The notes below the pieces were generated by a model. It made no database searches and had not been told where the DNA came from. It saw nothing but the letters and a program-made list of their open reading frames with translations. From assembly GCA_026399025.1 (NCBI GenBank), contig JAPLRU010000111.1:1-64000 (forward strand): 64,000 nt of DNA, in the 5' to 3' direction. Made by a program: the position numbers and the translations under genes. Numbering within the stretch: position 1 is the stretch's first letter; each line of letters opens with the position of its first letter. Below, one piece after another: positions 1 through 64,000 of this stretch. This DNA comes from Methylobacter sp. (GTDB taxonomy: Bacteria; Pseudomonadota; Gammaproteobacteria; Methylococcales; Methylomonadaceae).

Positions 1-136
1 CCTACGGTCGTGCATTCGCTGTACGCTTCTTTCAGGTTGGCCTCGCGGCTTCCCCCTTGCGTTGTCGCTACGGTTGTCGTTACTACTTCCGGTTATCTCC
101 TTTCAGATAACGAGTTTTAGCCCATGCTGGGCACAC
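1..136 (-). mobile_element. 5' end of a probable group II intron, cut by the window edge
   Basis: Read on the minus strand from position 136, the sequence begins GTGTGCCCAGCATGGGC, which resembles the conserved 5' end of bacterial group II introns (GUGYG start followed by a CCCAGCAUGGG hairpin). It continues with a perfect 7-bp hairpin (GTTATCT/AGATAAC, about positions 99-119) and GC-rich segments like intron domain I. The intron would run off the left edge, so its reverse transcriptase and domain V are not visible. No coding frame is convincing in this stretch. The identification rests on recognition of the start motif and could be wrong. Confidence 0.5.
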
Positions 137-137
137 T

Positions 138-161
138 AGGCTACGCACAGCGTAACCTACA
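138..161. repeat. Stem-loop abutting the intron boundary
   Basis: On the minus strand TAGGTTACGC and GCGTAGCCTA pair across a TGT loop, a 10-bp stem with one G-U pair, ending one or two bases before the inferred intron 5' end. Some group II introns (class C) insert next to stem-loops such as terminators. There is no T tract, so a terminator role is not supported. Confidence 0.45.
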
Positions 162-203
162 GCTGGGAAATCTTATCAAAATCAGTTTATAGTCAGCATT
201 AAA

Positions 204-596
204 TCAGTTAACAATATTGTGTCCGCGTCCTCTCATGCAGTTGGTATAAGCCCGCTTGTATTGGGATTCAGAGTCCATACCTTGCTTAGCGCCGCCGCCG
301 ATACCGCCGGCCGCCGCACCTATTGCCGCACCGGTTCCCGGACTTCCGGTGATTGCGCCTAAAGCCGCGCCGCCGGCTGCACCGATTAAGCCGCCTACGC
401 CCGCACCGATAGCGCTTTCCTTTACCGTGCTACCGGCATTACCGGCAAGTTGTTTGCATTCGGCCATATCTTGATTGATGCGACCGGCATTACGGTCATT
501 ATACGGGTCGACAGTTGGCGTCCACCCGGTTTGACTGGCGCAAGCCGAAAGCAATAGGCCGCCTGTAAAAACGAAACCGGTTATTAGCTTTTTCAT
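204..596 (-). CDS. Glycine-zipper lipoprotein, function unknown
   Basis: A small outer-envelope lipoprotein of 130 residues. The start at 596 is chosen because it is preceded by AGAGGT at good spacing and begins directly with a signal peptide (MKKLITGFVF...) ending in the lipobox LSAC, so the mature protein would start at the lipidated cysteine near residue 19. Residues about 60-105 form a glycine/alanine-rich zipper (GAGVGGLIGAAGGAALG pattern), as in YMGG/Gly-zipper families that associate with membranes. Two further cysteines (AECKQ and NCMRG) may form a disulphide. It lies downstream of the YbbP-like permease on the same strand but with its own likely promoter. No specific function can be assigned. 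Confidence 0.8.
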   Translation of the reverse strand: MKKLITGFVFTGGLLLSACASQTGWTPTVDPYNDRNAGRINQDMAECKQLAGNAGSTVKESAIGAGVGGLIGAAGGAALGAITGSPGTGAAIGAAAGGIGGGAKQGMDSESQYKRAYTNCMRGRGHNIVN

Positions 597-671
597 ATTG
601 ATTACCTCTGGTAAAGTTGTTTTTTCAGAATTGTTCATTGCTTAGGAATAAAACATGAACGCAACGACGCT

Positions 672-677
672 ATTATA
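672..677 (-). promoter_or_regulatory. Possible -10 box of the glycine-zipper lipoprotein gene
   Basis: A perfect TATAAT on the minus strand about 75 bases upstream of the lipoprotein start. The -35 region is T-rich without a good TTGACA match, so this is tentative. Confidence 0.35.
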
Positions 678-783
678 CTGAAATATAGTGAAAAAAATCA
701 GTTATCGGTTTAGCGACCGCTTTAGTATCGCTTTCTCAGCCAACAAAATATTAACTGTGCATGGTATCGGCGGATTTTTAGCG

Positions 784-3267
784 CTACAACTCTCGTAACA
801 CTTGAAGCGGAGATTTATTAACCACGCTTCGCACGCCCCAGCATCCGGCCAAGCCGACCAATAAAGCGCCGATTAACGGCACATAAAGCCATAAATAAAC
901 ATTAACGCGAAATTCCATATGCATCACGTAAGTGTATAAAGCGTAGAGCATGACTTCCGAGATAAGCACCGCCAGCACACCGGAAATCAGCCCGAGCAGG
1001 CTGAACTCGATAATATGGCTTTGAGTTAAAAACGCCCTCTTGGCGCCCAGCGTCCGCATCAACGCACCTTCATGGATGCGGCTGTCCAAGGTTGCATAAA
1101 CGGCGGCGAACAACACCGTGAATCCGGCCATCAACGCAAAATACAGCAGATAATTAATCGCCTCGGTCAATTGGTTCAGTATGGTTTTAAATTGGCGCAA
1201 GATTAAATCGACTTCCAACAAGGTAGTGCTGGGATATTTTTTTAGCAACCCGTTCAAAAAATCCTTTTGGCTCTCCGGCAAATAAAAGCTGGTGAGAAAA
1301 GTACTGGGAAAAGCGTCCAGCGTAGCGGGCGAAAAAATCATGTAAAAATTCGGCTTCATGGTATCCCAACGCAGTTCGCGGATGCTGCTGACGGTGGCGT
1401 TAAATTGCTGACTGCCGACGGTAAAGGCTAATTGATCGCCCAGTTTGATTTTCAGGCTTTGGGCCAGTTTTTGCTCGACCGAAACCTGACCGGCTTGGGC
1501 ATCGTTCCACCAGCTTCCGGCGGTGATTTTATTATCCTCAGGCAACGCTTGGCTCCAAGTCAGGCTGAGTTCCCGACGCGTGGCGTTTTCGCCTTGGGAA
1601 TCCTTACTGACGATGTGTTGCACCGGGGTATTATTGATGGCTACCAGACGCCCTCTGATCACCGGATAAAACCGGGCGCTGTCGATTTTTTGTTGTTGCA
1701 GGTCTTGCTGGAAACCTTGTTGTTGCTCGGGAAAAATATTTAACGCGAAATAATTGGGCGCATTTTCGGGTAACTGTTTGCGCCAATCCTCAAGTAAGTC
1801 GGTGCGCACGCTAAAACTCAGCACCATCGCCACCAGCGTAATCGAAAAAGCCAGTATTTGGCTGACGCTGGCCCGGCTGTTTTTTAACAAGCCCTGTAAA
1901 CCGAAACGCCAAGTCAGGCCAAGATGCGGTAACAATCTCCGGCTAAAGCGCAGCAACGCATAAACCAGCAAACCGAGCAGCAACAAAGCGGCCAGGCCCA
2001 CACCGATAATGACAGCAGTCATTTTGAGATCGTCGGTATAGCGCCAGATTAAAACGCCGACAATGCCGATAGCCAAACCGTAAATCAGCCATGCGCTGCT
2101 GGGCAAAGGCTCCAATTCCCGGCGCAACACCCGTAACGGCGAAACTTGCTTAAGGCGCAATAACGGCGGCAACGCAAAACCCAACAACACCGCCATGCCG
2201 ATGATAAAACCGAAAAAAACCGCCAACACACCGGGATCGGCGACTTGCTGCGGCAACAACGATCTTAATAACTGAAACAGCGCTTGCTGCGCAAACCAGC
2301 CCAACAGGCAACCTATAGTGCTGGCCAATAAACCCAACACCACAAACTGGCTGCCGTAAAGCCAGAGTATTTCGTTCTGTTTGCAACCCAGGCAACGCAA
2401 TATCGCGGTCGCGTTAAAATGCCGCTCGGTATAGCGCCGGGTCGCCATCGCAATCGCCACGCCGGAAATCAAAATGACGATAATGCTGGATAAACCCAGA
2501 TAACGTTCCGCGCGTTCCAGCGCCGAACCCAGCTCCGGGCGGTCTTCATGTATATCCATGATGCGCTGGGAGGGATTCAATTGCGGTTTGAGCCAGCGCT
2601 TGAAGGCGTTTAAGTTTTGGCTTTCGCCGCTGAATTGAAAGAAATAATGCACCCGACTGCCCGGCTGGATAACGCCGGTAGCGGGCAAGTCGTCGGCATT
2701 GATCATCACGCGCGGCGAAAAGCTGTAAAAATCGCCGCGCTTGTCGGGTTCGTAAGTAAGAATATGGCTGACGGTGAGCGGCTTTTCTCCGACCTGTAAG
2801 GTATCGCCCAAATTAAGCTTAAGCGCCGACAGAATGCGTTTATCAACCCAGGCGGTTCCGGGTTTCGGGCCTGAATGTTCGACGGTTTCGGTGCTGTAAT
2901 CCAAGGCAGTGGTTTTTAAAAAACCACGTAACGGGTAAGCCGAACTGACCGCTTTAATGCCTGCCAACAACAGTTCGTCATGCTCAATCAACACGCTGGA
3001 GAACTCAACCGTTTGCGCTTGCGCCAGATTAAGTTCGGCAGCCTTGACCGGCCATTCGGCCGGAACAGTGCCGGAGCTTGAGATCACCAAGTCCGCCGCC
3101 AGAAATTCCGCCGCCTGAGTCGTCATCGTGCGTTGCAGGCGGTCTGCAAACAGCGCTATGGCGGTCGAGCTGGTAACCGCTATGATCAAAGCCAGTATCA
3201 GGATGGTTAACTCGCCGGAACGGCTGTCGCGCCATAACAATCGCAAGGCAAGATTAAAACGTGTCAT
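784..3267 (-). CDS. YbbP/FtsX-family ABC transporter permease
   Basis: A large inner-membrane permease of about 827 residues. One membrane segment lies near the N-terminus (LTILILALIIAVTSSTAIAL), followed by a long periplasmic MacB-like domain, a first FtsX block (from about residue 255), a second soluble domain, and a C-terminal FtsX block ending SPLQVLREL. This duplicated layout and length match YbbP, the predicted permease partner of the ATPase YbbA. The YbbA-type ATPase and the lipase-like TesA gene that often accompany it are absent here: the gene upstream encodes a GIY-YIG protein. I chose ATG at 3267; a TTG four codons upstream is possible. The family role, export or envelope maintenance, is not well established. 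Confidence 0.85.
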   Translation of the reverse strand: MTRFNLALRLLWRDSRSGELTILILALIIAVTSSTAIALFADRLQRTMTTQAAEFLAADLVISSSGTVPAEWPVKAAELNLAQAQTVEFSSVLIEHDELLLAGIKAVSSAYPLRGFLKTTALDYSTETVEHSGPKPGTAWVDKRILSALKLNLGDTLQVGEKPLTVSHILTYEPDKRGDFYSFSPRVMINADDLPATGVIQPGSRVHYFFQFSGESQNLNAFKRWLKPQLNPSQRIMDIHEDRPELGSALERAERYLGLSSIIVILISGVAIAMATRRYTERHFNATAILRCLGCKQNEILWLYGSQFVVLGLLASTIGCLLGWFAQQALFQLLRSLLPQQVADPGVLAVFFGFIIGMAVLLGFALPPLLRLKQVSPLRVLRRELEPLPSSAWLIYGLAIGIVGVLIWRYTDDLKMTAVIIGVGLAALLLLGLLVYALLRFSRRLLPHLGLTWRFGLQGLLKNSRASVSQILAFSITLVAMVLSFSVRTDLLEDWRKQLPENAPNYFALNIFPEQQQGFQQDLQQQKIDSARFYPVIRGRLVAINNTPVQHIVSKDSQGENATRRELSLTWSQALPEDNKITAGSWWNDAQAGQVSVEQKLAQSLKIKLGDQLAFTVGSQQFNATVSSIRELRWDTMKPNFYMIFSPATLDAFPSTFLTSFYLPESQKDFLNGLLKKYPSTTLLEVDLILRQFKTILNQLTEAINYLLYFALMAGFTVLFAAVYATLDSRIHEGALMRTLGAKRAFLTQSHIIEFSLLGLISGVLAVLISEVMLYALYTYVMHMEFRVNVYLWLYVPLIGALLVGLAGCWGVRSVVNKSPLQVLREL

Positions 3268-3346
3268 AAATACATCCAAGTCATTAATATAGTTGAGATA
3301 TTAGACAGCCCGCATTATTTTGTCCGATGTTTTTAAACGCGAGGAG

Positions 3347-3988
3347 TTAAATATCTTCTATTTCATTGTGAAATTCCTCGTAGAGATCTTTAACGGTTCG
3401 TCCATTGAATGTCCAATAGGGCGATGGTTGAAGCGGATAATCTTTAGGCAAATTTAAAAGTTTTCTTGTTGCGGCGCTGAGCGAGCAAATGGTGCCGTCA
3501 AAATTCACTTTTTTCTCTTCCACTACGGTTATTTCTACCTGCCCATCTTTTGAAATAAGAACAGAACCATTGGCAATGCCGAGTTCATAAAAATTCATTC
3601 TAGGCCGTTTTATGCGTTTAAAGTTCAGCGAAGATTGCTTATCAACAGCATCCATGTTGGCTTCAAGTTGTTTTTCGAATTCAACCGTGATGTCATCGAC
3701 TTTTAAGAGTTTTAAGATAGCAATGACCCTTTCGGCTTCGAGTTTAAAAAACTCTCTATTTGGATTTATGCGGTCCTTGCCAAAAGCAAAATGTAGGGCT
3801 TTTTCCACTTCCGTTGCATCTTTTACTTGACAGGCGAACGCACAGTCAAATGGAACCGGAACGCCGGAACCATAAAGCTGCTTCATACGCTCCTCAACAT
3901 CTAATTGATTTGTTTTTCCGATCTTTATCAACCCTTCCATTGCAGGATTGGTGAGTACATAAACAATCTGTGAGTTATTATCCGCCAT
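3347..3988 (-). CDS. GIY-YIG (T5orf172/Mug113-type) domain protein
   Basis: A 213-residue protein starting at MADNNSQIVYVLTNP. The first 90 residues match the T5orf172/Mug113 subgroup of the GIY-YIG nuclease superfamily: the GIY strand is IVYVL, the YIG strand is LIKIGKT, followed by R(x)KQLYGSGVP, a conserved E-K-A-L-H helix and NPNREFFK. In that family these proteins bind or cut DNA, but many are uncharacterised, and the reaction here is unknown. The remaining 120 residues match no family I recognise and contain no membrane segments. It is a cytoplasmic orphan between ybbP and gyrB with a long non-coding stretch upstream; the upstream extension to 4066 looks non-genuine. Confidence 0.75.
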   Translation of the reverse strand: MADNNSQIVYVLTNPAMEGLIKIGKTNQLDVEERMKQLYGSGVPVPFDCAFACQVKDATEVEKALHFAFGKDRINPNREFFKLEAERVIAILKLLKVDDITVEFEKQLEANMDAVDKQSSLNFKRIKRPRMNFYELGIANGSVLISKDGQVEITVVEEKKVNFDGTICSLSAATRKLLNLPKDYPLQPSPYWTFNGRTVKDLYEEFHNEIEDI

Positions 3989-4074
3989 GATTAAAGTTCC
4001 AACTGATAAAACTGAGGCATTCTGACATTTATCGTTCCCACGCGTAGACTGTGAAAGTATTATCAAAATGGGTT

Positions 4075-4152
4075 ATTCACCACGAAGGCACGAAGGAAAA
4101 AATAATTGTTTAAACTCGATATATTGAAAACTTCGTGTCCTTCGTGGTGAAT
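4075..4152. repeat. CACGAAGG inverted repeat, copy 1
   Basis: The left arm ATTCACCACGAAGG plus CACGAAGG (4075-4096) is mirrored by CTTCGTGTCC plus TTCGTGGTGAAT (4131-4152), about 21 paired bases with one gap around a 34-base AT-rich centre. A related element occurs at 59585-59650 after aroE, so this is a dispersed family in this genome. Function is unknown. Confidence 0.7.
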
Positions 4153-4248
4153 CTTTATTAGTCCTTGTATAACATAATTAACCGGCCACACCCCGCCCGG
4201 AATCCAACTTAATCGTGCGTTAACAGCGAGTTTGTAGATCGATATATA

Positions 4249-4416
4249 GAGCCCGGATAATATAGCGACGCAAAATATGGAGAGGGCCTGCTATCGTTCC
4301 CACGCTTCGGCGCTCGTCTTGATACACAAATCTATAAAAGCACGTCATTCCGGCAGGGATAACAGTGTTACTCGGACACTTGTGTATAACGACGAGCGCC
4401 GGAGCGTGGGAACGAT
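4249..4416. repeat. Dispersed palindromic (REP/MITE-like) element, copy 1
   Basis: The arm at 4294-4319 (TCGTTCCCACGC plus TTCGGCGCTCGTCT) and the arm at 4390-4415 are inverted complements at 24 of 26 positions, separated by about 70 bases containing CGTCATTCCGGCAGGGAT. The block is preceded by GAGCCCGGATAATATAGCGACGCAAA, nearly the same as the block before copy 2 at 19690-19860. The length and palindromy fit a non-autonomous mobile or REP-like element. A partial ATCGTTCCCACGC also occurs at 4030. Confidence 0.7.
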
Positions 4417-4646
4417 GTCGCTTTATTCACTTCGGACTCTATAATTCGACACACCCGATAAAAGATGGGCTTTTGTCGGGTTACGCCATCGTTAACCCGG
4501 TACTCTCGATCATTCCACATACCCTACTTTACGTAACGCAAAACCGGAATACGAGGACTAGCTATCTGTTGCATTCTATATCGACACTTTGACACTCTCA
4601 CTTGCCAGTTTGGATACTAACAGTGTCATTCGACAACACGATAAAA

Positions 4647-8205
<3,559 letters not shown>

Positions 8206-8215
8206 TATGGCACTG

Positions 8216-9316
8216 TTACAGTCTCATGGGCATAACGATAAACTTATACCCACACTCACCGGGTTCATCAATAAAACAACTGCTGGCGTTGCTGGCAATG
8301 GTCAAAACCGCAAGCTCGGAATCCAAATTCGAAACCGCATCCAACAAATACTGAGCATTAAAAGCAATCGATAAAGGCTCGCCGATGTATTCAATGATCA
8401 ATTCTTCTTCCGCCTCGTCATGCTCCGGGTTATGCGTACTGATTTTCATGCTCTCCGGGTTAATATCGAAAGTCACGCCTTTAAATTTTTCATTCGATAA
8501 AATAGCCACACGCGTCAGCGCATCTTTTAATACCTGTTTTTGAATATGAATTTGGTTAAAAAATTCTTGCTGAAAAACTTTGCCGAAATCAGGATATTTT
8601 GAATCGACCAGTTTCGCCGAGAAAATCAGGTTCTTGATAAAAATTCTGATGTTGTTGCTGGAAAACTCAACTTTCAGTTCGGCTTCGGGATCATCGAGTA
8701 GCCGACTCAATTCAAGAACCCCCTTTCTGGGCAGAATTATTCTGGCCTCGAAACCGGTCGCCTGCTCCAGATTATCTTCATAAATCGACAACCGGTGCCC
8801 ATCCGAAGCAACCAATTTCAATTTACTGTTAGAAACGTTAAACAACAAACCGTTCAAATAATAGCGAACATCCTGGTTAGCCATGCAAAATACCGTTTTA
8901 TCCAACGCTTTTTTAAATTTGCCGGCATTGATGAAAAGATGGTTCTCTAATTCCGATTCGGCAAATTCCGGATAATTATCGGCAGGCAAACAGCTCAAAG
9001 AAAACCGGCTGCGACTGGAGGCGATTTTTACCTTGTCTTCCTGTACCTCGAATTTAATTTCCGCACCGTTAGGCAGCAGTCTGCAAATATCCAAAAACTT
9101 TCTGGCCGGTACCGTAATCGAACCCGGCATGGTGGGCGAGATATTGATTTTGGCAATGATCTGAATTTCCAAATCGGTGCCGGTTAAAATCAGTTGATTG
9201 TCCTCAATGACCATCAGAACATTGGACAGAATCGGCATGGTTTGCCTTTTTTCTATCACACTGACGATTTGCTGCAAAGGAGCCAGGATTTCTTCTCTAT
9301 TAATAATAAATTTCAT
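8216..9316 (-). CDS. dnaN: DNA polymerase III sliding clamp (beta subunit)
   Basis: The ring-shaped processivity clamp of DNA polymerase III, 366 residues, the standard length. Three clamp domains follow each other: MKFIINREEILAPLQQI at the N-terminus with the MPILSNVL motif, RFSLSCLPADNYPEF near residue 105, and the C-terminal end YKFIVMPMRL, the classic clamp terminus that forms part of the partner-binding pocket. It is the second gene of the replication array; the 187-bp spacer from dnaA contains DnaA boxes. Expression is probably partly independent from dnaA because of this spacer. Confidence 0.97.
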   Translation of the reverse strand: MKFIINREEILAPLQQIVSVIEKRQTMPILSNVLMVIEDNQLILTGTDLEIQIIAKINISPTMPGSITVPARKFLDICRLLPNGAEIKFEVQEDKVKIASSRSRFSLSCLPADNYPEFAESELENHLFINAGKFKKALDKTVFCMANQDVRYYLNGLLFNVSNSKLKLVASDGHRLSIYEDNLEQATGFEARIILPRKGVLELSRLLDDPEAELKVEFSSNNIRIFIKNLIFSAKLVDSKYPDFGKVFQQEFFNQIHIQKQVLKDALTRVAILSNEKFKGVTFDINPESMKISTHNPEHDEAEEELIIEYIGEPLSIAFNAQYLLDAVSNLDSELAVLTIASNASSCFIDEPGECGYKFIVMPMRL

Positions 9317-9503
9317 AAAAGACTATTTTTAATTATTACTATTAGCTTAAAAGGAAACTGTTGAAAACAGTTTTTTATCCTTAATAATCAATTAGCTGGG
9401 TTGTTATAAAAAGTGTGGTTAAAGGTGCTGCTGCAAAGTGCGGCGCTTGTGGATAAATAACAGCCGTCGGCAAATATACACTTTATCCACAGCTTGTTCA
9501 CGG
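9317..9503. promoter_or_regulatory. dnaA-dnaN spacer with DnaA boxes
   Basis: The spacer holds two perfect DnaA boxes (TGTGGATAA at 9449-9457 and TTATCCACA at 9483-9491) and a one-mismatch box (TGTGGTTAA at 9414-9422) near AT-rich sequence. This arrangement can serve as an origin or as DnaA-dependent control of dnaN. It competes with the gap at 26 kb as the origin. Confidence 0.6.
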
Positions 9504-10801
9504 TTAATGCGACAGAGTTCTCAACAGGTTGGAGTAGTCCTCCGCAATCTTGTTATCCGCTTCTTTTAATTCGGCAATGCGCTTACAGGCATTCATGACC
9601 GTGGTGTGATCGCGTCCGCCAAAGGCGTCGCCGATTTCGGGAAAGCTGTGCGATGTCAGCTCTCTAGCCAAGCACATAGCCATTTGCCGCGGCCTTGTAA
9701 TGGATTGCTTCCTGTTTTTGGAAGATAAATCGGCGACTCGAATTTTAAAATACTCGGCAACCGTTTTCTGGATATTGTCGATATTAACCAATTTATCTTG
9801 CAGGGAAATCAAGTCATGCAGCGCTTCTTTGGTAAAGTCGATGGTGATGTCGCGACCGGTAAACTGCGCGTTGGCAATGACCCGTCTTAAAGCGCCTTCC
9901 AAATCCCGGACGTTGGAAGGAATTCGCTTGGCGATAAAAAACGCTACGTCCTGAGCCAGTTCAATATTAACCATCGCCGCTTTCTTCATTAAAATAGCGG
10001 CCCTGGTTTCCATATCGGGCGGTTCTATCAGTACAGGAAGTCCCCAGCCGAACCGGGATTTTAAACGGTCTTCAAGCCCTATGATTTCTTTGGGATATTT
10101 GTCGCAGGTTAAAATCACCTGATGCTTCTTTTCCAACAGTGTGTTGAAGGTATGAAAAAATTCTTCCTGGGAGCGCTCTTTGCCGGCAAAAAATTGAATA
10201 TCGTCAATTAACAGCACATCAACGCCGCGATAAAATTCTTTAAACGCATTGATCGAATTTTGCTGCAATGCTTTAACCATATCCTGAACGAATTTTTCAG
10301 AATGCAAATAAACCACCGTCGCCGAAGCGTTTTTTTGCAAAACCGCATTCCCAACGGCATGCATCAAATGAGTTTTACCTAAACCTGAGCTGCCGTAAAT
10401 CAACAGGGGGTTGTAAGCCTTGCCGATGTTCTCGGAAACTTGGACCGAAGCGGCTCTTGCCAGCTGGTTGGATTTGCCTTCAACAAAATTATCGAAGGTA
10501 AATGCTTTATTTAAGAAGTTGGGCGTCGCTTTTTGAGTTCCGGCAGGCTTGGCTATTTTTGTCGCAGCAACCACGGACGAATTTTTAGAACCGATTTCCA
10601 GACTTAAATTTAATGTTCCGTTGGAAAATTCATGAATGGTTTCTTCAATTTAACCCAGTCCAGGACAAATCGATTGGGCGCTAATAATTTTATCTGGCCA
10701 TCGCTTTCCACGGCCTGAAGCGGCCTTATCCATGTACTGAAGTCAGAACCTGAAATTTCGTTTTCAAGTTTAGAAAGACAGTTGTTCCAAATTAAGCTCA
10801 T
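9504..10801 (-). pseudogene. dnaA: Chromosomal replication initiator DnaA, frameshifted in this sequence
   Basis: The initiator ATPase that melts oriC. The N-terminal domain I is in one frame (10801 to 10610: MSLIWNNCLSKLENEISGSD to FVLDWVK, then an aberrant [12 protein letters not shown] stop). The rest reads in another frame: starting inside the overlap it gives [21 protein letters not shown], then the linker and domains III-IV (10574 to 9504) with Walker [11 protein letters not shown], Walker [11 protein letters not shown], and the DNA-binding signature [11 protein letters not shown]. Compared with the family (FVLDWV + about six residues + helix), a short out-of-frame deletion after WVK explains both frames. 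DnaA is essential, so an assembly or sequencing error, or a second copy, should be suspected. A restart at GTG 10574 would give domains III-IV only. Confidence 0.9.
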
Positions 10802-10884
10802 TGAAATAGTAAAAAGTTGAGTAGAATTAACAGGGTATTTTGATTTTTTATCACTCTACAGTAATAAAACATTGCGCTACGGAA

Positions 10885-10913
10885 TTGACACGCTTAGTGG
10901 TTTATTTTATCAT
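10885..10913 (+). promoter_or_regulatory. Sigma-70 promoter of the rpmH operon
   Basis: TTGACA (10885-10890), a 17-base spacer and TATCAT (10908-10913) give a near-consensus promoter about 57 bases before the rpmH start, as expected for a strongly expressed ribosomal protein gene. The opposite-strand dnaA promoter must lie in the same 168-bp region; I do not see a clear one. Confidence 0.75.
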
Positions 10914-10969
10914 CCGCTGTCTTTTTTATCTGTTTTTGTTAACACTCATCCGATCAGGCCTTAAGTAAA

Positions 10970-11104
10970 ATGAAAAGAACATACCAACCCAGTAAAATCA
11001 AACGCGTAAGAACCCACGGTTTCCGTGCCAGAATGGCAACAGTCGGCGGCCGTAGAGTTATCAACGCTCGCAGAGCAAAAGGTCGCGCCCAGTTAACTGT
11101 TTAG
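10970..11104 (+). CDS. rpmH: 50S ribosomal protein L34
   Basis: A 44-residue, very basic ribosomal protein of the large subunit. The translation begins [18 protein letters not shown] and contains [16 protein letters not shown], matching the strongly conserved L34 family over its full length and ending in QLTV. It is the first gene of the classical rpmH-rnpA-yidD-yidC-mnmE cluster, next to dnaA and transcribed away from it. Only a few bases separate it from rnpA, so the two are translated from one transcript. Confidence 0.98.
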
Positions 11105-11111
11105 TTGACGG

Positions 11112-11483
11112 TTGGTGGCTGAAGAAGTTTTTAGTTTCCCCCCGCAGTTACGGTTAAAAAAACCGGCTGAATATAAAAAGGTTTTTGCTAAGCCTGTAAA
11201 ATCAAGCGACCAATATTTTACCCTGTTAGCCATCAGAAACGATTTCGATCATCCGCGGCTGGGCTTGGCAATTGCTAAAAAAAATATAAGAAAGGCAGTG
11301 CAAAGGAATGTGATTAAACGAACTGTCCGGGAAAACTTTAGAATAAAACAACATAATTTGGGGAATATTGATATTGTTGTTTTGGCTCGTAGAGAAGCCG
11401 TAGATGCTCCGTTGGATTTATTAAGAAAATCATTGGAAAGGCATTGGCTTAAGTTGGTATCCCGATGCGATTCATGCTCATAG
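11112..11483 (+). CDS. rnpA: Ribonuclease P protein component
   Basis: The basic protein subunit of RNase P, which helps the catalytic RNA remove 5' leaders from tRNA precursors. About 123 residues. The conserved core is visible: [12 protein letters not shown] near the N-terminus, [19 protein letters not shown] and the RNR-like signature [12 protein letters not shown] near residues 70-80, and [12 protein letters not shown]. The start is uncertain: TTG at 11112 or GTG at 11115 give nearly the same product, and neither has a strong SD. It overlaps yidD at its 3' end, as is usual. Confidence 0.95.
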
Positions 11484-11698
11484 CAATTATAAAGTTCTAT
11501 AAATACTTTATTAGTCCTCTGCTTGGAAACCGTTGTCGCTTCTATCCAAGCTGTTCAAGTTATTCTCTGGAAGCTCTTCAGCTCCATGGAGCCATTATCG
11601 GCTCTTATCTCACCCTCAGAAGATTATTAAGATGCCATCCGTTTCATCAAGGTGGCATTGATCCCGTTCCGGAAAAATTTGGTAATAAGAATGGATAA
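11465..11698 (+). CDS. yidD: Membrane protein insertion efficiency factor YidD
   Basis: A 77-residue peripheral membrane protein thought to assist YidC/Sec insertion of membrane proteins. It has an amphipathic N-terminal helix ([16 protein letters not shown]), the conserved cysteine motif [11 protein letters not shown], and [18 protein letters not shown] at the C-terminus; all three are YidD hallmarks. The start at 11465 overlaps the rnpA end by 19 bases; an internal ATG at 11474 is an alternative. The 3' end overlaps the yidC start by 8 bases, suggesting translational coupling. Confidence 0.95.
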
Positions 11699-13403
11699 TA
11701 TAAGATTTGTACTGATCGTTACTTTTGCAATGCTTGTTTTTATGTTGCAACAAGCTTGGCAACTGGATTATGGCCCGAAACCCGAAGTTGCCGCTATCGT
11801 CGACCCGGTAGCCGCCAATACTAAAGCGGATTTACCTTCCGCTACCGGCGCAGCGGCCCAGACAGAAGAAGAGCCCAACACCGCGGCCGTTCCTTTGGCA
11901 ACCGTATCATCCGCCAACATCATCACCGTTAAAACCGATGTGCTTTCGCTTCAAATCGATCTGAAAGGCGGCACCGTTCAAAATATGGATTTACTGAACT
12001 ATCCGGTAGAAAAATCCAATACTGTCGTAGATAAATTACGGGCTTTGATCAGTTTGTCTGTATCGGAAAAAAATACCGCTCCGGTACGCTTATTCGACAG
12101 CAACCCGGAAAAGCTGTTTGTCGCCCAAAGCGGTTTGATTGCCGACAGCGGTTTTGCAACGGCGCCGAATCATCACACCGTCTTTAAAAACGAACAGGAC
12201 AACTACGCTCTACAGCCCGGACAAGACAGCTTAACCGTGCCTCTGACATGGACCGACAATAACGGTCTGAGCATTACCAAATTATTCACCTTCAAACGCG
12301 GCAGTTACGAAATCACACTGGAACAAAAAGTCAAAAACGAATCAGCCAAACCTTGGTCCGGCAGACAATACAGCCAGCTGCTTAGAGTTCCGGATTCGAG
12401 CAGCAATGCCGGAGGCATGCTGACCGGCGGCATGAGAGCCTATGCCGGCGGTGTTATTTACACCGAAAAAAATAAATACCAAAAAATCAGCTATGACGAC
12501 ATGGCCGACGAAAATCTGGATGTTGCAACCAAAGGCGGCTGGACCGCATTGATTCAACATTATTTTGCCTCGGCCTGGATTCCGCCCGCCGACCAGGAAA
12601 ACCATTTCTACACCAAGACGCTAAATGAAGACCATTACGTGATCGGCACATATTCGCCGGCGGTTACCGTTAACGCCAATTCGGATGCCCAGTTTGTCGC
12701 GCAATTATTCGCCGGTCCTAAAGTCCAGCCGATGATGGAAAAAATAGCGCCCGGTTTGGAGCTGACTGTTGATTACAGCTTTTTAACCTTTATCGGCAAG
12801 CCCATTTATTGGTTACTGAACCAGATTCACGATGCAGCCGGTAATTGGGGCGTCGCTATTATCGGCGTGACCTTGTGCATTAAATTGCTGTTTTTCCCCT
12901 TGTCGCAATCCAGCTATAAATCAATGGCTAAAATGCGCAAAATTCAGCCGCGTCTTAAAGAACTGCAAGAACGTTTTGCCGATGACAGACCGCGTTTTAA
13001 TACCGAAATGATGGCCTTGTATAAAAAAGAACAAGTCAACCCCTTGGGCGGCTGTTTACCGATCTTGGTGCAAATCCCGGTATTCATGTGTTTATACTGG
13101 GTATTGAGCGAGACCGTCGAGTTCCGTCAAGCGCCGTTCATGTTATGGATACAGGACTTGTCGATTCAAGACCCGTTTTATGTGCTGCCGGTCATCATGG
13201 GCATCACCATGAAAATTCAGCAAAGCTTAAACCCTGCGCCAATCGATCCGATTCAGGCTAAAGTCATGAAGATGTTCCCCATCGTGTTTACCATCTTCTT
13301 CCTGTTTTTCCCGGCCGGTTTGGTTTTATACTGGGTAGTCAACAACACCCTGTCTATCATTCAACAGTCGTATATCACCAAGCAAATCGCTAAAACCGCA
13401 TAA
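11691..13403 (+). CDS. yidC: Membrane protein insertase YidC
   Basis: The inner-membrane insertase that acts with Sec or alone to insert and fold membrane proteins. About 570 residues, the length of long gammaproteobacterial YidC. The start [19 protein letters not shown] carries the first membrane segment. A low-complexity Ala/Thr/Pro linker (about 30-70) leads to the large periplasmic beta domain, then the conserved insertase core begins with [11 protein letters not shown] and [20 protein letters not shown], with further segments [18 protein letters not shown] and [21 protein letters not shown] chose ATG 11691, which overlaps the yidD stop, over an upstream in-frame start because it fits the signal-anchor. 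Confidence 0.96.
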
Positions 13404-13414
13404 CTTGGGATGCA

Positions 13415-14782
13415 ATGGCTATTGAAAACCGAGACACCATTGCCGCGATTGCGACACCGCCGGGAAATGGCGGTGTCGGCATCATCCGCATTTCGGGAAC
13501 GTTAGTTCCCGAAATCGCCAAACATCTCATTCGTCGCCAAGCTTGCGACATACACGCCTTACTAACTCCCCGACTGGCCCAGTATTCGTCTTTTATCGAC
13601 AACGACGGCTCAGTAATCGATTCCGGCATCGCCCTGTATTTCCCATCGCCGGCCTCCTACACCGGCGAAGACATCCTCGAACTTCAAGGCCACGGCGGTT
13701 CTGTGGTGTTGGATATGCTGCTCCGGCGGGTTTTATCGTTAGGCGCACGCTTAGCCAATCCCGGCGAATTTACCGAACGCGCCTTTTTAAACGGCAAACT
13801 TGATTTAGCCCAGGCCGAAGCCGTCGCCGACTTGATCGAAAGCAGCACCGAACAATCGGTGCGCTCCGCGCAAAAATCCATGCAGGGCGTTTTTTCGGAA
13901 CAGGTCAACGAACTGGTCGAAGAACTGACCGAACTCAGAACTTACGTCGAAGCCGCTATCGATTTTGTCGATGAAGAAATCGATTTTCTGACCGACGGCG
14001 TCGTCGAAAACCGGATCGTCACCCTACTCCGCCGCCTTGAACACATCCAACAAACAGCGCAACAAGGGCGCTTGCTGCGCGACGGCATGACCGTCGTATT
14101 GGCCGGAAAACCCAACGCCGGAAAATCCAGTCTACTGAATGCACTGGCCGGACATGAAGCCGCCATCGTTACCGACATCGCCGGGACCACGCGCGACGTA
14201 TTAAAAGAACGCATCCAACTGGACGGCATGCCATTGCATATCATCGATACCGCGGGTCTTCGCGAAAGCGACAATGCGATAGAACAAGAAGGCATTCGCC
14301 GAGCGCACCTGGAAATCAAAAACGCTGATAAAATCCTATTGCTGATTGATGCCCGAGAGCCGGAAATAGAATCGGTCTTAACAACCCTGCCGCCGGGCGG
14401 CAACATCACCCACATCTATAACAAAATAGACCTGTTGGGCTTGGAGCCGGACATCAAACAAACGCAATCGGCGACGCAAATTTATTTGTCCATAAAGACC
14501 GGCAACGGCCTGGAACTGTTAAAGCAACACCTCAAACAAAGCGTTGGTTTTAACGAAGCGACCGATAACGTGTTCATCGCCCGAAGACGGCACCTGGAAG
14601 CCTTAAGCAAAGGCCGTGAGTTTGTTGAAAGCGCCCTAGACCAATTAAGAGGCAGTCAGGCCGGAGAATTGGTTGCGGAGGATCTAAAGCAAGCGCAAAA
14701 CAGCCTTGCGGAAATTACCGGGAAATTCAGCTCCGATGATTTACTGGGGAAAATATTTTCCAGTTTTTGCATTGGCAAATAA
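13415..14782 (+). CDS. mnmE: tRNA modification GTPase MnmE
   Basis: A GTPase that with MnmG introduces the carboxymethylaminomethyl or aminomethyl group at U34 of certain tRNAs. 455 residues. The N-terminal domain binds formyl-tetrahydrofolate (DTIAAIATPPGNGGVGIIRIS), followed by the helical domain into which the G domain is inserted: G1 GKPNAGKSSLLNAL near residue 230, G2/G3 IAGTTRDV and DTAGLRE, NKID near 340. The C-terminus is DDLLGKIFSSFCIGK with the catalytic-site cysteine. It follows yidC by 11 bases. Unlike in many gammaproteobacteria, mnmG, rsmG and parAB do not follow. Confidence 0.97.
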   Translation: MAIENRDTIAAIATPPGNGGVGIIRISGTLVPEIAKHLIRRQACDIHALLTPRLAQYSSFIDNDGSVIDSGIALYFPSPASYTGEDILELQGHGGSVVLDMLLRRVLSLGARLANPGEFTERAFLNGKLDLAQAEAVADLIESSTEQSVRSAQKSMQGVFSEQVNELVEELTELRTYVEAAIDFVDEEIDFLTDGVVENRIVTLLRRLEHIQQTAQQGRLLRDGMTVVLAGKPNAGKSSLLNALAGHEAAIVTDIAGTTRDVLKERIQLDGMPLHIIDTAGLRESDNAIEQEGIRRAHLEIKNADKILLLIDAREPEIESVLTTLPPGGNITHIYNKIDLLGLEPDIKQTQSATQIYLSIKTGNGLELLKQHLKQSVGFNEATDNVFIARRRHLEALSKGREFVESALDQLRGSQAGELVAEDLKQAQNSLAEITGKFSSDDLLGKIFSSFCIGK

Positions 14783-15083
14783 CAGTCATATCGCACTCTG
14801 TATCAAATACTCTTACATTCAACAGCCAAGCACGATGGCGGTGCGGTTAGAAGGAAGTACTTATAACTCACCACATATCCCCTAGCACTCAGTCAATATT
14901 GATATGTCAGTGAAAATTGTTTAGCCCCAGAGTAAATCCGCCAAGATAAAATCGACTGAGTACCGGAACCAGCCAATATTAAAAGCATCCATGCCGAATT
15001 TACCCGCATGGGATTTTCTCAGAGTAAGCGTTAAAAAACTGAACGCTATTAGCATCGAAAAACAGATTCAAAAACGCAGTAAC

Positions 15084-15113
15084 TTGCACATTCCGTTCCA
15101 CTCCTCCTATAAT
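15084..15113 (+). promoter_or_regulatory. Sigma-70 promoter upstream of the arm-domain gene
   Basis: TTGCAC (15084-15089), an 18-base spacer and a perfect TATAAT (15108-15113). Transcription would begin near 15120, giving a leader of about 150 bases before the coding region. Confidence 0.65.
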
Positions 15114-15151
15114 CGCGCCGGATATATGCTTATTAAAAAATATATTTGTCA

Positions 15152-15248
15152 TCATGAGGGTAAAAAACAGCATGTGGTTGCCGCATCCTGTTTTCATTGA
15201 TATGCGCTCATGATTTTTTAATGCGTTCATGAGGCTGAAGTTTCATGA
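15152..15248. promoter_or_regulatory. Cluster of four TCATGA palindromes
   Basis: The six-base palindrome TCATGA occurs at 15152, 15208, 15227 and 15243, most of them as TCATGAG or preceded by GC(G/T). Four copies in 97 bases of leader are unlikely by chance. They could be binding sites for the arm-domain protein encoded immediately downstream or for another regulator; this is inference. Confidence 0.45.
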
Positions 15249-15269
15249 GCAAAAACGGTGGAAGTTGCA

Positions 15270-15989
15270 ATGGCTACTAATAAAGTTAAATTACAGAGCT
15301 TGGTACCTAAAGACAAGGCTTATCGGGAACCGGACGGCGGTGGGCTATTTGTTGAAGTGCTAACCGATGGCGCTAAATTTTGGCGATTGCGCTATAAACT
15401 TGCCGACAAGGAAATGATAGTAACCTTAGGTAACTATCCCGCTTACTCATTAGCCAAAGCCCGTCGATGGCGAAGCGATTGCTTGGCGCTCATTGAACAG
15501 GGTGTATCGCCGAGGGCGTTGAAGCGGGATCAAGTAAAACTCGACGATATTAAACCGGAAGCGAAAGAATTGGCCGTTGCCTTTTTAAATAACTGGTGTC
15601 CGGTAGCGGCTAAAAAGAATAAAGTCAAGAATACCGAAGTTAAGAAAATTGAACAACCCGAAGAAATTGAGAAAACGGCGGAAATTCAGCAACCCGAAGA
15701 AGTTGAGAAAACGGCGGAAATTCAACAACCCGAAGAAGTTGAGAAAACGACGGACATTCAACAATCCGAAGAAACTCAGGAAGATGAAGACGGAGATACT
15801 TTAGAAGCTTTTGCACAGCGTTTGGATGAGGAAATTGCCGAATTAGCCAAAAGCAAAGATAAGCAAAAGAAAGCGGTTAAGTCCGCCAAGAAGGGCGGCA
15901 TTGCTGCGACCAATGCATCAAATAATCGAGCGCAACCACGGCAAAATAACGTACTAAAGCGATTACTTGGCTATGTATGGAAAAAATAA
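15270..15989 (+). CDS. Orphan integrase arm-DNA-binding domain protein with acidic repeats
   Basis: A 239-residue protein. Residues 1-90 match the N-terminal arm-type DNA-binding domain of P4-like tyrosine integrases (DUF4102): DGGGLFVEVLTDGAKFWRLR, then VTLGNYPAYSLAKAR and a QGVSP motif. The catalytic recombinase domain is absent. Instead there follow a short Lys-rich stretch, three and a half 12-residue repeats of the type QPEEVEKTAEIQ (about residues 129-170), an acidic EDEDGD segment and a basic tail rich in Lys/Arg. It is therefore either an integrase fragment that kept its promoter or a domesticated DNA-binding protein. ATG 15270 is preferred over GTG 15258. It is flanked by mnmE upstream and faces the GGDEF-EAL gene end to end. 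Confidence 0.8.
   Translation: MATNKVKLQSLVPKDKAYREPDGGGLFVEVLTDGAKFWRLRYKLADKEMIVTLGNYPAYSLAKARRWRSDCLALIEQGVSPRALKRDQVKLDDIKPEAKELAVAFLNNWCPVAAKKNKVKNTEVKKIEQPEEIEKTAEIQQPEEVEKTAEIQQPEEVEKTTDIQQSEETQEDEDGDTLEAFAQRLDEEIAELAKSKDKQKKAVKSAKKGGIAATNASNNRAQPRQNNVLKRLLGYVWKK
15654..15779 (+). repeat. In-frame 36-bp tandem repeat
   Basis: Three full copies (15654, 15690, 15726) and half a copy (15762) of a 36-bp unit beginning CAACCCGAAGAA. They encode the Q-P-E-E-x-E-K-T-x-x-I-Q repeats and are prone to copy-number change. Confidence 0.9.
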
Positions 15990-15994
15990 AAAGC

Positions 15995-18900
15995 TCAACC
16001 TTCTTTATCGGGCTGAAAACCTTCCGAATCCGGCATCAGTTCGATCAGATGCTCTCTTAACTGACGTTCCAATTCTTCAATCGGCACCGGTTTGCCGAAC
16101 AGATAACCTTGAAAGGCGATGCAGCCCAACGATTTTAGAAGTTCATCCTGTTCGATATTTTCCACGCCTTCCGCCACCACATTTATCCCCATCAACTTAC
16201 CCAGGGTAAATACACTGTGTACGATAAAGGCGTCATTATTATTTTTCTTGATGCCTTCGACGAAACTTTTGTCGATTTTAATTTGGTCGAAAGGTAAATT
16301 TTTCAGGTAGCTCAGCGATGAGTAACCGGTGCCGAAATCGTCCATAGCTAAAAGCACGCCGATGGATTTAAGTTCAAGCATTTTGGCGATAGCGGCATCC
16401 ATCTCTTTCAATACCATGCTTTCGGTCAATTCCAATTTAAGCTGCATAGGTCCTATCGCGTATTTCGCCATGACAGTGCGCACCTCTTCGACAAATCCGG
16501 GTTGATAGAATTGCTTGGCGCTGACGTTCACGGCAATACTTAAGTTTTGAGTCCAGCGTCGGTTTCTCCATGCCTTGAGTTGGGCGCAGGCGGTTTCCAG
16601 CACCCAACGCCCGATAATCAGAATGATGTCGGTCTCTTCCGCCAACGGAATAAACTGAATCGGAAGAATCCAACCCAGCTCGGGATGATGCCAGCGCACC
16701 AGCGCTTCCACGCCGGTCATTTGTTTATTCGCATCAACCTGGGGTTGATAGAAGAGCATGAGTTGGTCATTGCTGATGGCTTGGCGCAACGCGGATTCAA
16801 ATTTTGCCCGTTGCTCCAATTCCTGCTGCATGGCCGGATCAAAAAAGCGGTAGGTATTCTTACCGCCTTTTTTGGCCGCATACATTGCCGTATCCGCCTG
16901 CGCCAATACGGCATCGGCGGTTATGCCGGAATCGCAAAACAGTACGACACCGATGCTGCTGGAACAGTTATAGACGACACAGCTTAAACTGTACGGTTCC
17001 GTCAACGCCGAGACAATCTTTTCGGCCACGGTTTTCGCCTGAACGGCGGCGCTGTCGCACACTTGGCCGAGTTCTTCCAACAGCACGATAAACTCATCGC
17101 CGCCCAAGCGCGCCACCGCATCCGTTTCCCGGACACAGCCTTTCAAGCGGAGCGCTACTTTAATCAGCAGTTCATCGCCGACACCATGCCCCTGGGTGTC
17201 GTTTAGCAACTTGAAATTATCCAGATCGAGAAACAGCAAGGCGGCATAAGATCCTGTGCGCGTTTGCACGGCGATAGCATGTTCCAGACGTTCGGCCAAC
17301 AGGCGCCGGTTGGCTAACTGGGTCAGGGTATCGTAGAAGGCGAGGTTTTTGATTTTTTCTTCGGACGCTTTGCGCTCGGAAATATCGGTGAAGCTGCCCA
17401 CATAATGAGTGATACGGCCACAGTCATTCTTGACCGTGGTTATCGCGAGCCATTTCGGATAGATATGGCCATCCTTATGGCGGTCCCATATTTCGCCTTC
17501 CCATTGCCCCTCGTGTTGCAAGGCGTAATGCATGTTGCGATAAAACTCCGGGTCATGACGCCCTGATTTCAGCATAGACGGTTTATTGCCGATAGCTTCT
17601 TCGGCGGTATAGCCGGTAATCTGGGTGAATGCTCGATTGACGCGGATGATAACTTCGTCGGCGTCGGTGATAGTAATGCCTTCCAGGGTCTCGAAAGCGG
17701 TGGCGGCAATGCGCAGTTCCTGTTCTATCCGTTTACTTTCGGTGATGTCGGTATAAACGCCGAGAACGCCGATGATTTCGTCCGCTTCATTGCGCAACGG
17801 AGTTTTAGAGGCTTTCAACCAAATCGGGCGGCCATTGGGAGCGATTCTGGATTCTTCATAATCGAGTTTGGGCAAGCCTGCTTCCATGACATAGAGGTCA
17901 TCGGAACGATACAGTTCAGCGTGCTCATCAACGCCCAACTGAAAGTCGTCCTTACCAATCACATCCTGGGAAAATTGCTCTTTAATATCTTTGGCGAAAA
18001 GCTTGTTGCAACCCAGATAACGCGACTCCCGGTCCTTCCAGAAAATCCGCACAGGCGCCGTTTCAATGACCGATTGCAGCAGGTTATACGACTCAGCCAA
18101 TGAGTTTTCTATGCGTTTGCGCTCGGTAATGTCTTTAAAAAAGCCGACAAAATAGCCGCCGTCTTCGCTGATAAAAGAGGCATTGACCTCGACATCCCAC
18201 AGGCTTCCGTCTTTCCGGCGATGCTGGGTTTCAAAAGTATCCGAGCCATGGCGCATAACCTTGCGGATATGCTCAGCCGTTTTCTCCTGAGTTTCCGCCG
18301 CTTCCAGATCGCTGATTCGCATACCGATTAATTCCGCTTCGGAATATCCGGAAACACGGACGTATGCCGGATTGACTTCGAGTAAACGGCCGTCCCGGTC
18401 TACTTGCCAAAAACCCTCGCCGGTGCATTGAATGACCGAATGATATTTTCGATGTCGCTGATGAAGCTCGGCGGTGCGCTCAATGACGTTCTGCTCCAGC
18501 TCGTATTCGGAGTTTTTTAAACGACTGAGGGTATGGTCCAATTGTTCGGCCATGTTATTGAACAGTCCGCTCAATTCGGCGATTTCAAGGTAATTGGCCG
18601 AACAAACCCGTTGACTAAAATCACCTAAAGACAAGGCTCGCGCCATATCGGCCAAGGCGGTAATCGGTTTGGATATGCTCCGGCCGATCATCGCGGCGAT
18701 TAACCAAGCACCACCGGCAAAAAGGAAAACCGCGGCGCTCAGGGTCATAAGCCATTGTCTAAAAGGCGCAAAAGCTTCTGCTTGATCGACATGCGCCATG
18801 ATGCAACCGCCGCCGATTTCCGGTACGAAGCGAAAACCATGGATGATGGCCGCGTCTCGATAATCGAGATTGAGTGTTTCGCCGCTTTCCCTGTGCAAAC

Positions 18901-19558
18901 AGTGCCGCATCGGTATAGTTGAAATAGCTTTGGCAATGCCTTGTTGCGAAGCATAGCGCGGCTTGGTGATGAAAAAACCCTCGTTATCGGCCAGAAAGAT
19001 TTCTCCCGATTGCCCTAATGCCGGAGCATTGATAAAAATATCTTGCAGTTCCCTGCCGGAATAACTTGTCAGTAAACTAAAGCCCGATGCCGAATCGGCG
19101 GCGACCATGGATAACAACGGAACGCCGTTTAGTTTGGAAGTTGCCGCTATCTGACCGGGCTGGAACGGCCGGTTTAATTGAGCGAAACTCACCGCATTGT
19201 CGCCTACGGCAAGGTCGCTTTCGCTTCCTGAATGGAAGCTAAAGCCGACCGCAGGATTAATCGCGGCAAACTGTTCCAATTTAGGTCGAACGCAACTATT
19301 AACACCGTTGTCGCTGTAACGGCAGGCCGCTATCAAGGTTTCCAGTAAGACGTTGCCGCGCTCGTTATCCTTGTCTAAGCGCATACGCAGTTCTTCATGA
19401 CGGGCTTCGGCTATCAGCCCTACGTCCTCAATGCGATTGTCCCTGATACTGTTATATATAAACCAACATGCCGTTACGCCTATCAAGCCGGTGGGCAGCA
19501 GAATGCACAATAAGAGAACACAGCTTAAATGCGTTTTTATCGATCTCATGCCTGACAT
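15995..19558 (-). CDS. Membrane-bound PAS/GGDEF/EAL cyclic-di-GMP signalling protein
   Basis: A 1187-residue inner-membrane protein for cyclic-di-GMP turnover. A membrane segment near residues 12-35 and a second near 272-295 enclose a Cache-like periplasmic sensor domain. A HAMP segment follows (RSISKPITALADMARAL), then three PAS domains starting near residues 370, 500 and 620. The GGDEF domain has an intact RLGGDEF motif near residue 820 and the EAL domain has intact EALVRWHHP near 950 and DDFGTGYSSL near 1060, so both cyclase and phosphodiesterase activities are possible. It has no obvious operon partner; the gene ends 5 bases from the convergent arm-domain gene. Ligand unknown. Confidence 0.93.
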   Translation of the reverse strand: MSGMRSIKTHLSCVLLLCILLPTGLIGVTACWFIYNSIRDNRIEDVGLIAEARHEELRMRLDKDNERGNVLLETLIAACRYSDNGVNSCVRPKLEQFAAINPAVGFSFHSGSESDLAVGDNAVSFAQLNRPFQPGQIAATSKLNGVPLLSMVAADSASGFSLLTSYSGRELQDIFINAPALGQSGEIFLADNEGFFITKPRYASQQGIAKAISTIPMRHCLHRESGETLNLDYRDAAIIHGFRFVPEIGGGCIMAHVDQAEAFAPFRQWLMTLSAAVFLFAGGAWLIAAMIGRSISKPITALADMARALSLGDFSQRVCSANYLEIAELSGLFNNMAEQLDHTLSRLKNSEYELEQNVIERTAELHQRHRKYHSVIQCTGEGFWQVDRDGRLLEVNPAYVRVSGYSEAELIGMRISDLEAAETQEKTAEHIRKVMRHGSDTFETQHRRKDGSLWDVEVNASFISEDGGYFVGFFKDITERKRIENSLAESYNLLQSVIETAPVRIFWKDRESRYLGCNKLFAKDIKEQFSQDVIGKDDFQLGVDEHAELYRSDDLYVMEAGLPKLDYEESRIAPNGRPIWLKASKTPLRNEADEIIGVLGVYTDITESKRIEQELRIAATAFETLEGITITDADEVIIRVNRAFTQITGYTAEEAIGNKPSMLKSGRHDPEFYRNMHYALQHEGQWEGEIWDRHKDGHIYPKWLAITTVKNDCGRITHYVGSFTDISERKASEEKIKNLAFYDTLTQLANRRLLAERLEHAIAVQTRTGSYAALLFLDLDNFKLLNDTQGHGVGDELLIKVALRLKGCVRETDAVARLGGDEFIVLLEELGQVCDSAAVQAKTVAEKIVSALTEPYSLSCVVYNCSSSIGVVLFCDSGITADAVLAQADTAMYAAKKGGKNTYRFFDPAMQQELEQRAKFESALRQAISNDQLMLFYQPQVDANKQMTGVEALVRWHHPELGWILPIQFIPLAEETDIILIIGRWVLETACAQLKAWRNRRWTQNLSIAVNVSAKQFYQPGFVEEVRTVMAKYAIGPMQLKLELTESMVLKEMDAAIAKMLELKSIGVLLAMDDFGTGYSSLSYLKNLPFDQIKIDKSFVEGIKKNNNDAFIVHSVFTLGKLMGINVVAEGVENIEQDELLKSLGCIAFQGYLFGKPVPIEELERQLREHLIELMPDSEGFQPDKEG

Positions 19559-20068
19559 TCCGTACCCCCTTAGCGTCCTGTTGATATTGAATCATATTAT
19601 TTTTTTGAAAGAGCAAACCTAATTTCCGATTAATATTAAAGGTTTATTTTTTCAGCTACGGAATGCCGGTCATCGTTACGGTTGTTACAGAGCCCGAAAT
19701 TAATATAGCGACGCAAAGTCCGCTATCGTTCCGGCGCTCGTCTCTACGGGAGGCCGTCATTCCGGCCGGGATGACGCAATGCGCCCTATAAGGTGGCTGT
19801 CGCTATCCCCTTGGAGATGAGACAGCCGTGTATAAAGATGAGCACAGGAGCCTGGGAGATATTTATCCGAGTCATCCGCGTTTCATGGTATTTAATACAA
19901 TTTTTCAGGTGGATCTTGATCGCTCGTAATAAATATGTAATAGGAAAGATAGCATATTGAAATAAAAGATAGCGTAAAAAGTTTTTGGAAAACATCCTGT
20001 ATGCAGGATGCTATGGTATATGCGGGGGCGCGAAGCTATGTTGACAATGGATAAAAGATATGAATGGC
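19559..20068. other. Non-coding gap with second palindromic element
   Basis: About 510 bases between the GGDEF-EAL gene start and the 3' end of the BatB-like gene. It holds copy 2 of the dispersed palindromic element (19690-19860). The rest is AT-rich and I see no RNA gene, terminator with a T run, or credible reading frame; the 69-codon frame at 19786-19995 overlaps the repeat. Confidence 0.65.
19690..19860. repeat. Dispersed palindromic (REP/MITE-like) element, copy 2
   Basis: GAGCCCGAAATTAATATAGCGACGCAAA followed by CTATCGTTCC + GGCGCTCGTCT, CCGTCATTCCGG, and GTGTATAAAGATGAGC + ACAGGAGCCTGGGA repeats the order of blocks in copy 1 (4249-4416), but with the CCACGCTT segment deleted from the left arm and the right arm degraded. 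It is a diverged, decaying copy. Confidence 0.65.
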
Positions 20069-21835
20069 CTACCAATCGTTGGCGTCGCCACGAGTTGGGT
20101 TGCCGCGCTGTCCGTATTGATATTTAAATTTACGCTTTAATAAGCCGGCCGGATCGTCGGGTATTCTTTTCAACCATTGCTCGTTAGCTTGCTGTTGTTC
20201 ATTCAAAGGTTGGATGTCGGCGGGCGCTTGTTCTTTGCCTTGCTGCTTGGCTGCGTCTTTATCCTGTTCGGCTTGCTCGGCTTCCGGTTTCTTTTCATCG
20301 GCTTTATTTTGCGGTTGATTTTCCGGGGATTGTTGTTGCTCGGATTGCTTTTGCTCAGGTTTTTGTTCGGGCTTTTCCCCGGTTTTATTTTGATCCGATT
20401 TTTGTTGATCGGATTGGTCACCTTCCTTGCTTTGCTGAGAATCCTCCTGTTGTTTATTGTCTTGTTGCGGATTTTGCTGTTTTTGTTTGTCCAGGGCTTT
20501 TTCTACGATTTCCTTATTATATTTGGCGTCGCTATCGTTAGGATTAGCAGCCAGCGCTTGTTCATAAGCTTTTAAAGCGTCTTCCAGCTGACCGGCCTGC
20601 GCCAACGCATTGCCTTGATTGTAAGCGGACTTGCTGTCTTTCAGATTTTCCAGAGCCTTATCATATTGGCCGGCCTTGTAATACGCCGCGGCTTTCCAAT
20701 CCGGGTTTTGAAACTGCTCCGCCGCTTTGGCGAAATCCTGTTTGTTATAAGCCTGTTGCGCTTGTTGATCCGGGCTCTGCCACAAATCCTGCCAACCCAA
20801 CGCGTAACTGTTTTTAGGCAAGGGCAGCATCAGCAATAAAGCAAAACATAACAGACCTTTTCTGAACATCAGCGCCGCTAAAGGCAAAACCGGCAACAAC
20901 AGCCAAGGGCCCTTATCCGCCCATTGATCCAGCAACAAATTGTTGTTGGCTTGGCCGGGTTGCTGCGCCGATTGATTGAGGGTCGCCGGCAGGTTCTGAA
21001 TATCGGTATCGTTTGCCGTTAAGGTTTGATAGACGCCCTTCCCTGCCTGCGCCAGTTCGGCCAATTCGCCGACATTTAATTTAGGCACCACAATATTGCC
21101 TAATTGATCTTTAACGAAGCCGCCTTCGGGTAACGCGATCGGTGCGCCGTTATCGGTTCCGACGCCCAATACCGACAGCTGATAATGATCCAGCGCTTTT
21201 ACTGCCGCCAAGGTTTTATCTCCATCAACGCCGTCGGTGACCAACAAAATTTGGCCTTTTTGCAGCCCCGCCTGTTTGAACAGCTGCACGGCTTTTTCCA
21301 GCGCCAATGCAGCGTTACTGCCTTGACTCGGCATAATGTCGGTGTTTAATGCCGACAACTGGCTGTCTATAGTCTCGGTATCGTCGGTCAGCGGCGTTAC
21401 CGTAAAAGCGTCGCCGGCATAAACCAGCAACGCGGTTTGGCCGTCTTTACGCTGCTTTAAAATATCGGCGATTTTATAGCGCGCCATAATCAAGCGACTG
21501 GGTTTAATATCGGCCGCATCCATCGAAACAGACAAATCCAACACGATCACCAACGCCGAATCGTTTCTAAAGACCGGCGACGGCAAGTGCTGCCAAGTCG
21601 GCCCGGCCAATGCAATAATCGTCAGTAACGCGGCGACGGCTGCTGCGGTTAACGGTCGGCGATTTTGCTTAAGCGTTTTTTTCTGCAATAGATAAGGTAA
21701 CAGGGCCGCATCGCACACCGCCGACCAATTGCCTTGAGCCGGCTTATTTCTGAGCATTAAAGCCAAAATCGCCAGATAAGGGATAAGCGCGGCCAGCCAG
21801 TACGGCCTGATAAAATGAAAATCGCCGATAGTCAT
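20069..21835 (-). CDS. BatB/BatC-like von Willebrand factor A and TPR membrane protein
   Basis: About 588 residues. An N-terminal membrane region (residues 1-65) precedes a vWA domain with an intact MIDAS (DLSVSMDAAD, and VTDGVDG). A further membrane segment lies near residues 305-345. TPR repeats follow (about 365-460: DFAKAAEQFQNPDWKAAAYYKAG and NALAQAGQLEDALKAYEQAL). The tail (about 465-575) is a highly polar Gln/Lys/Glu repeat-like region. It therefore fuses what are separate BatB and BatC proteins in Bacteroides aerotolerance operons. ATG 21835 overlaps the batA-like stop in an ATGA junction, so an upstream in-frame start is unlikely. Role: probably an envelope complex driven by the MoxR ATPase; substrate unknown. 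Confidence 0.85.
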   Translation of the reverse strand: MTIGDFHFIRPYWLAALIPYLAILALMLRNKPAQGNWSAVCDAALLPYLLQKKTLKQNRRPLTAAAVAALLTIIALAGPTWQHLPSPVFRNDSALVIVLDLSVSMDAADIKPSRLIMARYKIADILKQRKDGQTALLVYAGDAFTVTPLTDDTETIDSQLSALNTDIMPSQGSNAALALEKAVQLFKQAGLQKGQILLVTDGVDGDKTLAAVKALDHYQLSVLGVGTDNGAPIALPEGGFVKDQLGNIVVPKLNVGELAELAQAGKGVYQTLTANDTDIQNLPATLNQSAQQPGQANNNLLLDQWADKGPWLLLPVLPLAALMFRKGLLCFALLLMLPLPKNSYALGWQDLWQSPDQQAQQAYNKQDFAKAAEQFQNPDWKAAAYYKAGQYDKALENLKDSKSAYNQGNALAQAGQLEDALKAYEQALAANPNDSDAKYNKEIVEKALDKQKQQNPQQDNKQQEDSQQSKEGDQSDQQKSDQNKTGEKPEQKPEQKQSEQQQSPENQPQNKADEKKPEAEQAEQDKDAAKQQGKEQAPADIQPLNEQQQANEQWLKRIPDDPAGLLKRKFKYQYGQRGNPTRGDANDW

Positions 21836-22812
21836 GATAAACGCACCTTGGATAACGCAATAATCGCCGCCAACGCTAATGCCGGCGACAACGGCCAAAA
21901 ATACAGTTCGCTGCGCGGCCTGAAATATTGCTTGTCTTTTTCAACCGGTTCCAGCTCGTCCAGTCTCATATAGATATTATTCAGTTCATCGGTATTTCTG
22001 GCCCGGTAATAGTGACCGCCGGTGCTTTCGGCAATCTTGATCAAGGTTTTTTCATCCAAATCAACCGAAGGATTGATTTTACGGTTGCCGAAAAAACTGC
22101 GCACGATCATTTCATCGGCGCCGATGCCGACGGTGTAAATTTTCAAATGGTTGGCGGCGGCCAATTCGGCGGCTTTTAACGGTGAGACTTCACCGGCGGT
22201 GTTGGCCCCATCCGTCATCAGCACCAAAACCCGGCTGTCGGCCTGCTCGTCTTTAAGGCGTTTGACCGCCAAACCGATCGCGTCGCCTATCGCGGTATTA
22301 TCTCCGGCAAGGCCGATGACCGCCTCGTTCAATAAAGTCATGACCGTTTTGCGGTCAAAAGTTAAAGGGGTTTGCAGATAAGCCTGAGTGCCGAACAGAA
22401 TAAGCCCCACTCTATCGCCGACACGCCGGTTGATAAAATCGGCGGCGACCCCTTTGGCCGCGGTCAGTCGGTCAACAGGGCGCTTGTTAATAAAAAAATC
22501 CTGTTCTTCCATACTGCCGGACAAATCCACCGCCAGCATTAAATCCCGTCCGCTGACCGCCTGTTCAATCGGCTCGCCCAGCCATTGCGGCCGGGCGCAA
22601 GCGATGATCAATAACAGCCAGGCAATAATCGCCGCCAATAACCGCCACTGTTGGGTTTGGGGGACGGCTCGGGTTTGGGCTTCGGAAAAATCCTCCAGAA
22701 ACGGGACTTTTAATGCCGCCTGTTCTACCGGCATTTTCGCCGGAAGCAGCCAACGGACCAATAAAGGCAAGGGTAAAGCGGCCAATAGCCAAGGCCATTC
22801 AAAGTGAATCAT
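21832..22812 (-). CDS. BatA-like von Willebrand factor A membrane protein
   Basis: 326 residues. Two N-terminal membrane segments (FEWPWLLAALPLPLLVRWLL and LLAAIIAWLLLIIACARP), a central vWA domain with MIDAS residues in DLSGSMEEQDF and MTDGANTAGE, and a C-terminal membrane segment. This is the standard BatA layout, with the vWA domain in the periplasm. It shares ATGA overlaps with both neighbours, so it is translationally coupled to the DUF4381 gene upstream and the vWA-TPR gene downstream. The operon moxR-DUF58-DUF4381-batA-batB is widespread; a chaperone-like role with MoxR is inferred from the family. Confidence 0.9.
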   Translation of the reverse strand: MIHFEWPWLLAALPLPLLVRWLLPAKMPVEQAALKVPFLEDFSEAQTRAVPQTQQWRLLAAIIAWLLLIIACARPQWLGEPIEQAVSGRDLMLAVDLSGSMEEQDFFINKRPVDRLTAAKGVAADFINRRVGDRVGLILFGTQAYLQTPLTFDRKTVMTLLNEAVIGLAGDNTAIGDAIGLAVKRLKDEQADSRVLVLMTDGANTAGEVSPLKAAELAAANHLKIYTVGIGADEMIVRSFFGNRKINPSVDLDEKTLIKIAESTGGHYYRARNTDELNNIYMRLDELEPVEKDKQYFRPRSELYFWPLSPALALAAIIALSKVRLS

Positions 22813-23279
22813 GATTTTTTCTGGGATTTAAGCCAGTCTTTGCAAAGATCGATTAATTGGGAAATTTCCGCTTCGGTGGGCGGCGTTTTTCGATAAGGCG
22901 CTTCGGCCAGCAATTGACCGATGCCTTCGCTAAACGGCGCGCCTTTTAGCGAATTGTCGAGGAACGCCAGCCATTGCCGTCCGGTTAAACCGGCGGCTTT
23001 TGCACGGGGCGATGTGCTAATCGCGACCCGTCTGATCAACACCGAAAGGTCGCATAATTTTTGAAAGTTGTCCCGCGTTGGGTCTGTTTTGATCTGCGCC
23101 AGTAGCTTGTCGGCGGTTTTAATCGCGGTTTTACGGGTCAGTTTTTTATAAAGCCAGACCAGCAAAATAACCAGCAGCGGAATCGATACCGCCAAAATCC
23201 ACCAACCGATAGCCGGAGGCCACCAGCCTATGGCTTCGGGTAGGTGTGTGTCTTTAAGCGGGAGTTCGGTGGCTTGCAT
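22809..23279 (-). CDS. DUF4381 membrane protein of the MoxR/Bat operon
   Basis: 156 residues. A single membrane segment near residues 20-45 (PAIGWWILAVSIPLLVILLVWLY) follows a short N-terminus with the characteristic L-P-E-A-I-G-W-W-P-P motif, and the rest is a soluble helical domain with KLCDLSVLIRRVAI and GLTGRQWLAFLD. These are the hallmarks of DUF4381, regularly encoded between the DUF58 and BatA genes. Function is unknown. Here it is separated from the DUF58 gene by an inserted toxin-antitoxin pair. Confidence 0.88.
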   Translation of the reverse strand: MQATELPLKDTHLPEAIGWWPPAIGWWILAVSIPLLVILLVWLYKKLTRKTAIKTADKLLAQIKTDPTRDNFQKLCDLSVLIRRVAISTSPRAKAAGLTGRQWLAFLDNSLKGAPFSEGIGQLLAEAPYRKTPPTEAEISQLIDLCKDWLKSQKKS

Positions 23280-23348
23280 GTTTCGGTTTCGGTTTATTAA
23301 GCATTTGTACTTGTTATGCGTTATCCCGTACGACGGGAGACATAAAAG

Positions 23349-23749
23349 TTATAGGGGGGAGATACACGGAATAAGCTGAGTACCGTTTTTACGATAAACG
23401 TTAAAATCACTGTCTACTGTTAGAATTAGGCTTTGGGGATAGTTTTCAGCTAACCGAACAAGACATCCATCCGCTAATGACATAGGGACATCGCTATATT
23501 TTTTCAATAGTGCATTACATCTTGCAAGCAAAAGGGTAACGATAACACCCCTTTTTCCAGCCATTGCAATAATAAATTAGCTTGTTGATAGGGTCTAAGT
23601 AAAAAACAAGCTTCGGAAATGACCGCTTCGCAAGTTAATAAGGGCGGTTGAATATCGGCAAACTGTTGAATGGCCCACTGATGATAATGGTCATTTTTAT
23701 TGATAACGGCAACCAACACTCCCGTATCCACAATCACTTGTTGTTTCAT
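23349..23749 (-). pseudogene. PIN-domain toxin (VapC-like), frameshifted
   Basis: A PIN-family ribonuclease toxin split over two frames. The first part (23749 to 23504) begins MKQQVIVDTGVLVAVINKND with the first catalytic aspartate and an acidic residue in CEAVISEACFLL, and derails after LEKGVLSLPFCLQD. The second part, in another frame, continues CNALLKKYSDVPMSLADG CLVRLAE and VDSDFNVYRKNG with the remaining acidic residues, ending at 23349. A one- or four-base loss near 23506-23514 explains the break. Either the toxin has been inactivated or the sequence has an error. It overlaps its antitoxin gene by 4 bases. Confidence 0.8.
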
Positions 23750-23991
23750 TCACCATAGCCTTTTAAATACGTCGGATTTGACGATAAATCATCAGGGGCA
23801 TTAACGATAGCGCCGACATCCGCCTGAATCAAATCTAGACAAGAGAGAGCGTTGCCTTCTGCATCGGCTTGATTTTCATCATCGCTTAGCACAATAATTT
23901 TTACTTTTTTACCCTCATGCCAATGCCGATAGGCACGCGGCAAATGGATAATACCTTCGTTAAGTTGTGCTTCAAATTCTATGGCTTGCAT
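23746..23991 (-). CDS. Antitoxin of a VapBC-like toxin-antitoxin pair
   Basis: 81 residues, starting MQAIEFEAQLNEGIIHLP. The N-terminal half looks like a small DNA-binding/Phd or AbrB-like strand pair of the kind found in proteins preceding PIN toxins (EAQLNEGIIHLPRAYRHWHEGKKVKIIVL), the C-terminal half is acidic and probably binds the toxin. It overlaps the downstream PIN gene in an ATGA junction. The pair lies inside the moxR-DUF58/DUF4381-bat operon, 39 bases after the DUF58 stop. The family identity is inferred from size and position. Confidence 0.7.
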   Translation of the reverse strand: MQAIEFEAQLNEGIIHLPRAYRHWHEGKKVKIIVLSDDENQADAEGNALSCLDLIQADVGAIVNAPDDLSSNPTYLKGYGE

Positions 23992-24030
23992 GAAGTTTCC
24001 CGGTGGGTAGGGTGGCGTTGTTTAATGATT

Positions 24031-24975
24031 CTATCTTAAACGTTGTATCGGATCGTCTGTGGTGCTGCATTGAATAAAGCCCAAGCCCATTTTTTTGGCT
24101 ATTTGCGCCAATCGATCCTGCCGCTCGGCAAACTGCCTGTGGTAGTTTAAGAGCCGTTGCCGATCAGAGGTGTCGATAACCACATCCCGTTCAGCTCCTG
24201 TTCCGGAGGCGCCATCCATCGCGATAAAACGGTAGCGGCCTTTTTCCGGCAAATGGCTTTCCAACGGATCATAGACAAAAATCAACACGACCTCGCAATG
24301 CCGCGACAGCTTCGCCAGATAGCTTTCAACGGAGTCGTTAACGCCGCGAAAATCACTGACGATATAAACCAAGCTGCCGGGGCGGGCGTGTTGCATTAGC
24401 CTTGCCAACACTTGCTCCAGCGTAATCGTCGCTTGCTCTACGCGATTAAAACCTTCCGGGCTACTGATCGCGTTTAAAAGCCGCAATACAGCATGTTTGC
24501 CATTTTGCGGCTTTAATTCACGGCAGCCGGTGTGGGTGAATATCTGCCCGCCGATTCTGTCGCCATGATGTTGGGCCGCCCACGCCAGCAAACCGGCAAG
24601 TTTGGCGGCCAATACCGATTTAAAAACGCCGCGTGTCGCAAAATGCATCGCCGGACGGTTATCCAGGGAGATGAATACCGGCCTTTCCCGTTCTTCGCGG
24701 AACATCTTGGTGTGGGGTTTATCGGTGCGCGCGGTAACCCGCCAATCGATACTGCGTATGTCATCGCCCGCTTGATAAATTCTGGCTTCTTCAAATTCCA
24801 TGCCGCGGCCCTTAAACCGGGACACGTAACCGCCGCTTTGTCCGGCTCGTATCGCGGAATGTTTCAAGTTTAATCCAGCCGCAGGTTTGGCTAAATCGAC
24901 CAGCGTCTTTAATGACACTGAAACCAATTCGTCGGCTGTTGAGCTGACCGGATCTGCCTGTTTAGCAAAAAACAT
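24031..24975 (-). CDS. DUF58 domain protein of the MoxR operon
   Basis: 314 residues, cytoplasmic. The DUF58 signature is clear: YQAGDDIRSIDWRVTARTDKPHTKMFREERERPVFISLD near residues 70-110, followed by a vWA-like fold. Proteins of this type are regularly encoded directly after moxR and are thought to act with it. ATG 24975 overlaps the moxR TGA by one base (TGATG), so it is translationally coupled; a TTG one codon earlier is possible. Residues 1-20 are variable. Confidence 0.92.
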   Translation of the reverse strand: MFFAKQADPVSSTADELVSVSLKTLVDLAKPAAGLNLKHSAIRAGQSGGYVSRFKGRGMEFEEARIYQAGDDIRSIDWRVTARTDKPHTKMFREERERPVFISLDNRPAMHFATRGVFKSVLAAKLAGLLAWAAQHHGDRIGGQIFTHTGCRELKPQNGKHAVLRLLNAISSPEGFNRVEQATITLEQVLARLMQHARPGSLVYIVSDFRGVNDSVESYLAKLSRHCEVVLIFVYDPLESHLPEKGRYRFIAMDGASGTGAERDVVIDTSDRQRLLNYHRQFAERQDRLAQIAKKMGLGFIQCSTTDDPIQRLR

Positions 24976-25967
24976 CAAGGCACCGCAACTCGGGCAATCA
25001 ATTGTTTAATAAAATGATCGGTGGTAATGCCTTCCGCCTCGGCCTCGTAAGACAGGATCAAACGATGCCGCAACACATCAAAAGCCATCTCCTGAATATC
25101 TTCGGGGCTGACGAAATCGCGTTGCGCCAGCCAGGCTTTGGCTCTGGAACAACGATCCAGCGCTATGCTGGCTCTGGGACTGGCGCCGTATTGCAGCCAA
25201 GCGGCCAAATCTTGCCCGTAAGCCGCCGGGTTACGGGTCGCCAGAATAATTTGCAGCAAATAGTTTTCAAGGCTTTCCGCCATATGTAAATCCAGCACTT
25301 CATTGCGCGCCGCAAACAAAGTCTTTTGTTCGATCGGTTCGTAATGATCGCCTTTTTTTACCGAATCGGAACGCGCTTCCGCTCTGGCCAAATGCAAAAT
25401 GCTTTTTTCATGTTCCGCTTTCGGATAATCGATTTTTACATGCAGTAAAAACCGGTCCAACTGCGCTTCCGGCAACGGATAAGTGCCTTCCTGCTCGATA
25501 GGGTTTTGCGTCGCCATCACCATAAACAATTTCGGCAAGGGGTAAGTCGCCTGACCTACGGTGATTTGCCGTTCGGCCATGGCTTCCAATAACGCCGCCT
25601 GGACTTTTGCCGGTGACCGGTTGATTTCATCGGCCAATATCAGGTTATGGAACAAAGGCCCTTTCTGGAATTCGAAGCTGCCTTGTTGCGGACGGTAAAT
25701 TTCAGTACCGGTCAAATCGGCCGGCAACAAATCGGGCGTGAACTGTACCCGGTGAAAATCGCCTTGTATGCCTTTGCTTAACACGTTGATGGCTCTGGTT
25801 TTGGCAAGGCCCGGAGCGCCTTCAACCAAAATATGGCCATCAGCCAACAAACCGATCAACATCCTTTCAACCAGCACATCCTGGCCGATAATTTCCTGAT
25901 TGATATAATTTTGTAACCGCCTTAAGGCCGGTTGGGCAGTGTTTTTAGTGCTGTTTTGTTCTGGCAT
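24975..25967 (-). CDS. MoxR-family AAA+ ATPase
   Basis: 330 residues. The MoxR family AAA+ features are intact: Walker A EGAPGLAKTRA near residue 55, the FTPDLLPADLTG motif near 80, Walker B LILADEINRSPAK near 110-122, sensor 1 ATQNPIEQEGTYPLPEAQLDRF and the C-terminal lid with GASPRASIAL. MoxR ATPases act as chaperones in maturation of other complexes and are coupled to vWA proteins; here the vWA partners are the two Bat-like proteins downstream. It is the first gene of its operon, and its promoter must lie in the DnaA-box-containing gap upstream. Confidence 0.94.
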   Translation of the reverse strand: MPEQNSTKNTAQPALRRLQNYINQEIIGQDVLVERMLIGLLADGHILVEGAPGLAKTRAINVLSKGIQGDFHRVQFTPDLLPADLTGTEIYRPQQGSFEFQKGPLFHNLILADEINRSPAKVQAALLEAMAERQITVGQATYPLPKLFMVMATQNPIEQEGTYPLPEAQLDRFLLHVKIDYPKAEHEKSILHLARAEARSDSVKKGDHYEPIEQKTLFAARNEVLDLHMAESLENYLLQIILATRNPAAYGQDLAAWLQYGASPRASIALDRCSRAKAWLAQRDFVSPEDIQEMAFDVLRHRLILSYEAEAEGITTDHFIKQLIARVAVP

Positions 25968-26451
25968 GACGATAGTTAATCCACACGACGAAAGATCGCC
26001 TATTTTATACAGATATGGCTCAAGGCGACATAGAGTAAAGCTGTTAAATAACTCGGTATAAGTTGTGGATCACGCTGTGGATAAATCTAAGCCTTTAGTT
26101 ATCCACAACTCGCGCACAAGATACGGAGGGTCTTAACCGCACTTTATTAAGTTAATCAAGTTTTTGATTTTATATATAAAAATAGACTTATCAACAGGTT
26201 TTTACTTAACTAATAGTAATAATATAGTTTTAAATTCTTTTAATTTGTTACTATTATTTTGCGACCAAGAGTTTTATCGTAGGATAGCCACCATCTGATA
26301 ATTTTAATTTATAAATCAAATGCTTATAAATAACCCCGCTTGTCTAAGTTTTTAAGTCACTGAAAATAAATATTTTTGTTTAAGTGAGTTTGTCCTGCTT
26401 TATCCCCTATACTCTCCAATCTGAAATTTACGCTGGAAAAACCGAGGAAAA
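25968..26451. other. Candidate replication origin (oriC-like gap)
   Basis: A 484-base gap between two divergent genes. It contains two perfect DnaA boxes (TGTGGATAA 26076-26084, TTATCCACA 26099-26107) and two one-mismatch boxes (TGTGGATCA 26064-26072, TTATCAACA 26188-26196) within 133 bases. A 10-bp inverted repeat AGTTGTGGAT/ATCCACAACT spans 26061-26110. An AT-rich tract with TTTTATATATAAAAATAG (about 26165-26185) and long A/T-rich sequence to 26260 follow, as expected for an unwinding element. Flanking genes diverge. The alternative is a DnaA-regulated promoter region. Confidence 0.55.
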
Positions 26452-27027
26452 ATGAGAATTACACTGTTTATTTTAGGAAGTCTTTTTTCTGTGGGCGCTT
26501 TTGCGGGAATTTATAAATGCACCGACGTTAACGGTAAAACGGATTACCAAGCAAAGCCTTGCGATCCCGAACATAAAACCGTACAAATCAATGTTAAAAC
26601 CGGAAGCTCTACCGACACATCGGATCAAGAAAAACAAAACCAGGATGTGGCTGAAAAAGAACAAGCGGAAAAGCTTGAACAGGAACTGCTGTTAAAGAAA
26701 CAAGCCCAGCTTAAACAAGATGCGATGAGCGAAAGTGCAAAAAATCAGTTTCTTATAAAAAATAATCCTGAGAAGTTTTCAGCGTTTTCTATTCCGCCTT
26801 ATGATCCCGAGCAATTACCCGATTTGCTTAAAAATTACCAAGCCAGACTCCCTGATATTGAACGCTTAAGAAGACAAGCCGCGGAAAAAGCCTTGGTTTC
26901 AGGATCATGCACACGCGTTGAAGCTGTCGAATTGCACAGTAAAAGCACTAAGAAAGCATTGGTCTTTTCGGTCGATTGCAGCAGCGGAAAAAGTTTCTAT
27001 TTTACCGAGCAGGACTTGGCCGAGTAA
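26452..27027 (+). CDS. DUF4124 domain secreted protein
   Basis: 191 residues. A signal peptide of about 18 residues (MRITLFILGSLFSVGAFA) is followed directly by the DUF4124 motif IYKCTDVNGKTDYQAKPC, typical of small periplasmic proteins in proteobacteria. A charged coiled-coil stretch rich in Glu/Lys/Gln (about residues 60-100) comes next and the C-terminal part contains two more cysteines. SD-like GAGGAAAA lies before the start. The stop overlaps the start of the SDR gene (TAATG), so the two are co-transcribed. Function unknown. Confidence 0.85.
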   Translation: MRITLFILGSLFSVGAFAGIYKCTDVNGKTDYQAKPCDPEHKTVQINVKTGSSTDTSDQEKQNQDVAEKEQAEKLEQELLLKKQAQLKQDAMSESAKNQFLIKNNPEKFSAFSIPPYDPEQLPDLLKNYQARLPDIERLRRQAAEKALVSGSCTRVEAVELHSKSTKKALVFSVDCSSGKSFYFTEQDLAE

Positions 27028-27866
27028 TGGCGGCAATGAATCGACCGAAAACCATCTTAATCACCGGTTGTTCCAGCGGCATTGGTTACGCTACGGCGAT
27101 TGAATTAAAAAAACGCGGTCATTACGTTATCGCATCGGCAAGAAAGCCTGAAGACGTGTCCCGGCTGCAACAGGAAGGTTTTACCGCAATCCAACTGGAT
27201 TTAGCCGACACTGACAGCATTCAACAAGCGGTCGCTTTGGCGATTGAATTAACTAACGGAAAAATAGACGCGTTATTTAACAACGGCGCTTTTGGGCAGC
27301 CGGGCGCTGTGGAGGATTTAAGCCGCGACCTGCTCCGGTTTCAGTTTGAAACCAATCTGTTCGGCACCCATGAGTTGACTAATTTGATCCTGCCGTTGAT
27401 GCGTAGACAGGGGCACGGCCGGATTATTTACAACAGTTCGGTGTTGGGATTTGTCGCGATGACTTATCGGGGCGCTTATAATGCCGGCAAATTCGCACTG
27501 GAAGGCTTGGCCGATACTTTACGTCTGGAACTTCAAGGGACTAATATCCATATTTCGTTGATTGAACCTGGGCCTATCCTGAGCGATTTCAGGAAAAATG
27601 CGTTTGCTCTGTACAAGAAAAATATAGATCCAACGCACAGCTACCATAAGGAAACTTATAAAGTCATGGAAGCGCGCTTGCAAAAAGAAGGCGCGGCAGC
27701 GCCATTTACGTTACCCGCTCAAGCTGTTGCCGAAAAAGTTATCCACGCACTGGAAGCCAAGCGACCTAAGATACGTTATTACGTGACTTTTCCGACTTAT
27801 TTGTTTGCTTTTCTTAAACGTATCCTGCCGATGTCCTGGCTGGATTTTTTGCTTAAAAAGGTCTAA
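27027..27866 (+). CDS. Short-chain dehydrogenase/reductase
   Basis: 279 residues, a classical SDR with an N-terminal Rossmann fold: TGCSSGIGYATA (TGxxxGIG cofactor motif) near residue 11, NNGAFG (NNAG-like) near 87, catalytic Ser in YNSSVLG, and Tyr/Lys in YNAGK near 152. The ASARKPEDV segment with an Arg after the first beta strand suggests NADP(H) preference. The C-terminal extension ending FLKRILPMSWLDFLLKKV could associate with the membrane, as in several SDRs acting on retinol/lipid-like substrates. The substrate cannot be predicted. It sits between the DUF4124 and CPXCG genes in one transcript. Confidence 0.9.
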   Translation: MAAMNRPKTILITGCSSGIGYATAIELKKRGHYVIASARKPEDVSRLQQEGFTAIQLDLADTDSIQQAVALAIELTNGKIDALFNNGAFGQPGAVEDLSRDLLRFQFETNLFGTHELTNLILPLMRRQGHGRIIYNSSVLGFVAMTYRGAYNAGKFALEGLADTLRLELQGTNIHISLIEPGPILSDFRKNAFALYKKNIDPTHSYHKETYKVMEARLQKEGAAAPFTLPAQAVAEKVIHALEAKRPKIRYYVTFPTYLFAFLKRILPMSWLDFLLKKV

Positions 27867-27868
27867 TC

Positions 27869-28060
27869 ATGCATGAACTTGATGAAATCATTATCGTCTG
27901 TCCTTATTGCGGCGAATCGCTGGATGTCTTGGTCGATACGAGTTCCGGGCCGCAGCAATATTATGAAGATTGTTCGGTTTGTTGCAGACCGATTTTGTTT
28001 ATCTTATCCGAGGACGATGCAGGGGAAATGGTTATCGACGTCAAAAGGGATGACGAATAA
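27869..28060 (+). CDS. CPXCG-motif cysteine-rich protein
   Basis: 63 residues. It has CPYCGE near residue 11 and DCSVCCRPI near residue 34, giving two CxxC knuckles likely to bind zinc, plus an acidic tail. This matches the small CPXCG family found in many proteobacteria, whose function is unknown. It starts 3 bases after the SDR stop and is followed by a strong terminator at 28274. Confidence 0.9.
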   Translation: MHELDEIIIVCPYCGESLDVLVDTSSGPQQYYEDCSVCCRPILFILSEDDAGEMVIDVKRDDE

Positions 28061-28273
28061 GTCCGCGCTGAATTTTCCACCACTGTGAGAAAAGGTTTAG
28101 CGACTTATCGCTCGGGCTGTAACAGCTTTGCATGAGCCTCATTCGGAATGACGACATCACTGACTATCCGCTGACACCTTCGTGCAAAATGCCGGGCAAC
28201 GAAAAATGTTGTTAACTTCTTTAACTATCGGAATTGAAATTGAGTGTGTGGCATTGACTAGGCGTAGACAATA

Positions 28274-28307
28274 AAAAAGGGGGATTGGTGAGTCAATCCC
28301 CCTTTTT
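28274..28307. terminator. Bidirectional rho-independent terminator
   Basis: AAAAAGGGGGATTG pairs perfectly with CAATCCCCCTTTTT around a 6-base loop. The T run on one strand and A run on the other let it end both the plus-strand SDR/CPXCG transcript and the minus-strand secreted-protein transcript. Confidence 0.92.
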
Positions 28308-28327
28308 ATAAATCTTAAAAAATAGCC

Positions 28328-28738
28328 TTAGAAGCTAAGGTATATTTTTTTAAGCTCTTTAAACTTTTCAACAGCCGCAGTCATTGAGGCTTTTGATGCT
28401 GTAAGATCACCTTTGATTAAAGCCCCGCGAGCATCTTTAAGAAAACCGTTTGCTCTTTCCTTTTCTCTATTAACGGTAGCGCTCTCAATATGATTTAGTG
28501 CTTGTTTTGCTTCTTTCATTAGCTCTAAAACAGCATCGTTATTTGCGCCGGGAGTCAATGCTTGCAAAGCCGCGTCAGCTGCTTCGGCTGCTGCAATTGC
28601 TTCATCAAATGCAGCCTTAACACCTTCCGGTGTTTGGTTTTCTATTTTTCCTGCGGGCTTTGCCATCGCAGTAGGAGCCGTTGCGAGAAACGCAGTGCCA
28701 ATAAATAAAGCGATTGCTGATTTTTTCAATAAAGTCAT
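28328..28738 (-). CDS. Secreted helical protein, paralogue A
   Basis: 136 residues. A signal peptide with AMA cleavage site near residue 26 (TAFLATAPTAMA) precedes an all-helical mature part. Residues about 75-134 (DAVLELMKEAKQALNHIE, ERANGFLKDARGALIKGD, VEKFKELKKI) align with the divergent gene at 29115, which shares DALxxLIKEA, KANxxLKSAR and KKFEALKSL. No cysteines or recognised domain. Probably periplasmic or exported. Gene ends at a strong terminator. I do not recognise the family; it may be methanotroph-specific. Confidence 0.82.
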   Translation of the reverse strand: MTLLKKSAIALFIGTAFLATAPTAMAKPAGKIENQTPEGVKAAFDEAIAAAEAADAALQALTPGANNDAVLELMKEAKQALNHIESATVNREKERANGFLKDARGALIKGDLTASKASMTAAVEKFKELKKIYLSF

Positions 28739-29114
28739 TTAAACTTTTTCCTTATGGAAGTGGTAGATTTTTGGTGTTTATGCGTAATAACCAGATACAC
28801 ATTGATCGCATTCTAGCATGGGCCTAGAAAAATTACTTTAATTAAGCGACACAATAAACGTGTGGGCTAAGAACTGCGCTTAATTAACGAAGGCATCTAT
28901 GTGTTATTAAAGTTAAATTGAATTATGCCAAAAACATACTTCAATTTAACTAACTTGTTACTCGACAACTAAGCCTTACTAAAAACACTCTTCCACATAT
29001 GGTTGAACAGTTTCGAAATGTGTTAAAATTATTTCCGGTATGTGACTATTATATTTCAATAGTTAACCAGCCTATTTAATTAAAAAATAACAATGACTTG
29101 AGGTCGAGTGCAAT
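28739..29114. other. Divergent promoter region of two paralogous genes
   Basis: About 376 AT-rich bases between divergently transcribed paralogues. No gene is visible. It must carry both promoters; TATGTGACTATTATATTTC near 29040 could include a -10 for the plus-strand gene, but I cannot assign a -35 confidently. Confidence 0.5.
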
Positions 29115-29501
29115 ATGAATATCTTAAAAAAAGCTTTACTATCTTTATTAATTGCGGCTTCTATGGGCGCTGTTTCAACTTCAGCAATGGCTGAAACTGA
29201 CAAAGGCAGAATTACCTATGCTCCTGCTGAGGCAATTGATTTGGTAGTCGGTAAAATCAAAATTGCGATTGACGCTGCGAATAGCGGTACAGAGGGTGAT
29301 GCACTTGCTGACCTTATCAAAGAGGCATCGGATGGAAGCAAAGAAATCAATGCTAATGATAAGGTTGATATAGCACGTTCAAAAGCTAACAATACTCTGA
29401 AATCAGCTAGAAAACTTGCTCAAGAAGGTAAAAAAGGCGAAGCGGAAGAAGCATTAAAAGATGCATCTAAAAAGTTTGAAGCTTTGAAAAGCTTAATCTG
29501 A
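29115..29501 (+). CDS. Secreted helical protein, paralogue B
   Basis: 128 residues with a signal peptide ending SAMAET near residue 27 and an all-helical, lysine/alanine-rich mature domain. It is a diverged paralogue of the minus-strand protein at 28328: the shared order is an AIDAAN/AIAAAE helix, a DALADLIKEA helix, a KANNTLKSARKLAQEGKKGEA helix pair and KKFEALKSL at the end. AGGTCG precedes the start as an SD. It is followed by a hairpin terminator. Function unknown. Confidence 0.85.
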   Translation: MNILKKALLSLLIAASMGAVSTSAMAETDKGRITYAPAEAIDLVVGKIKIAIDAANSGTEGDALADLIKEASDGSKEINANDKVDIARSKANNTLKSARKLAQEGKKGEAEEALKDASKKFEALKSLI

Positions 29502-29511
29502 TATTAGTTAG

Positions 29512-29545
29512 CCCTATCAGGACGGCATTTAGTTTCCTGATAGGG
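29512..29545 (+). terminator. Hairpin terminator after paralogue B
   Basis: CCCTATCAGGA and TCCTGATAGGG form a perfect 11-bp stem with a 12-base loop, followed by a moderately T-rich CTGTTTATTTCTT. Confidence 0.7.
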
Positions 29546-29554
29546 TGCAACTGT

Positions 29555-29674
29555 TTATTTCTTGCTGATTAATTCAGCGAAGCCCCTTCTCCACAGTTTA
29601 AAACGCTCTCTTCCCTCCGGATTCAAAAAATCCAATCCCGCCTCAATTTCTACGCGTGAATCGGAATTCTGCAT
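29555..29674 (-). CDS. Small hypothetical protein or gene remnant
   Basis: A 39-codon frame from ATG 29674, translated MQNSDSRVEIEAGLDFL followed by NPEGRERFKLWRRGFAELISKK. The frame stays open upstream to about 29745 without another ATG (HDCRLPYNICTAHFLWV), and amino-acid composition looks protein-like, so this could be the 3' end of a decayed gene. No SD is evident. Confidence 0.3.
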   Translation of the reverse strand: MQNSDSRVEIEAGLDFLNPEGRERFKLWRRGFAELISKK

Positions 29675-29784
29675 AACCCACAGAAAGTGAGCTGTGCAGA
29701 TATTGTAGGGAAGTCGGCAATCATGCCAGTCTCTCAGGTGATCAGTCCGCTTGCTGTATGATTAAGCTTTTCCTGTCTGGTGTT

Positions 29785-30819
29785 TTAAGCGGGTAGGAAT
29801 CTTTCGCTCAGCACCTGTTTATCCGGCACCCCTTTGACTCGCGCGGCAGCTTCAGCGGCATCGATGAGTGCCGGCGGCCCACACAGGTAAATGTCGGGCC
29901 ACACCGTCGCGTCTGTCAGATCTTGAGCCAGGGCATCCACCGGAGTACCGCAAAAACCCTGCCAATGTTCATCCGGTTTCCATACGCAAAAAATCACTTG
30001 AAGCTGGGGCAGTTCCGCTTGCAGCGCTTTTAATTCGGTTTGGCAAAACAATTCTTCGGCCCGGTTTGCGCCGAAATAAAGCCGCGCCGGATGCGGTTCC
30101 TGAAATTCGGCCATGCGCCTTAACATAGACAGCATCGGCGCTAAACCGGTACCTCCGGCCACAAACCAGCGCGGTCTCAGGCCGTTTTCGGATAAACCGA
30201 ACGCGCCTTTGGGGCCGTGAACAATCAAAGTCTGTCCGATAGCCGCCTGTTCCCGCAGCCAAGTGGAAAAAAGGCCGCCGGGTTGCAGCCGGATCAAAAA
30301 TTCCAGCCGACCTTCCCAGTTGCTTATATTGGCAAGCGAATAAGCGCGCTTGATGTCTTGTCCCGGTACTTCCAGTTCCATGAACTGGCCGGGTTCGAAT
30401 TCGGCCGTGCTGCCGCCGTCTTCATTCGGCACAAGGTGCAGTTCCAAACGTAAAGTATTTTCGCCGACGGAATCGATAGCGGTAATTTCAGCGCTTCGAA
30501 TTTTGATTTCGCCAAGCAGAATACGGTCATGATCGAAAGGCAGGTCAATACGCAAAGCGCTTTTAGGAAAAGTGCAACAAAGCAGGGTTCCGCCTTTCGC
30601 CGCATCGCCTATAGGTAATGCGGCCGGGTTATGTTTGCCTAAGGTAAAGTCGCCGTCGGTGACATCGGCATAGCAGGTACCACAATTTCCTTGTCCGCAT
30701 TGGGCGGGCAATACGATATGGGCATTCGCGGCGGCTTCCAGCAGGTTTTGGTCGGGGGCGCATTCGAAACGAAGCTGTTCCCCGTCGCGCGTGGTAAGTT
30801 CAATGGCGTGAGTGGTCAT
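29785..30819 (-). CDS. MmoC-like ferredoxin/FAD/NADH reductase, probable Hcp reductase
   Basis: 344 residues. A plant-type 2Fe-2S ferredoxin domain comes first (C41, C46, C49 in CGQGNCGTC and C81 in LLCC), then an FAD domain with RAYSLAN near 160, then an NADH domain with GGTGLAP near 223 and CGPPALIDAA near 320. Order and sequence resemble MmoC, the soluble methane monooxygenase reductase (FEPGQFMELEVPG, GRLEFLIRLQPGG, YLCGPP). No hydroxylase genes are nearby; hcp is upstream on the same strand 151 bases away, so it likely supplies electrons to Hcp, the role of Hcr in enterics. Regulation by the NorR/sigma-54 promoter of hcp is plausible. Confidence 0.85.
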   Translation of the reverse strand: MTTHAIELTTRDGEQLRFECAPDQNLLEAAANAHIVLPAQCGQGNCGTCYADVTDGDFTLGKHNPAALPIGDAAKGGTLLCCTFPKSALRIDLPFDHDRILLGEIKIRSAEITAIDSVGENTLRLELHLVPNEDGGSTAEFEPGQFMELEVPGQDIKRAYSLANISNWEGRLEFLIRLQPGGLFSTWLREQAAIGQTLIVHGPKGAFGLSENGLRPRWFVAGGTGLAPMLSMLRRMAEFQEPHPARLYFGANRAEELFCQTELKALQAELPQLQVIFCVWKPDEHWQGFCGTPVDALAQDLTDATVWPDIYLCGPPALIDAAEAAARVKGVPDKQVLSERFLPA

Positions 30820-30970
30820 GATTTGATTGAGTTCCGCAAAAAAATGCTGCCGGAAACACGATAAATATTCAGGTTTTCCTCTCTTTGAACAAGAGGGATT
30901 GCAAAGAGAGGGGAGGACTGAATTGTTACAAAAGCTTAGGTGTTTACGGCAGCGGAGGAAAGGAATTGAA

Positions 30971-32638
30971 TTAAGCGGCTTTACGCGTCAGCGAAGCTTC
31001 AATGTCGGCCTGCGCGGTGGTAATGGGTTGCAAGCCGAATTTATCCACCAACACCTGTACCAGATTGGGTGTCAGGAAGGCGGGCAAGGTGGGGCCAAGA
31101 CGAATATTACGGATACCCAAGGCCAATAAAGTCAGCAGTACGGCGGCGGCTTTTTGCTCAAACCATGATACGACCAAAGACAACGGCAACTCGTTGACGC
31201 CGCATTCAAACGCTCCGGCCAGCGCGGTGGCAATTTTAATCGCCGAATAGCTGTCGTTGCATTGGCCTAAGTCCAATAAGCGCGGAATGCCGCCGATGTC
31301 GCCGAAGTCATGCTGGTTAAAGCGGTATTTGGCGCAGCCCAAAGTCATGACCACGGTGTTTTGCGGAGCCTGTTCGGCAAATTCGGTGTAGTAATTGCGA
31401 CCGGGCGCGGCGCCGTCGCAACCGCCGACTAAGAAGAAATGCTGAATAGCGCCGGATTTAACCGCGTCGATCACTTTGTCGGCGACGCCCAACACGGCAT
31501 CGCGGCCGAAACCGACGGTGATGAATTTTTCGCTGAGGTCTTCTTTAAAACCGGGCAATGCATTGGCGGCTTGAATTAACGGCGCAAAATTTTTGTCGCT
31601 GATATGGCGTACACCGGGCCAACCAACCGGGCCTGCGGTAAAAATACGCTGGCGGTATTGAGCTTGCGGTTCAATGATGCAATTAGAGGTCATCAAAATA
31701 GCGCCTGGGAAGTCGGCAAATTCTTTTTGTTGATCCTGCCAAGCGCCGCCGTAATTGCCGACCAAATGCGGATAAGCCTTGAGTTTCGGGTACGCGTGGG
31801 CAGGCAGCATTTCACCGTGAGTATAGATATTGATACCGCTGTCTTTGGTTTGCTCCAATAAAGCGGCCAGATCGCCCAGATCGTGGCCTGATACCAAAAT
31901 GGCTTTGCCTTTGACCGGAGTGGTGCGTACTTGAGTCGGCTGTTGTGCGCCGAAAGTGCCGGTGTTGGCTTCATCCAATAACGCCATCACGGTCAGGTTT
32001 AAAGTACCCAGCGCCATAGACTGGTTCAGCAGGGCTTCGACGTCGGTAGGATCCGTGCTCAAAAAATCCAAGGCATCTTCGATTCCGGCATAAACGTCTT
32101 CGCTTTCCTTACCCAGTACATAGGCATGGTGAGCATAAGCGCAAACGCCTTTGAGGCCGTAAAGTACCAATGAACGCAAGCCGATAATGTCCGCGCCGAC
32201 TTGGTCGAGCCCGGCATTGATACCCACATCGGCGGCTTGTTTGAGCATTCCGTCCATGTCGGCGGCAGGCTGCCAAGCGGCGGCGCCGGTAAGTTGTTCA
32301 GGCGTTTCTCCGCTGGCAAGACAGGCTCCGATGTAGCTCGCTTTCACTCGATCCCGTATCTGCGCGGCTTGTTGTATCATCGTAACGAAGCGAGTCGCAT
32401 TGAAATTCACGTTGGTTAAGGTGGTGAACATTGCGTAGAGGATGAAATCGTCGGCGGCATTATCCGGAGCATTCAACGCACGAGCACGTTTGGCGTATTG
32501 GGCTATGCCTTTAACGCCGTGAACCAGTAAATCCTGTAAATCGGACGTTGTGGCGTCTTTGCCGCACATGCCTTTGGCAGTAGCGCAACCGCTGTCGGCA
32601 TTGGAGCGGTCGGTTTGTTCGCATTGGTAACAAAACAT
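30971..32638 (-). CDS. hcp: Hybrid cluster protein (hydroxylamine/NO reductase)
   Basis: 555 residues. Hcp reduces hydroxylamine or nitric oxide at a hybrid Fe-S-O cluster and protects against nitrosative stress. The N-terminal cysteines C3, C6, C18 and C25 (MFCYQCEQ ... [12 protein letters not shown]) match the E. coli type class that binds a 2Fe-2S or 4Fe-4S cluster. Downstream motifs [54 protein letters not shown] and [13 protein letters not shown] provide the hybrid-cluster ligands. It has a sigma-54 promoter and is divergent from norR; an MmoC-like reductase follows. Confidence 0.96.
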
Positions 32639-32730
32639 CAGGTACTCTCCTCGAGATTAAATTGTGTTGGTGACTATGAACAGGTAGTGTTTTTTCCGGT
32701 TAATTGGATTCTTCCAATGAAATAGATAAA

Positions 32731-32747
32731 AGCACTTACTATGCCAA
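32731..32747 (-). promoter_or_regulatory. Sigma-54 promoter of hcp
   Basis: On the minus strand TTGGCATAGTAAGTGCT places GG at -24 and GC at -12 with the exact 12-base register required by RpoN. It lies about 95 bases before the hcp start, next to norR, which encodes a sigma-54 activator. A GT-N7-AC element (32789-32799) upstream could be part of a NorR enhancer. Confidence 0.75.
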
Positions 32748-32838
32748 TCGAAAAACCTTGTGTTTACTGGCTTAGTCAGAGTATTGTTGTTCTATTGACA
32801 TCGCTTTAAGTTGTTTAATTAACATCAACGTTATCATT

Positions 32839-34389
32839 ATGACGACAAACTTGTTTTTTACCTCGTTGATTTCCATTGTCGCCGACTTGTCCACAAACAT
32901 GTCGGCGGAACAACGCTATCAACGTTTGTTAGCGCATTTGTGCCGGATTTTTCCTTGCGACGCGTCCGCGCTGCTCAAATTCGAAAACCAGTGTTTGATA
33001 CCGTTGGCGGTTAACGGTTTATCGGAAGATACTCTGGGGCGGCGATTTATGGTCAGTGAGCACCCGCGCCTGGCGCAGATTTTAGCTGCCGATCAATCGC
33101 TACGCTTTCCCGCCGATTCCGAGTTGCCCGATCCCTATGACGGACTCATTGAATCGGATAACGATCAGCTGCTGGTGCATGATTGCATGGGAGCTACGCT
33201 GTTTATCGATGGCGAGCCCTGGGGTGTTTTAACGTTGGATGCGCTGACTCCGGGTATTTTTGACCATATCGACCCGATACAGCTGAATACGTTTATCAGC
33301 TTGACGGCGGCGACCGTCAAGGCGGCGGGCTTGATTGCCTCTTTGGAGCAGCGGGTGCGTTATGTGACTCAAACCTTATTTAAAGAAAATACCAATCGCG
33401 ACATGATCGGCGACAGCGAATGCATGAGGAAATTGCGCAATGAAATTTCCATTGTCGCACCGTCGGAATTGGCGGTTTTAATTTTGGGCGAAACGGGAGT
33501 GGGGAAAGAATTGGTTGCCCAGCGTATTCATCTGGAATCGAATCGCGCCGATCAAGTTATGGTTTATGTCAATTGCGCGGCATTACCCGAGAGCATCGCC
33601 GAGAGCGAATTATTCGGTCATAGCAAAGGCGCGTTTTCCGGCGCTATCAGCGATCGAACCGGTAAATTCGAGTTGGCTAACGGCGGCACGATTTTTTTGG
33701 ATGAAATCGGCGAACTGCCGCTTTCCATTCAGGCTAAGTTATTGCGTACTTTGCAAAACGGCGAGATACAGCGCGTCGGCAGCGATAAACAAATCAAAGT
33801 CAATGTGCGGGTTATTGCCGCCACCAACCGCAATCTGCAACAAGAGGTTGCTGCGGGCTTGTTCCGGCCGGATCTTTATCATCGTTTGGCCGTTTATCCG
33901 ATGCATGTTCCGGCATTGCGCGAACGGGGAAAGGACGTTTTATTGCTGGCTGGGGCCTTTTTGGAAAAAAATCAGCAGCGTTTAGGCATTAAAAAATTGC
34001 GTTTGGATCAAGACGCCAAGAAAGCTTTATTGGCATACAGCTGGCCGGGCAATATCCGTGAATTGGAGCATTTACTCAGCCGGGCCGCATTAAAGTCAGC
34101 GACTCCGGACAATCGACAAGCAAATTTTATAACCATATCCTTAGCTTACTTGGATATAGTACCGGAGCCGTTCGATGATGCGCATATCAGTACCGCTCCG
34201 GATTCACCGGCGGCGCCCTCCTCGCCGATAAATTTTAAAAATGCAGTGGATGAGTTTCAGCGTCAACTTATTCAGCAACAGCTTGTTGAGCAACAGGGTA
34301 ATATGGCTGCTACGGCACGCATCTTGGGACTTGATCGAGGCAATTTTCACCGCTTATTAAAACGCTTAGCCATTAAAGCCGAAATCTGA
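32839..34389 (+). CDS. norR: NorR-type nitric oxide-responsive sigma-54 activator
   Basis: 516 residues. An N-terminal GAF domain (residues about 20-170), which in NorR senses NO through a mononuclear iron, is followed by an AAA+ sigma-54 interaction domain: Walker A GETGVGKE near 217, the loop GAFSGA near 264 (canonical GAFTGA with Ser for Thr), Walker B GGTIFLDEIGELP near 280-292. The C-terminal Fis-type helix-turn-helix is NMAATARILGLDRGNFHRLL near 490-510. It is transcribed away from hcp, which carries a sigma-54 promoter, so hcp is the obvious target. Confidence 0.93.
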   Translation: MTTNLFFTSLISIVADLSTNMSAEQRYQRLLAHLCRIFPCDASALLKFENQCLIPLAVNGLSEDTLGRRFMVSEHPRLAQILAADQSLRFPADSELPDPYDGLIESDNDQLLVHDCMGATLFIDGEPWGVLTLDALTPGIFDHIDPIQLNTFISLTAATVKAAGLIASLEQRVRYVTQTLFKENTNRDMIGDSECMRKLRNEISIVAPSELAVLILGETGVGKELVAQRIHLESNRADQVMVYVNCAALPESIAESELFGHSKGAFSGAISDRTGKFELANGGTIFLDEIGELPLSIQAKLLRTLQNGEIQRVGSDKQIKVNVRVIAATNRNLQQEVAAGLFRPDLYHRLAVYPMHVPALRERGKDVLLLAGAFLEKNQQRLGIKKLRLDQDAKKALLAYSWPGNIRELEHLLSRAALKSATPDNRQANFITISLAYLDIVPEPFDDAHISTAPDSPAAPSSPINFKNAVDEFQRQLIQQQLVEQQGNMAATARILGLDRGNFHRLLKRLAIKAEI

Positions 34390-34458
34390 CTGTATTTTTA
34401 AGCCACAGAAATATTTGAGGGATAAACTATTCTAATTTAGCCATCAAATAAGAATCGT

Positions 34459-34488
34459 TTGCATCACTATAACTATTTAACCTATACT
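34459..34488 (+). promoter_or_regulatory. Sigma-70 promoter of the porin gene
   Basis: TTGCAT (34459-34464), an 18-base spacer and TATACT (34483-34488), about 33 bases before the coding start. Confidence 0.6.
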
Positions 34489-34521
34489 GCTTTCACCTAT
34501 TATTTGTGAGAGATTGTATAA

Positions 34522-35922
34522 ATGAAAAAAAATAAATTCTTATTAAGAAGCGGAGTATTGACAGCACTGGTGGCATTAAACGCACCTGTTAACGCCTTGG
34601 AAAAACCTCAGACAATGGAAGATATGTGGAAAATCATTCAAGCGCAGCAAAAACAAATTGATGAAATGAAAGCAGGGATGCAGGCGGCAGCGCCGGCTCC
34701 AACTCCAGCTAAAGCCGCCAGCAGCGATGTGAAGAGTTTAGAGCGGAAAACCGATGTGCTGAGTCAGGAAGTCGAGAAATTGCGTACCAATCTCTCTATT
34801 CCGGAAGACGCAAAATACAAAAGTGCCTATGGTTTAGGGCCTGCGGCATCGAAAATTTATTCGGCCGGCAAAGGTTTGTCCATTGGCGGTTATGGTGAAG
34901 GTAATTATTCGGCTAAGGTTGGAGACAAGGGAGACAGCAACGATAGCGCTGACATGGAGCGTATGGTGTTGTATGCGGGTTATAAATTTACCGATCGTAT
35001 TCTTTTCAATAGTGAACTTGAGTTTGAACATGCGTCTACCGGCGAAGGCCCGGAAGAGAAAGGCGAGGTTTCGGTTGAATTTGCGTCGCTGGATTTCTTT
35101 ATTAATCAAAAAGCCAATGTTAGAGCGGGTTTGGTTTTGATGCCGATGGGCTTAGTCAACCGGATCCATGAACCGCTCTTTTACTTTGGCAATCATCGTC
35201 CTGAAGTTGAGCAACGCATTATACCGAGCACTTGGCGTGAAATGGGGGCTGGGCTATTTGGCGCCATTACCCCGAATCTGACTTATACCGCTTATGTCGT
35301 TAATGGCTTGAATGCTACAGGGTTCGCTTCCGATGGTATTCGCGAAGGACGCGGCGGCGGCAGTAATGCCAGAGCTGAAAATTTCGGTTATGTTGCTCGT
35401 ATGGATTATGACCCTAGTGCATTACCCGGAGTTACTGTCGGCGGCTCGGCTTATGTTGGCAATTCCGGACAGAACCAAAGCTTTGCAGGACAAAAAGCCG
35501 ATGTTTTTACGCAACTCTATGAAGCGCATGTGCAATGGAAATATCGCGGCCTGGAATTTCGCACCTTGGGTTCATGGGGACATATTAATAATGCCGATCT
35601 CGTTAGCGCGAACAATAACACTCTCGTCGGTTCGGAAAATTACGGCTTTTACTCAGAGCTAGGCTATGACGTATTGCCGCTGTTATGGCGAGATACCGCA
35701 CAATATCTTGCTCCGTTCTTCCGCTATGAGAAGTTGAATACGGTTGCTAAAGCACCAACCGGCTTTGCTAACGATCCTACAAAAGATTGGCAAATCTTCC
35801 AGGTGGGTTTGCAATACAAGCCTATTCCCAATGTCGTGATCAAGGCCGATTATCGCAATTATGCGGCGAAGCAAGGCCCTTTACCGGATGACTTCAATCT
35901 GGGTTTTGGTTTTATCTTCTAA
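34522..35922 (+). CDS. Outer-membrane porin with N-terminal coiled coil
   Basis: 466 residues. A signal peptide ends near residue 25 (APVNALEKP), followed by a short helical/coiled-coil segment (MEDMWKIIQAQQKQIDEMKAGMQ and SLERKTDVLSQEVEKLRTNL) with an Ala/Pro linker, then an aromatic and glycine-rich beta-barrel (GGYGEGNYSAKVGD, MERMVLYAGYKFTDRI, VEFASLDFFINQKANVRAGLVL) ending in the classic outer-membrane terminal aromatic GFGFIF. It resembles short OprP/OprO-like porins of proteobacteria; substrate unknown. It stands alone, with its own promoter and a terminator shared with htpG. Confidence 0.88.
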   Translation: MKKNKFLLRSGVLTALVALNAPVNALEKPQTMEDMWKIIQAQQKQIDEMKAGMQAAAPAPTPAKAASSDVKSLERKTDVLSQEVEKLRTNLSIPEDAKYKSAYGLGPAASKIYSAGKGLSIGGYGEGNYSAKVGDKGDSNDSADMERMVLYAGYKFTDRILFNSELEFEHASTGEGPEEKGEVSVEFASLDFFINQKANVRAGLVLMPMGLVNRIHEPLFYFGNHRPEVEQRIIPSTWREMGAGLFGAITPNLTYTAYVVNGLNATGFASDGIREGRGGGSNARAENFGYVARMDYDPSALPGVTVGGSAYVGNSGQNQSFAGQKADVFTQLYEAHVQWKYRGLEFRTLGSWGHINNADLVSANNNTLVGSENYGFYSELGYDVLPLLWRDTAQYLAPFFRYEKLNTVAKAPTGFANDPTKDWQIFQVGLQYKPIPNVVIKADYRNYAAKQGPLPDDFNLGFGFIF

Positions 35923-35937
35923 GAATCCGTCATGCAT

Positions 35938-35969
35938 AAAAAAAGGCTGGAGAATATCCAGCCTTTTTT
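35938..35969. terminator. Bidirectional terminator between the porin gene and htpG
   Basis: AAAAAAAGGCTGGA and TCCAGCCTTTTTT pair around a 5-base loop. The A and T runs allow termination of both convergent genes. Confidence 0.92.
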
Positions 35970-35982
35970 GGTTTTCTAGGGC

Positions 35983-37911
35983 TTAATGCAACAAGCCCTG
36001 CAATAACCCATTCAGTTTATGCACAAAGGCCGCCGGATCGTCCAACTGTCCGCCTTCACTGAGAATAGCCTGATCGAACAGGATATGGGTCAGATCGGCA
36101 AAACGGCTGTCATCTTGTTCTTCTTTCATCCGAACCACTAAAGCATGAGTCGGGTTAAGCTCGAAGATCGGTTTTCTACCCATGCCCATGCCAAACCCTT
36201 GTCCGGCATCTTTCATGATTCTTTCCATGTTCAGGCTCATGCCGTAAACATCGGCAACCAGACAGGCAGGCGATTCGGTTAAACGATGACTCAAACGTAC
36301 TTCGCTGACTTTATCGCCCAGCACGTCCTTAATTTGCTTTAGCACCGTTTCAAAATCTTTATTGATTTCTTCCTCGGCTTCTTTGTTTTCTTCGTCGTCC
36401 AAAACGCCCAAGTCCAAATCGCCTTTGGCAACAGACTGTACATGCTTACCGTCAAATTCGTCCAGATTAGACACCAACCATTCGTCAATGCGATCCGACA
36501 GCAATAACACTTCAATACCTTTTTTGCGGAAGATTTCCAAGTGTGGGCTGTTTTTCGCCGCCGAAAAAGTGTCCGCGGTGACATAATAAATTTTGTCCTG
36601 GCCTTCTTTCATGCGGCTGACGTACGCTTCCAGCGAAACATCCTGTTTGTCGGTATCGGCATGTGTCGATGCGAAACGCAGCAATTTGGCGACGCGCGCT
36701 TTATTGCCATGATCTTCAATCGGGCCTTCTTTAAGAACCGGGCCGAATTGGGACCAGAATTTTTCGTATTTTTCCGGTTCATTGTTGGCCAAATCTTCCA
36801 GCATCCCCAGCACTTTCTTAACGGCGCCCGATTTAATGGTGCTGATTTGCTTGCTTTGTTGCAAAATTTCCCGCGATACGTTCAGCGGCAGGGAATTGGC
36901 GTCAATAACGCCTCTGATAAAGCGTAGATAGCGCGGCATTAATTGCTCGGCATCATCGGTAATAAATACTTTGCGTATATACAGCTTTACGCCGTGTTTG
37001 GCGTCTCTGTCCCACATATCGAACGGGGCGCGTGACGGGACATAAAGCAGCAAGGTGTATTCGTTGGTGCCTTCGACTTTGCTGTGAATATGGGTTAAAG
37101 GGTCTTGAAAGTCGTGCCCTACATGCTTATAAAATTCGTTATAGGCTTCTTCGGAAATTTCCTGACGGGCTTTGGTCCAGAGTGCGGATGCCGAGTTAAC
37201 GGTTTCTTCGACGATTTCCGCCGGTTTTTCTTGTTCGCCTTCTTCGCCCATGGACGGCGCAGCTTCTTTATCCATCACGATAGGCAGGGAAATATGATCG
37301 GAGAATTTTCTGACGATGGAACGGATGCGGTAGCCGTCCAGGAACTCGCTTTCCGACTCTTTCAAATGCAAGACGATTTCGGTTCCGCGCTGGGCTTTTT
37401 CAACCGATTCCAAGGTGTAATCGCCCTCGCCCGCCGATTCCCAACGTACCCCTTCGCTGTTATCGGCGCCGGCTTTGCGAGTGATTAAGGTCACTTTATC
37501 GGCAACAATAAACGCCGAGTAAAAACCCACGCCAAATTGACCGATTAATTCGCTGTCCTTGGCCTGATCACCGGTTAAAGCTTGAAAAAATTGTTTGGTG
37601 CCTGATTTGGCAATGGTGCCGATGTGTTCCTGAACTTCCGCGCGGGTCATTCCGATACCGTTATCGATAACGGTAATGGTCCGTTTGTCTTTGTCGTACT
37701 CCAGGCGAATTTTCAGCTCACTGTCGCCCTCATACAGACTGTCATTGGACAGCGCTTCAAAACGTAGTTTGTCAGCCGCATCCGACGCATTGGAAATCAA
37801 TTCGCGTAAAAATATTTCTTTGTTGCTATATAATGAATGAATCATTAAATGCAGCAGATGTTTAACTTCAGTTTCAAAACCTAAGGTTTCTTTTTTTGCT
37901 TCAACAGTCAT
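35983..37911 (-). CDS. htpG: Chaperone HtpG (Hsp90)
   Basis: The bacterial Hsp90, an ATP-dependent cytoplasmic chaperone. 642 residues. The N-terminal GHKL ATPase is intact: [15 protein letters not shown] near residue 40, [11 protein letters not shown] near 90 and [11 protein letters not shown] near 123. The middle domain carries [11 protein letters not shown] and [12 protein letters not shown], and the C-terminal dimer domain ends [11 protein letters not shown]. The gene has a sigma-32 heat-shock promoter immediately upstream and is divergent from the CheY-TPR gene. Confidence 0.97.
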
Positions 37912-37950
37912 TTTTATTAATCCTGAATAAATTAGTAAGAGTAGCGCCGA

Positions 37951-37977
37951 TATAGGGGCATATTGGTTTTTTTCAAG
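37951..37977 (-). promoter_or_regulatory. Sigma-32 heat-shock promoter of htpG
   Basis: On the minus strand CTTGAAA, a 12-base spacer and CCCCTATA match the RpoH consensus (CTTGAAA, 11-16 bases, CCCCATNT), about 40 bases before the htpG start. Confidence 0.8.
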
Positions 37978-38019
37978 TCCAAAGCAGACAGATAAAATAT
38001 AAGGTTAGAATTAATCTCT

Positions 38020-39642
38020 ATGGCCATAAATCTCACGTCAAAAAAAATATTGATTGCCGAAGCTCACGCAAACTTACGCGAAACAATCAAACATATATTT
38101 GGGTCGCTGGGCGCCAGGTTTATTGTTGAGGCGGAATCGGGCGTCGACGCCATCGCGGCGATGAAAAAAGACAAGTTCGATATTGTGCTTTGCGATTACG
38201 ATTTGCTAGGTAAAAAAACCGGGCAACAGGTTTTGGATGAGGCTAAACACCTTAAGTTATTGCCGGTCAATGCCATCTTTATGATTGCGACCGATGAGCA
38301 TCGTTTGGGTTTGGCACCTAACGCTGTCGATAACAAACCCGACGATTACCTGATCAAGCCGTTTAGCTTAAAACAGGTTTCAAGCCTTCTTGAAAAATGC
38401 GATAACCGTAAGCGATTTTTGGCCGGCATTGAAAACGAAATAGACAGCGGCAATCTTTTTCAAGCCATACGCAATTGCGAAAAGATGCTTGAGCTTGATA
38501 ATAAAAGCATGCACTTGCAATTATTAAAAATGCAGGCTGAATTGAGCATCAAGGTGGGCGACTTTAAGACGGCCGCGAAGGTTTATCAAGATATTCTGGA
38601 TAAAAGAGAGCTGCCCTGGGCCCGATTGGGCTTGGGTGTTGTGGCCTATTGTCTTGCCGATTACGATAACGCGGTTAACACTTTTCAGGGGCTGATCAAA
38701 CAATACCCGGCCATGTTGGAGGCTTACGATTGGCAGGTAAAAGCATACGAGGCTATGGGCAACGACCGGTTGGCTTTATCTTCAATCAACGCTGCCGTTA
38801 CGCTTGCGCCGCAGTCCATTTTAAGACAAAAGAAGCTGGCCATGCTGGCTGATAAAACTGACAATATCGACCTTGCCCAAAAAGCCTATACCGCAATTAT
38901 TGAGTTAGGCAAAAATTCCATTCACAGATCATTCTCCGATTATTCGGGCTTGGCCAATACTTATTTAAAAAGCAATGCAGCCGACAAGGCCTTAGAAATA
39001 GCGGTTAAAATGGCTCAGCAGTTTAAAGCCGATCCTGAAGCAAAACTAAGGGCCGCTCTGTTGGAGATCGAAATTTATCGGGAAAAAGGCAATGAGCGCT
39101 TGGTTGAGCGCGCTTATAATAAAATATGCGAATTGAACGGACAGCTTAACAAACAGCTACCCAGAGAATTACGGCTGAACATGGCCAAGATTTTTTGCCT
39201 GAATGACAATCGTGAAGCCTGCGATGAGATTCTTAACGATTTAGTTAAAACCTATGTTGACGATAAACTTTTCATGAAAGAGACTGTCGCTCTGTGTAAC
39301 GAACTTATCGGCGAAAATTATGTAGAAACGCTGGTCGAGTCGCTAACCCAGGAATTGGTCGACTTCAACAAGGAAGCCGCTAAGTTGTTTAAAAAAGGCG
39401 ACATTAGAGGCGCGCGCGGAGTTTTTGAGCAAATCGCCGCGAAAAGACCGAATAATCCTAAAGTCATTTTAAATCTGATAAAAATCATTCTTCATGATAT
39501 TAAAACGTCCGGCGCCAGTCCGGAAAAAATTATCAGTACGCAATCCTATATCAATACAGCTATTCAACTCGGCATAGCTCACGATCAAATCAGTGTTTTG
39601 CAAACGGCACTGGACACTTTTAAAAACGAAATCGAGCAATAA
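38020..39642 (+). CDS. CheY receiver-TPR response regulator, copy 1
   Basis: 540 residues, cytoplasmic. A CheY-like receiver (residues 1-125) has the phospho-acceptor Asp59 in VLCDYDL and Lys in LIKPF, but the acidic metal pocket at residues 14-15 reads Glu-Ala where the second copy has Glu-Asp. The rest is a TPR superhelix (LGLGVVAYCLADYDNAVNTF, GDIRGARGVFEQIAAKRPNN and others). There is no DNA-binding domain, so output is by protein contact. A 9-base gap couples it to the minimal kinase downstream. The pair is duplicated at 40405-42723. Target unknown. Confidence 0.9.
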   Translation: MAINLTSKKILIAEAHANLRETIKHIFGSLGARFIVEAESGVDAIAAMKKDKFDIVLCDYDLLGKKTGQQVLDEAKHLKLLPVNAIFMIATDEHRLGLAPNAVDNKPDDYLIKPFSLKQVSSLLEKCDNRKRFLAGIENEIDSGNLFQAIRNCEKMLELDNKSMHLQLLKMQAELSIKVGDFKTAAKVYQDILDKRELPWARLGLGVVAYCLADYDNAVNTFQGLIKQYPAMLEAYDWQVKAYEAMGNDRLALSSINAAVTLAPQSILRQKKLAMLADKTDNIDLAQKAYTAIIELGKNSIHRSFSDYSGLANTYLKSNAADKALEIAVKMAQQFKADPEAKLRAALLEIEIYREKGNERLVERAYNKICELNGQLNKQLPRELRLNMAKIFCLNDNREACDEILNDLVKTYVDDKLFMKETVALCNELIGENYVETLVESLTQELVDFNKEAAKLFKKGDIRGARGVFEQIAAKRPNNPKVILNLIKIILHDIKTSGASPEKIISTQSYINTAIQLGIAHDQISVLQTALDTFKNEIEQ

Positions 39643-39651
39643 TCCGCCAAA

Positions 39652-40338
39652 ATGTCCAATACTTCTATGCTTTCAATCAATTTTCCTTCTCTTCTAACCT
39701 CTTCAGTGCATGATATAAAGAATTCATTGAGAGTGCTTCGAACCCTTCATGCCCAGCTTGAAAGCATCTATCAAGATAAAAAACATATTGAATTCAAACA
39801 ATTGGAGTTTGAAGCGAATCGTATGAACAATAGCTTGATGCAGTTATTGACGCTTTATAAAATCGACTTCGCCCAATACAGCCTGACCATAGACGAACAC
39901 AGCGCCGCTGAGCTATTGGAGGATATCGTCAATCAGCATTCCACTTTATTATCCTTAGGCGACATTCAACTGATCACGGAATGCGATAGCGATTTGCTTT
40001 GTTATTGCGACAGCACCTTGATCAGCAATGCGCTTTGCACATTAGTCAACAACGCGCAGCGCTATTGCTTGAGCAAAGTACTGTTATCCGCAACTCAGGA
40101 AGACGATTATGTGGTTTTTTGCATCGAAGATGACAGCAGCGGTTATCCGGAAAATCTTCTGACCTCCGATTGCAAAAAACTTCCCGAGCTTGATATGACG
40201 ACCGGTAATACCGGCTTAGGCTTGTTTTTTGCGGAGACCGTTGCTCAATTACATGTTCAAGCCGACAAGCGGGGTTTTATTATGACCGACAATAACAGCC
40301 GGTTCGGCGGTTCCAGATTTAAACTTTATTTACCCTAA
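39652..40338 (+). CDS. Minimal cytoplasmic histidine kinase, copy 1
   Basis: 228 residues, no membrane segment and no sensor domain. A HisKA-like helix carries the phospho-accepting His in SVHDIKNSL near residue 20, followed by an HATPase domain: N box NALCTLVNNAQRY near 123, a G1-like EDDSSGYPE near 158, and G2 GNTGLGLFFAETVAQLH near 185. The conserved partner is the CheY-TPR protein encoded 9 bases upstream. Because it lacks a sensor, its input probably comes through a partner or through the TPR protein. Copy 2 lies at 42037. Confidence 0.85.
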   Translation: MSNTSMLSINFPSLLTSSVHDIKNSLRVLRTLHAQLESIYQDKKHIEFKQLEFEANRMNNSLMQLLTLYKIDFAQYSLTIDEHSAAELLEDIVNQHSTLLSLGDIQLITECDSDLLCYCDSTLISNALCTLVNNAQRYCLSKVLLSATQEDDYVVFCIEDDSSGYPENLLTSDCKKLPELDMTTGNTGLGLFFAETVAQLHVQADKRGFIMTDNNSRFGGSRFKLYLP

Positions 40339-40404
40339 CTGTTGCGATCATTAAGGTTCAAGCCAAATCCAACAGCTAAGCAATAAAGTTAAAATTGATC
40401 CCTT

Positions 40405-42027
40405 ATGGCTATAAACCTTACGTCAAAAAAGATATTGGTCGTCGAAGACCAAGCAATCATGCGCGAAACCATCAAACATATATTGGGCGCATTTGGCGCC
40501 CGGTTTATCGTTGAGGCGGAAAACGGCATCAACGCAATCACAGCGATGAGAATTGACAAGTTCGATATTGTGCTTTGCGATTACAACCTGCTCAGGGGGA
40601 AAAACGGTCAGCAGGTTCTGGAAGAAGCCCGGTTTCTTAAGCTATTGCCGGTCAGTGCCATCTTTATCATGGTGACCTGCGAACAAAGCCAGGAGATGGT
40701 GCTTACCGCGCTCGATAACAAACCCGATGACTATCTGATTAAACCTTTTAATCGGCAACAACTGTTAAGCCGTATTGAAAGATGCCATGCCCGTAAAAAA
40801 TACTTGGCCAGTGTCGAAAATGAAATAGACAACGGCAATATTTATCAAGCCATTTACAATTGCGAAAAGCTGCTTCAACTGGATGGTAAAAAAATGCGCT
40901 TGCAATTATTAAAAATGCAAGCCGAATTGACGCTTAAGGTAGGGGATTTTAAGACTGCCGAAGAGATCTACCAGGATATTCTGCACGAAAGAGAATTGCC
41001 TTGGGCCAGGATGGGATTAGGTATTGTGGCTTTTTTTCTGGGCTATTACGATCAGGCTATTAAGATTTTTCAGGATCTTATCGAACAATATCCGGTGATG
41101 CTGGAAGCTTATGATTGGTTGGTTAAAGCGCAAGAATCTCTCGGTAACGATGAGCATGCTTTATCCTCGCTTAATTCAGCTGTTTTGCTTTCTCCGCAGT
41201 CCATCTTAAGACAAAAAAAATTGGCCGTCTTAGCGGATAAAACCGACAATCTGTCTCTTGCCAAGAAAGCCTACACGGCCACCATTAAACTGGGTAAAAA
41301 CTCTATCCATCGGTCCTCCGGCGACTATTCGGGTTTGGCCAATGTTTATTTAAAAAGCAACGCGGCCAGCGAAGCACTCAAAGTACTGTATGAGCTGAAT
41401 CAGCAGTTTCACAATGATCCTGAAGCCAAGATCAGAGCCGCCTTGCTGGAAACCGAGATTCATCAGACCAAAGGCAATAAAGCGCTGGCCCAGCAAGCCT
41501 ATAACAAAGCGTTTAAACTCAGCGAACAATTTAACCGGCAGATCTCCAGGGAACTGCGCCTGGAAATGGCCAAGATTTTTCATCTGAACGGGAACGGCGA
41601 AATTTGCGACGAAATTCTTAACGATCTTGTTAAAACCAACATTGACGACAAAGCCTTTATCAAGAATCTGGTAACCATGTGCGACGCCGTCATCGGCGAC
41701 AATTATGCCGAAACATTGATCCAGCATATAAAAAAAGAATTGGTCGACATTAATAATAAAGGCGTCGGATTATTCCAGGAAGGCAACATTAAAGAGGCTC
41801 TGGCGGTCTTTGAAAAGGCCATTATAAAGATGCCCGATAATCACACTATCCTGTTAAATATGATAAAAATCATCATTCATGACATTAAAACGTCTAAACC
41901 CGATCCGGAAAAAATCATGAGTGCCCAAGCCTATATTAATAGAGCCATTCAACTCGGCATACCTCACAATCAAATCAGCGGCTTGCAAACGGAGCTGGAC
42001 ACTATTCAATATAAATCTCACCAATAG
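40405..42027 (+). CDS. CheY receiver-TPR response regulator, copy 2
   Basis: 540 residues, the same length as copy 1 and alike throughout: the N-terminal MAINLTSKKIL, VLCDYNL with Asp59, LPWARMGLGIVAFFLGYYDQAI, and the terminal TPR helices. Here the receiver has the full acidic pair (residues 14-15 Glu-Asp in VVEDQAIMRET), so it should be able to bind Mg and be phosphorylated normally. The 9-base spacer to the next kinase and the spacer sequence itself resemble copy 1, so the whole two-gene unit was duplicated. Confidence 0.9.
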   Translation: MAINLTSKKILVVEDQAIMRETIKHILGAFGARFIVEAENGINAITAMRIDKFDIVLCDYNLLRGKNGQQVLEEARFLKLLPVSAIFIMVTCEQSQEMVLTALDNKPDDYLIKPFNRQQLLSRIERCHARKKYLASVENEIDNGNIYQAIYNCEKLLQLDGKKMRLQLLKMQAELTLKVGDFKTAEEIYQDILHERELPWARMGLGIVAFFLGYYDQAIKIFQDLIEQYPVMLEAYDWLVKAQESLGNDEHALSSLNSAVLLSPQSILRQKKLAVLADKTDNLSLAKKAYTATIKLGKNSIHRSSGDYSGLANVYLKSNAASEALKVLYELNQQFHNDPEAKIRAALLETEIHQTKGNKALAQQAYNKAFKLSEQFNRQISRELRLEMAKIFHLNGNGEICDEILNDLVKTNIDDKAFIKNLVTMCDAVIGDNYAETLIQHIKKELVDINNKGVGLFQEGNIKEALAVFEKAIIKMPDNHTILLNMIKIIIHDIKTSKPDPEKIMSAQAYINRAIQLGIPHNQISGLQTELDTIQYKSHQ

Positions 42028-42036
42028 CCCATCAAA

Positions 42037-42723
42037 ATGCCTAATAATCAAATGCTTTCAATTGGTTTTCCCGCCATTTTGGCTTCTTCAGTGCATGACA
42101 TAAAAAACTCTTTAACCGCTCTTCGCGCATTGCTCAGCCAGCTTGAGAATATTTATCAAGATCCTAAGCCTAATGAATTTAAACACTTAGAATTTGAAAC
42201 CAATCGCATGAACAGTAGCCTGATGCAGTTACTGACATTGTATAAAATCGATTTATCTCAATTTAGTTTGGCTATAGACGAACATAGGGCCGCCGACATC
42301 GTGGAAGATATTGTCGCCCAGCAATCGACCTTATTATCTTTAAGCAATATTGAACTGATTACCCAATGCGATGGCGAACTGTTTTGTTATTGCGACAGCA
42401 CCCTGATCAGCAATGCGCTTTGCACCTTAGTCAACAACTCGCAACGTTATTGCTTGAGCAAAGTTCTACTTTCTGTGACCCAGGAGAATGATTATATTGT
42501 TTTTAGCATCGAAGACGACGGCATGGGTTATCCGGAGAACCTGATATCGTCCGATTATAAGCAGGTTCCCCAGCTTGATCTGGTGACCGGCAATACCGGC
42601 TTGGGCTTGTTTTTTGCCGAAACCATTGCGCAATTGCATGTTCAAGGTCAAAGCCGGGGCTTTATCGTTACCGACAACGGCAGTCAGTTCGGCGGGGCCA
42701 GATTTAAGCTGTATTTGCCCTAA
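42037..42723 (+). CDS. Minimal cytoplasmic histidine kinase, copy 2
   Basis: 228 residues, aligned end to end with copy 1: SVHDIKNSLTALRALLSQ phospho-His region, NALCTLVNNSQRY N box, EDDGMGYPE G1 box (closer to the DxGxG consensus than copy 1) and GNTGLGLFFAETIAQLH. No sensor or membrane segment. It ends 34 bases from the convergent holA gene. Whether the two kinases cross-talk with the two regulators cannot be read from sequence. Confidence 0.85.
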   Translation: MPNNQMLSIGFPAILASSVHDIKNSLTALRALLSQLENIYQDPKPNEFKHLEFETNRMNSSLMQLLTLYKIDLSQFSLAIDEHRAADIVEDIVAQQSTLLSLSNIELITQCDGELFCYCDSTLISNALCTLVNNSQRYCLSKVLLSVTQENDYIVFSIEDDGMGYPENLISSDYKQVPQLDLVTGNTGLGLFFAETIAQLHVQGQSRGFIVTDNGSQFGGARFKLYLP

Positions 42724-42757
42724 GCATAAACACAGATAAAAATTCGTTTTAACAGTA

Positions 42758-43786
42758 TCAGGGCCGTATCTGCCGAGCCGTTACTACGGATGCAAACATC
42801 AGGCAAACCGCCAGCAAGGTTTCCCAAGGCCGGCCTTGCTGTTGGCCTTTAATTTGCCGGTCCGCTTTCGCGCTCAGCGTCAGTATTTTATGTAAATCGG
42901 ATTCGCTCAGCCTGTTCAGCGCGTCACTCACCAGCGCTTGGCGCTTATCCCAGATTTGGTTGTTTTTAAACACCAGAGCCCGGTTTTGCCCCTGAGCCAG
43001 CGCTTGTTTAATCCGGAGCAGTGTCCGCGCTTCCCGCGTCAACGCCCACAGCACCACGGGAGCCGCAATGCCTTCCGCCTGCAAACCGGACAAGATCTTT
43101 AAGATTCGATTTACCTTGGCCGCCAATACGCTATCCATCAGCTTAAACACATCGAATCTGGAACTGTCGGCCACCGCATCGCTTATCTGCTGAGTGCTGA
43201 GCTGTCCGCTGCCGTACAACACGTAAAGTTTTTCTATTTCCTGCGCGGCCGCCAACAGATTGCCTTCGATTCTGGATGCCAAAATTTTTAGGCCTTCCGG
43301 TTCAGCCTGTAGACCGCGCCGTTGCATGCGTTGCTGTAACCAACGCAGCAGGTCTTGGCCTTCTAACGGCCAGACTTGAACAATGCAGCCGACCTTATCC
43401 AAAGCCTGAAACCAGCGCGCTTTTAATGAGGCGCCGGCTGTTTTGGCCGCGGTAATCAGCAACAGCACATCTTGCGGCAAATGTTCGCAATAAGCGGTCA
43501 GGGCTTTAGCGCCCTCGGTGCCCGGCGTGCCGGTGGACAATCTCAAATCGATAATTTTCTTATCGGCAAAAATGGATAAAGAACCGGCCGATTCGCTTAA
43601 GTCCTGCCAGGAAAATCCGGCATCGGCGACAAGAATCTCGCGGCTTTCATAACCCGCTTTTCGTGCGGCCGCCCTGACTGAATCGGCCATTTCGCCCAGC
43701 TGCAACGGCTCGTCGCCGCTGATAAAATAAACCGGCGCCAAACTCTTTTGCAGCGCGGTTGTTATTTGTTCGGGCTTGAGCCGCAT
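42758..43786 (-). CDS. holA: DNA polymerase III delta subunit
   Basis: 342 residues. The delta subunit of the clamp loader, which opens the beta clamp. The N-terminal part has the AAA-like domain I start FISGDEPLQLGEMADSVRAAA, then KKIIDLRLSTGTPG, YCEHLPQDVLLLITA and the C-terminal collar domain with MDSVLAAKVNRILKILSGLQAEG and LWALTREARTLLRI. The first codon is adjacent to the lptE stop (one-base step), so leuS-lptE-holA form an operon as in E. coli. Confidence 0.95.
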   Translation of the reverse strand: MRLKPEQITTALQKSLAPVYFISGDEPLQLGEMADSVRAAARKAGYESREILVADAGFSWQDLSESAGSLSIFADKKIIDLRLSTGTPGTEGAKALTAYCEHLPQDVLLLITAAKTAGASLKARWFQALDKVGCIVQVWPLEGQDLLRWLQQRMQRRGLQAEPEGLKILASRIEGNLLAAAQEIEKLYVLYGSGQLSTQQISDAVADSSRFDVFKLMDSVLAAKVNRILKILSGLQAEGIAAPVVLWALTREARTLLRIKQALAQGQNRALVFKNNQIWDKRQALVSDALNRLSESDLHKILTLSAKADRQIKGQQQGRPWETLLAVCLMFASVVTARQIRP

Positions 43787-44284
43787 TTATTTTGCGCCTG
43801 TTTCTAATACGACTCGGGCGCGGTTCACGATAGTTTGCACGGCTTGCTGATACATTTCGTTACGGATCACGGCTTCTTCCTGATCCTTGGCAATCATAAA
43901 CTGCTGATCGTTATAATATTCGCGTCTGACGTCCACCGATTGCCGCTCCATCAGCGGGGCGTCGTCGGCATTGGCAAGTTCATAGTCCAGGCGATAGTTG
44001 AGTTCGAATTCGTTAGACTTGCCCCTTGTGCTCAACGACAACACGCGGCGGCTAAAGTCTTCGTTAAATATCTTGACCACAATACCGGCGCCTTTACGCG
44101 AGTCGGCAAGCTGACTGGAAGACGATTTCATGATTTGCTTGAATTGTTCGTGTAGCGCTCCCGATGCACCCTCTACATAAACGTTTTTTAGATTTGCCGG
44201 TAAATCCAATGCGCCGCGCAGATGATAGCCGCAAGCGCTCAATAACAAAGCCATCACCAAAATGGCTGCTTTTTTTGTTAACAC
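43787..44284 (-). CDS. lptE: LPS-assembly lipoprotein LptE
   Basis: 165 residues. The outer-membrane lipoprotein that plugs LptD during lipopolysaccharide export. A lipoprotein signal peptide with lipobox LLSACGYHLRGALDLPANL is followed by the LptE core (YVEGASGALHEQF, STRGKSNEFELNYRLDYEL, RREYYNDQQFMIAKDQEEA). The start is GTG at 44284 with a nearby AGGAAAAGG; the signal sequence is short, and an internal ATG at residue 11 would remove most of it. It lies between leuS and holA. Confidence 0.92.
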   Translation of the reverse strand: MLTKKAAILVMALLLSACGYHLRGALDLPANLKNVYVEGASGALHEQFKQIMKSSSSQLADSRKGAGIVVKIFNEDFSRRVLSLSTRGKSNEFELNYRLDYELANADDAPLMERQSVDVRREYYNDQQFMIAKDQEEAVIRNEMYQQAVQTIVNRARVVLETGAK

Positions 44285-44483
44285 ACCTTTTCCTCTTAAA
44301 TGAATAGAACGCAGATGATGCGGATATTTATGATTAAATAAGATTTTTCTTGTCTAAAAAACATACTTCAAGGTCTTGTAGAGTTCAGAACGCCTTGTTT
44401 TTCGAGCGATTTCTGAATTTTTACAATCATCTATTTATTGGCGTCATCTGCGTTCCATTGTATTTGATGGTGCTGAGTAAGGC

Positions 44484-46985
44484 CTAAACGACAATATTGA
44501 CCAGTTTTTTAGGCACCACGATTACCTTTTTGATCGGCTTGTCTTCAATAAAGCGCTTAACCTGTTCATCACTCAGCGCCATGGCCTCTATTTCATCTTT
44601 AGACGCATTGACCGACACCGACATTTTGCTGCGTAACTTGCCGTTAACCTGTAGCACCAGTTCCAAGGTGTCCTGCTCCAAAGCCGTCGCATCGACCTGG
44701 GGCCATGATGCACCGACCACCGCTTCCGGATGCCCCAAATCCAGCCACAGCTGATGGCAGATATGCGGCACTATCGGCGACAGCATCAACACAATGGCTT
44801 CCAAGGCTTCCTGCCGAACCGCCTTGCCGTTATCGGAATCATCGGCAAATTTGGACAAAGTGTTGATCAGCTCCATATTCGCGGCGATGACGGTATTAAA
44901 GGTATAGCGTCTGCCGAAATCGTCGGTCGCTTTCTGGATAGTCAAGTGCAGTTGGCGGCGCAGGGCTTGTTGCTCAGCGCTTAAAGCTTGTTTATCCAGC
45001 GCTACTGTAGAACCACCGGCCTCGCAATGCAGATACGCTTGTTTCCACAACCGTTTCAGGAATCTGAACGCGCCTTCCACTCCACTGTCGGACCATTCCA
45101 ACGATTGTTCCGGGGGCGCGGCAAACATGATAAATAAGCGCACGGTATCGGCGCCGTATTGATCGATCAGGCCTTGCGGGTCAACCGTGTTACCCTTGGA
45201 TTTGGACATTTTGCTGCCGTCTTTCAGCACCATGCCTTGGGTCAACAGCTTTTTAAACGGCTCGTCGCAGACCAACAAACCTTCATCGCGCAACAATTTG
45301 GTATAAAACCGCGCATACAGCAAATGCAAAATAGCATGTTCGATGCCGCCGATATAATGATCGACCGGCAGCCAGTATTTGGCGCTTGGGTCGATCATGC
45401 GGTCCGGGTTGCTGCCTGCAAAGCGCGCGAAATACCAGGACGATTCCATAAAAGTATCGAAGGTATCGGTTTCCCGGCGCGCCGCTTTGCCGCAGGTCGG
45501 GCAAGTCGTATGGGAGAAAGTCGGATGCGCAACCAACGGCGATTGCGAGCCATCCAGCACTACGTCCCTGGGCAATTCCACCGGCAAATCTTGTTCAGGG
45601 ACAGGAACCGTGCCGCAGTCGTCGCAATAAATAACCGGAATCGGCGCACCCCAGTAACGCTGGCGGGAAACGCCCCAGTCGCGCAATCTGAAATTAGTTT
45701 TGCGCTGACCTTTTTGGTCTTTTTCCAGCGCTTCCGAAATAGCTGCAAAAGCCTGTTCCGAGGTCAAGCCGTCAAACGCGCCGGAATTTTTCAACACACC
45801 TTTTACCGTGTAAGCCTGCTCCGAACAATCATCGTCTCCGCCGTCTTTAGCGAAAATCACCTGCTTGATCGCAATGCCGTACTTTTGCGCAAACTCAAAA
45901 TCACGCTGGTCATGGGCCGGAACCGACATCACAGCGCCGGTGCCGTAGCCCATCAACACAAAATTGGCTATCCATACCGGCACCTGTTCGCCGGTGATGG
46001 GATGAATCGCTTTGACGCCGGAATCGATGCCGCGTTTTTCCATGGTTTCCATCGCCGCTTCGGAGGTTTCCATCATCTTGCAGTCATCAATGAATGCGCG
46101 GATCTCGGCATTGCTTTCCGCGGCTTTTAACGCCAACGGATGTTCCGCCGCCACCGCAAGATAAGTCACGCCCATCAAGGTATCGGGACGCGTGGTATAG
46201 ATGCTTAAAGGCTGATCAGAGCCGGGTACCGTGAAATCCATCTCCACGCCTTCGGAACGGCCTATCCAGTTGGCCTGCATGGTTTTAACCTGTTCCGGCC
46301 AGCCGTCCAGCGTTTCCAGCGAGGCGAGCAGTTCATCCGCATAAGCGGTGATTTTTAAAAACCACTGGGCGATTTCCTTGCGCTCGACTTGGGTATCGCA
46401 ACGCCAGCAGCAACCGTCGATGACTTGCTCGTTCGCTAAAACGGTCATATCGTGCGGACACCAGTTGACCGGCGCGGTTTTTTTATAAACCAGGCCTTTT
46501 TCCAGCAGCTTCAGGAAAAACCACTGCTCCCACTTATAATAATGCGGATCGCAGGTGGCTAATTCGCGGTCCCAGTCGTAGCCGAAACCCAAGCGCTTGA
46601 GCTGGTCGCGCATATAGTCGATGTTGCTGTAGGTCCAGTCGGCAGGATGCACACCGTGCTGCATCGCGGCATTTTCCGCCGGCAGGCCGAACGCATCCCA
46701 ACCCATGGGCTGTAACACATTTTTGCCCAACATGCGCTGATAGCGGCTGATTACGTCGCCGATGGTGTAGTTGCGGACATGGCCCATGTGCAGCTTGCCG
46801 CTGGGGTAAGGGAACATCGACAAACAATAATATTTGTCTTGCGTAGACGATTCCGACACATTCGCCGCACCTGCTCCCGGCAGGTTTGCGGCATACACAC
46901 CATCCTTGGCGATAAATACGCCTGACGCATCCCAGGCGGCCTGTACTTCTTGCTCGATTGCCAAAGGCTTATAATTTTCTTGCAT
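44484..46985 (-). CDS. leuS: Leucyl-tRNA synthetase
   Basis: 833 residues. A class I synthetase that attaches leucine to tRNA-Leu. The HIGH-like motif is [15 protein letters not shown] near residue 57, and KMSKS is intact in [12 protein letters not shown] near 590. The CP1 editing domain is present ([24 protein letters not shown] and [14 protein letters not shown]). The zinc-like cysteine cluster ([35 protein letters not shown]) is visible. The C-terminal domain ends [11 protein letters not shown]. About 200 non-coding bases separate it from lptE. Confidence 0.97.
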
Positions 46986-47068
46986 CCTTCTCGTCTTTTA
47001 CCAGTCAAAAGCGTTAGAATACCGTACAGTTGCTTAAATCTAAAGCGCCATTTTCAGGAATCGAACCT

Positions 47069-47554
47069 ATGAATAAAAACAAACTTATCGCCGCTTATAC
47101 CGATTTTATGAAGCATCTTCATGAAACCATGGAAGACACGCTGCATTCTTTTGCCGAAGCATTGGAAATATCAAAAGAAAAGACCGGCAAGGACAGCAAT
47201 TTGACCAACGAAGAGTTGGACAAGGTTTCCGGGTTTGTTAAACGTGACATCGAACATGCGGCTCACGGTCTGTCCACCGAGGAAGATAAGAACTCGCTGT
47301 CCGAATGGTTTAAGTTCGATGTTGAGTTAATTGAAAATTTCGCCCTGGATGCTTTTTTAAGCGTTGCCGATAAAACCCGCCTGGAACTGGCAAAACTGGA
47401 AGAATTGGCAAAAGCGCATACCTATCACAGCGGCGATATTACCGTACCGGGCACTTTTATCTGCGACGACTGCGGTAAGGAAATCGCGTTTAAAACCCCC
47501 AGCGAAATTCCCGAATGTCCGCAATGCCACGGCAAAACCTTTATCCGCATTTGA
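47069..47554 (+). CDS. Zinc-ribbon protein of the YbeL (DUF1451) family
   Basis: 161 residues. The N-terminal part is a charged helical domain (MKHLHETMEDTLHSFAEALE, ELDKVSGFVKRDIEHAAHG, LSEWFKFDVELIENFALDAF), and the C-terminal part is a zinc ribbon with CDDCGK and CPQCHG about 20 residues apart. Layout and TYHSGDITVPGTFICDDCG match E. coli YbeL, which is also encoded close to leuS. Function unknown. ATG 47069, preceded by CAGGAA, is chosen over an upstream start. It is divergent from leuS. Confidence 0.9.
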   Translation: MNKNKLIAAYTDFMKHLHETMEDTLHSFAEALEISKEKTGKDSNLTNEELDKVSGFVKRDIEHAAHGLSTEEDKNSLSEWFKFDVELIENFALDAFLSVADKTRLELAKLEELAKAHTYHSGDITVPGTFICDDCGKEIAFKTPSEIPECPQCHGKTFIRI

Positions 47555-47612
47555 TATTGCCGGTCCAAGCTTTATAATGCCACTTTTAACTATTTGATTT
47601 AACGGGGATAAC

Positions 47613-48395
47613 ATGCGCAGAGTCATTTTCAATCAGAAAGGCGGCGTCGGCAAATCGACTATTACGTGCAATTTGGCCGCCATCAGCGCTGTTGAAGGTA
47701 AACGCACCTTAGTTATCGATCTCGATGTTCAGGGTAATTCCACCCAATATCTGCTCGGCAATAAAGTCAGCGATAGCGATAAAACCATTGCCCATTTTTT
47801 TAAAGACTGCCTGAGCCTGTCTCTGTTTGGCGGCGGTTCATCGGGTTCCGGCCTTGACAATGCGATACATGAGACCCCGTTCCCCAATCTGTTTGTGATT
47901 GCATCCCACCCCGACCTTGAACCCTTGCAAAGCCGTTTGGAATCACGGATGAAAATCTTTAAATTGAAAGAAGCGCTGGAAAAGCTCGAAGGCTTCGATG
48001 AAATTTATATGGATACCCCGCCGATCCTGAACTTTTACAGCCAGTCCGCGTTAATCGCAGCCGAAAAATGCTTGATTCCTTTCGATTGCGATACCTTTGC
48101 CAGAGAAGCCCTGTATTCATTAATGCAAGTCGTCGCCGAAGTGAAAGCCGACCATAACCAGAATCTTGAAGTTGAAGGCATCATCGTCAACCAATATCAA
48201 AAACAGGCCAATATGCCACGCCAGATAGTCGAAGAGCTGATTGCGGAAGGATTGCCGGTGTTGGCCGCGATGATCTCGCCATCGGTTAAAGTCAGGGAAT
48301 CGCACTCGGAATCGAAACCGCTGGTGCATTATGTGCCCAATCATAAGTTGACTGACGAATATCGCGCGTTACATGCGATGATTCACGGGAGTTGA
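47613..48395 (+). CDS. Orphan ParA-family ATPase
   Basis: 260 residues. A deviant Walker A (KGGVGKSTITCNLA), Walker A' DLDVQGNSTQYLLG and Walker B IYMDTPPILNF place it in the ParA/MinD superfamily. It lacks the N-terminal helix-turn-helix of plasmid ParA, and no parB gene is nearby, so it may position some other cargo (for example a chemoreceptor or carbon-related microcompartment) rather than DNA; this is inference. GGGGAT before the start is a good SD. A 10-bp hairpin (GTTGATTTTC/GAAAATCAAC) lies across the stop codon. Confidence 0.9.
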   Translation: MRRVIFNQKGGVGKSTITCNLAAISAVEGKRTLVIDLDVQGNSTQYLLGNKVSDSDKTIAHFFKDCLSLSLFGGGSSGSGLDNAIHETPFPNLFVIASHPDLEPLQSRLESRMKIFKLKEALEKLEGFDEIYMDTPPILNFYSQSALIAAEKCLIPFDCDTFAREALYSLMQVVAEVKADHNQNLEVEGIIVNQYQKQANMPRQIVEELIAEGLPVLAAMISPSVKVRESHSESKPLVHYVPNHKLTDEYRALHAMIHGS

Positions 48396-48642
48396 TTTTC
48401 AACGAAATGGAAAATCAACTTGAACTATCAAGCGTCCGAAAATGCAGTCAATTTAACTTTTTCTAAACAGTTTTAAATTATCGGGCATTGTTGCGCCCAT
48501 TAAAATATTGCAGTTAAAGAATCGTTATTGAAAAGCCAAATGACCACAGCCGATGCTATGGCGCTTGATACTGTTGTCGCTACCCCTATCGTATTTTCGG
48601 TATTAATAAATGTGAACTTACCGGAATACAAATTGATCAAGC

Positions 48643-48984
48643 ATGAAACTTCCAAATGGAACGCGAGCGGTTATTGACATAGAAAAACTGCGTGACTACT
48701 GTTTATCCACGCAACACCCGGAAGGTCGTCATAAGGCCAGAGTATTTTTATCCGCATTGGAAATAACATCATCCGATGCGGACAAATTGCGCGAAATTCT
48801 GCTCATTGCCGCTGTGAATAACGAAGCTTTGCTAACAGGAACTGATCAATATGGTTGTCGCTATGTATTGGATGTTCTTGTAACGTGGAAGCATCGTGAA
48901 GCTATTGTTAGAAGTGCATGGATTATCAAAACGAGTGAGGATTTTCCTCGTTTAGTCAGTTGTTATGTATTGAGAGGTGGCTGA
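48643..48984 (+). CDS. DUF6883 domain protein
   Basis: 113 residues. The sequence runs KLRDYCLSTQHPEGRHKARVF, LREILLIAAVNNEALLTGTDQYGCRYVLDV and WIIKTSEDFPRLVSCYVL, the conserved DUF6883 pattern. The fold also occurs at the C-terminus of polymorphic toxins, where an enzymatic role is suspected from conserved His/Lys/Asp. ATGA overlap with the DUF4926 gene indicates a coupled pair. Toxin and antidote roles are inference. Confidence 0.8.
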   Translation: MKLPNGTRAVIDIEKLRDYCLSTQHPEGRHKARVFLSALEITSSDADKLREILLIAAVNNEALLTGTDQYGCRYVLDVLVTWKHREAIVRSAWIIKTSEDFPRLVSCYVLRGG

Positions 48985-49193
48985 TGAAAATACTAGAAGT
49001 TGTCGCATTAACTAACGACATTCCAGAAAAACATCTACGCCGCGGCCAAGTTGGAACAGTGTTGGAAGTGCTCGCTCCGGGCGTGGTAGAAGTCGAGTTC
49101 GCCGATTTAGAGGGGATTCCTTATGCCATATGCGCGGTACCGGAAAATAGCTTGATGGTATTGCATCATATGCCTGACGCAATTGCGGCTTAA
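48984..49193 (+). CDS. DUF4926 domain protein
   Basis: 69 residues. It begins MKILEVVALTNDIPEKHLRRG and contains QVGTVLEVLAPGVVEVEF, a beta-rich DUF4926 domain ending LMVLHH. It overlaps the DUF6883 stop by one base in TGATG. DUF4926 genes commonly lie next to DUF6883 genes, so it is the likely partner, possibly the antidote. Confidence 0.8.
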   Translation: MKILEVVALTNDIPEKHLRRGQVGTVLEVLAPGVVEVEFADLEGIPYAICAVPENSLMVLHHMPDAIAA

Positions 49194-49305
49194 ACTTACT
49201 CATCGCACATAAAAATTTAACGCCTTTACTCCTTTGCCTGCTGGAGACCTTCCTAAGCTACAGCTACTTTTATGTTTGCCCCATCCTAAAGTTTCTTTAT
49301 CCCCT

Positions 49306-50862
49306 ATGAACAGCTTTGTTAAGCCCTGGCTACTGCCCATCCTGTCCGGCATTTTTATCGGCACCAGCTATATTCCCTTCCCGCCGTGGGCGTCTTTATT
49401 CTGTTTCATACCCTTGTGGATTTTTTGGTCTCGGCAAACCCACTTAAAAAACGTTTTCCTAGGCGGTTTAATCAGCTCGTTCGTATTCACGCTGATCGGC
49501 TTTAACTGGGTCACTTACCTCTTACATGAATTCGCCCATCTGGATTGGCCGGTAGCGGCTATAGGCATGGTGGTTTATGGCTTAATAGCCCACTTGTTTG
49601 TGCCCTTGGCCGGGGTGCTGTGGTTTTGGGGACAAAATAAATTTCACTGGCCGAAGCGGCTTTCTTTGGGCCTGATGGCGTTGATCACCACGCTATGCGA
49701 AGCCTATTCGTTGACCCTGTTCGACTGGAATTTCGGCTATTCCTGGTACGGCGCCAATATCCCGGTTTACCATTGGGCGGAACTTATCGGTTTTAGCGGA
49801 CTCAGCGCCGCGACCTTACTGTGCAATCTGCCGCTTTATGTGGCCTGGGAACGGCGTAAACAGAACTCCGGGAAGTTTATCTTGGCAGCGGTCGTTATCG
49901 GTTTTATGTTGCTGAATGTCGGCGGCTTGTGGCTTAAAAACCGGTTGCCGCAGCCGGACGCCTCGTTTAAAACCTTGTTGATTCAGGCTTATATCGAAAA
50001 TTCGGAAAAGTTGGCCGCAGAATTGGGTAAAGGTTACGGCAAGGCTATATTCAAGCGTTATCTGAGCTTGACCGATGACGCACTTAAAGCCCACCAAGAC
50101 GCCAAAATCGATTTCGCTATGTGGCCTGAAACCGCATTTCCGGCCTTGCTGGGCGAACCGTTTAAATTCGACGACTATCCTGTAGCGTTAGCGCAATTTC
50201 TTCAGCAACGGCAATTGCCGCTGATTACCGGCGCCTACAGCGTGGATGAGCCCTCCCGCTTAATCACCAACTCCTTATTTGTGTTAAACAAGGACGGCGA
50301 CATCGTACCCCCGCATTACAGCAAATCGATCTTGCTGGCTTTTGGCGAATATATTCCCGGCGAACAATTTTTCCCCGAAATCCGCAATTGGCTGCCGCCC
50401 ACCGGTCACTTTGCCCGAGGCCACGGCCCGACCGAGTTGCTGCATTGGAACGGTTACAAAATGGGCGCGCAAATATGTTATGAAAGCCTGTTCCCCCGAT
50501 TTTCGCGCTCATTGGCTGAGTTGGGTGCGCAGTTTATTGTCAATGTGACCAATGATTCCTGGTACGGCGCCTGGCAAGAACCTTACCAGCACATGTATAT
50601 GACGTTGGCGCGCGGCGTGGAATTTCGCCGCCCGGTGTTACGCGTTACCAATACCGGTATTTCCACGGTGTCGCTGGCATCGGGCGAAATCCTGCAACGC
50701 TCGCCGATACATCAGGCATGGGCGGGGTTATACGAAGTGCCTTACCTGAAAAATCCGCCCGCCACGTTCTACCAGAACTGGTTTTGGCTGGTGCCTTCTT
50801 TATTGTGGGCGGCCTTAGCTTTATTGCTGGGTATTGGAGTGCGTAAAGCGGTTGAGCGATAA
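49306..50862 (+). CDS. lnt: Apolipoprotein N-acyltransferase
   Basis: 518 residues. The enzyme adds the third acyl chain to the N-terminal cysteine of lipoproteins in the inner membrane, using phospholipid. The N-terminal half has several membrane segments (PWLLPILSGIFIGTSYI onward), followed by the nitrilase-like catalytic domain: Glu in MWPETAFP near residue 275, Lys in HYSKSILLAFGEYIPGE near 340, and Cys in QICYESLFPRFS near 390. A final membrane segment ends the protein. It acts on the lipoproteins seen here, such as LptE and the glycine-zipper protein. ATG 49306 is chosen over an upstream TTG/ATG without support. Confidence 0.96.
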   Translation: MNSFVKPWLLPILSGIFIGTSYIPFPPWASLFCFIPLWIFWSRQTHLKNVFLGGLISSFVFTLIGFNWVTYLLHEFAHLDWPVAAIGMVVYGLIAHLFVPLAGVLWFWGQNKFHWPKRLSLGLMALITTLCEAYSLTLFDWNFGYSWYGANIPVYHWAELIGFSGLSAATLLCNLPLYVAWERRKQNSGKFILAAVVIGFMLLNVGGLWLKNRLPQPDASFKTLLIQAYIENSEKLAAELGKGYGKAIFKRYLSLTDDALKAHQDAKIDFAMWPETAFPALLGEPFKFDDYPVALAQFLQQRQLPLITGAYSVDEPSRLITNSLFVLNKDGDIVPPHYSKSILLAFGEYIPGEQFFPEIRNWLPPTGHFARGHGPTELLHWNGYKMGAQICYESLFPRFSRSLAELGAQFIVNVTNDSWYGAWQEPYQHMYMTLARGVEFRRPVLRVTNTGISTVSLASGEILQRSPIHQAWAGLYEVPYLKNPPATFYQNWFWLVPSLLWAALALLLGIGVRKAVER

Positions 50863-51091
50863 GCATGGTATAAAAAACTAATCTAAAGTTTGTAAGATTA
50901 TGCTTACACGGTAATAATAAGAATATATTTTTAAACTGTTGTTATTTGCTTTGGCGCCAGCGCGTTAATTAACAATGTACTTAGCGTAGAGCTAGCCTCG
51001 CGTCAAGGGAGATGTATCCAAAACTGCGGAGTAAATAAGCCCTTGGCATTAAACCATCCTGAACCTCCACGTTTCATCAGGAAGCGGATAA

Positions 51092-54000
51092 ATGCAATCA
51101 ATCATTCATTTTTTGGATAGTAAAGACCTCATCCCTCACGGCTATTGCTTGTCTTGGAGGCCGCCACTGCTTTGGCTGCATGCGATCTCCGACCTGCTGA
51201 TCGCATTCGCTTATTACTCCATTCCGCTGATGCTGATTTATTTTATCCGGCGGCGTAAAAATTCGTTCTATCCATGGCTGGTTGTCATGTTTGCCGCCTT
51301 TATTATCGCCTGCGGCACCACCCATTTACTGTCCGCCGTTACCATTTGGATACCTTTATATTGGCTGGACGGCTGGTTTAAAGCTCTTACTGCGGCGGTT
51401 TCGCTGACTACTGCGGTGCTGATGCTGTGGGTTATGCCCCGCGCTTTAGCTTTACCCAGCACCGTGCAACTGCAAGCCGAGGTGCAACAAAGAAAAGCCG
51501 TTGAAGAGGCGCTGCGAAAAAGTCGGGCTGAACTGCAAGATGCGCAACGAATCGCTCATCTGGGCAGTTGGCAGTTGGATTTGGCGACCGGTCATGTGGT
51601 TTGGTCGGAGCAACTGTACCGAATATTCGGCTTGTGTCCGGAGTTACCGCCGCCGGATTATGCTGATTATCACAGCTTATTCTGTGCCGAGAGCTGGGAG
51701 CGGTTGAGCGTTGCCTTAGCACTGGCGCAAAAATCGGGAGTTCCTTACGCACTGGAACTTGGGATAATCAAAGGAGATGGGACGCACGGATGGATAGCGG
51801 CCCGCGGCGAAGCCATACGAGACGGCAACGGCATTATTAGCGGGCTTCACGGCATCGCCCTGGATATTAGCGAACGTAAACAGGCCGAGCAGACATTACA
51901 TCAACTGAAAGCGATGATCGATTTATCCCTGGACGGCTTTTGGATCGTCGATTTGATGGGGAACCTGCTGCAAGCTAATGAAGCTTATGCAAAAATAAGC
52001 GGCTATTCGGTTAATGAACTGGTAAAAATGCGAATCAGTCAGTTGGAAGCACTGGAAGGGCCTGAACAAATAAAAGCCCATATTGCAAAAATTGCAACGG
52101 AGGGCTATGACCTGTTCGAAACTAAACATCGCCATAAAGCGGGCCATTACCTTGATATAGAAGTCTCTGTTGCCTTCCTGCCTGAATTTCAACAGTTTTG
52201 TGTGTTTTGTCGCGACATCTCCGAGCGCAAGCGGATGGAAGAAAAACTGCGCGACAGCGATGCCTTTAATATCAGCATACTGAACTCGCTGACTTCGCAT
52301 ATCGCGGTGCTGGATGCCCAAGGTGTTATTGTTACGGTCAACGACGCTTGGCGGCAGTTTGCCAAAGAAAACGGTTTATTGGAATCCGGTCGGGCTATGC
52401 TTGGGGCTAATTATATGGACGTCTGTAAACACGGCGAAGAAGCAAATGCAGCCAAAGCCGGTATTGCGGCGGTCCTGAAGGGGGAGTCGGAAATATTCCA
52501 TTTGGAGTACGCGTGCCACTCACCCACGCAGCAACGCTGGTTTCACATGAAAGTGTCGCCTTTGCAAGGCTCACGTCACGGCGTGGTAATCAGTCATGAA
52601 AACATCACCGAGCGCAAGCTCATGGAAGAGGAACTAAAAGCCAGTGAAGCAAAATTCCGTTCGATCATTGACGTATCGCCTGTGCCGATGGCGATGCATG
52701 ATGAGTGGCACAAAATGACCTTCCTGAATCCCGCATTTATGCAAACGTTCGGTTACAGCCCGGATGACATTCCCACGGTAACGGACTGGCGAATGAAAGC
52801 CTTCCCCGATTCCGATTACCGGCACTGGGTTGAGATAACTTGGCAGGCCGCCGTGGAAAAAGCCAAACAGGAACACCATGATATTGCGCCTCTGGAAGTG
52901 GTCGTTCGCTGTAAGAACGACAACATTAAAACCGTATTGGTAACTGCCGCTTCGATTCATCACGATTTTGCAGGCGAGTGCTTAATGATACTGTACGATA
53001 TTACCCGGCTGAAACAAGCGGAGACCAAACTCAACGCCATTTTTAACGCGTCCGTCGAAGGTATTATCACAACCGATATTGACGGCAACATCCAATCCGC
53101 TAATGCTGCCGTAGAAACTATTTTCGGCTATAAACCGGAACAGCTGATAGGCTTTAGTATTAGCAAGCTTATGCCGGTCATGCATCTGGAAGGGATGTCC
53201 GCTACGGTGAAATGTATCGGACAAATTCAGGAGATTGAGGGCCGCCACAAAAACGGTTCGGTTCTGCCTTTGGAGCGGTCTGTAGCGGAGTTTTTAATTG
53301 ATGGTGCGCGCTGTTTCACCCATATTGTGCGCAATGTGAGCTTACGCAAACAGCGGGAACAGATAGACAAGCAGCATTTAGACGAACTCGCTCATGTCAC
53401 TCGTTTGGGCCTGATGGGCGAAATGGCTTCCGGCATTGCGCATGAAGTCAACCAACCGCTGGCCGCGATTTCCAGCTATGCGCAAGTCAGCTTAAATCTT
53501 GTTAACGCTGAAAATCCCGATCTGGTAAAACTTAGCGAGATCTTGTACAAAACCCAACAACAGGCCTTAAGAGCGGGCCGCATCATTCATCGGATGAGAG
53601 AATTTGTCAAATCTCATGCAAAGCATCGTTCGACCGCCGACCTTAATACGCTGATTCATTATGCGGCGGATTTATGTGTTGCCGAACTTAAACAAAGTAA
53701 TATAAAGCTGATATTTGAATTGGAACACAAGCTGCCGTCCGTTTATGTCGATCATGTTCAAATTGAACAGATTATCTTAAACCTGATCCGAAACAGCATT
53801 GATGCTTTACAAAACGTGCCCGAAAAACAACCGCGTCAGCTAACCGTCCAGAGCCATTTAACTGCCGAGAAGGTGATAGAAGTCAGAGTTAAGGACAATG
53901 GCCCCGGACTTGATGAAAATCAACAACGCCAAATCTTGACGCCTTTTTACACGACCAAGTCAGACGGTATGGGCATGGGGCTATCTATCAGCCGCTCACT

Positions 54001-54094
54001 GGTCGAAGCCCACGAAGGCAGCTTGCACTTCAATAGCCAACCCGGAAAAGGCAGCACTTTTTATTTCACATTACCGATACAGGGAAAGAACTGA
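51092..54094 (+). CDS. Histidine kinase with ethylene-receptor-like N-terminal domain
   Basis: 1000 residues. The first 125 form three membrane helices like plant ETR1: Asp34, Tyr41, Pro45, Ile71, Cys74 and His78 equal ETR1 Asp25, Tyr32, Pro36, Ile62, Cys65 and His69 with a constant offset of nine. The motifs are ISDLLIAFAYYSIPL and ACGTTHL, and the Cys/His pair binds Cu(I) in ETR1. PAS domains follow (about residues 140, 265, 390, 515 and 650), then a HisKA region with His784 in ASGIAHEVNQPLAAISS and an HATPase domain (DNGPGLDEN, MGMGLSISRSLVE). There is no receiver or output domain. SD AGGAAG precedes ATG. No partner response regulator is adjacent. Confidence 0.9.
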   Translation: MQSIIHFLDSKDLIPHGYCLSWRPPLLWLHAISDLLIAFAYYSIPLMLIYFIRRRKNSFYPWLVVMFAAFIIACGTTHLLSAVTIWIPLYWLDGWFKALTAAVSLTTAVLMLWVMPRALALPSTVQLQAEVQQRKAVEEALRKSRAELQDAQRIAHLGSWQLDLATGHVVWSEQLYRIFGLCPELPPPDYADYHSLFCAESWERLSVALALAQKSGVPYALELGIIKGDGTHGWIAARGEAIRDGNGIISGLHGIALDISERKQAEQTLHQLKAMIDLSLDGFWIVDLMGNLLQANEAYAKISGYSVNELVKMRISQLEALEGPEQIKAHIAKIATEGYDLFETKHRHKAGHYLDIEVSVAFLPEFQQFCVFCRDISERKRMEEKLRDSDAFNISILNSLTSHIAVLDAQGVIVTVNDAWRQFAKENGLLESGRAMLGANYMDVCKHGEEANAAKAGIAAVLKGESEIFHLEYACHSPTQQRWFHMKVSPLQGSRHGVVISHENITERKLMEEELKASEAKFRSIIDVSPVPMAMHDEWHKMTFLNPAFMQTFGYSPDDIPTVTDWRMKAFPDSDYRHWVEITWQAAVEKAKQEHHDIAPLEVVVRCKNDNIKTVLVTAASIHHDFAGECLMILYDITRLKQAETKLNAIFNASVEGIITTDIDGNIQSANAAVETIFGYKPEQLIGFSISKLMPVMHLEGMSATVKCIGQIQEIEGRHKNGSVLPLERSVAEFLIDGARCFTHIVRNVSLRKQREQIDKQHLDELAHVTRLGLMGEMASGIAHEVNQPLAAISSYAQVSLNLVNAENPDLVKLSEILYKTQQQALRAGRIIHRMREFVKSHAKHRSTADLNTLIHYAADLCVAELKQSNIKLIFELEHKLPSVYVDHVQIEQIILNLIRNSIDALQNVPEKQPRQLTVQSHLTAEKVIEVRVKDNGPGLDENQQRQILTPFYTTKSDGMGMGLSISRSLVEAHEGSLHFNSQPGKGSTFYFTLPIQGKN

Positions 54095-54444
54095 TCAAAT
54101 AGAGGGCTGTAATGGCGCAGGATGCACTATTTTGGCGATTTTATTCAGGATGAAAAAGATGCGGCCGGGGCTGCCGGCCGCACTCAGAGGAGGATGGTAT
54201 AGCTAAACTCAAATGCCTTTAGGTGAGAGCGATCACAAGAGTTGCACCCAGTCTACCGGATGAGCTCCCTATTGAAAATGCGGCAGATTGACGCGCGACA
54301 ATATGTCACACAAAATGGCATGGTATCTGCTTGACTATTTGGTTTGCGCGGTGGATAGGTCTTGAGCGACAGGCTATAAACAGGCACGGCATCAAGCTGT
54401 CTTTAATGGAGCGCAAAGAGGCGGAATGCGCTTTGGCGGGTACT
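54095..54444. other. Gap between convergent genes
   Basis: About 350 bases. It contains the minus-strand terminator at 54152-54182. I see no gene or repeat in the rest. Confidence 0.7.
54152..54182 (-). terminator. Terminator downstream of cmoAB
   Basis: Read on the minus strand, TGCGGCCGG and CCGGCCGCA form a 9-bp GC stem with a short loop followed by ATCTTTTTCATCC. It would end the cmoA-cmoB transcript about 260 bases past the cmoB stop. Confidence 0.65.
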
Positions 54445-55419
54445 TTAAGCTGAATTTGCAATAATAACGGCGCGTTTCGGGGCCGGCAAACCCTCGCAAG
54501 TCAGTTGCGGATTGTCCGCATCCAAGAAATCTTTCAGCGAATGAAAGGTCATCCATTCCGTGCTGCGCTGTTCTTCAATGCGGGTTACAGTGACATCGAC
54601 CACGCGAATATTTTTAAAACCGCAGCGTTTCAACCAGCCGATCAAGGTGTCGCAGCTCGGTAAAAACCAGACGTTGCGCATTCTGGCATAGCGGTCTTCC
54701 GGGACTAAGACGTGGCCCAAATTGCCGTCGATAACTAAGGTTTCCAGCACCAGTTCGCCGCCGGGTTGCAGGCAGTCTCTTAATTCCAGCAGATGATCGA
54801 TAGGCGAGCGGCGATGGTAAAGTACGCCCATCGAAAATACCGTGTCGAAGGCTTTCAAGCCGTAAGGCAAGTCTTCTATGCCCAAGGGCAGGACATAGAC
54901 CGGCGCTTCGCCATGCAACTTTCTGATCAGTTGAAATTGCATGACATTCAGCAGCAAGGGATCGATGCCGACCACCGTTTTTGCGCCCGCGCCCAACATC
55001 CGCCAGCAATGGTAGCCGTTGCCGCAACCGACATCCAATACCAGCCGGTGTTGCAGCGGCGCGATGTGGTTTTTCAGCCGGTTCCACTTCCAATCCGAAC
55101 GCCATTCGGTGTCTATATCGATGCCGAATAAGCTGTAAGGGCCTTTACGCCAAGGGCGCAGGGCTTTTAATTGGCTTTCGAGCTGATTTTTTACCGGCTC
55201 GCTTAAGTCATTAGCGTTGCCTATTTGCACCGCATCGGCATCCAGCGCACGTTGCACGGTAGATAATTGCGGCACAGCGCCTAACAGAGTTTGCCACTGC
55301 GCTAAATCACCGTGTTTGCTTAGCTCAAAGGCTTGTTCAAGCTGTTGCGGCAGCAACTTTACCCAGGTCTCGGCTTTTGCCTCGATCAGCGCATCATACA
55401 AAGGTTGATAATCCATCAT
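54445..55419 (-). CDS. cmoB: tRNA U34 carboxymethyltransferase
   Basis: 324 residues. CmoB transfers the carboxymethyl group from carboxy-SAM to 5-hydroxyuridine at tRNA position 34. The SAM/Cx-SAM pocket is [19 protein letters not shown] near residue 127, after the motif [26 protein letters not shown], and [19 protein letters not shown] follows near 195; these are the family signatures. The start overlaps the cmoA stop (two ATG codons in a row, 55419 and 55416), so the two are translated together. A terminator lies downstream. Confidence 0.95.
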
Positions 55420-56147
55420 TTCAGGGCAATGATGGAAGCGAAGTTGAAGTATTGAAACCAGACTTCAGCGCTGCTGAAGCCGACTTGACGTAAGCGGTTT
55501 TGATGTTGGGTAAAGGTTTCCGGGACCAGGACATTTTCCAGCGCGCTACGTTTTTGGCTGATTTCCAGTTCACTGTAGCCGTGTGCTTTTTTAAAGGCGT
55601 GATGCATTTGCGTTTGCAATTCCTGTTGCCGTTCATCATCGAATTTAAGTTTTTCCGACAGGATTAAAATGCCGCCGGGCAATAAGCCCCGATAGATTTT
55701 TTGCAAAAGCGCCAGCCGGTGTTCAAGCGGAATAAACTGCAAGGTAAAGTTTAAGACCACCACCGAAGCATGTTCAATGTTTACCTCAAGAATATCTTGG
55801 CAGCGCACTTCGACTGCAATCGGGGCTTGATCTTGTTGTAACGCTTGCTGAAAGCGCGTCACCATCGCCTCGGAATTATCAACGGCAACGATCCGACAAT
55901 GCTCGGCTTCAATCTGATGGCGCATGGATAAGGTCGCCGCGCCCAAGGAACAGCCCAGATCGTAACAGACGCTATGGTCACGGGCAAAACGCCCGGCCAG
56001 TAGCCCTATTGCCGAAATAATTGCGCTATAACCGGGAACCGAGCGTTGAATCATGTCCGGGAAGACGCCGGCTACAGTCTCGTCGAATTTGAAAGCGCCG
56101 ACTTCGCCAACGGGACTGGCATAAATGGAGTCTGTGGGGGAGTTCAT
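55416..56147 (-). CDS. cmoA: Carboxy-S-adenosyl-L-methionine synthase
   Basis: 243 residues. CmoA makes carboxy-SAM from SAM and prephenate, the substrate for CmoB. The SAM site is [20 protein letters not shown] near residue 61, with VNLTLQFIP-like [13 protein letters not shown] near 130 and [21 protein letters not shown] near 155, all CmoA hallmarks. It overlaps cmoB by 4 bases. It stands in its usual operon with cmoB. Confidence 0.95.
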
Positions 56148-56174
56148 GGCTTAGCAAGGATGGGGATAAACAGG

Positions 56175-56196
56175 AGGGCGGCGGGTCGGCCGCCCT
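56175..56196 (-). terminator. Hairpin downstream of mlaC
   Basis: AGGGCGGC and GCCGCCCT pair around a 6-base loop, just after the mlaC stop; the minus strand then reads CCTGTTTATCC, a weak T tract. Termination is possible but not certain. Confidence 0.4.
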
Positions 56197-56231
56197 TAAG
56201 TGTGAATAGCTCTAAGGCGTTTTGCAATATT

Positions 56232-56876
56232 TTAAGAATTTGCCGCAGGTTTGCCGGCCAACGCTTCGGCATTGCGTTTAACCAAGCCGTCAATAACCGC
56301 ATTTAACGAACCCTTGGCTTCAACTTCATTGGCGAAGGTGGTGCGGTAGTTGGTCACCAAGCTCACGCCTTCAATCATAATGTCATAAGCTTTCCATACG
56401 CCGTCAGCCAACAGCATCCGGTAATTGACGCCGATAGGCTGTATGCCGGGCTGCAACACTTCGGTTTTGACAATCGCTTTGGTGGCGCCGCTTTCCAGTT
56501 CAAGCGGCAAGAATCGCACCGACCAGTCGTTAAATTCTACGAAAGCACGGGAGTAGGTTCTGACCAACAGCGTTTGGAATTCATGCTTAAAACGTTCGCG
56601 TTCATCGTTGGTTGCTGTCTTCCAGATTTTTCCCAGAACTAATGACGAAATTCTGTCGAAGTCGGTATGCGGATAAATGACTTGGTTAACGAATTGCGTA
56701 ATTTTGGCAAAATCTTTGGTAAACGATTTATCCTGCAATTTTTGCTGCAATTGCACGGACGCCTGATGTATCGCTTGTTGCGGAGGTAACAAATCCGCCG
56801 CGACAGCCTTGGTTGCAGTCATAAGACTAAGTAATACAACAAATAAACCGAATACTGTTACTTGTCTAGCTTTCAT
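56232..56876 (-). CDS. mlaC: MlaC-type phospholipid-binding protein
   Basis: About 214 residues. A periplasmic carrier of phospholipid between the outer membrane and the MlaFEDB complex. A signal peptide ends TKAVAADLLPP near residue 27, then the Ttg2D/MlaC core: DKSFTKDFAKITQFVNQVIYPHTDFDRIS, GKIWKTATNDERERFKHEFQTLLVRTYSRAF, VKTEVLQPGIQPIGVNYRMLLADGVWKAYDIMIEGVSLVTNYR. ATG 56876 follows AGAGGG at good spacing and starts the signal peptide. The usual mlaFED partners are not adjacent. Confidence 0.9.
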   Translation of the reverse strand: MKARQVTVFGLFVVLLSLMTATKAVAADLLPPQQAIHQASVQLQQKLQDKSFTKDFAKITQFVNQVIYPHTDFDRISSLVLGKIWKTATNDERERFKHEFQTLLVRTYSRAFVEFNDWSVRFLPLELESGATKAIVKTEVLQPGIQPIGVNYRMLLADGVWKAYDIMIEGVSLVTNYRTTFANEVEAKGSLNAVIDGLVKRNAEALAGKPAANS

Positions 56877-57104
56877 AAAACCCTCTAAAATTAAATCAAT
56901 GCATACTTTAACTATCGTCAGCAATGCCTCATGCATCACTTGGGAACATTGCCACACTTTCCGGCTTCGGCTCTCCATTCAGCCTCCTACATTGCTCACA
57001 GGCAATGCAGTTGTCAAATATCGGTGCAGGAATTTCCCTGATACAATAAATCCTTCTGTCTTAGCGTAAAAGCGTTGCAAAGCAGCGTTTCTACAAGGAT
57101 TTAA

Positions 57105-58066
<962 letters not shown>

Positions 58067-58218
58067 GCTTGACAGTGTAATTACTGAGGGACATACAGTG
58101 AATGTTGCTAGGCATTTGTTCAGACCGGACTGTTATTCAGTCAAATCCGTTGTGTGAATGCTCAGTGTTTCGGGTCTTTTATTCATCTTAATCTATCAAC
58201 CTAAGTGGGGCCGGTTTC

Positions 58219-58749
58219 ATGTTAGAAGAAAACTTTATCGCAGAAAAAAGAAGATTTCACATTGAAGAAGCTATTTTGGTTTTGTTATTGATTTTGTCGC
58301 TGGTCGGCATCGGTATCATGGATTTTTCGCCTGCGGACGGTTACGGCTACTGGCTGATCCTGGTTTTTGTATTTTGCCTGTTTGCAATGATCATCGGTTG
58401 GCTGCAATCCAAGCACCGCAGCGAAGATTTCAAGATTATCCTGCGCGAACAATCCATACATTGGACCACATCGTTGCTGGTGGTGGGCGGCGTGTTTTTA
58501 ATACATCAGTCCGGACGCATCCCCGAAGAGGATGCAGGCTTGATTATCCTGCTTATTTTATCGCTGTCGACCATACTCGACGGCCTGCGTGTGGGCTGGC
58601 GTTTTAGCTTGGTCGGGCTTTTTCTGGGCGTTGCCGCGGTGATTTCCGTCTATACGCCGCATTTTTTGTGGATAGAATTGGGTATTGCGATTTTGATCAT
58701 TATGGCGACTATTTTATGGGAATTATGGCAGGAAAGAAGAGCGCAATGA
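58219..58749 (+). CDS. Conserved membrane protein of unknown function
   Basis: 176 residues. A short charged N-terminus (MLEENFIAEKRRFHIEE) is followed by five predicted membrane segments: EAILVLLLILSLVGIGIM, GYWLILVFVFCLFAMIIGW, TSLLVVGGVFLIH, LIILLILSLSTILDG and two closely spaced ones ending IELGIAILIIMATILWELW. No family motif is recognisable. Its stop overlaps the aroE start (ATGA), so it is cotranscribed with aroE. Confidence 0.8.
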   Translation: MLEENFIAEKRRFHIEEAILVLLLILSLVGIGIMDFSPADGYGYWLILVFVFCLFAMIIGWLQSKHRSEDFKIILREQSIHWTTSLLVVGGVFLIHQSGRIPEEDAGLIILLILSLSTILDGLRVGWRFSLVGLFLGVAAVISVYTPHFLWIELGIAILIIMATILWELWQERRAQ

Positions 58750-59585
58750 TGACCTTGCCGGACCGTTACGCCGTATTCGGCCACCCGATCAAGCACAGCA
58801 AGTCGCCGCGAATTCATCGGATGTTTGCCGAACAGACCGGGCAAACGCTTGACTACAGCGCAGTGGAAGTGCCTGCCGAACAATTCGAGACAGCGGTCGC
58901 GGCGTTTTTTGCCGAAGGCGGCAAAGGCTTGAACTGCACGGTACCGCTGAAAGAACTCGCTTGGCGCTACGCCGAGCATAAAACCGAACGTGCGCAATTG
59001 AGTAAGGCCGTCAACACGCTTGCGCTTCAGGCAGACGGTTCGATACTGGGCGATAACACCGACGGCATCGGTTTGGTAAGCGATTTGACCGTCAATCGGG
59101 GCATTGCCTTAGCGGGCATTCGTATCCTGATTTTGGGAGCAGGCGGAGCTAGTCGGGGCATCATCAGCCCGATTCTTGAGCAATTGCCGCAAACGCTCGT
59201 TATCGCCAACCGCACCGAAGACAAGGCGGTCAAACTCGCCGCTGAATTTCAAGCTAAAGCAACGATCACCGGTTGCGGTTTTGACGGTTTGGAAAATCAA
59301 CAGTTCGATTTGATTTTAAACGCGACCTCAGCCAGCCTTAGCGGCCAACTGCCGCCGTTGCCGGTCGGTTTATTGGCGGCCGGCGGCAACTGCTACGATC
59401 TCGCCTACGGCAACGAGCCGACCGCTTTTGTGCGTTGGGGGCGGGAAAATCATGCGGCAAACAGCCTGGATGGCTTGGGTATGCTGGTTGAGCAGGCGGC
59501 GGAGGCTTTTTTTATCTGGCGTGGCGTTCGGCCCGCAACCCCGCCTGTTATCGAGCTGCTGGATTCGGAGCGGCAAAAAGCATAA
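58746..59585 (+). CDS. aroE: Shikimate dehydrogenase
   Basis: About 279 residues. NADP-dependent reduction of 3-dehydroshikimate to shikimate in aromatic amino acid synthesis. The substrate domain has GHPIKHSKSPRIHRMFAEQ and NCTVPLKELAW with the catalytic Lys; the nucleotide site is GAGGASRG near residue 125 and the NADP motif is NRTEDKA; GDNTDGIG gives the catalytic Asp. In this copy the usual NVTVP reads NCTVP. ATG 58746 overlaps the membrane-protein stop. A CACGAAGG repeat follows the stop. Confidence 0.95.
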   Translation: MMTLPDRYAVFGHPIKHSKSPRIHRMFAEQTGQTLDYSAVEVPAEQFETAVAAFFAEGGKGLNCTVPLKELAWRYAEHKTERAQLSKAVNTLALQADGSILGDNTDGIGLVSDLTVNRGIALAGIRILILGAGGASRGIISPILEQLPQTLVIANRTEDKAVKLAAEFQAKATITGCGFDGLENQQFDLILNATSASLSGQLPPLPVGLLAAGGNCYDLAYGNEPTAFVRWGRENHAANSLDGLGMLVEQAAEAFFIWRGVRPATPPVIELLDSERQKA

Positions 59586-59650
59586 CACCACGAAGACACG
59601 AAGGAACACGAAGTTTTAGCGTTGTTTCTCTTCATGTTTTCGTGGCGGAG
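59585..59650. repeat. CACGAAGG inverted repeat, copy 2
   Basis: ACACCACGAAGACACGAAGG followed by AACACGAAGTTT (59585-59616) and, inverted, CATGTTTTCGTGGCG near 59632-59646. It is related to the 4075-4152 element and sits between aroE and the gamma-carbonic-anhydrase-like gene, where it may act as a transcription boundary. Confidence 0.6.
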
Positions 59651-59659
59651 TAATAAACC

Positions 59660-60190
59660 CTATCCTTTTAAATATTCGTTTTTCAAGCGAATATACTGCT
59701 GGGCGGAATAGGCCAAAAATTCTTTTTCCGATTCCGTTAAAGGCCGGGCTTGCTTGGCAGGCACACCCACGTAAAGATAGCCGCTTTCCAGCGTTTTCCC
59801 CGGCGGTACCAACGCTCCCGCGCCCAACATCACATAATCTTCAAGCACGGCGCCATCCATAATAATTGCGCCTATGCCGATCAAACAATAATCACCGACG
59901 GTGCAGGCGTGAACCACCGCCCGGTGGCCTATCGTAACATTGTTGCCGATCAGTAAAGGATGGCCTTGAGCGGTATACGGACCGGCGTGAGTCACATGCA
60001 ATATCGAACCGTCCTGCACATTAGTGCCGTCGCCGATAACGATGCGCTCAACATCGCCTCTGAGCACCGTCGTAGGCCATATCGAAACCTCATTGCCCAA
60101 GGTTACGTCGCCGATCACGACGGCACTGTCATCAATAAACACCGATGCGCCGATTTTGGGGGCTATCCCGTTAAATGTCCTGATTGCCAT
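59660..60190 (-). CDS. Gamma-carbonic-anhydrase family protein
   Basis: 176 residues. A left-handed beta-helix protein of hexapeptide repeats (GDVTLGNEVSIW, IGDGTNVQDGSILHVTH, IGNNVTIGHRAVVHAC). The zinc-type histidines His68, His89 and His94 are in place (LHVTH and GHRAVVH), as in YrdA and archaeal gamma-carbonic anhydrase. Activity is not proven for most bacterial members. It is transcribed towards aroE and follows lptG, separated by 21 bases. Confidence 0.9.
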   Translation of the reverse strand: MAIRTFNGIAPKIGASVFIDDSAVVIGDVTLGNEVSIWPTTVLRGDVERIVIGDGTNVQDGSILHVTHAGPYTAQGHPLLIGNNVTIGHRAVVHACTVGDYCLIGIGAIIMDGAVLEDYVMLGAGALVPPGKTLESGYLYVGVPAKQARPLTESEKEFLAYSAQQYIRLKNEYLKG

Positions 60191-60211
60191 TTTGATCCCG
60201 TTATTAACTGT

Positions 60212-61282
60212 TTACACTTGTATCCGTTTTAACGCGAACAGCGCCAGCGCTAAAACCGTCAAGCTCGGAATAACCGCCATTAACGGCGGATAAAGGTCGT
60301 AAATCAGCCCGATATGGCCGACGATTTTATCGATAATATTAAAGCCCATGCCGATGACGACGCCTATCATCATCCGGCCGCCCACGTTAACGCCGCGAGT
60401 GACGCCAATAACAAAAGGCGCGGACACCAGCAGCATAATTACCACCACCAAAGGATTCATTACCCGGCCCCAAAAAGCCAGTTCAAACTCGTGCGATTTT
60501 TGATGATTATCCTTTAAAAAATCAATGTACATGGCCAAATCGTACATGGATAAATTATTTGGGTTGACCACGACAATCTCCAGTAAATCCGGGGCAATGG
60601 TGGATTGCCATAGTTGCTCGTTTTGCGCCGTTGCCGTTATCTGTTGCAACGAAACCTCCGATTGCTTGATCCGTTCCAGTTGCCATTGCTGATTACCTTG
60701 AAAAACCGCTTTCTCCGCATGGGTCGAATAACGCAAGCGGTGTTGCTCATCCAATTCATAGATACTGATGTCGGCCAAGCTGCCGTCATCCTCGATTTTG
60801 CGGACATTAATAAACTTTTTGCCTTCACGCAGCCAAAGCCCATATTTGACATTCATCACCACCTGTTCATTTTGGGCGGTCACTTTAATCACCCGTGCCG
60901 CCCTTTCGGCTTCCGGCGCGACAAATTCACCAACCACTATAGAAATAGCGACTAAAATGCCGCCCGCCAGCATCACCGCCTTAATAATGCCGAAAATGGA
61001 CAAGCCGGCGGCGCGCATTGCAATCAGTTCGCGATTGTTACCCATCGCACCCAAGATAAACAGGCTGCCAAGCAACGCCGATGCCGGCATCAATTCGTAA
61101 AAAACGGTAGGCGAAGTTAAGGCAAGATAATAAAAAATCTCTGTCAAGCCGTAACTGCCTTTGCCCAGATCCTTTAATTCATCGCTGAAAGTGAACAGAT
61201 TGAATAAAGTTAACAGCAATAAAAGCGCAACAAAGGAGCCTTTCAATATTTCCCTGACGATGTAACTCGTTAATACATTCAC
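60212..61282 (-). CDS. lptG: LPS export permease LptG
   Basis: About 356 residues. With LptF and LptB it extracts lipopolysaccharide from the inner membrane. Three membrane segments at each end flank a periplasmic beta-jellyroll: SYIVREILKGSFVALLLLLTLFNLF, then AMRAAGLSIFGIIKAVM, and in the C-terminal half NPLVVVIMLLVSAPFVIG and a final segment ending ALFALKRIQV. The start is GTG at 61282, overlapping the lptF stop (GTGA), so the two are coupled. Upstream in-frame starts inside lptF are unlikely. Confidence 0.93.
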   Translation of the reverse strand: MNVLTSYIVREILKGSFVALLLLLTLFNLFTFSDELKDLGKGSYGLTEIFYYLALTSPTVFYELMPASALLGSLFILGAMGNNRELIAMRAAGLSIFGIIKAVMLAGGILVAISIVVGEFVAPEAERAARVIKVTAQNEQVVMNVKYGLWLREGKKFINVRKIEDDGSLADISIYELDEQHRLRYSTHAEKAVFQGNQQWQLERIKQSEVSLQQITATAQNEQLWQSTIAPDLLEIVVVNPNNLSMYDLAMYIDFLKDNHQKSHEFELAFWGRVMNPLVVVIMLLVSAPFVIGVTRGVNVGGRMMIGVVIGMGFNIIDKIVGHIGLIYDLYPPLMAVIPSLTVLALALFALKRIQV

Positions 61283-62415
61283 TGAAACACCTTTTCCCTG
61301 ATTTTCATCGCCAGCCATTGCCGGCCGTATAATCTCGCCAATAAGATCCCGCCGATTAACAACAGCAGGGTATTGACGCCGGTAACGCCCAGCCATGGGG
61401 GAATCGTTTGCGTCATGACCCAGCTTTGGCTGACACGGATAAGATTGCCGTAACTGAAATAAATTAAAAAGCCCACCAGCATATTGCCGTAAACACCGCT
61501 GCGAGGCGACATCTGGGCTAAAGGCACGGCAATAAAACTCAGCAACAGGATTCCCATCGGAATAGAAAATCGGCGTTGCAATTCGGCAATATCGGAGATT
61601 TGGCCGGACTCGACTAAGGTCTCGCTGGCTACCGATTCCTTGCCGAATTTAACGGCGGATTCTTTGGTATCCATTCTTACCGCATATTCGGCAAACTGTT
61701 CGAGCACAAAATTTACGGTTCCCGGCTGCCCTTGTATGCGTTCGCCGTTTTCTAAAATAATATAACGACCGTCCGATAAATCTTCCATCCTGCCGGATTG
61801 GGCATTGATAATCGCCAAGTGGCTGCCCTGCCGGTGCTGGACAAAAACCTGATGCATTTTTTTATCGGCATCGATTTTTTCCACATAAAAAACCAGGTCG
61901 CCCTGGCTGTACTCGCTAAATTTTCCGGCGGCAACGCCCCGGATATCGGCCGATTCCTCATCCTGATGGATGAGTTGATCCATTCTGGCTTCGGCCCAAG
62001 GCGAAACATAGAAGGACAAGCCGGTTGACAGCACGCTTAAAGGAAAAATCAGCAGGAATATGGCGCGATACACGGTTCCGGCGCCGCCGCCTGCCGACGC
62101 CACGGCCGACATCTCCTGATCCCGGTACATCCGGCCCAAAACCATCAACACCGCCATAAACAAGGCCGCCGGCAAAAACGCGGCGCCGGCGATAATGGTT
62201 TTCAAACCCAGAACGGTCAGCAAGGTTTGATTGGACACCTGCCCTTCAACCGCCTTGTCGAGAACCCTGATGAACTGCCGACTGACGATAATAACGACGA
62301 TAACAGACCAAACCGCCAGTAATGTTTTCAATAAATCCAAGGCGATCATTTTATCCAGGACGGTGATCAATTGACGCCGCCCCGAGTTGTAGCCTTTGCT
62401 CCACTTTGCTTCCAA
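61279..62415 (-). CDS. lptF: LPS export permease LptF
   Basis: About 378 residues. The partner of LptG, with the same layout of three N-terminal and three C-terminal membrane segments around a periplasmic domain (LDLLKTLLAVWSVIVVIIVSRQF, LGLKTIIAGAAFLPAALFMAVLMVLGRMYRDQEMSA, SIPMGILLLSFIAVPLAQMSPRSGVYGNMLVG). The start is TTG at 62415 preceded by GGGAGA; an internal TTG (LITVLDK) or ATG near residue 23 is also possible. It overlaps lptG by 4 bases and is divergent from pepA, the usual gammaproteobacterial arrangement. Confidence 0.92.
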   Translation of the reverse strand: MEAKWSKGYNSGRRQLITVLDKMIALDLLKTLLAVWSVIVVIIVSRQFIRVLDKAVEGQVSNQTLLTVLGLKTIIAGAAFLPAALFMAVLMVLGRMYRDQEMSAVASAGGGAGTVYRAIFLLIFPLSVLSTGLSFYVSPWAEARMDQLIHQDEESADIRGVAAGKFSEYSQGDLVFYVEKIDADKKMHQVFVQHRQGSHLAIINAQSGRMEDLSDGRYIILENGERIQGQPGTVNFVLEQFAEYAVRMDTKESAVKFGKESVASETLVESGQISDIAELQRRFSIPMGILLLSFIAVPLAQMSPRSGVYGNMLVGFLIYFSYGNLIRVSQSWVMTQTIPPWLGVTGVNTLLLLIGGILLARLYGRQWLAMKIREKVFQ

Positions 62416-62718
62416 GCGTGTCTCCCATTAAAACGAATATGTTGTACAACGAAACCAAAAGGCGCGACGGTCATTAAAGAATATCGACATTCACCTTTAA
62501 ATGGTAAGTAAAGGAGCATTTTATAGAAACAGTGCGATTAGCAGTAGCTCATTGTGAGTGTCGCGATGTTTGAATAGTTACACCGTGTCTCTTCAATCAA
62601 TATTTGTGCGGTATAATCACGGCTAAACCGCGCATCTTGTAACGGACGTCTCGAACAGGCTATTTCCGGCCTACTCAAGATGACACTCTCAATTCAACCC
62701 AAATAAGCGAGTTAAGTT
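62416..62718. other. Divergent promoter region of lptF and pepA
   Basis: About 303 bases. A TATAAT on the plus strand at 62612-62617 could be the pepA -10; no clear -35 is visible. No RNA gene or repeat seen. Confidence 0.5.
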
Positions 62719-64000
62719 ATGGACTATTCAATAGAAACAACACCCTTAGAAGAATTGCAATGCGATTGTGTCATTGTCGGTGTTTATCAAGACCAGCAAC
62801 TCAGTCCTTCTGCAACCGTCCTTAATGCCTGCACCCAAGGGCTTATCAAAAATATCGTCAACCGCGGCGACCTGAGCGGTAAAAACGGCGAAACCGCATT
62901 AATCAATTTTATTCCCGACAGTAAAATCGAGTCTATCTTGTTGGTCGGACTGGGTGAGAATAAGCCCTTATCCGGTAAAAACTATAAAAAAGCCTTGGTG
63001 GCTGCGGTTAACAGCTTGAAAAAGCCGCAGATCAAATCGGTCGTTTGCTGTCTAGCGGAATGCGACGTTGAAAACCGCGACCGGCAATGGAAATCCAGGC
63101 ATATCATCGAGGTCTTTAGCGATGCGGTGTATCAATTTACTCATACAAAATCCGATAAAGAAACCGAAAGCAAGATTGAAAAAATCGCTATCGCCGCCAC
63201 CGAAACCGAGCGCGCATTAGCTTATGCCGGTTTGGTGCAGGGCAAGGCTGTTGCCGAAGGCACCGATTTGACCAAATACTTGGGCGATTTGCCGGGCAAC
63301 ATCTGTACGCCGACTTATCTTGCCGAACAGGCGATTGAGTTGGGCAAAAAATACCCCAGTCTGACGGTTAAAGTGCTTGAAGAAGCGGATATGGCGGCGC
63401 TGGGTATGGGCGCTTTCCTGTCCGTTTCGCGCGGCAGCCGTCAACCGGCCAAATTAATCAGCTTGGATTATCAATGCGGCGAGAAAAACGCCAAGCCTAT
63501 CGTTCTGATTGGCAAAGGTCTGACTTTTGACGCGGGCGGCATTTCATTAAAACCGGCCGCCGGTATGGAAGAAATGAAATACGACATGTGCGGCGGCGCA
63601 ACGGTTTTAGGGGTTTTGCTTGCCGCCGCGCAAATGCAATTGCCGCTGAATATTATCGGGCTGATTCCGTCATCGGAAAATATGCCCGACGGCGACGCCA
63701 ATAAACCGGGCGATATTGTGACCAGCATGTCCGGCAAAACCATTGAAATAATCAATACCGATGCCGAAGGCCGTCTGCTGCTGTGCGACGCTTTAACCTA
63801 TGCGGAACACTATAATCCCGATGTGGTGATCGATATTGCCACGTTGACCGGCGCGGTTGGCGTGGCTTTGGGGCGCATCACCGTCGGCTTGCTCGGCAAC
63901 GACGACGCTTTATGTAATGACTTGCTTGCCGCCGGTGAGATCGCTAACGACAGCGCTTGGCGCTTGCCGCTCTGGGAAGAATATCAGGAACAACTTAAAT
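62719..64000 (+). CDS. pepA: Leucyl aminopeptidase PepA, 3' end beyond window
   Basis: The first 427 residues of a leucine aminopeptidase (M17), a hexameric, two-metal exopeptidase, also a DNA-binding factor in E. coli (XerCD recombination, carAB control). The N-terminal domain is followed by the catalytic domain: metal and catalytic residues in IGKGLTFDAGGISLKP, KYDMCGGATVLG, and NTDAEGRLLLCDAL with downstream ATLTGAVGVALG. The sequence is open to the window end, so the last 70 or so residues are missing. It lies divergent from lptFG; holC and valS commonly follow pepA in gammaproteobacteria. Confidence 0.97.
   Translation, partial: MDYSIETTPLEELQCDCVIVGVYQDQQLSPSATVLNACTQGLIKNIVNRGDLSGKNGETALINFIPDSKIESILLVGLGENKPLSGKNYKKALVAAVNSLKKPQIKSVVCCLAECDVENRDRQWKSRHIIEVFSDAVYQFTHTKSDKETESKIEKIAIAATETERALAYAGLVQGKAVAEGTDLTKYLGDLPGNICTPTYLAEQAIELGKKYPSLTVKVLEEADMAALGMGAFLSVSRGSRQPAKLISLDYQCGEKNAKPIVLIGKGLTFDAGGISLKPAAGMEEMKYDMCGGATVLGVLLAAAQMQLPLNIIGLIPSSENMPDGDANKPGDIVTSMSGKTIEIINTDAEGRLLLCDALTYAEHYNPDVVIDIATLTGAVGVALGRITVGLLGNDDALCNDLLAAGEIANDSAWRLPLWEEYQEQLK

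Follow-up and report, generated by a model that had tools for sequence, protein, structure and literature searches.

Bacterial ethylene-receptor kinases are already in print, one of them with a PAS domain (PMC11819568 and PMC7700396, in the portions available), so the suggestion in the initial annotation that the kinase described here could be an unknown sensory route did not hold. In the available text of PMC11819568, residues 1 to 130 of AzoEtr1 bind ethylene, the D35A and C75A variants fail to rescue the mutant, and biofilm formation is lowered by 100 ppb ethylene. The same text names ethylene as an inhibitor of the AtETR1 kinase and, on indirect evidence, of the SynEtr1 kinase as well. Seven residues of the ethylene-binding domain (EBD) are given as required for ethylene binding (available text of PMC11819568 and PMC6682694). 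The copper of ETR1 has been placed at Asp25, Cys65, and His69 (PMC12643061, in part), with Cys65 and His69 as the Cu(I) ligands (PMC12744750, in part). A lysine in helix 3 (ETR1 Lys91) is described as acting in receptor output (PMC11819568, in part), and its bonding partner is presumably Asp25. According to the portion of PMC12643061 available, neither full-length ETR1 with its membrane domain nor the full cytoplasmic part has been crystallized.

We analyzed one kinase gene of this kind in a 64,000-nucleotide stretch of DNA (the window). The gene is an uninterrupted open reading frame (ORF), and the domains and single residues discussed below are listed in Table 1. The initial annotation had described several PAS modules and a kinase core without an output domain. 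This layout was borne out: PAS, HisKA, and HATPase_c were all matched, and a receiver domain was absent from the 1,000-residue kinase in the Pfam scan.

Table 1. Features of the window kinase (roles of single residues follow the available text of the papers cited)
Feature	Position in window	Strand	Basis
EBD-PAS-histidine kinase, 1,000 aa	51092..54094	+	Open frame; Pfam ETR1_N, PAS, HisKA, HATPase_c
Ethylene-binding domain (EBD), residues 26-121	51167..51454	+	PF25487, E = 2.7e-36; same position in genome search; AlphaFold2 model
PAS array, about five segments, residues 126-757	51467..53362	+	TIGR00229 in five stretches; Pfam PAS families in up to four stretches; segment borders set by us
HisKA, residues 775-842	53414..53617	+	PF00512
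His784, probable phospho-acceptor	codon 53441-53443	+	Nearly invariant in alignment A5 (32 rows)
HATPase_c, residues 887-997	53750..54082	+	PF02518
Cys19, single N-terminal cysteine ahead of the membrane helices	51146..51148	+	Invariant in alignments A1 (26 rows) and A3 (59 rows)
Asp34 = AtETR1 Asp25 (copper site) = AzoEtr1 Asp35	51191..51193	+	Alignments; role, PMC12643061, PMC11819568
Cys74 = AtETR1 Cys65 (Cu(I) ligand) = AzoEtr1 Cys75	51311..51313 (TGC)	+	Alignments; role, PMC12744750, PMC12643061
His78 = AtETR1 His69 (Cu(I) ligand)	51323..51325 (CAT)	+	Alignment; role, PMC12744750
Lys97 = AtETR1 Lys91 = AzoEtr1 Lys98, helix 3	51380..51382	+	Alignment; role, PMC11819568

The N-terminal domain scored 124 bits with the Pfam family ETR1_N (PF25487), whose cut-off is 27, far above chance level. 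In an alignment with AtETR1, 42 of 113 aligned positions were identical. All seven ethylene-binding positions were retained in the window EBD (AtETR1/window pairs D25/D34, Y32/Y41, I35/I44, P36/P45, I62/I71, C65/C74, and H69/H78). The constant offset of nine that the initial annotation had read for Asp34, Tyr41, Pro45, Ile71, Cys74, and His78 was found at each of these positions, and it extends to the pair I35/I44. As a bacterial reference we used a 525-residue protein of Azospirillum brasilense Sp7 (L115:3980-5554) that starts at the published AzoEtr1 primer sequence (primer from PMC11819568). Its EBD was identical to that of the window at 71 of 140 positions (51%) and carries the same seven residues, with AzoEtr1 D35 and C75 aligned to D34 and C74. 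With the Pfam match, the seven residues, and this likeness to a tested receptor, sequence comparison strongly supports both the ETR1_N homology and the reading of the domain as a Cu(I) site with a Cys/His pair, as first proposed. The EBD was also used in a tblastn search of plasmids, where 19 of 72,556 records matched, Azospirillum first; phage records gave no EBD match.

The AlphaFold2 monomer, computed from an input alignment of 59 sequences, has helices at residues 24 to 54, 61 to 84, and 90 to 120 (mean pLDDT, 86; pTM, 0.70). The window EBD is thus predicted to form three N-terminal transmembrane helices, as the ETR1_N family requires. The loop that joins helix 1 to helix 2 (RRRKNSFY) has a charge of +4, which under the positive-inside rule points to an outside N terminus and an inside PAS array. 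A sequence search of the PDB with the EBD returned no hits at E ≤ 10, and a fold search with the EBD model returned no match at E ≤ 0.001; because the PDB thus gave no relative, the EBD fold is drawn from sequence together with one predicted monomer. Cys19 possibly forms a disulfide in the dimer; cyanobacterial receptors have a single Cys in the corresponding N-terminal region (PMC6682694, in part).

We consider it likely that the window protein is a Cu(I)-dependent membrane ethylene sensor kinase that acts on an unlinked response regulator. For this particular kinase, we infer the copper, the ethylene, the sign of the signal, the partner, and the output. In the proposed mechanism, Cu(I) would sit in the three N-terminal helices of a dimer, bound by Cys74 and His78 together with Asp34, and ethylene dissolved in the membrane would bind the copper. 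Helix 3 (Lys97) and the PAS array would relay the resulting shift, with cytoplasmic signals probably added by the array, and the autophosphorylation of His784 would be lowered. Phosphate would then be handed on, or not, to a response regulator whose gene lies at another site.

A search for a receiver ORF up to 3 kb away from the window kinase found none. The search used a model built in this analysis and ORFs of at least 90 residues, which a divergent receiver could escape; it found only two receiver ORFs in the window (38020-39639 and 40405-42024), both more than 9 kb from the kinase. A relative of the kinase (L072) has a 131-residue receiver that overlaps the kinase ORF. The genes flanking the window kinase are lnt-like and cmoB/cmoA-like (named by reading). 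A conserved gene location was rejected, as cmoB and mlaC neighbors like those in the window occurred in 1 of 80 EBD regions (L054). Elsewhere in the window, positions 38020 to 42723 (+) hold a tandem duplication of two 540-residue receiver-TPR proteins, each followed by a 228-residue protein that by eye resembles a kinase ATPase. Positions 29785 to 34389 read by eye as a cluster for a hybrid cluster protein with its reductase and for a sigma-54 activator of NorR-like type; positions 47613 to 48984, between leuS and lnt, encode a ParA-like ATPase (by eye) and a DUF6883 protein.

The genome search found four EBD proteins in the genome of the window: the window kinase, a second EBD-PAS-kinase (C111), an EBD-PAS-GGDEF-EAL protein (C17), and an EBD-HisKA-HATPase-receiver protein (C5). 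The C17 protein (L034:350-3898) is a genus-conserved candidate for an ethylene-linked c-di-GMP enzyme; in the tree of the EBDs examined, those of its type formed a supported 17-row branch, with GGDEF in 17/17 and EAL in 16/17. The C5 protein (L036:8424-11224) is a hybrid EBD kinase with a receiver and is followed directly by a receiver-HD protein. In another region (L079), a receiver ORF of 332 residues, the length of the receiver-HD protein, comes after a similar hybrid EBD kinase. Across the 79 EBD proteins scanned for domains (three of the 82 discussed below were left out), we counted GGDEF in 32, EAL in 28, and HATPase_c in 47. Judged by what is known of AzoEtr1 and SynEtr1 and by the sister EBD proteins with GGDEF-EAL or an adjoining receiver-HD protein, the window kinase would most likely act on attachment, biofilm, or motility, and less likely on methane monooxygenase directly. 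The GGDEF-EAL sisters have no direct bearing on the output of the window kinase itself.

Next, we focused on the distribution of the EBD. An EBD match above the cut-off was present in 10 of 274 genomes in a draw from the class (three of the ten labeled Methylococcales) and in 28 of 398 in a draw from the phylum (27 of 397 without the genome of the window). Among 61 genomes of the order, which had up to five EBD matches over the cut-off per genome, two families (f1 and f4) accounted for all carriers: 34/43 versus 0/18 in the other families, a comparison that is uncorrected for kinship and has flattering p-values, as the two families were chosen after the result was known. Genome size was rejected as the whole cause of this skew: f1 and f4 versus other families gave 5/9 versus 0/14 for genomes of up to 3.0 Mb and 29/34 versus 0/4 for larger ones, with kinship and kinase number per genome uncontrolled. 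In a pmoA-bearing alphaproteobacterial genus, PF02461 (pmoA/amoA) was matched in 31/39 genomes and the EBD in 14/39. Around this genus, the EBD occurred in 0/10 genomes of the other genera of its family (f203), a value weakened by two f203 genomes of genus g335 (G470 and G486) that carry the EBD in the phylum draw, and in 4/32 genomes of other families (14/39 versus 4/42, P = 0.007; uncorrected for kinship, with the grouping chosen post hoc). Six of the 17 EBD matches in the genus were placed in an EBD tree, where they formed one branch beside other alphaproteobacterial EBDs; the tree is limited by its small number of columns, by 58 open branches among the 117 inner ones, and by the long branch of AtETR1. 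Because of this placement, the gamma and alpha occurrences look independent, and a spread of the EBD from gamma- to alphaproteobacterial methanotrophs was unsupported.

The genome of the window has two PF02461 matches, in agreement with the original description of its host as a methane oxidizer. Its EBD genes share no contig with pmoA. The closest pairs in other genomes, noticed by eye, are each more than 20 kb apart (G023:C46, positions 64015 and 86350; G738:C1, positions 1382540 and 1406103). Within the order, the EBD was present in 29/51 genomes with PF02461 versus 5/10 without it (P = 0.74, uncorrected for kinship), and 13 genomes of the other families had PF02461 and lacked the EBD. In the phylum draw, 27 of the 28 EBD genomes were without a PF02461 match, eight of them from a single alphaproteobacterial family (f213); three genomes had PF02461 over the cut-off, and only that of the window also had the EBD. 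We therefore rejected a link between the EBD and pmoA, given the lack of a shared contig in the genome of the window and a presence in the order independent of pmoA. One genome of the draw (G585) has no PF02461 match and matches ETR1_N three times, once with a short fragment. EBD frequency is tied to lineages and not to the methane-oxidizing enzyme itself, and the domain is shared beyond methanotrophs. In the survey of methanotroph genomes that the initial annotation had proposed, the EBD was frequent in two methanotroph lineages; it is also present in lineages without pmoA.

Ethylene is an inhibitor of methane oxidation and, for a methane oxidizer such as this host, a harmful by-substrate. 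Two separate lineages of aerobic methanotrophs may have independently acquired Cu(I)-ethylene receptors, with as many as five in a genome in one lineage. The receptors would give a gas sense that signals when the cell's own monooxygenase is going to convert ambient ethylene to toxic epoxyethane, and the cells would answer through c-di-GMP, attachment, and gene expression; we hold this to be a tentative and rather unlikely reading. An early-warning role of the window kinase is a special case of the ethylene-receptor explanation, with which its confidence overlaps, and we doubt it slightly more. The frequency of EBDs in two methanotroph lineages, on separate EBD branches, speaks for such a role. 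Against it are the other-family genomes with PF02461 and no EBD, the EBD genomes of the phylum draw without PF02461, and the results for comA (PF02679), which served only as a marker for the coenzyme M (CoM)-dependent route of epoxyethane removal. No comA match was found in the genome of the window, and an association of the EBD with comA was rejected both in the order (5/7 versus 29/54, P = 0.45) and in the alphaproteobacterial genus (5/9 versus 9/30, P = 0.24). Both the gas-sense and the early-warning readings were weighed lower because the EBD is frequent in lineages without pmoA.

The conservation of the site bears on whether the EBD senses at all. The 61 related genomes contained 94 EBD places, of which 82, that of the window included, were examined. 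The equivalents of Cys74 and His78, on whose conservation among homologues the initial annotation had staked its case, were each kept in 81/82, and the helix 3 lysine was K in 73/82. All seven binding residues were present in 59/82, with at least one changed in 23/82; the positions affected include Pro, Asp, Ile, and Tyr, and ethylene binding may therefore be lacking in part of the family. A second set, 80 EBDs taken from named genomes and partly the same as the 82, had the seven residues complete in 71 and the lysine in all 80. Methylobacter tundripaludum SV96 has three or more EBD loci. In ten selected full-length relatives, the EBD was 65 to 75% identical to that of the window. The HisKA segment was 74 to 83% identical in nine, the tenth (L061) having a different kinase core. 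PAS segments A to C were missing, replaced, or only 23 to 41% identical in several. This pattern suggests that PAS modules have been swapped between relatives while the EBD and kinase were mostly retained. PAS cassettes that are present or missing among EBD kinases can be seen at window positions 51467 to 53362 and in L046, L052, L054, L060, L064, and L072. A long and variable PAS array, together with the 23 EBDs with a changed binding residue, would fit an EBD that is a vestigial anchor, the sensing being left to the PAS array. We regard this as improbable, as the window protein has the seven residues and K97 intact and the EBD is better kept among the ten relatives than PAS segments A to C.

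The conserved Cu(I) ligands and the long-range rigidifying of ETR1 by copper (PMC12643061, in part) could also suit a copper sensor, whose site would report the apo versus the Cu(I)-loaded state and contribute to the switch by which copper governs methane oxidation. This we judge quite improbable: copper is a cofactor in ETR1, the full ethylene set of seven residues is kept beyond the metal ligands, and EBD presence in the order is independent of PF02461. The connection that the initial annotation drew with the control of methane monooxygenase by copper was unsupported: in the genome of the window, no EBD gene was on a contig with pmoA, and the distribution in the order ignores pmoA.

Cu(I) sites can take other pi-acceptor ligands, and a sensor of another copper-binding gas or alkene (e.g., carbon monoxide or propylene) is conceivable on this chemistry, yet very improbable, as the homologue AzoEtr1, with seven identical residues, binds and responds to ethylene (PMC11819568, in part).

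Overall, the ETR1-type EBD first noticed on the window kinase is confirmed, and the interpretation attached to it is, as a whole, partly supported. The preferred reading, an ethylene sensor kinase, makes the EBD kinases named candidates for how methanotrophs notice ethylene. An ethylene response has been described in one methanotroph, in a paper whose main text does not contain the word "receptor" (PMC11507031), and among the matches listed in the open-licence literature, judged by title and start of abstract, none describes ethylene receptors in methanotrophs. The main addition made here, the high but lineage-bound frequency of the EBD in two groups of methanotrophs, opens ethylene sensing by methane oxidizers to direct test. 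In wetlands and rice fields, perception of ethylene by such bacteria would connect plant ethylene with the methane sink. If the gas-sense reading for two lineages were true, ethylene would be sensed by organisms that consume the ligand by accident.

The kinase resembles its known relatives to different degrees. FixL shares the PAS-HisKA-HATPase part, and the "FixL-like" label of the initial annotation stands as a resemblance; membership does not, since the window kinase scored 363 bits with the NCBIfam FixL equivalog model, below the cut-off of 850, and its N-terminal sensor is an EBD. Plant ETR1 has an EBD with the same seven residues, but its membrane part is followed by a GAF domain (PMC12643061, in part), where the window kinase has PAS segments; the Pfam scan at E ≤ 1 gave no GAF match in it. 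SynEtr1 (Slr1212 of Synechocystis PCC 6803), compared by description, is likewise a bacterial ethylene receptor using histidine kinase activity (PMC11819568, in part). It doubles as a light receptor (PMC11819568 and PMC6508509, in part), whereas the Pfam scan found no phytochrome-type domain in the window kinase. AzoEtr1 shares the order of EBD, PAS, HisKA, and HATPase_c and the absence of a receiver within the protein, with 98 of 379 positions identical in the PAS-kinase part. It differs in its length of 525 residues, with one PAS match versus about five PAS segments, and in its own 135-residue receiver gene, which overlaps its end; none was found for the window kinase within 3 kb. Such a neighboring response regulator is a feature of AzoEtr1 that is not universal among bacterial ethylene-receptor kinases. 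The window kinase belongs to these published bacterial receptors, as an EBD-PAS-histidine kinase of the AzoEtr1 type.
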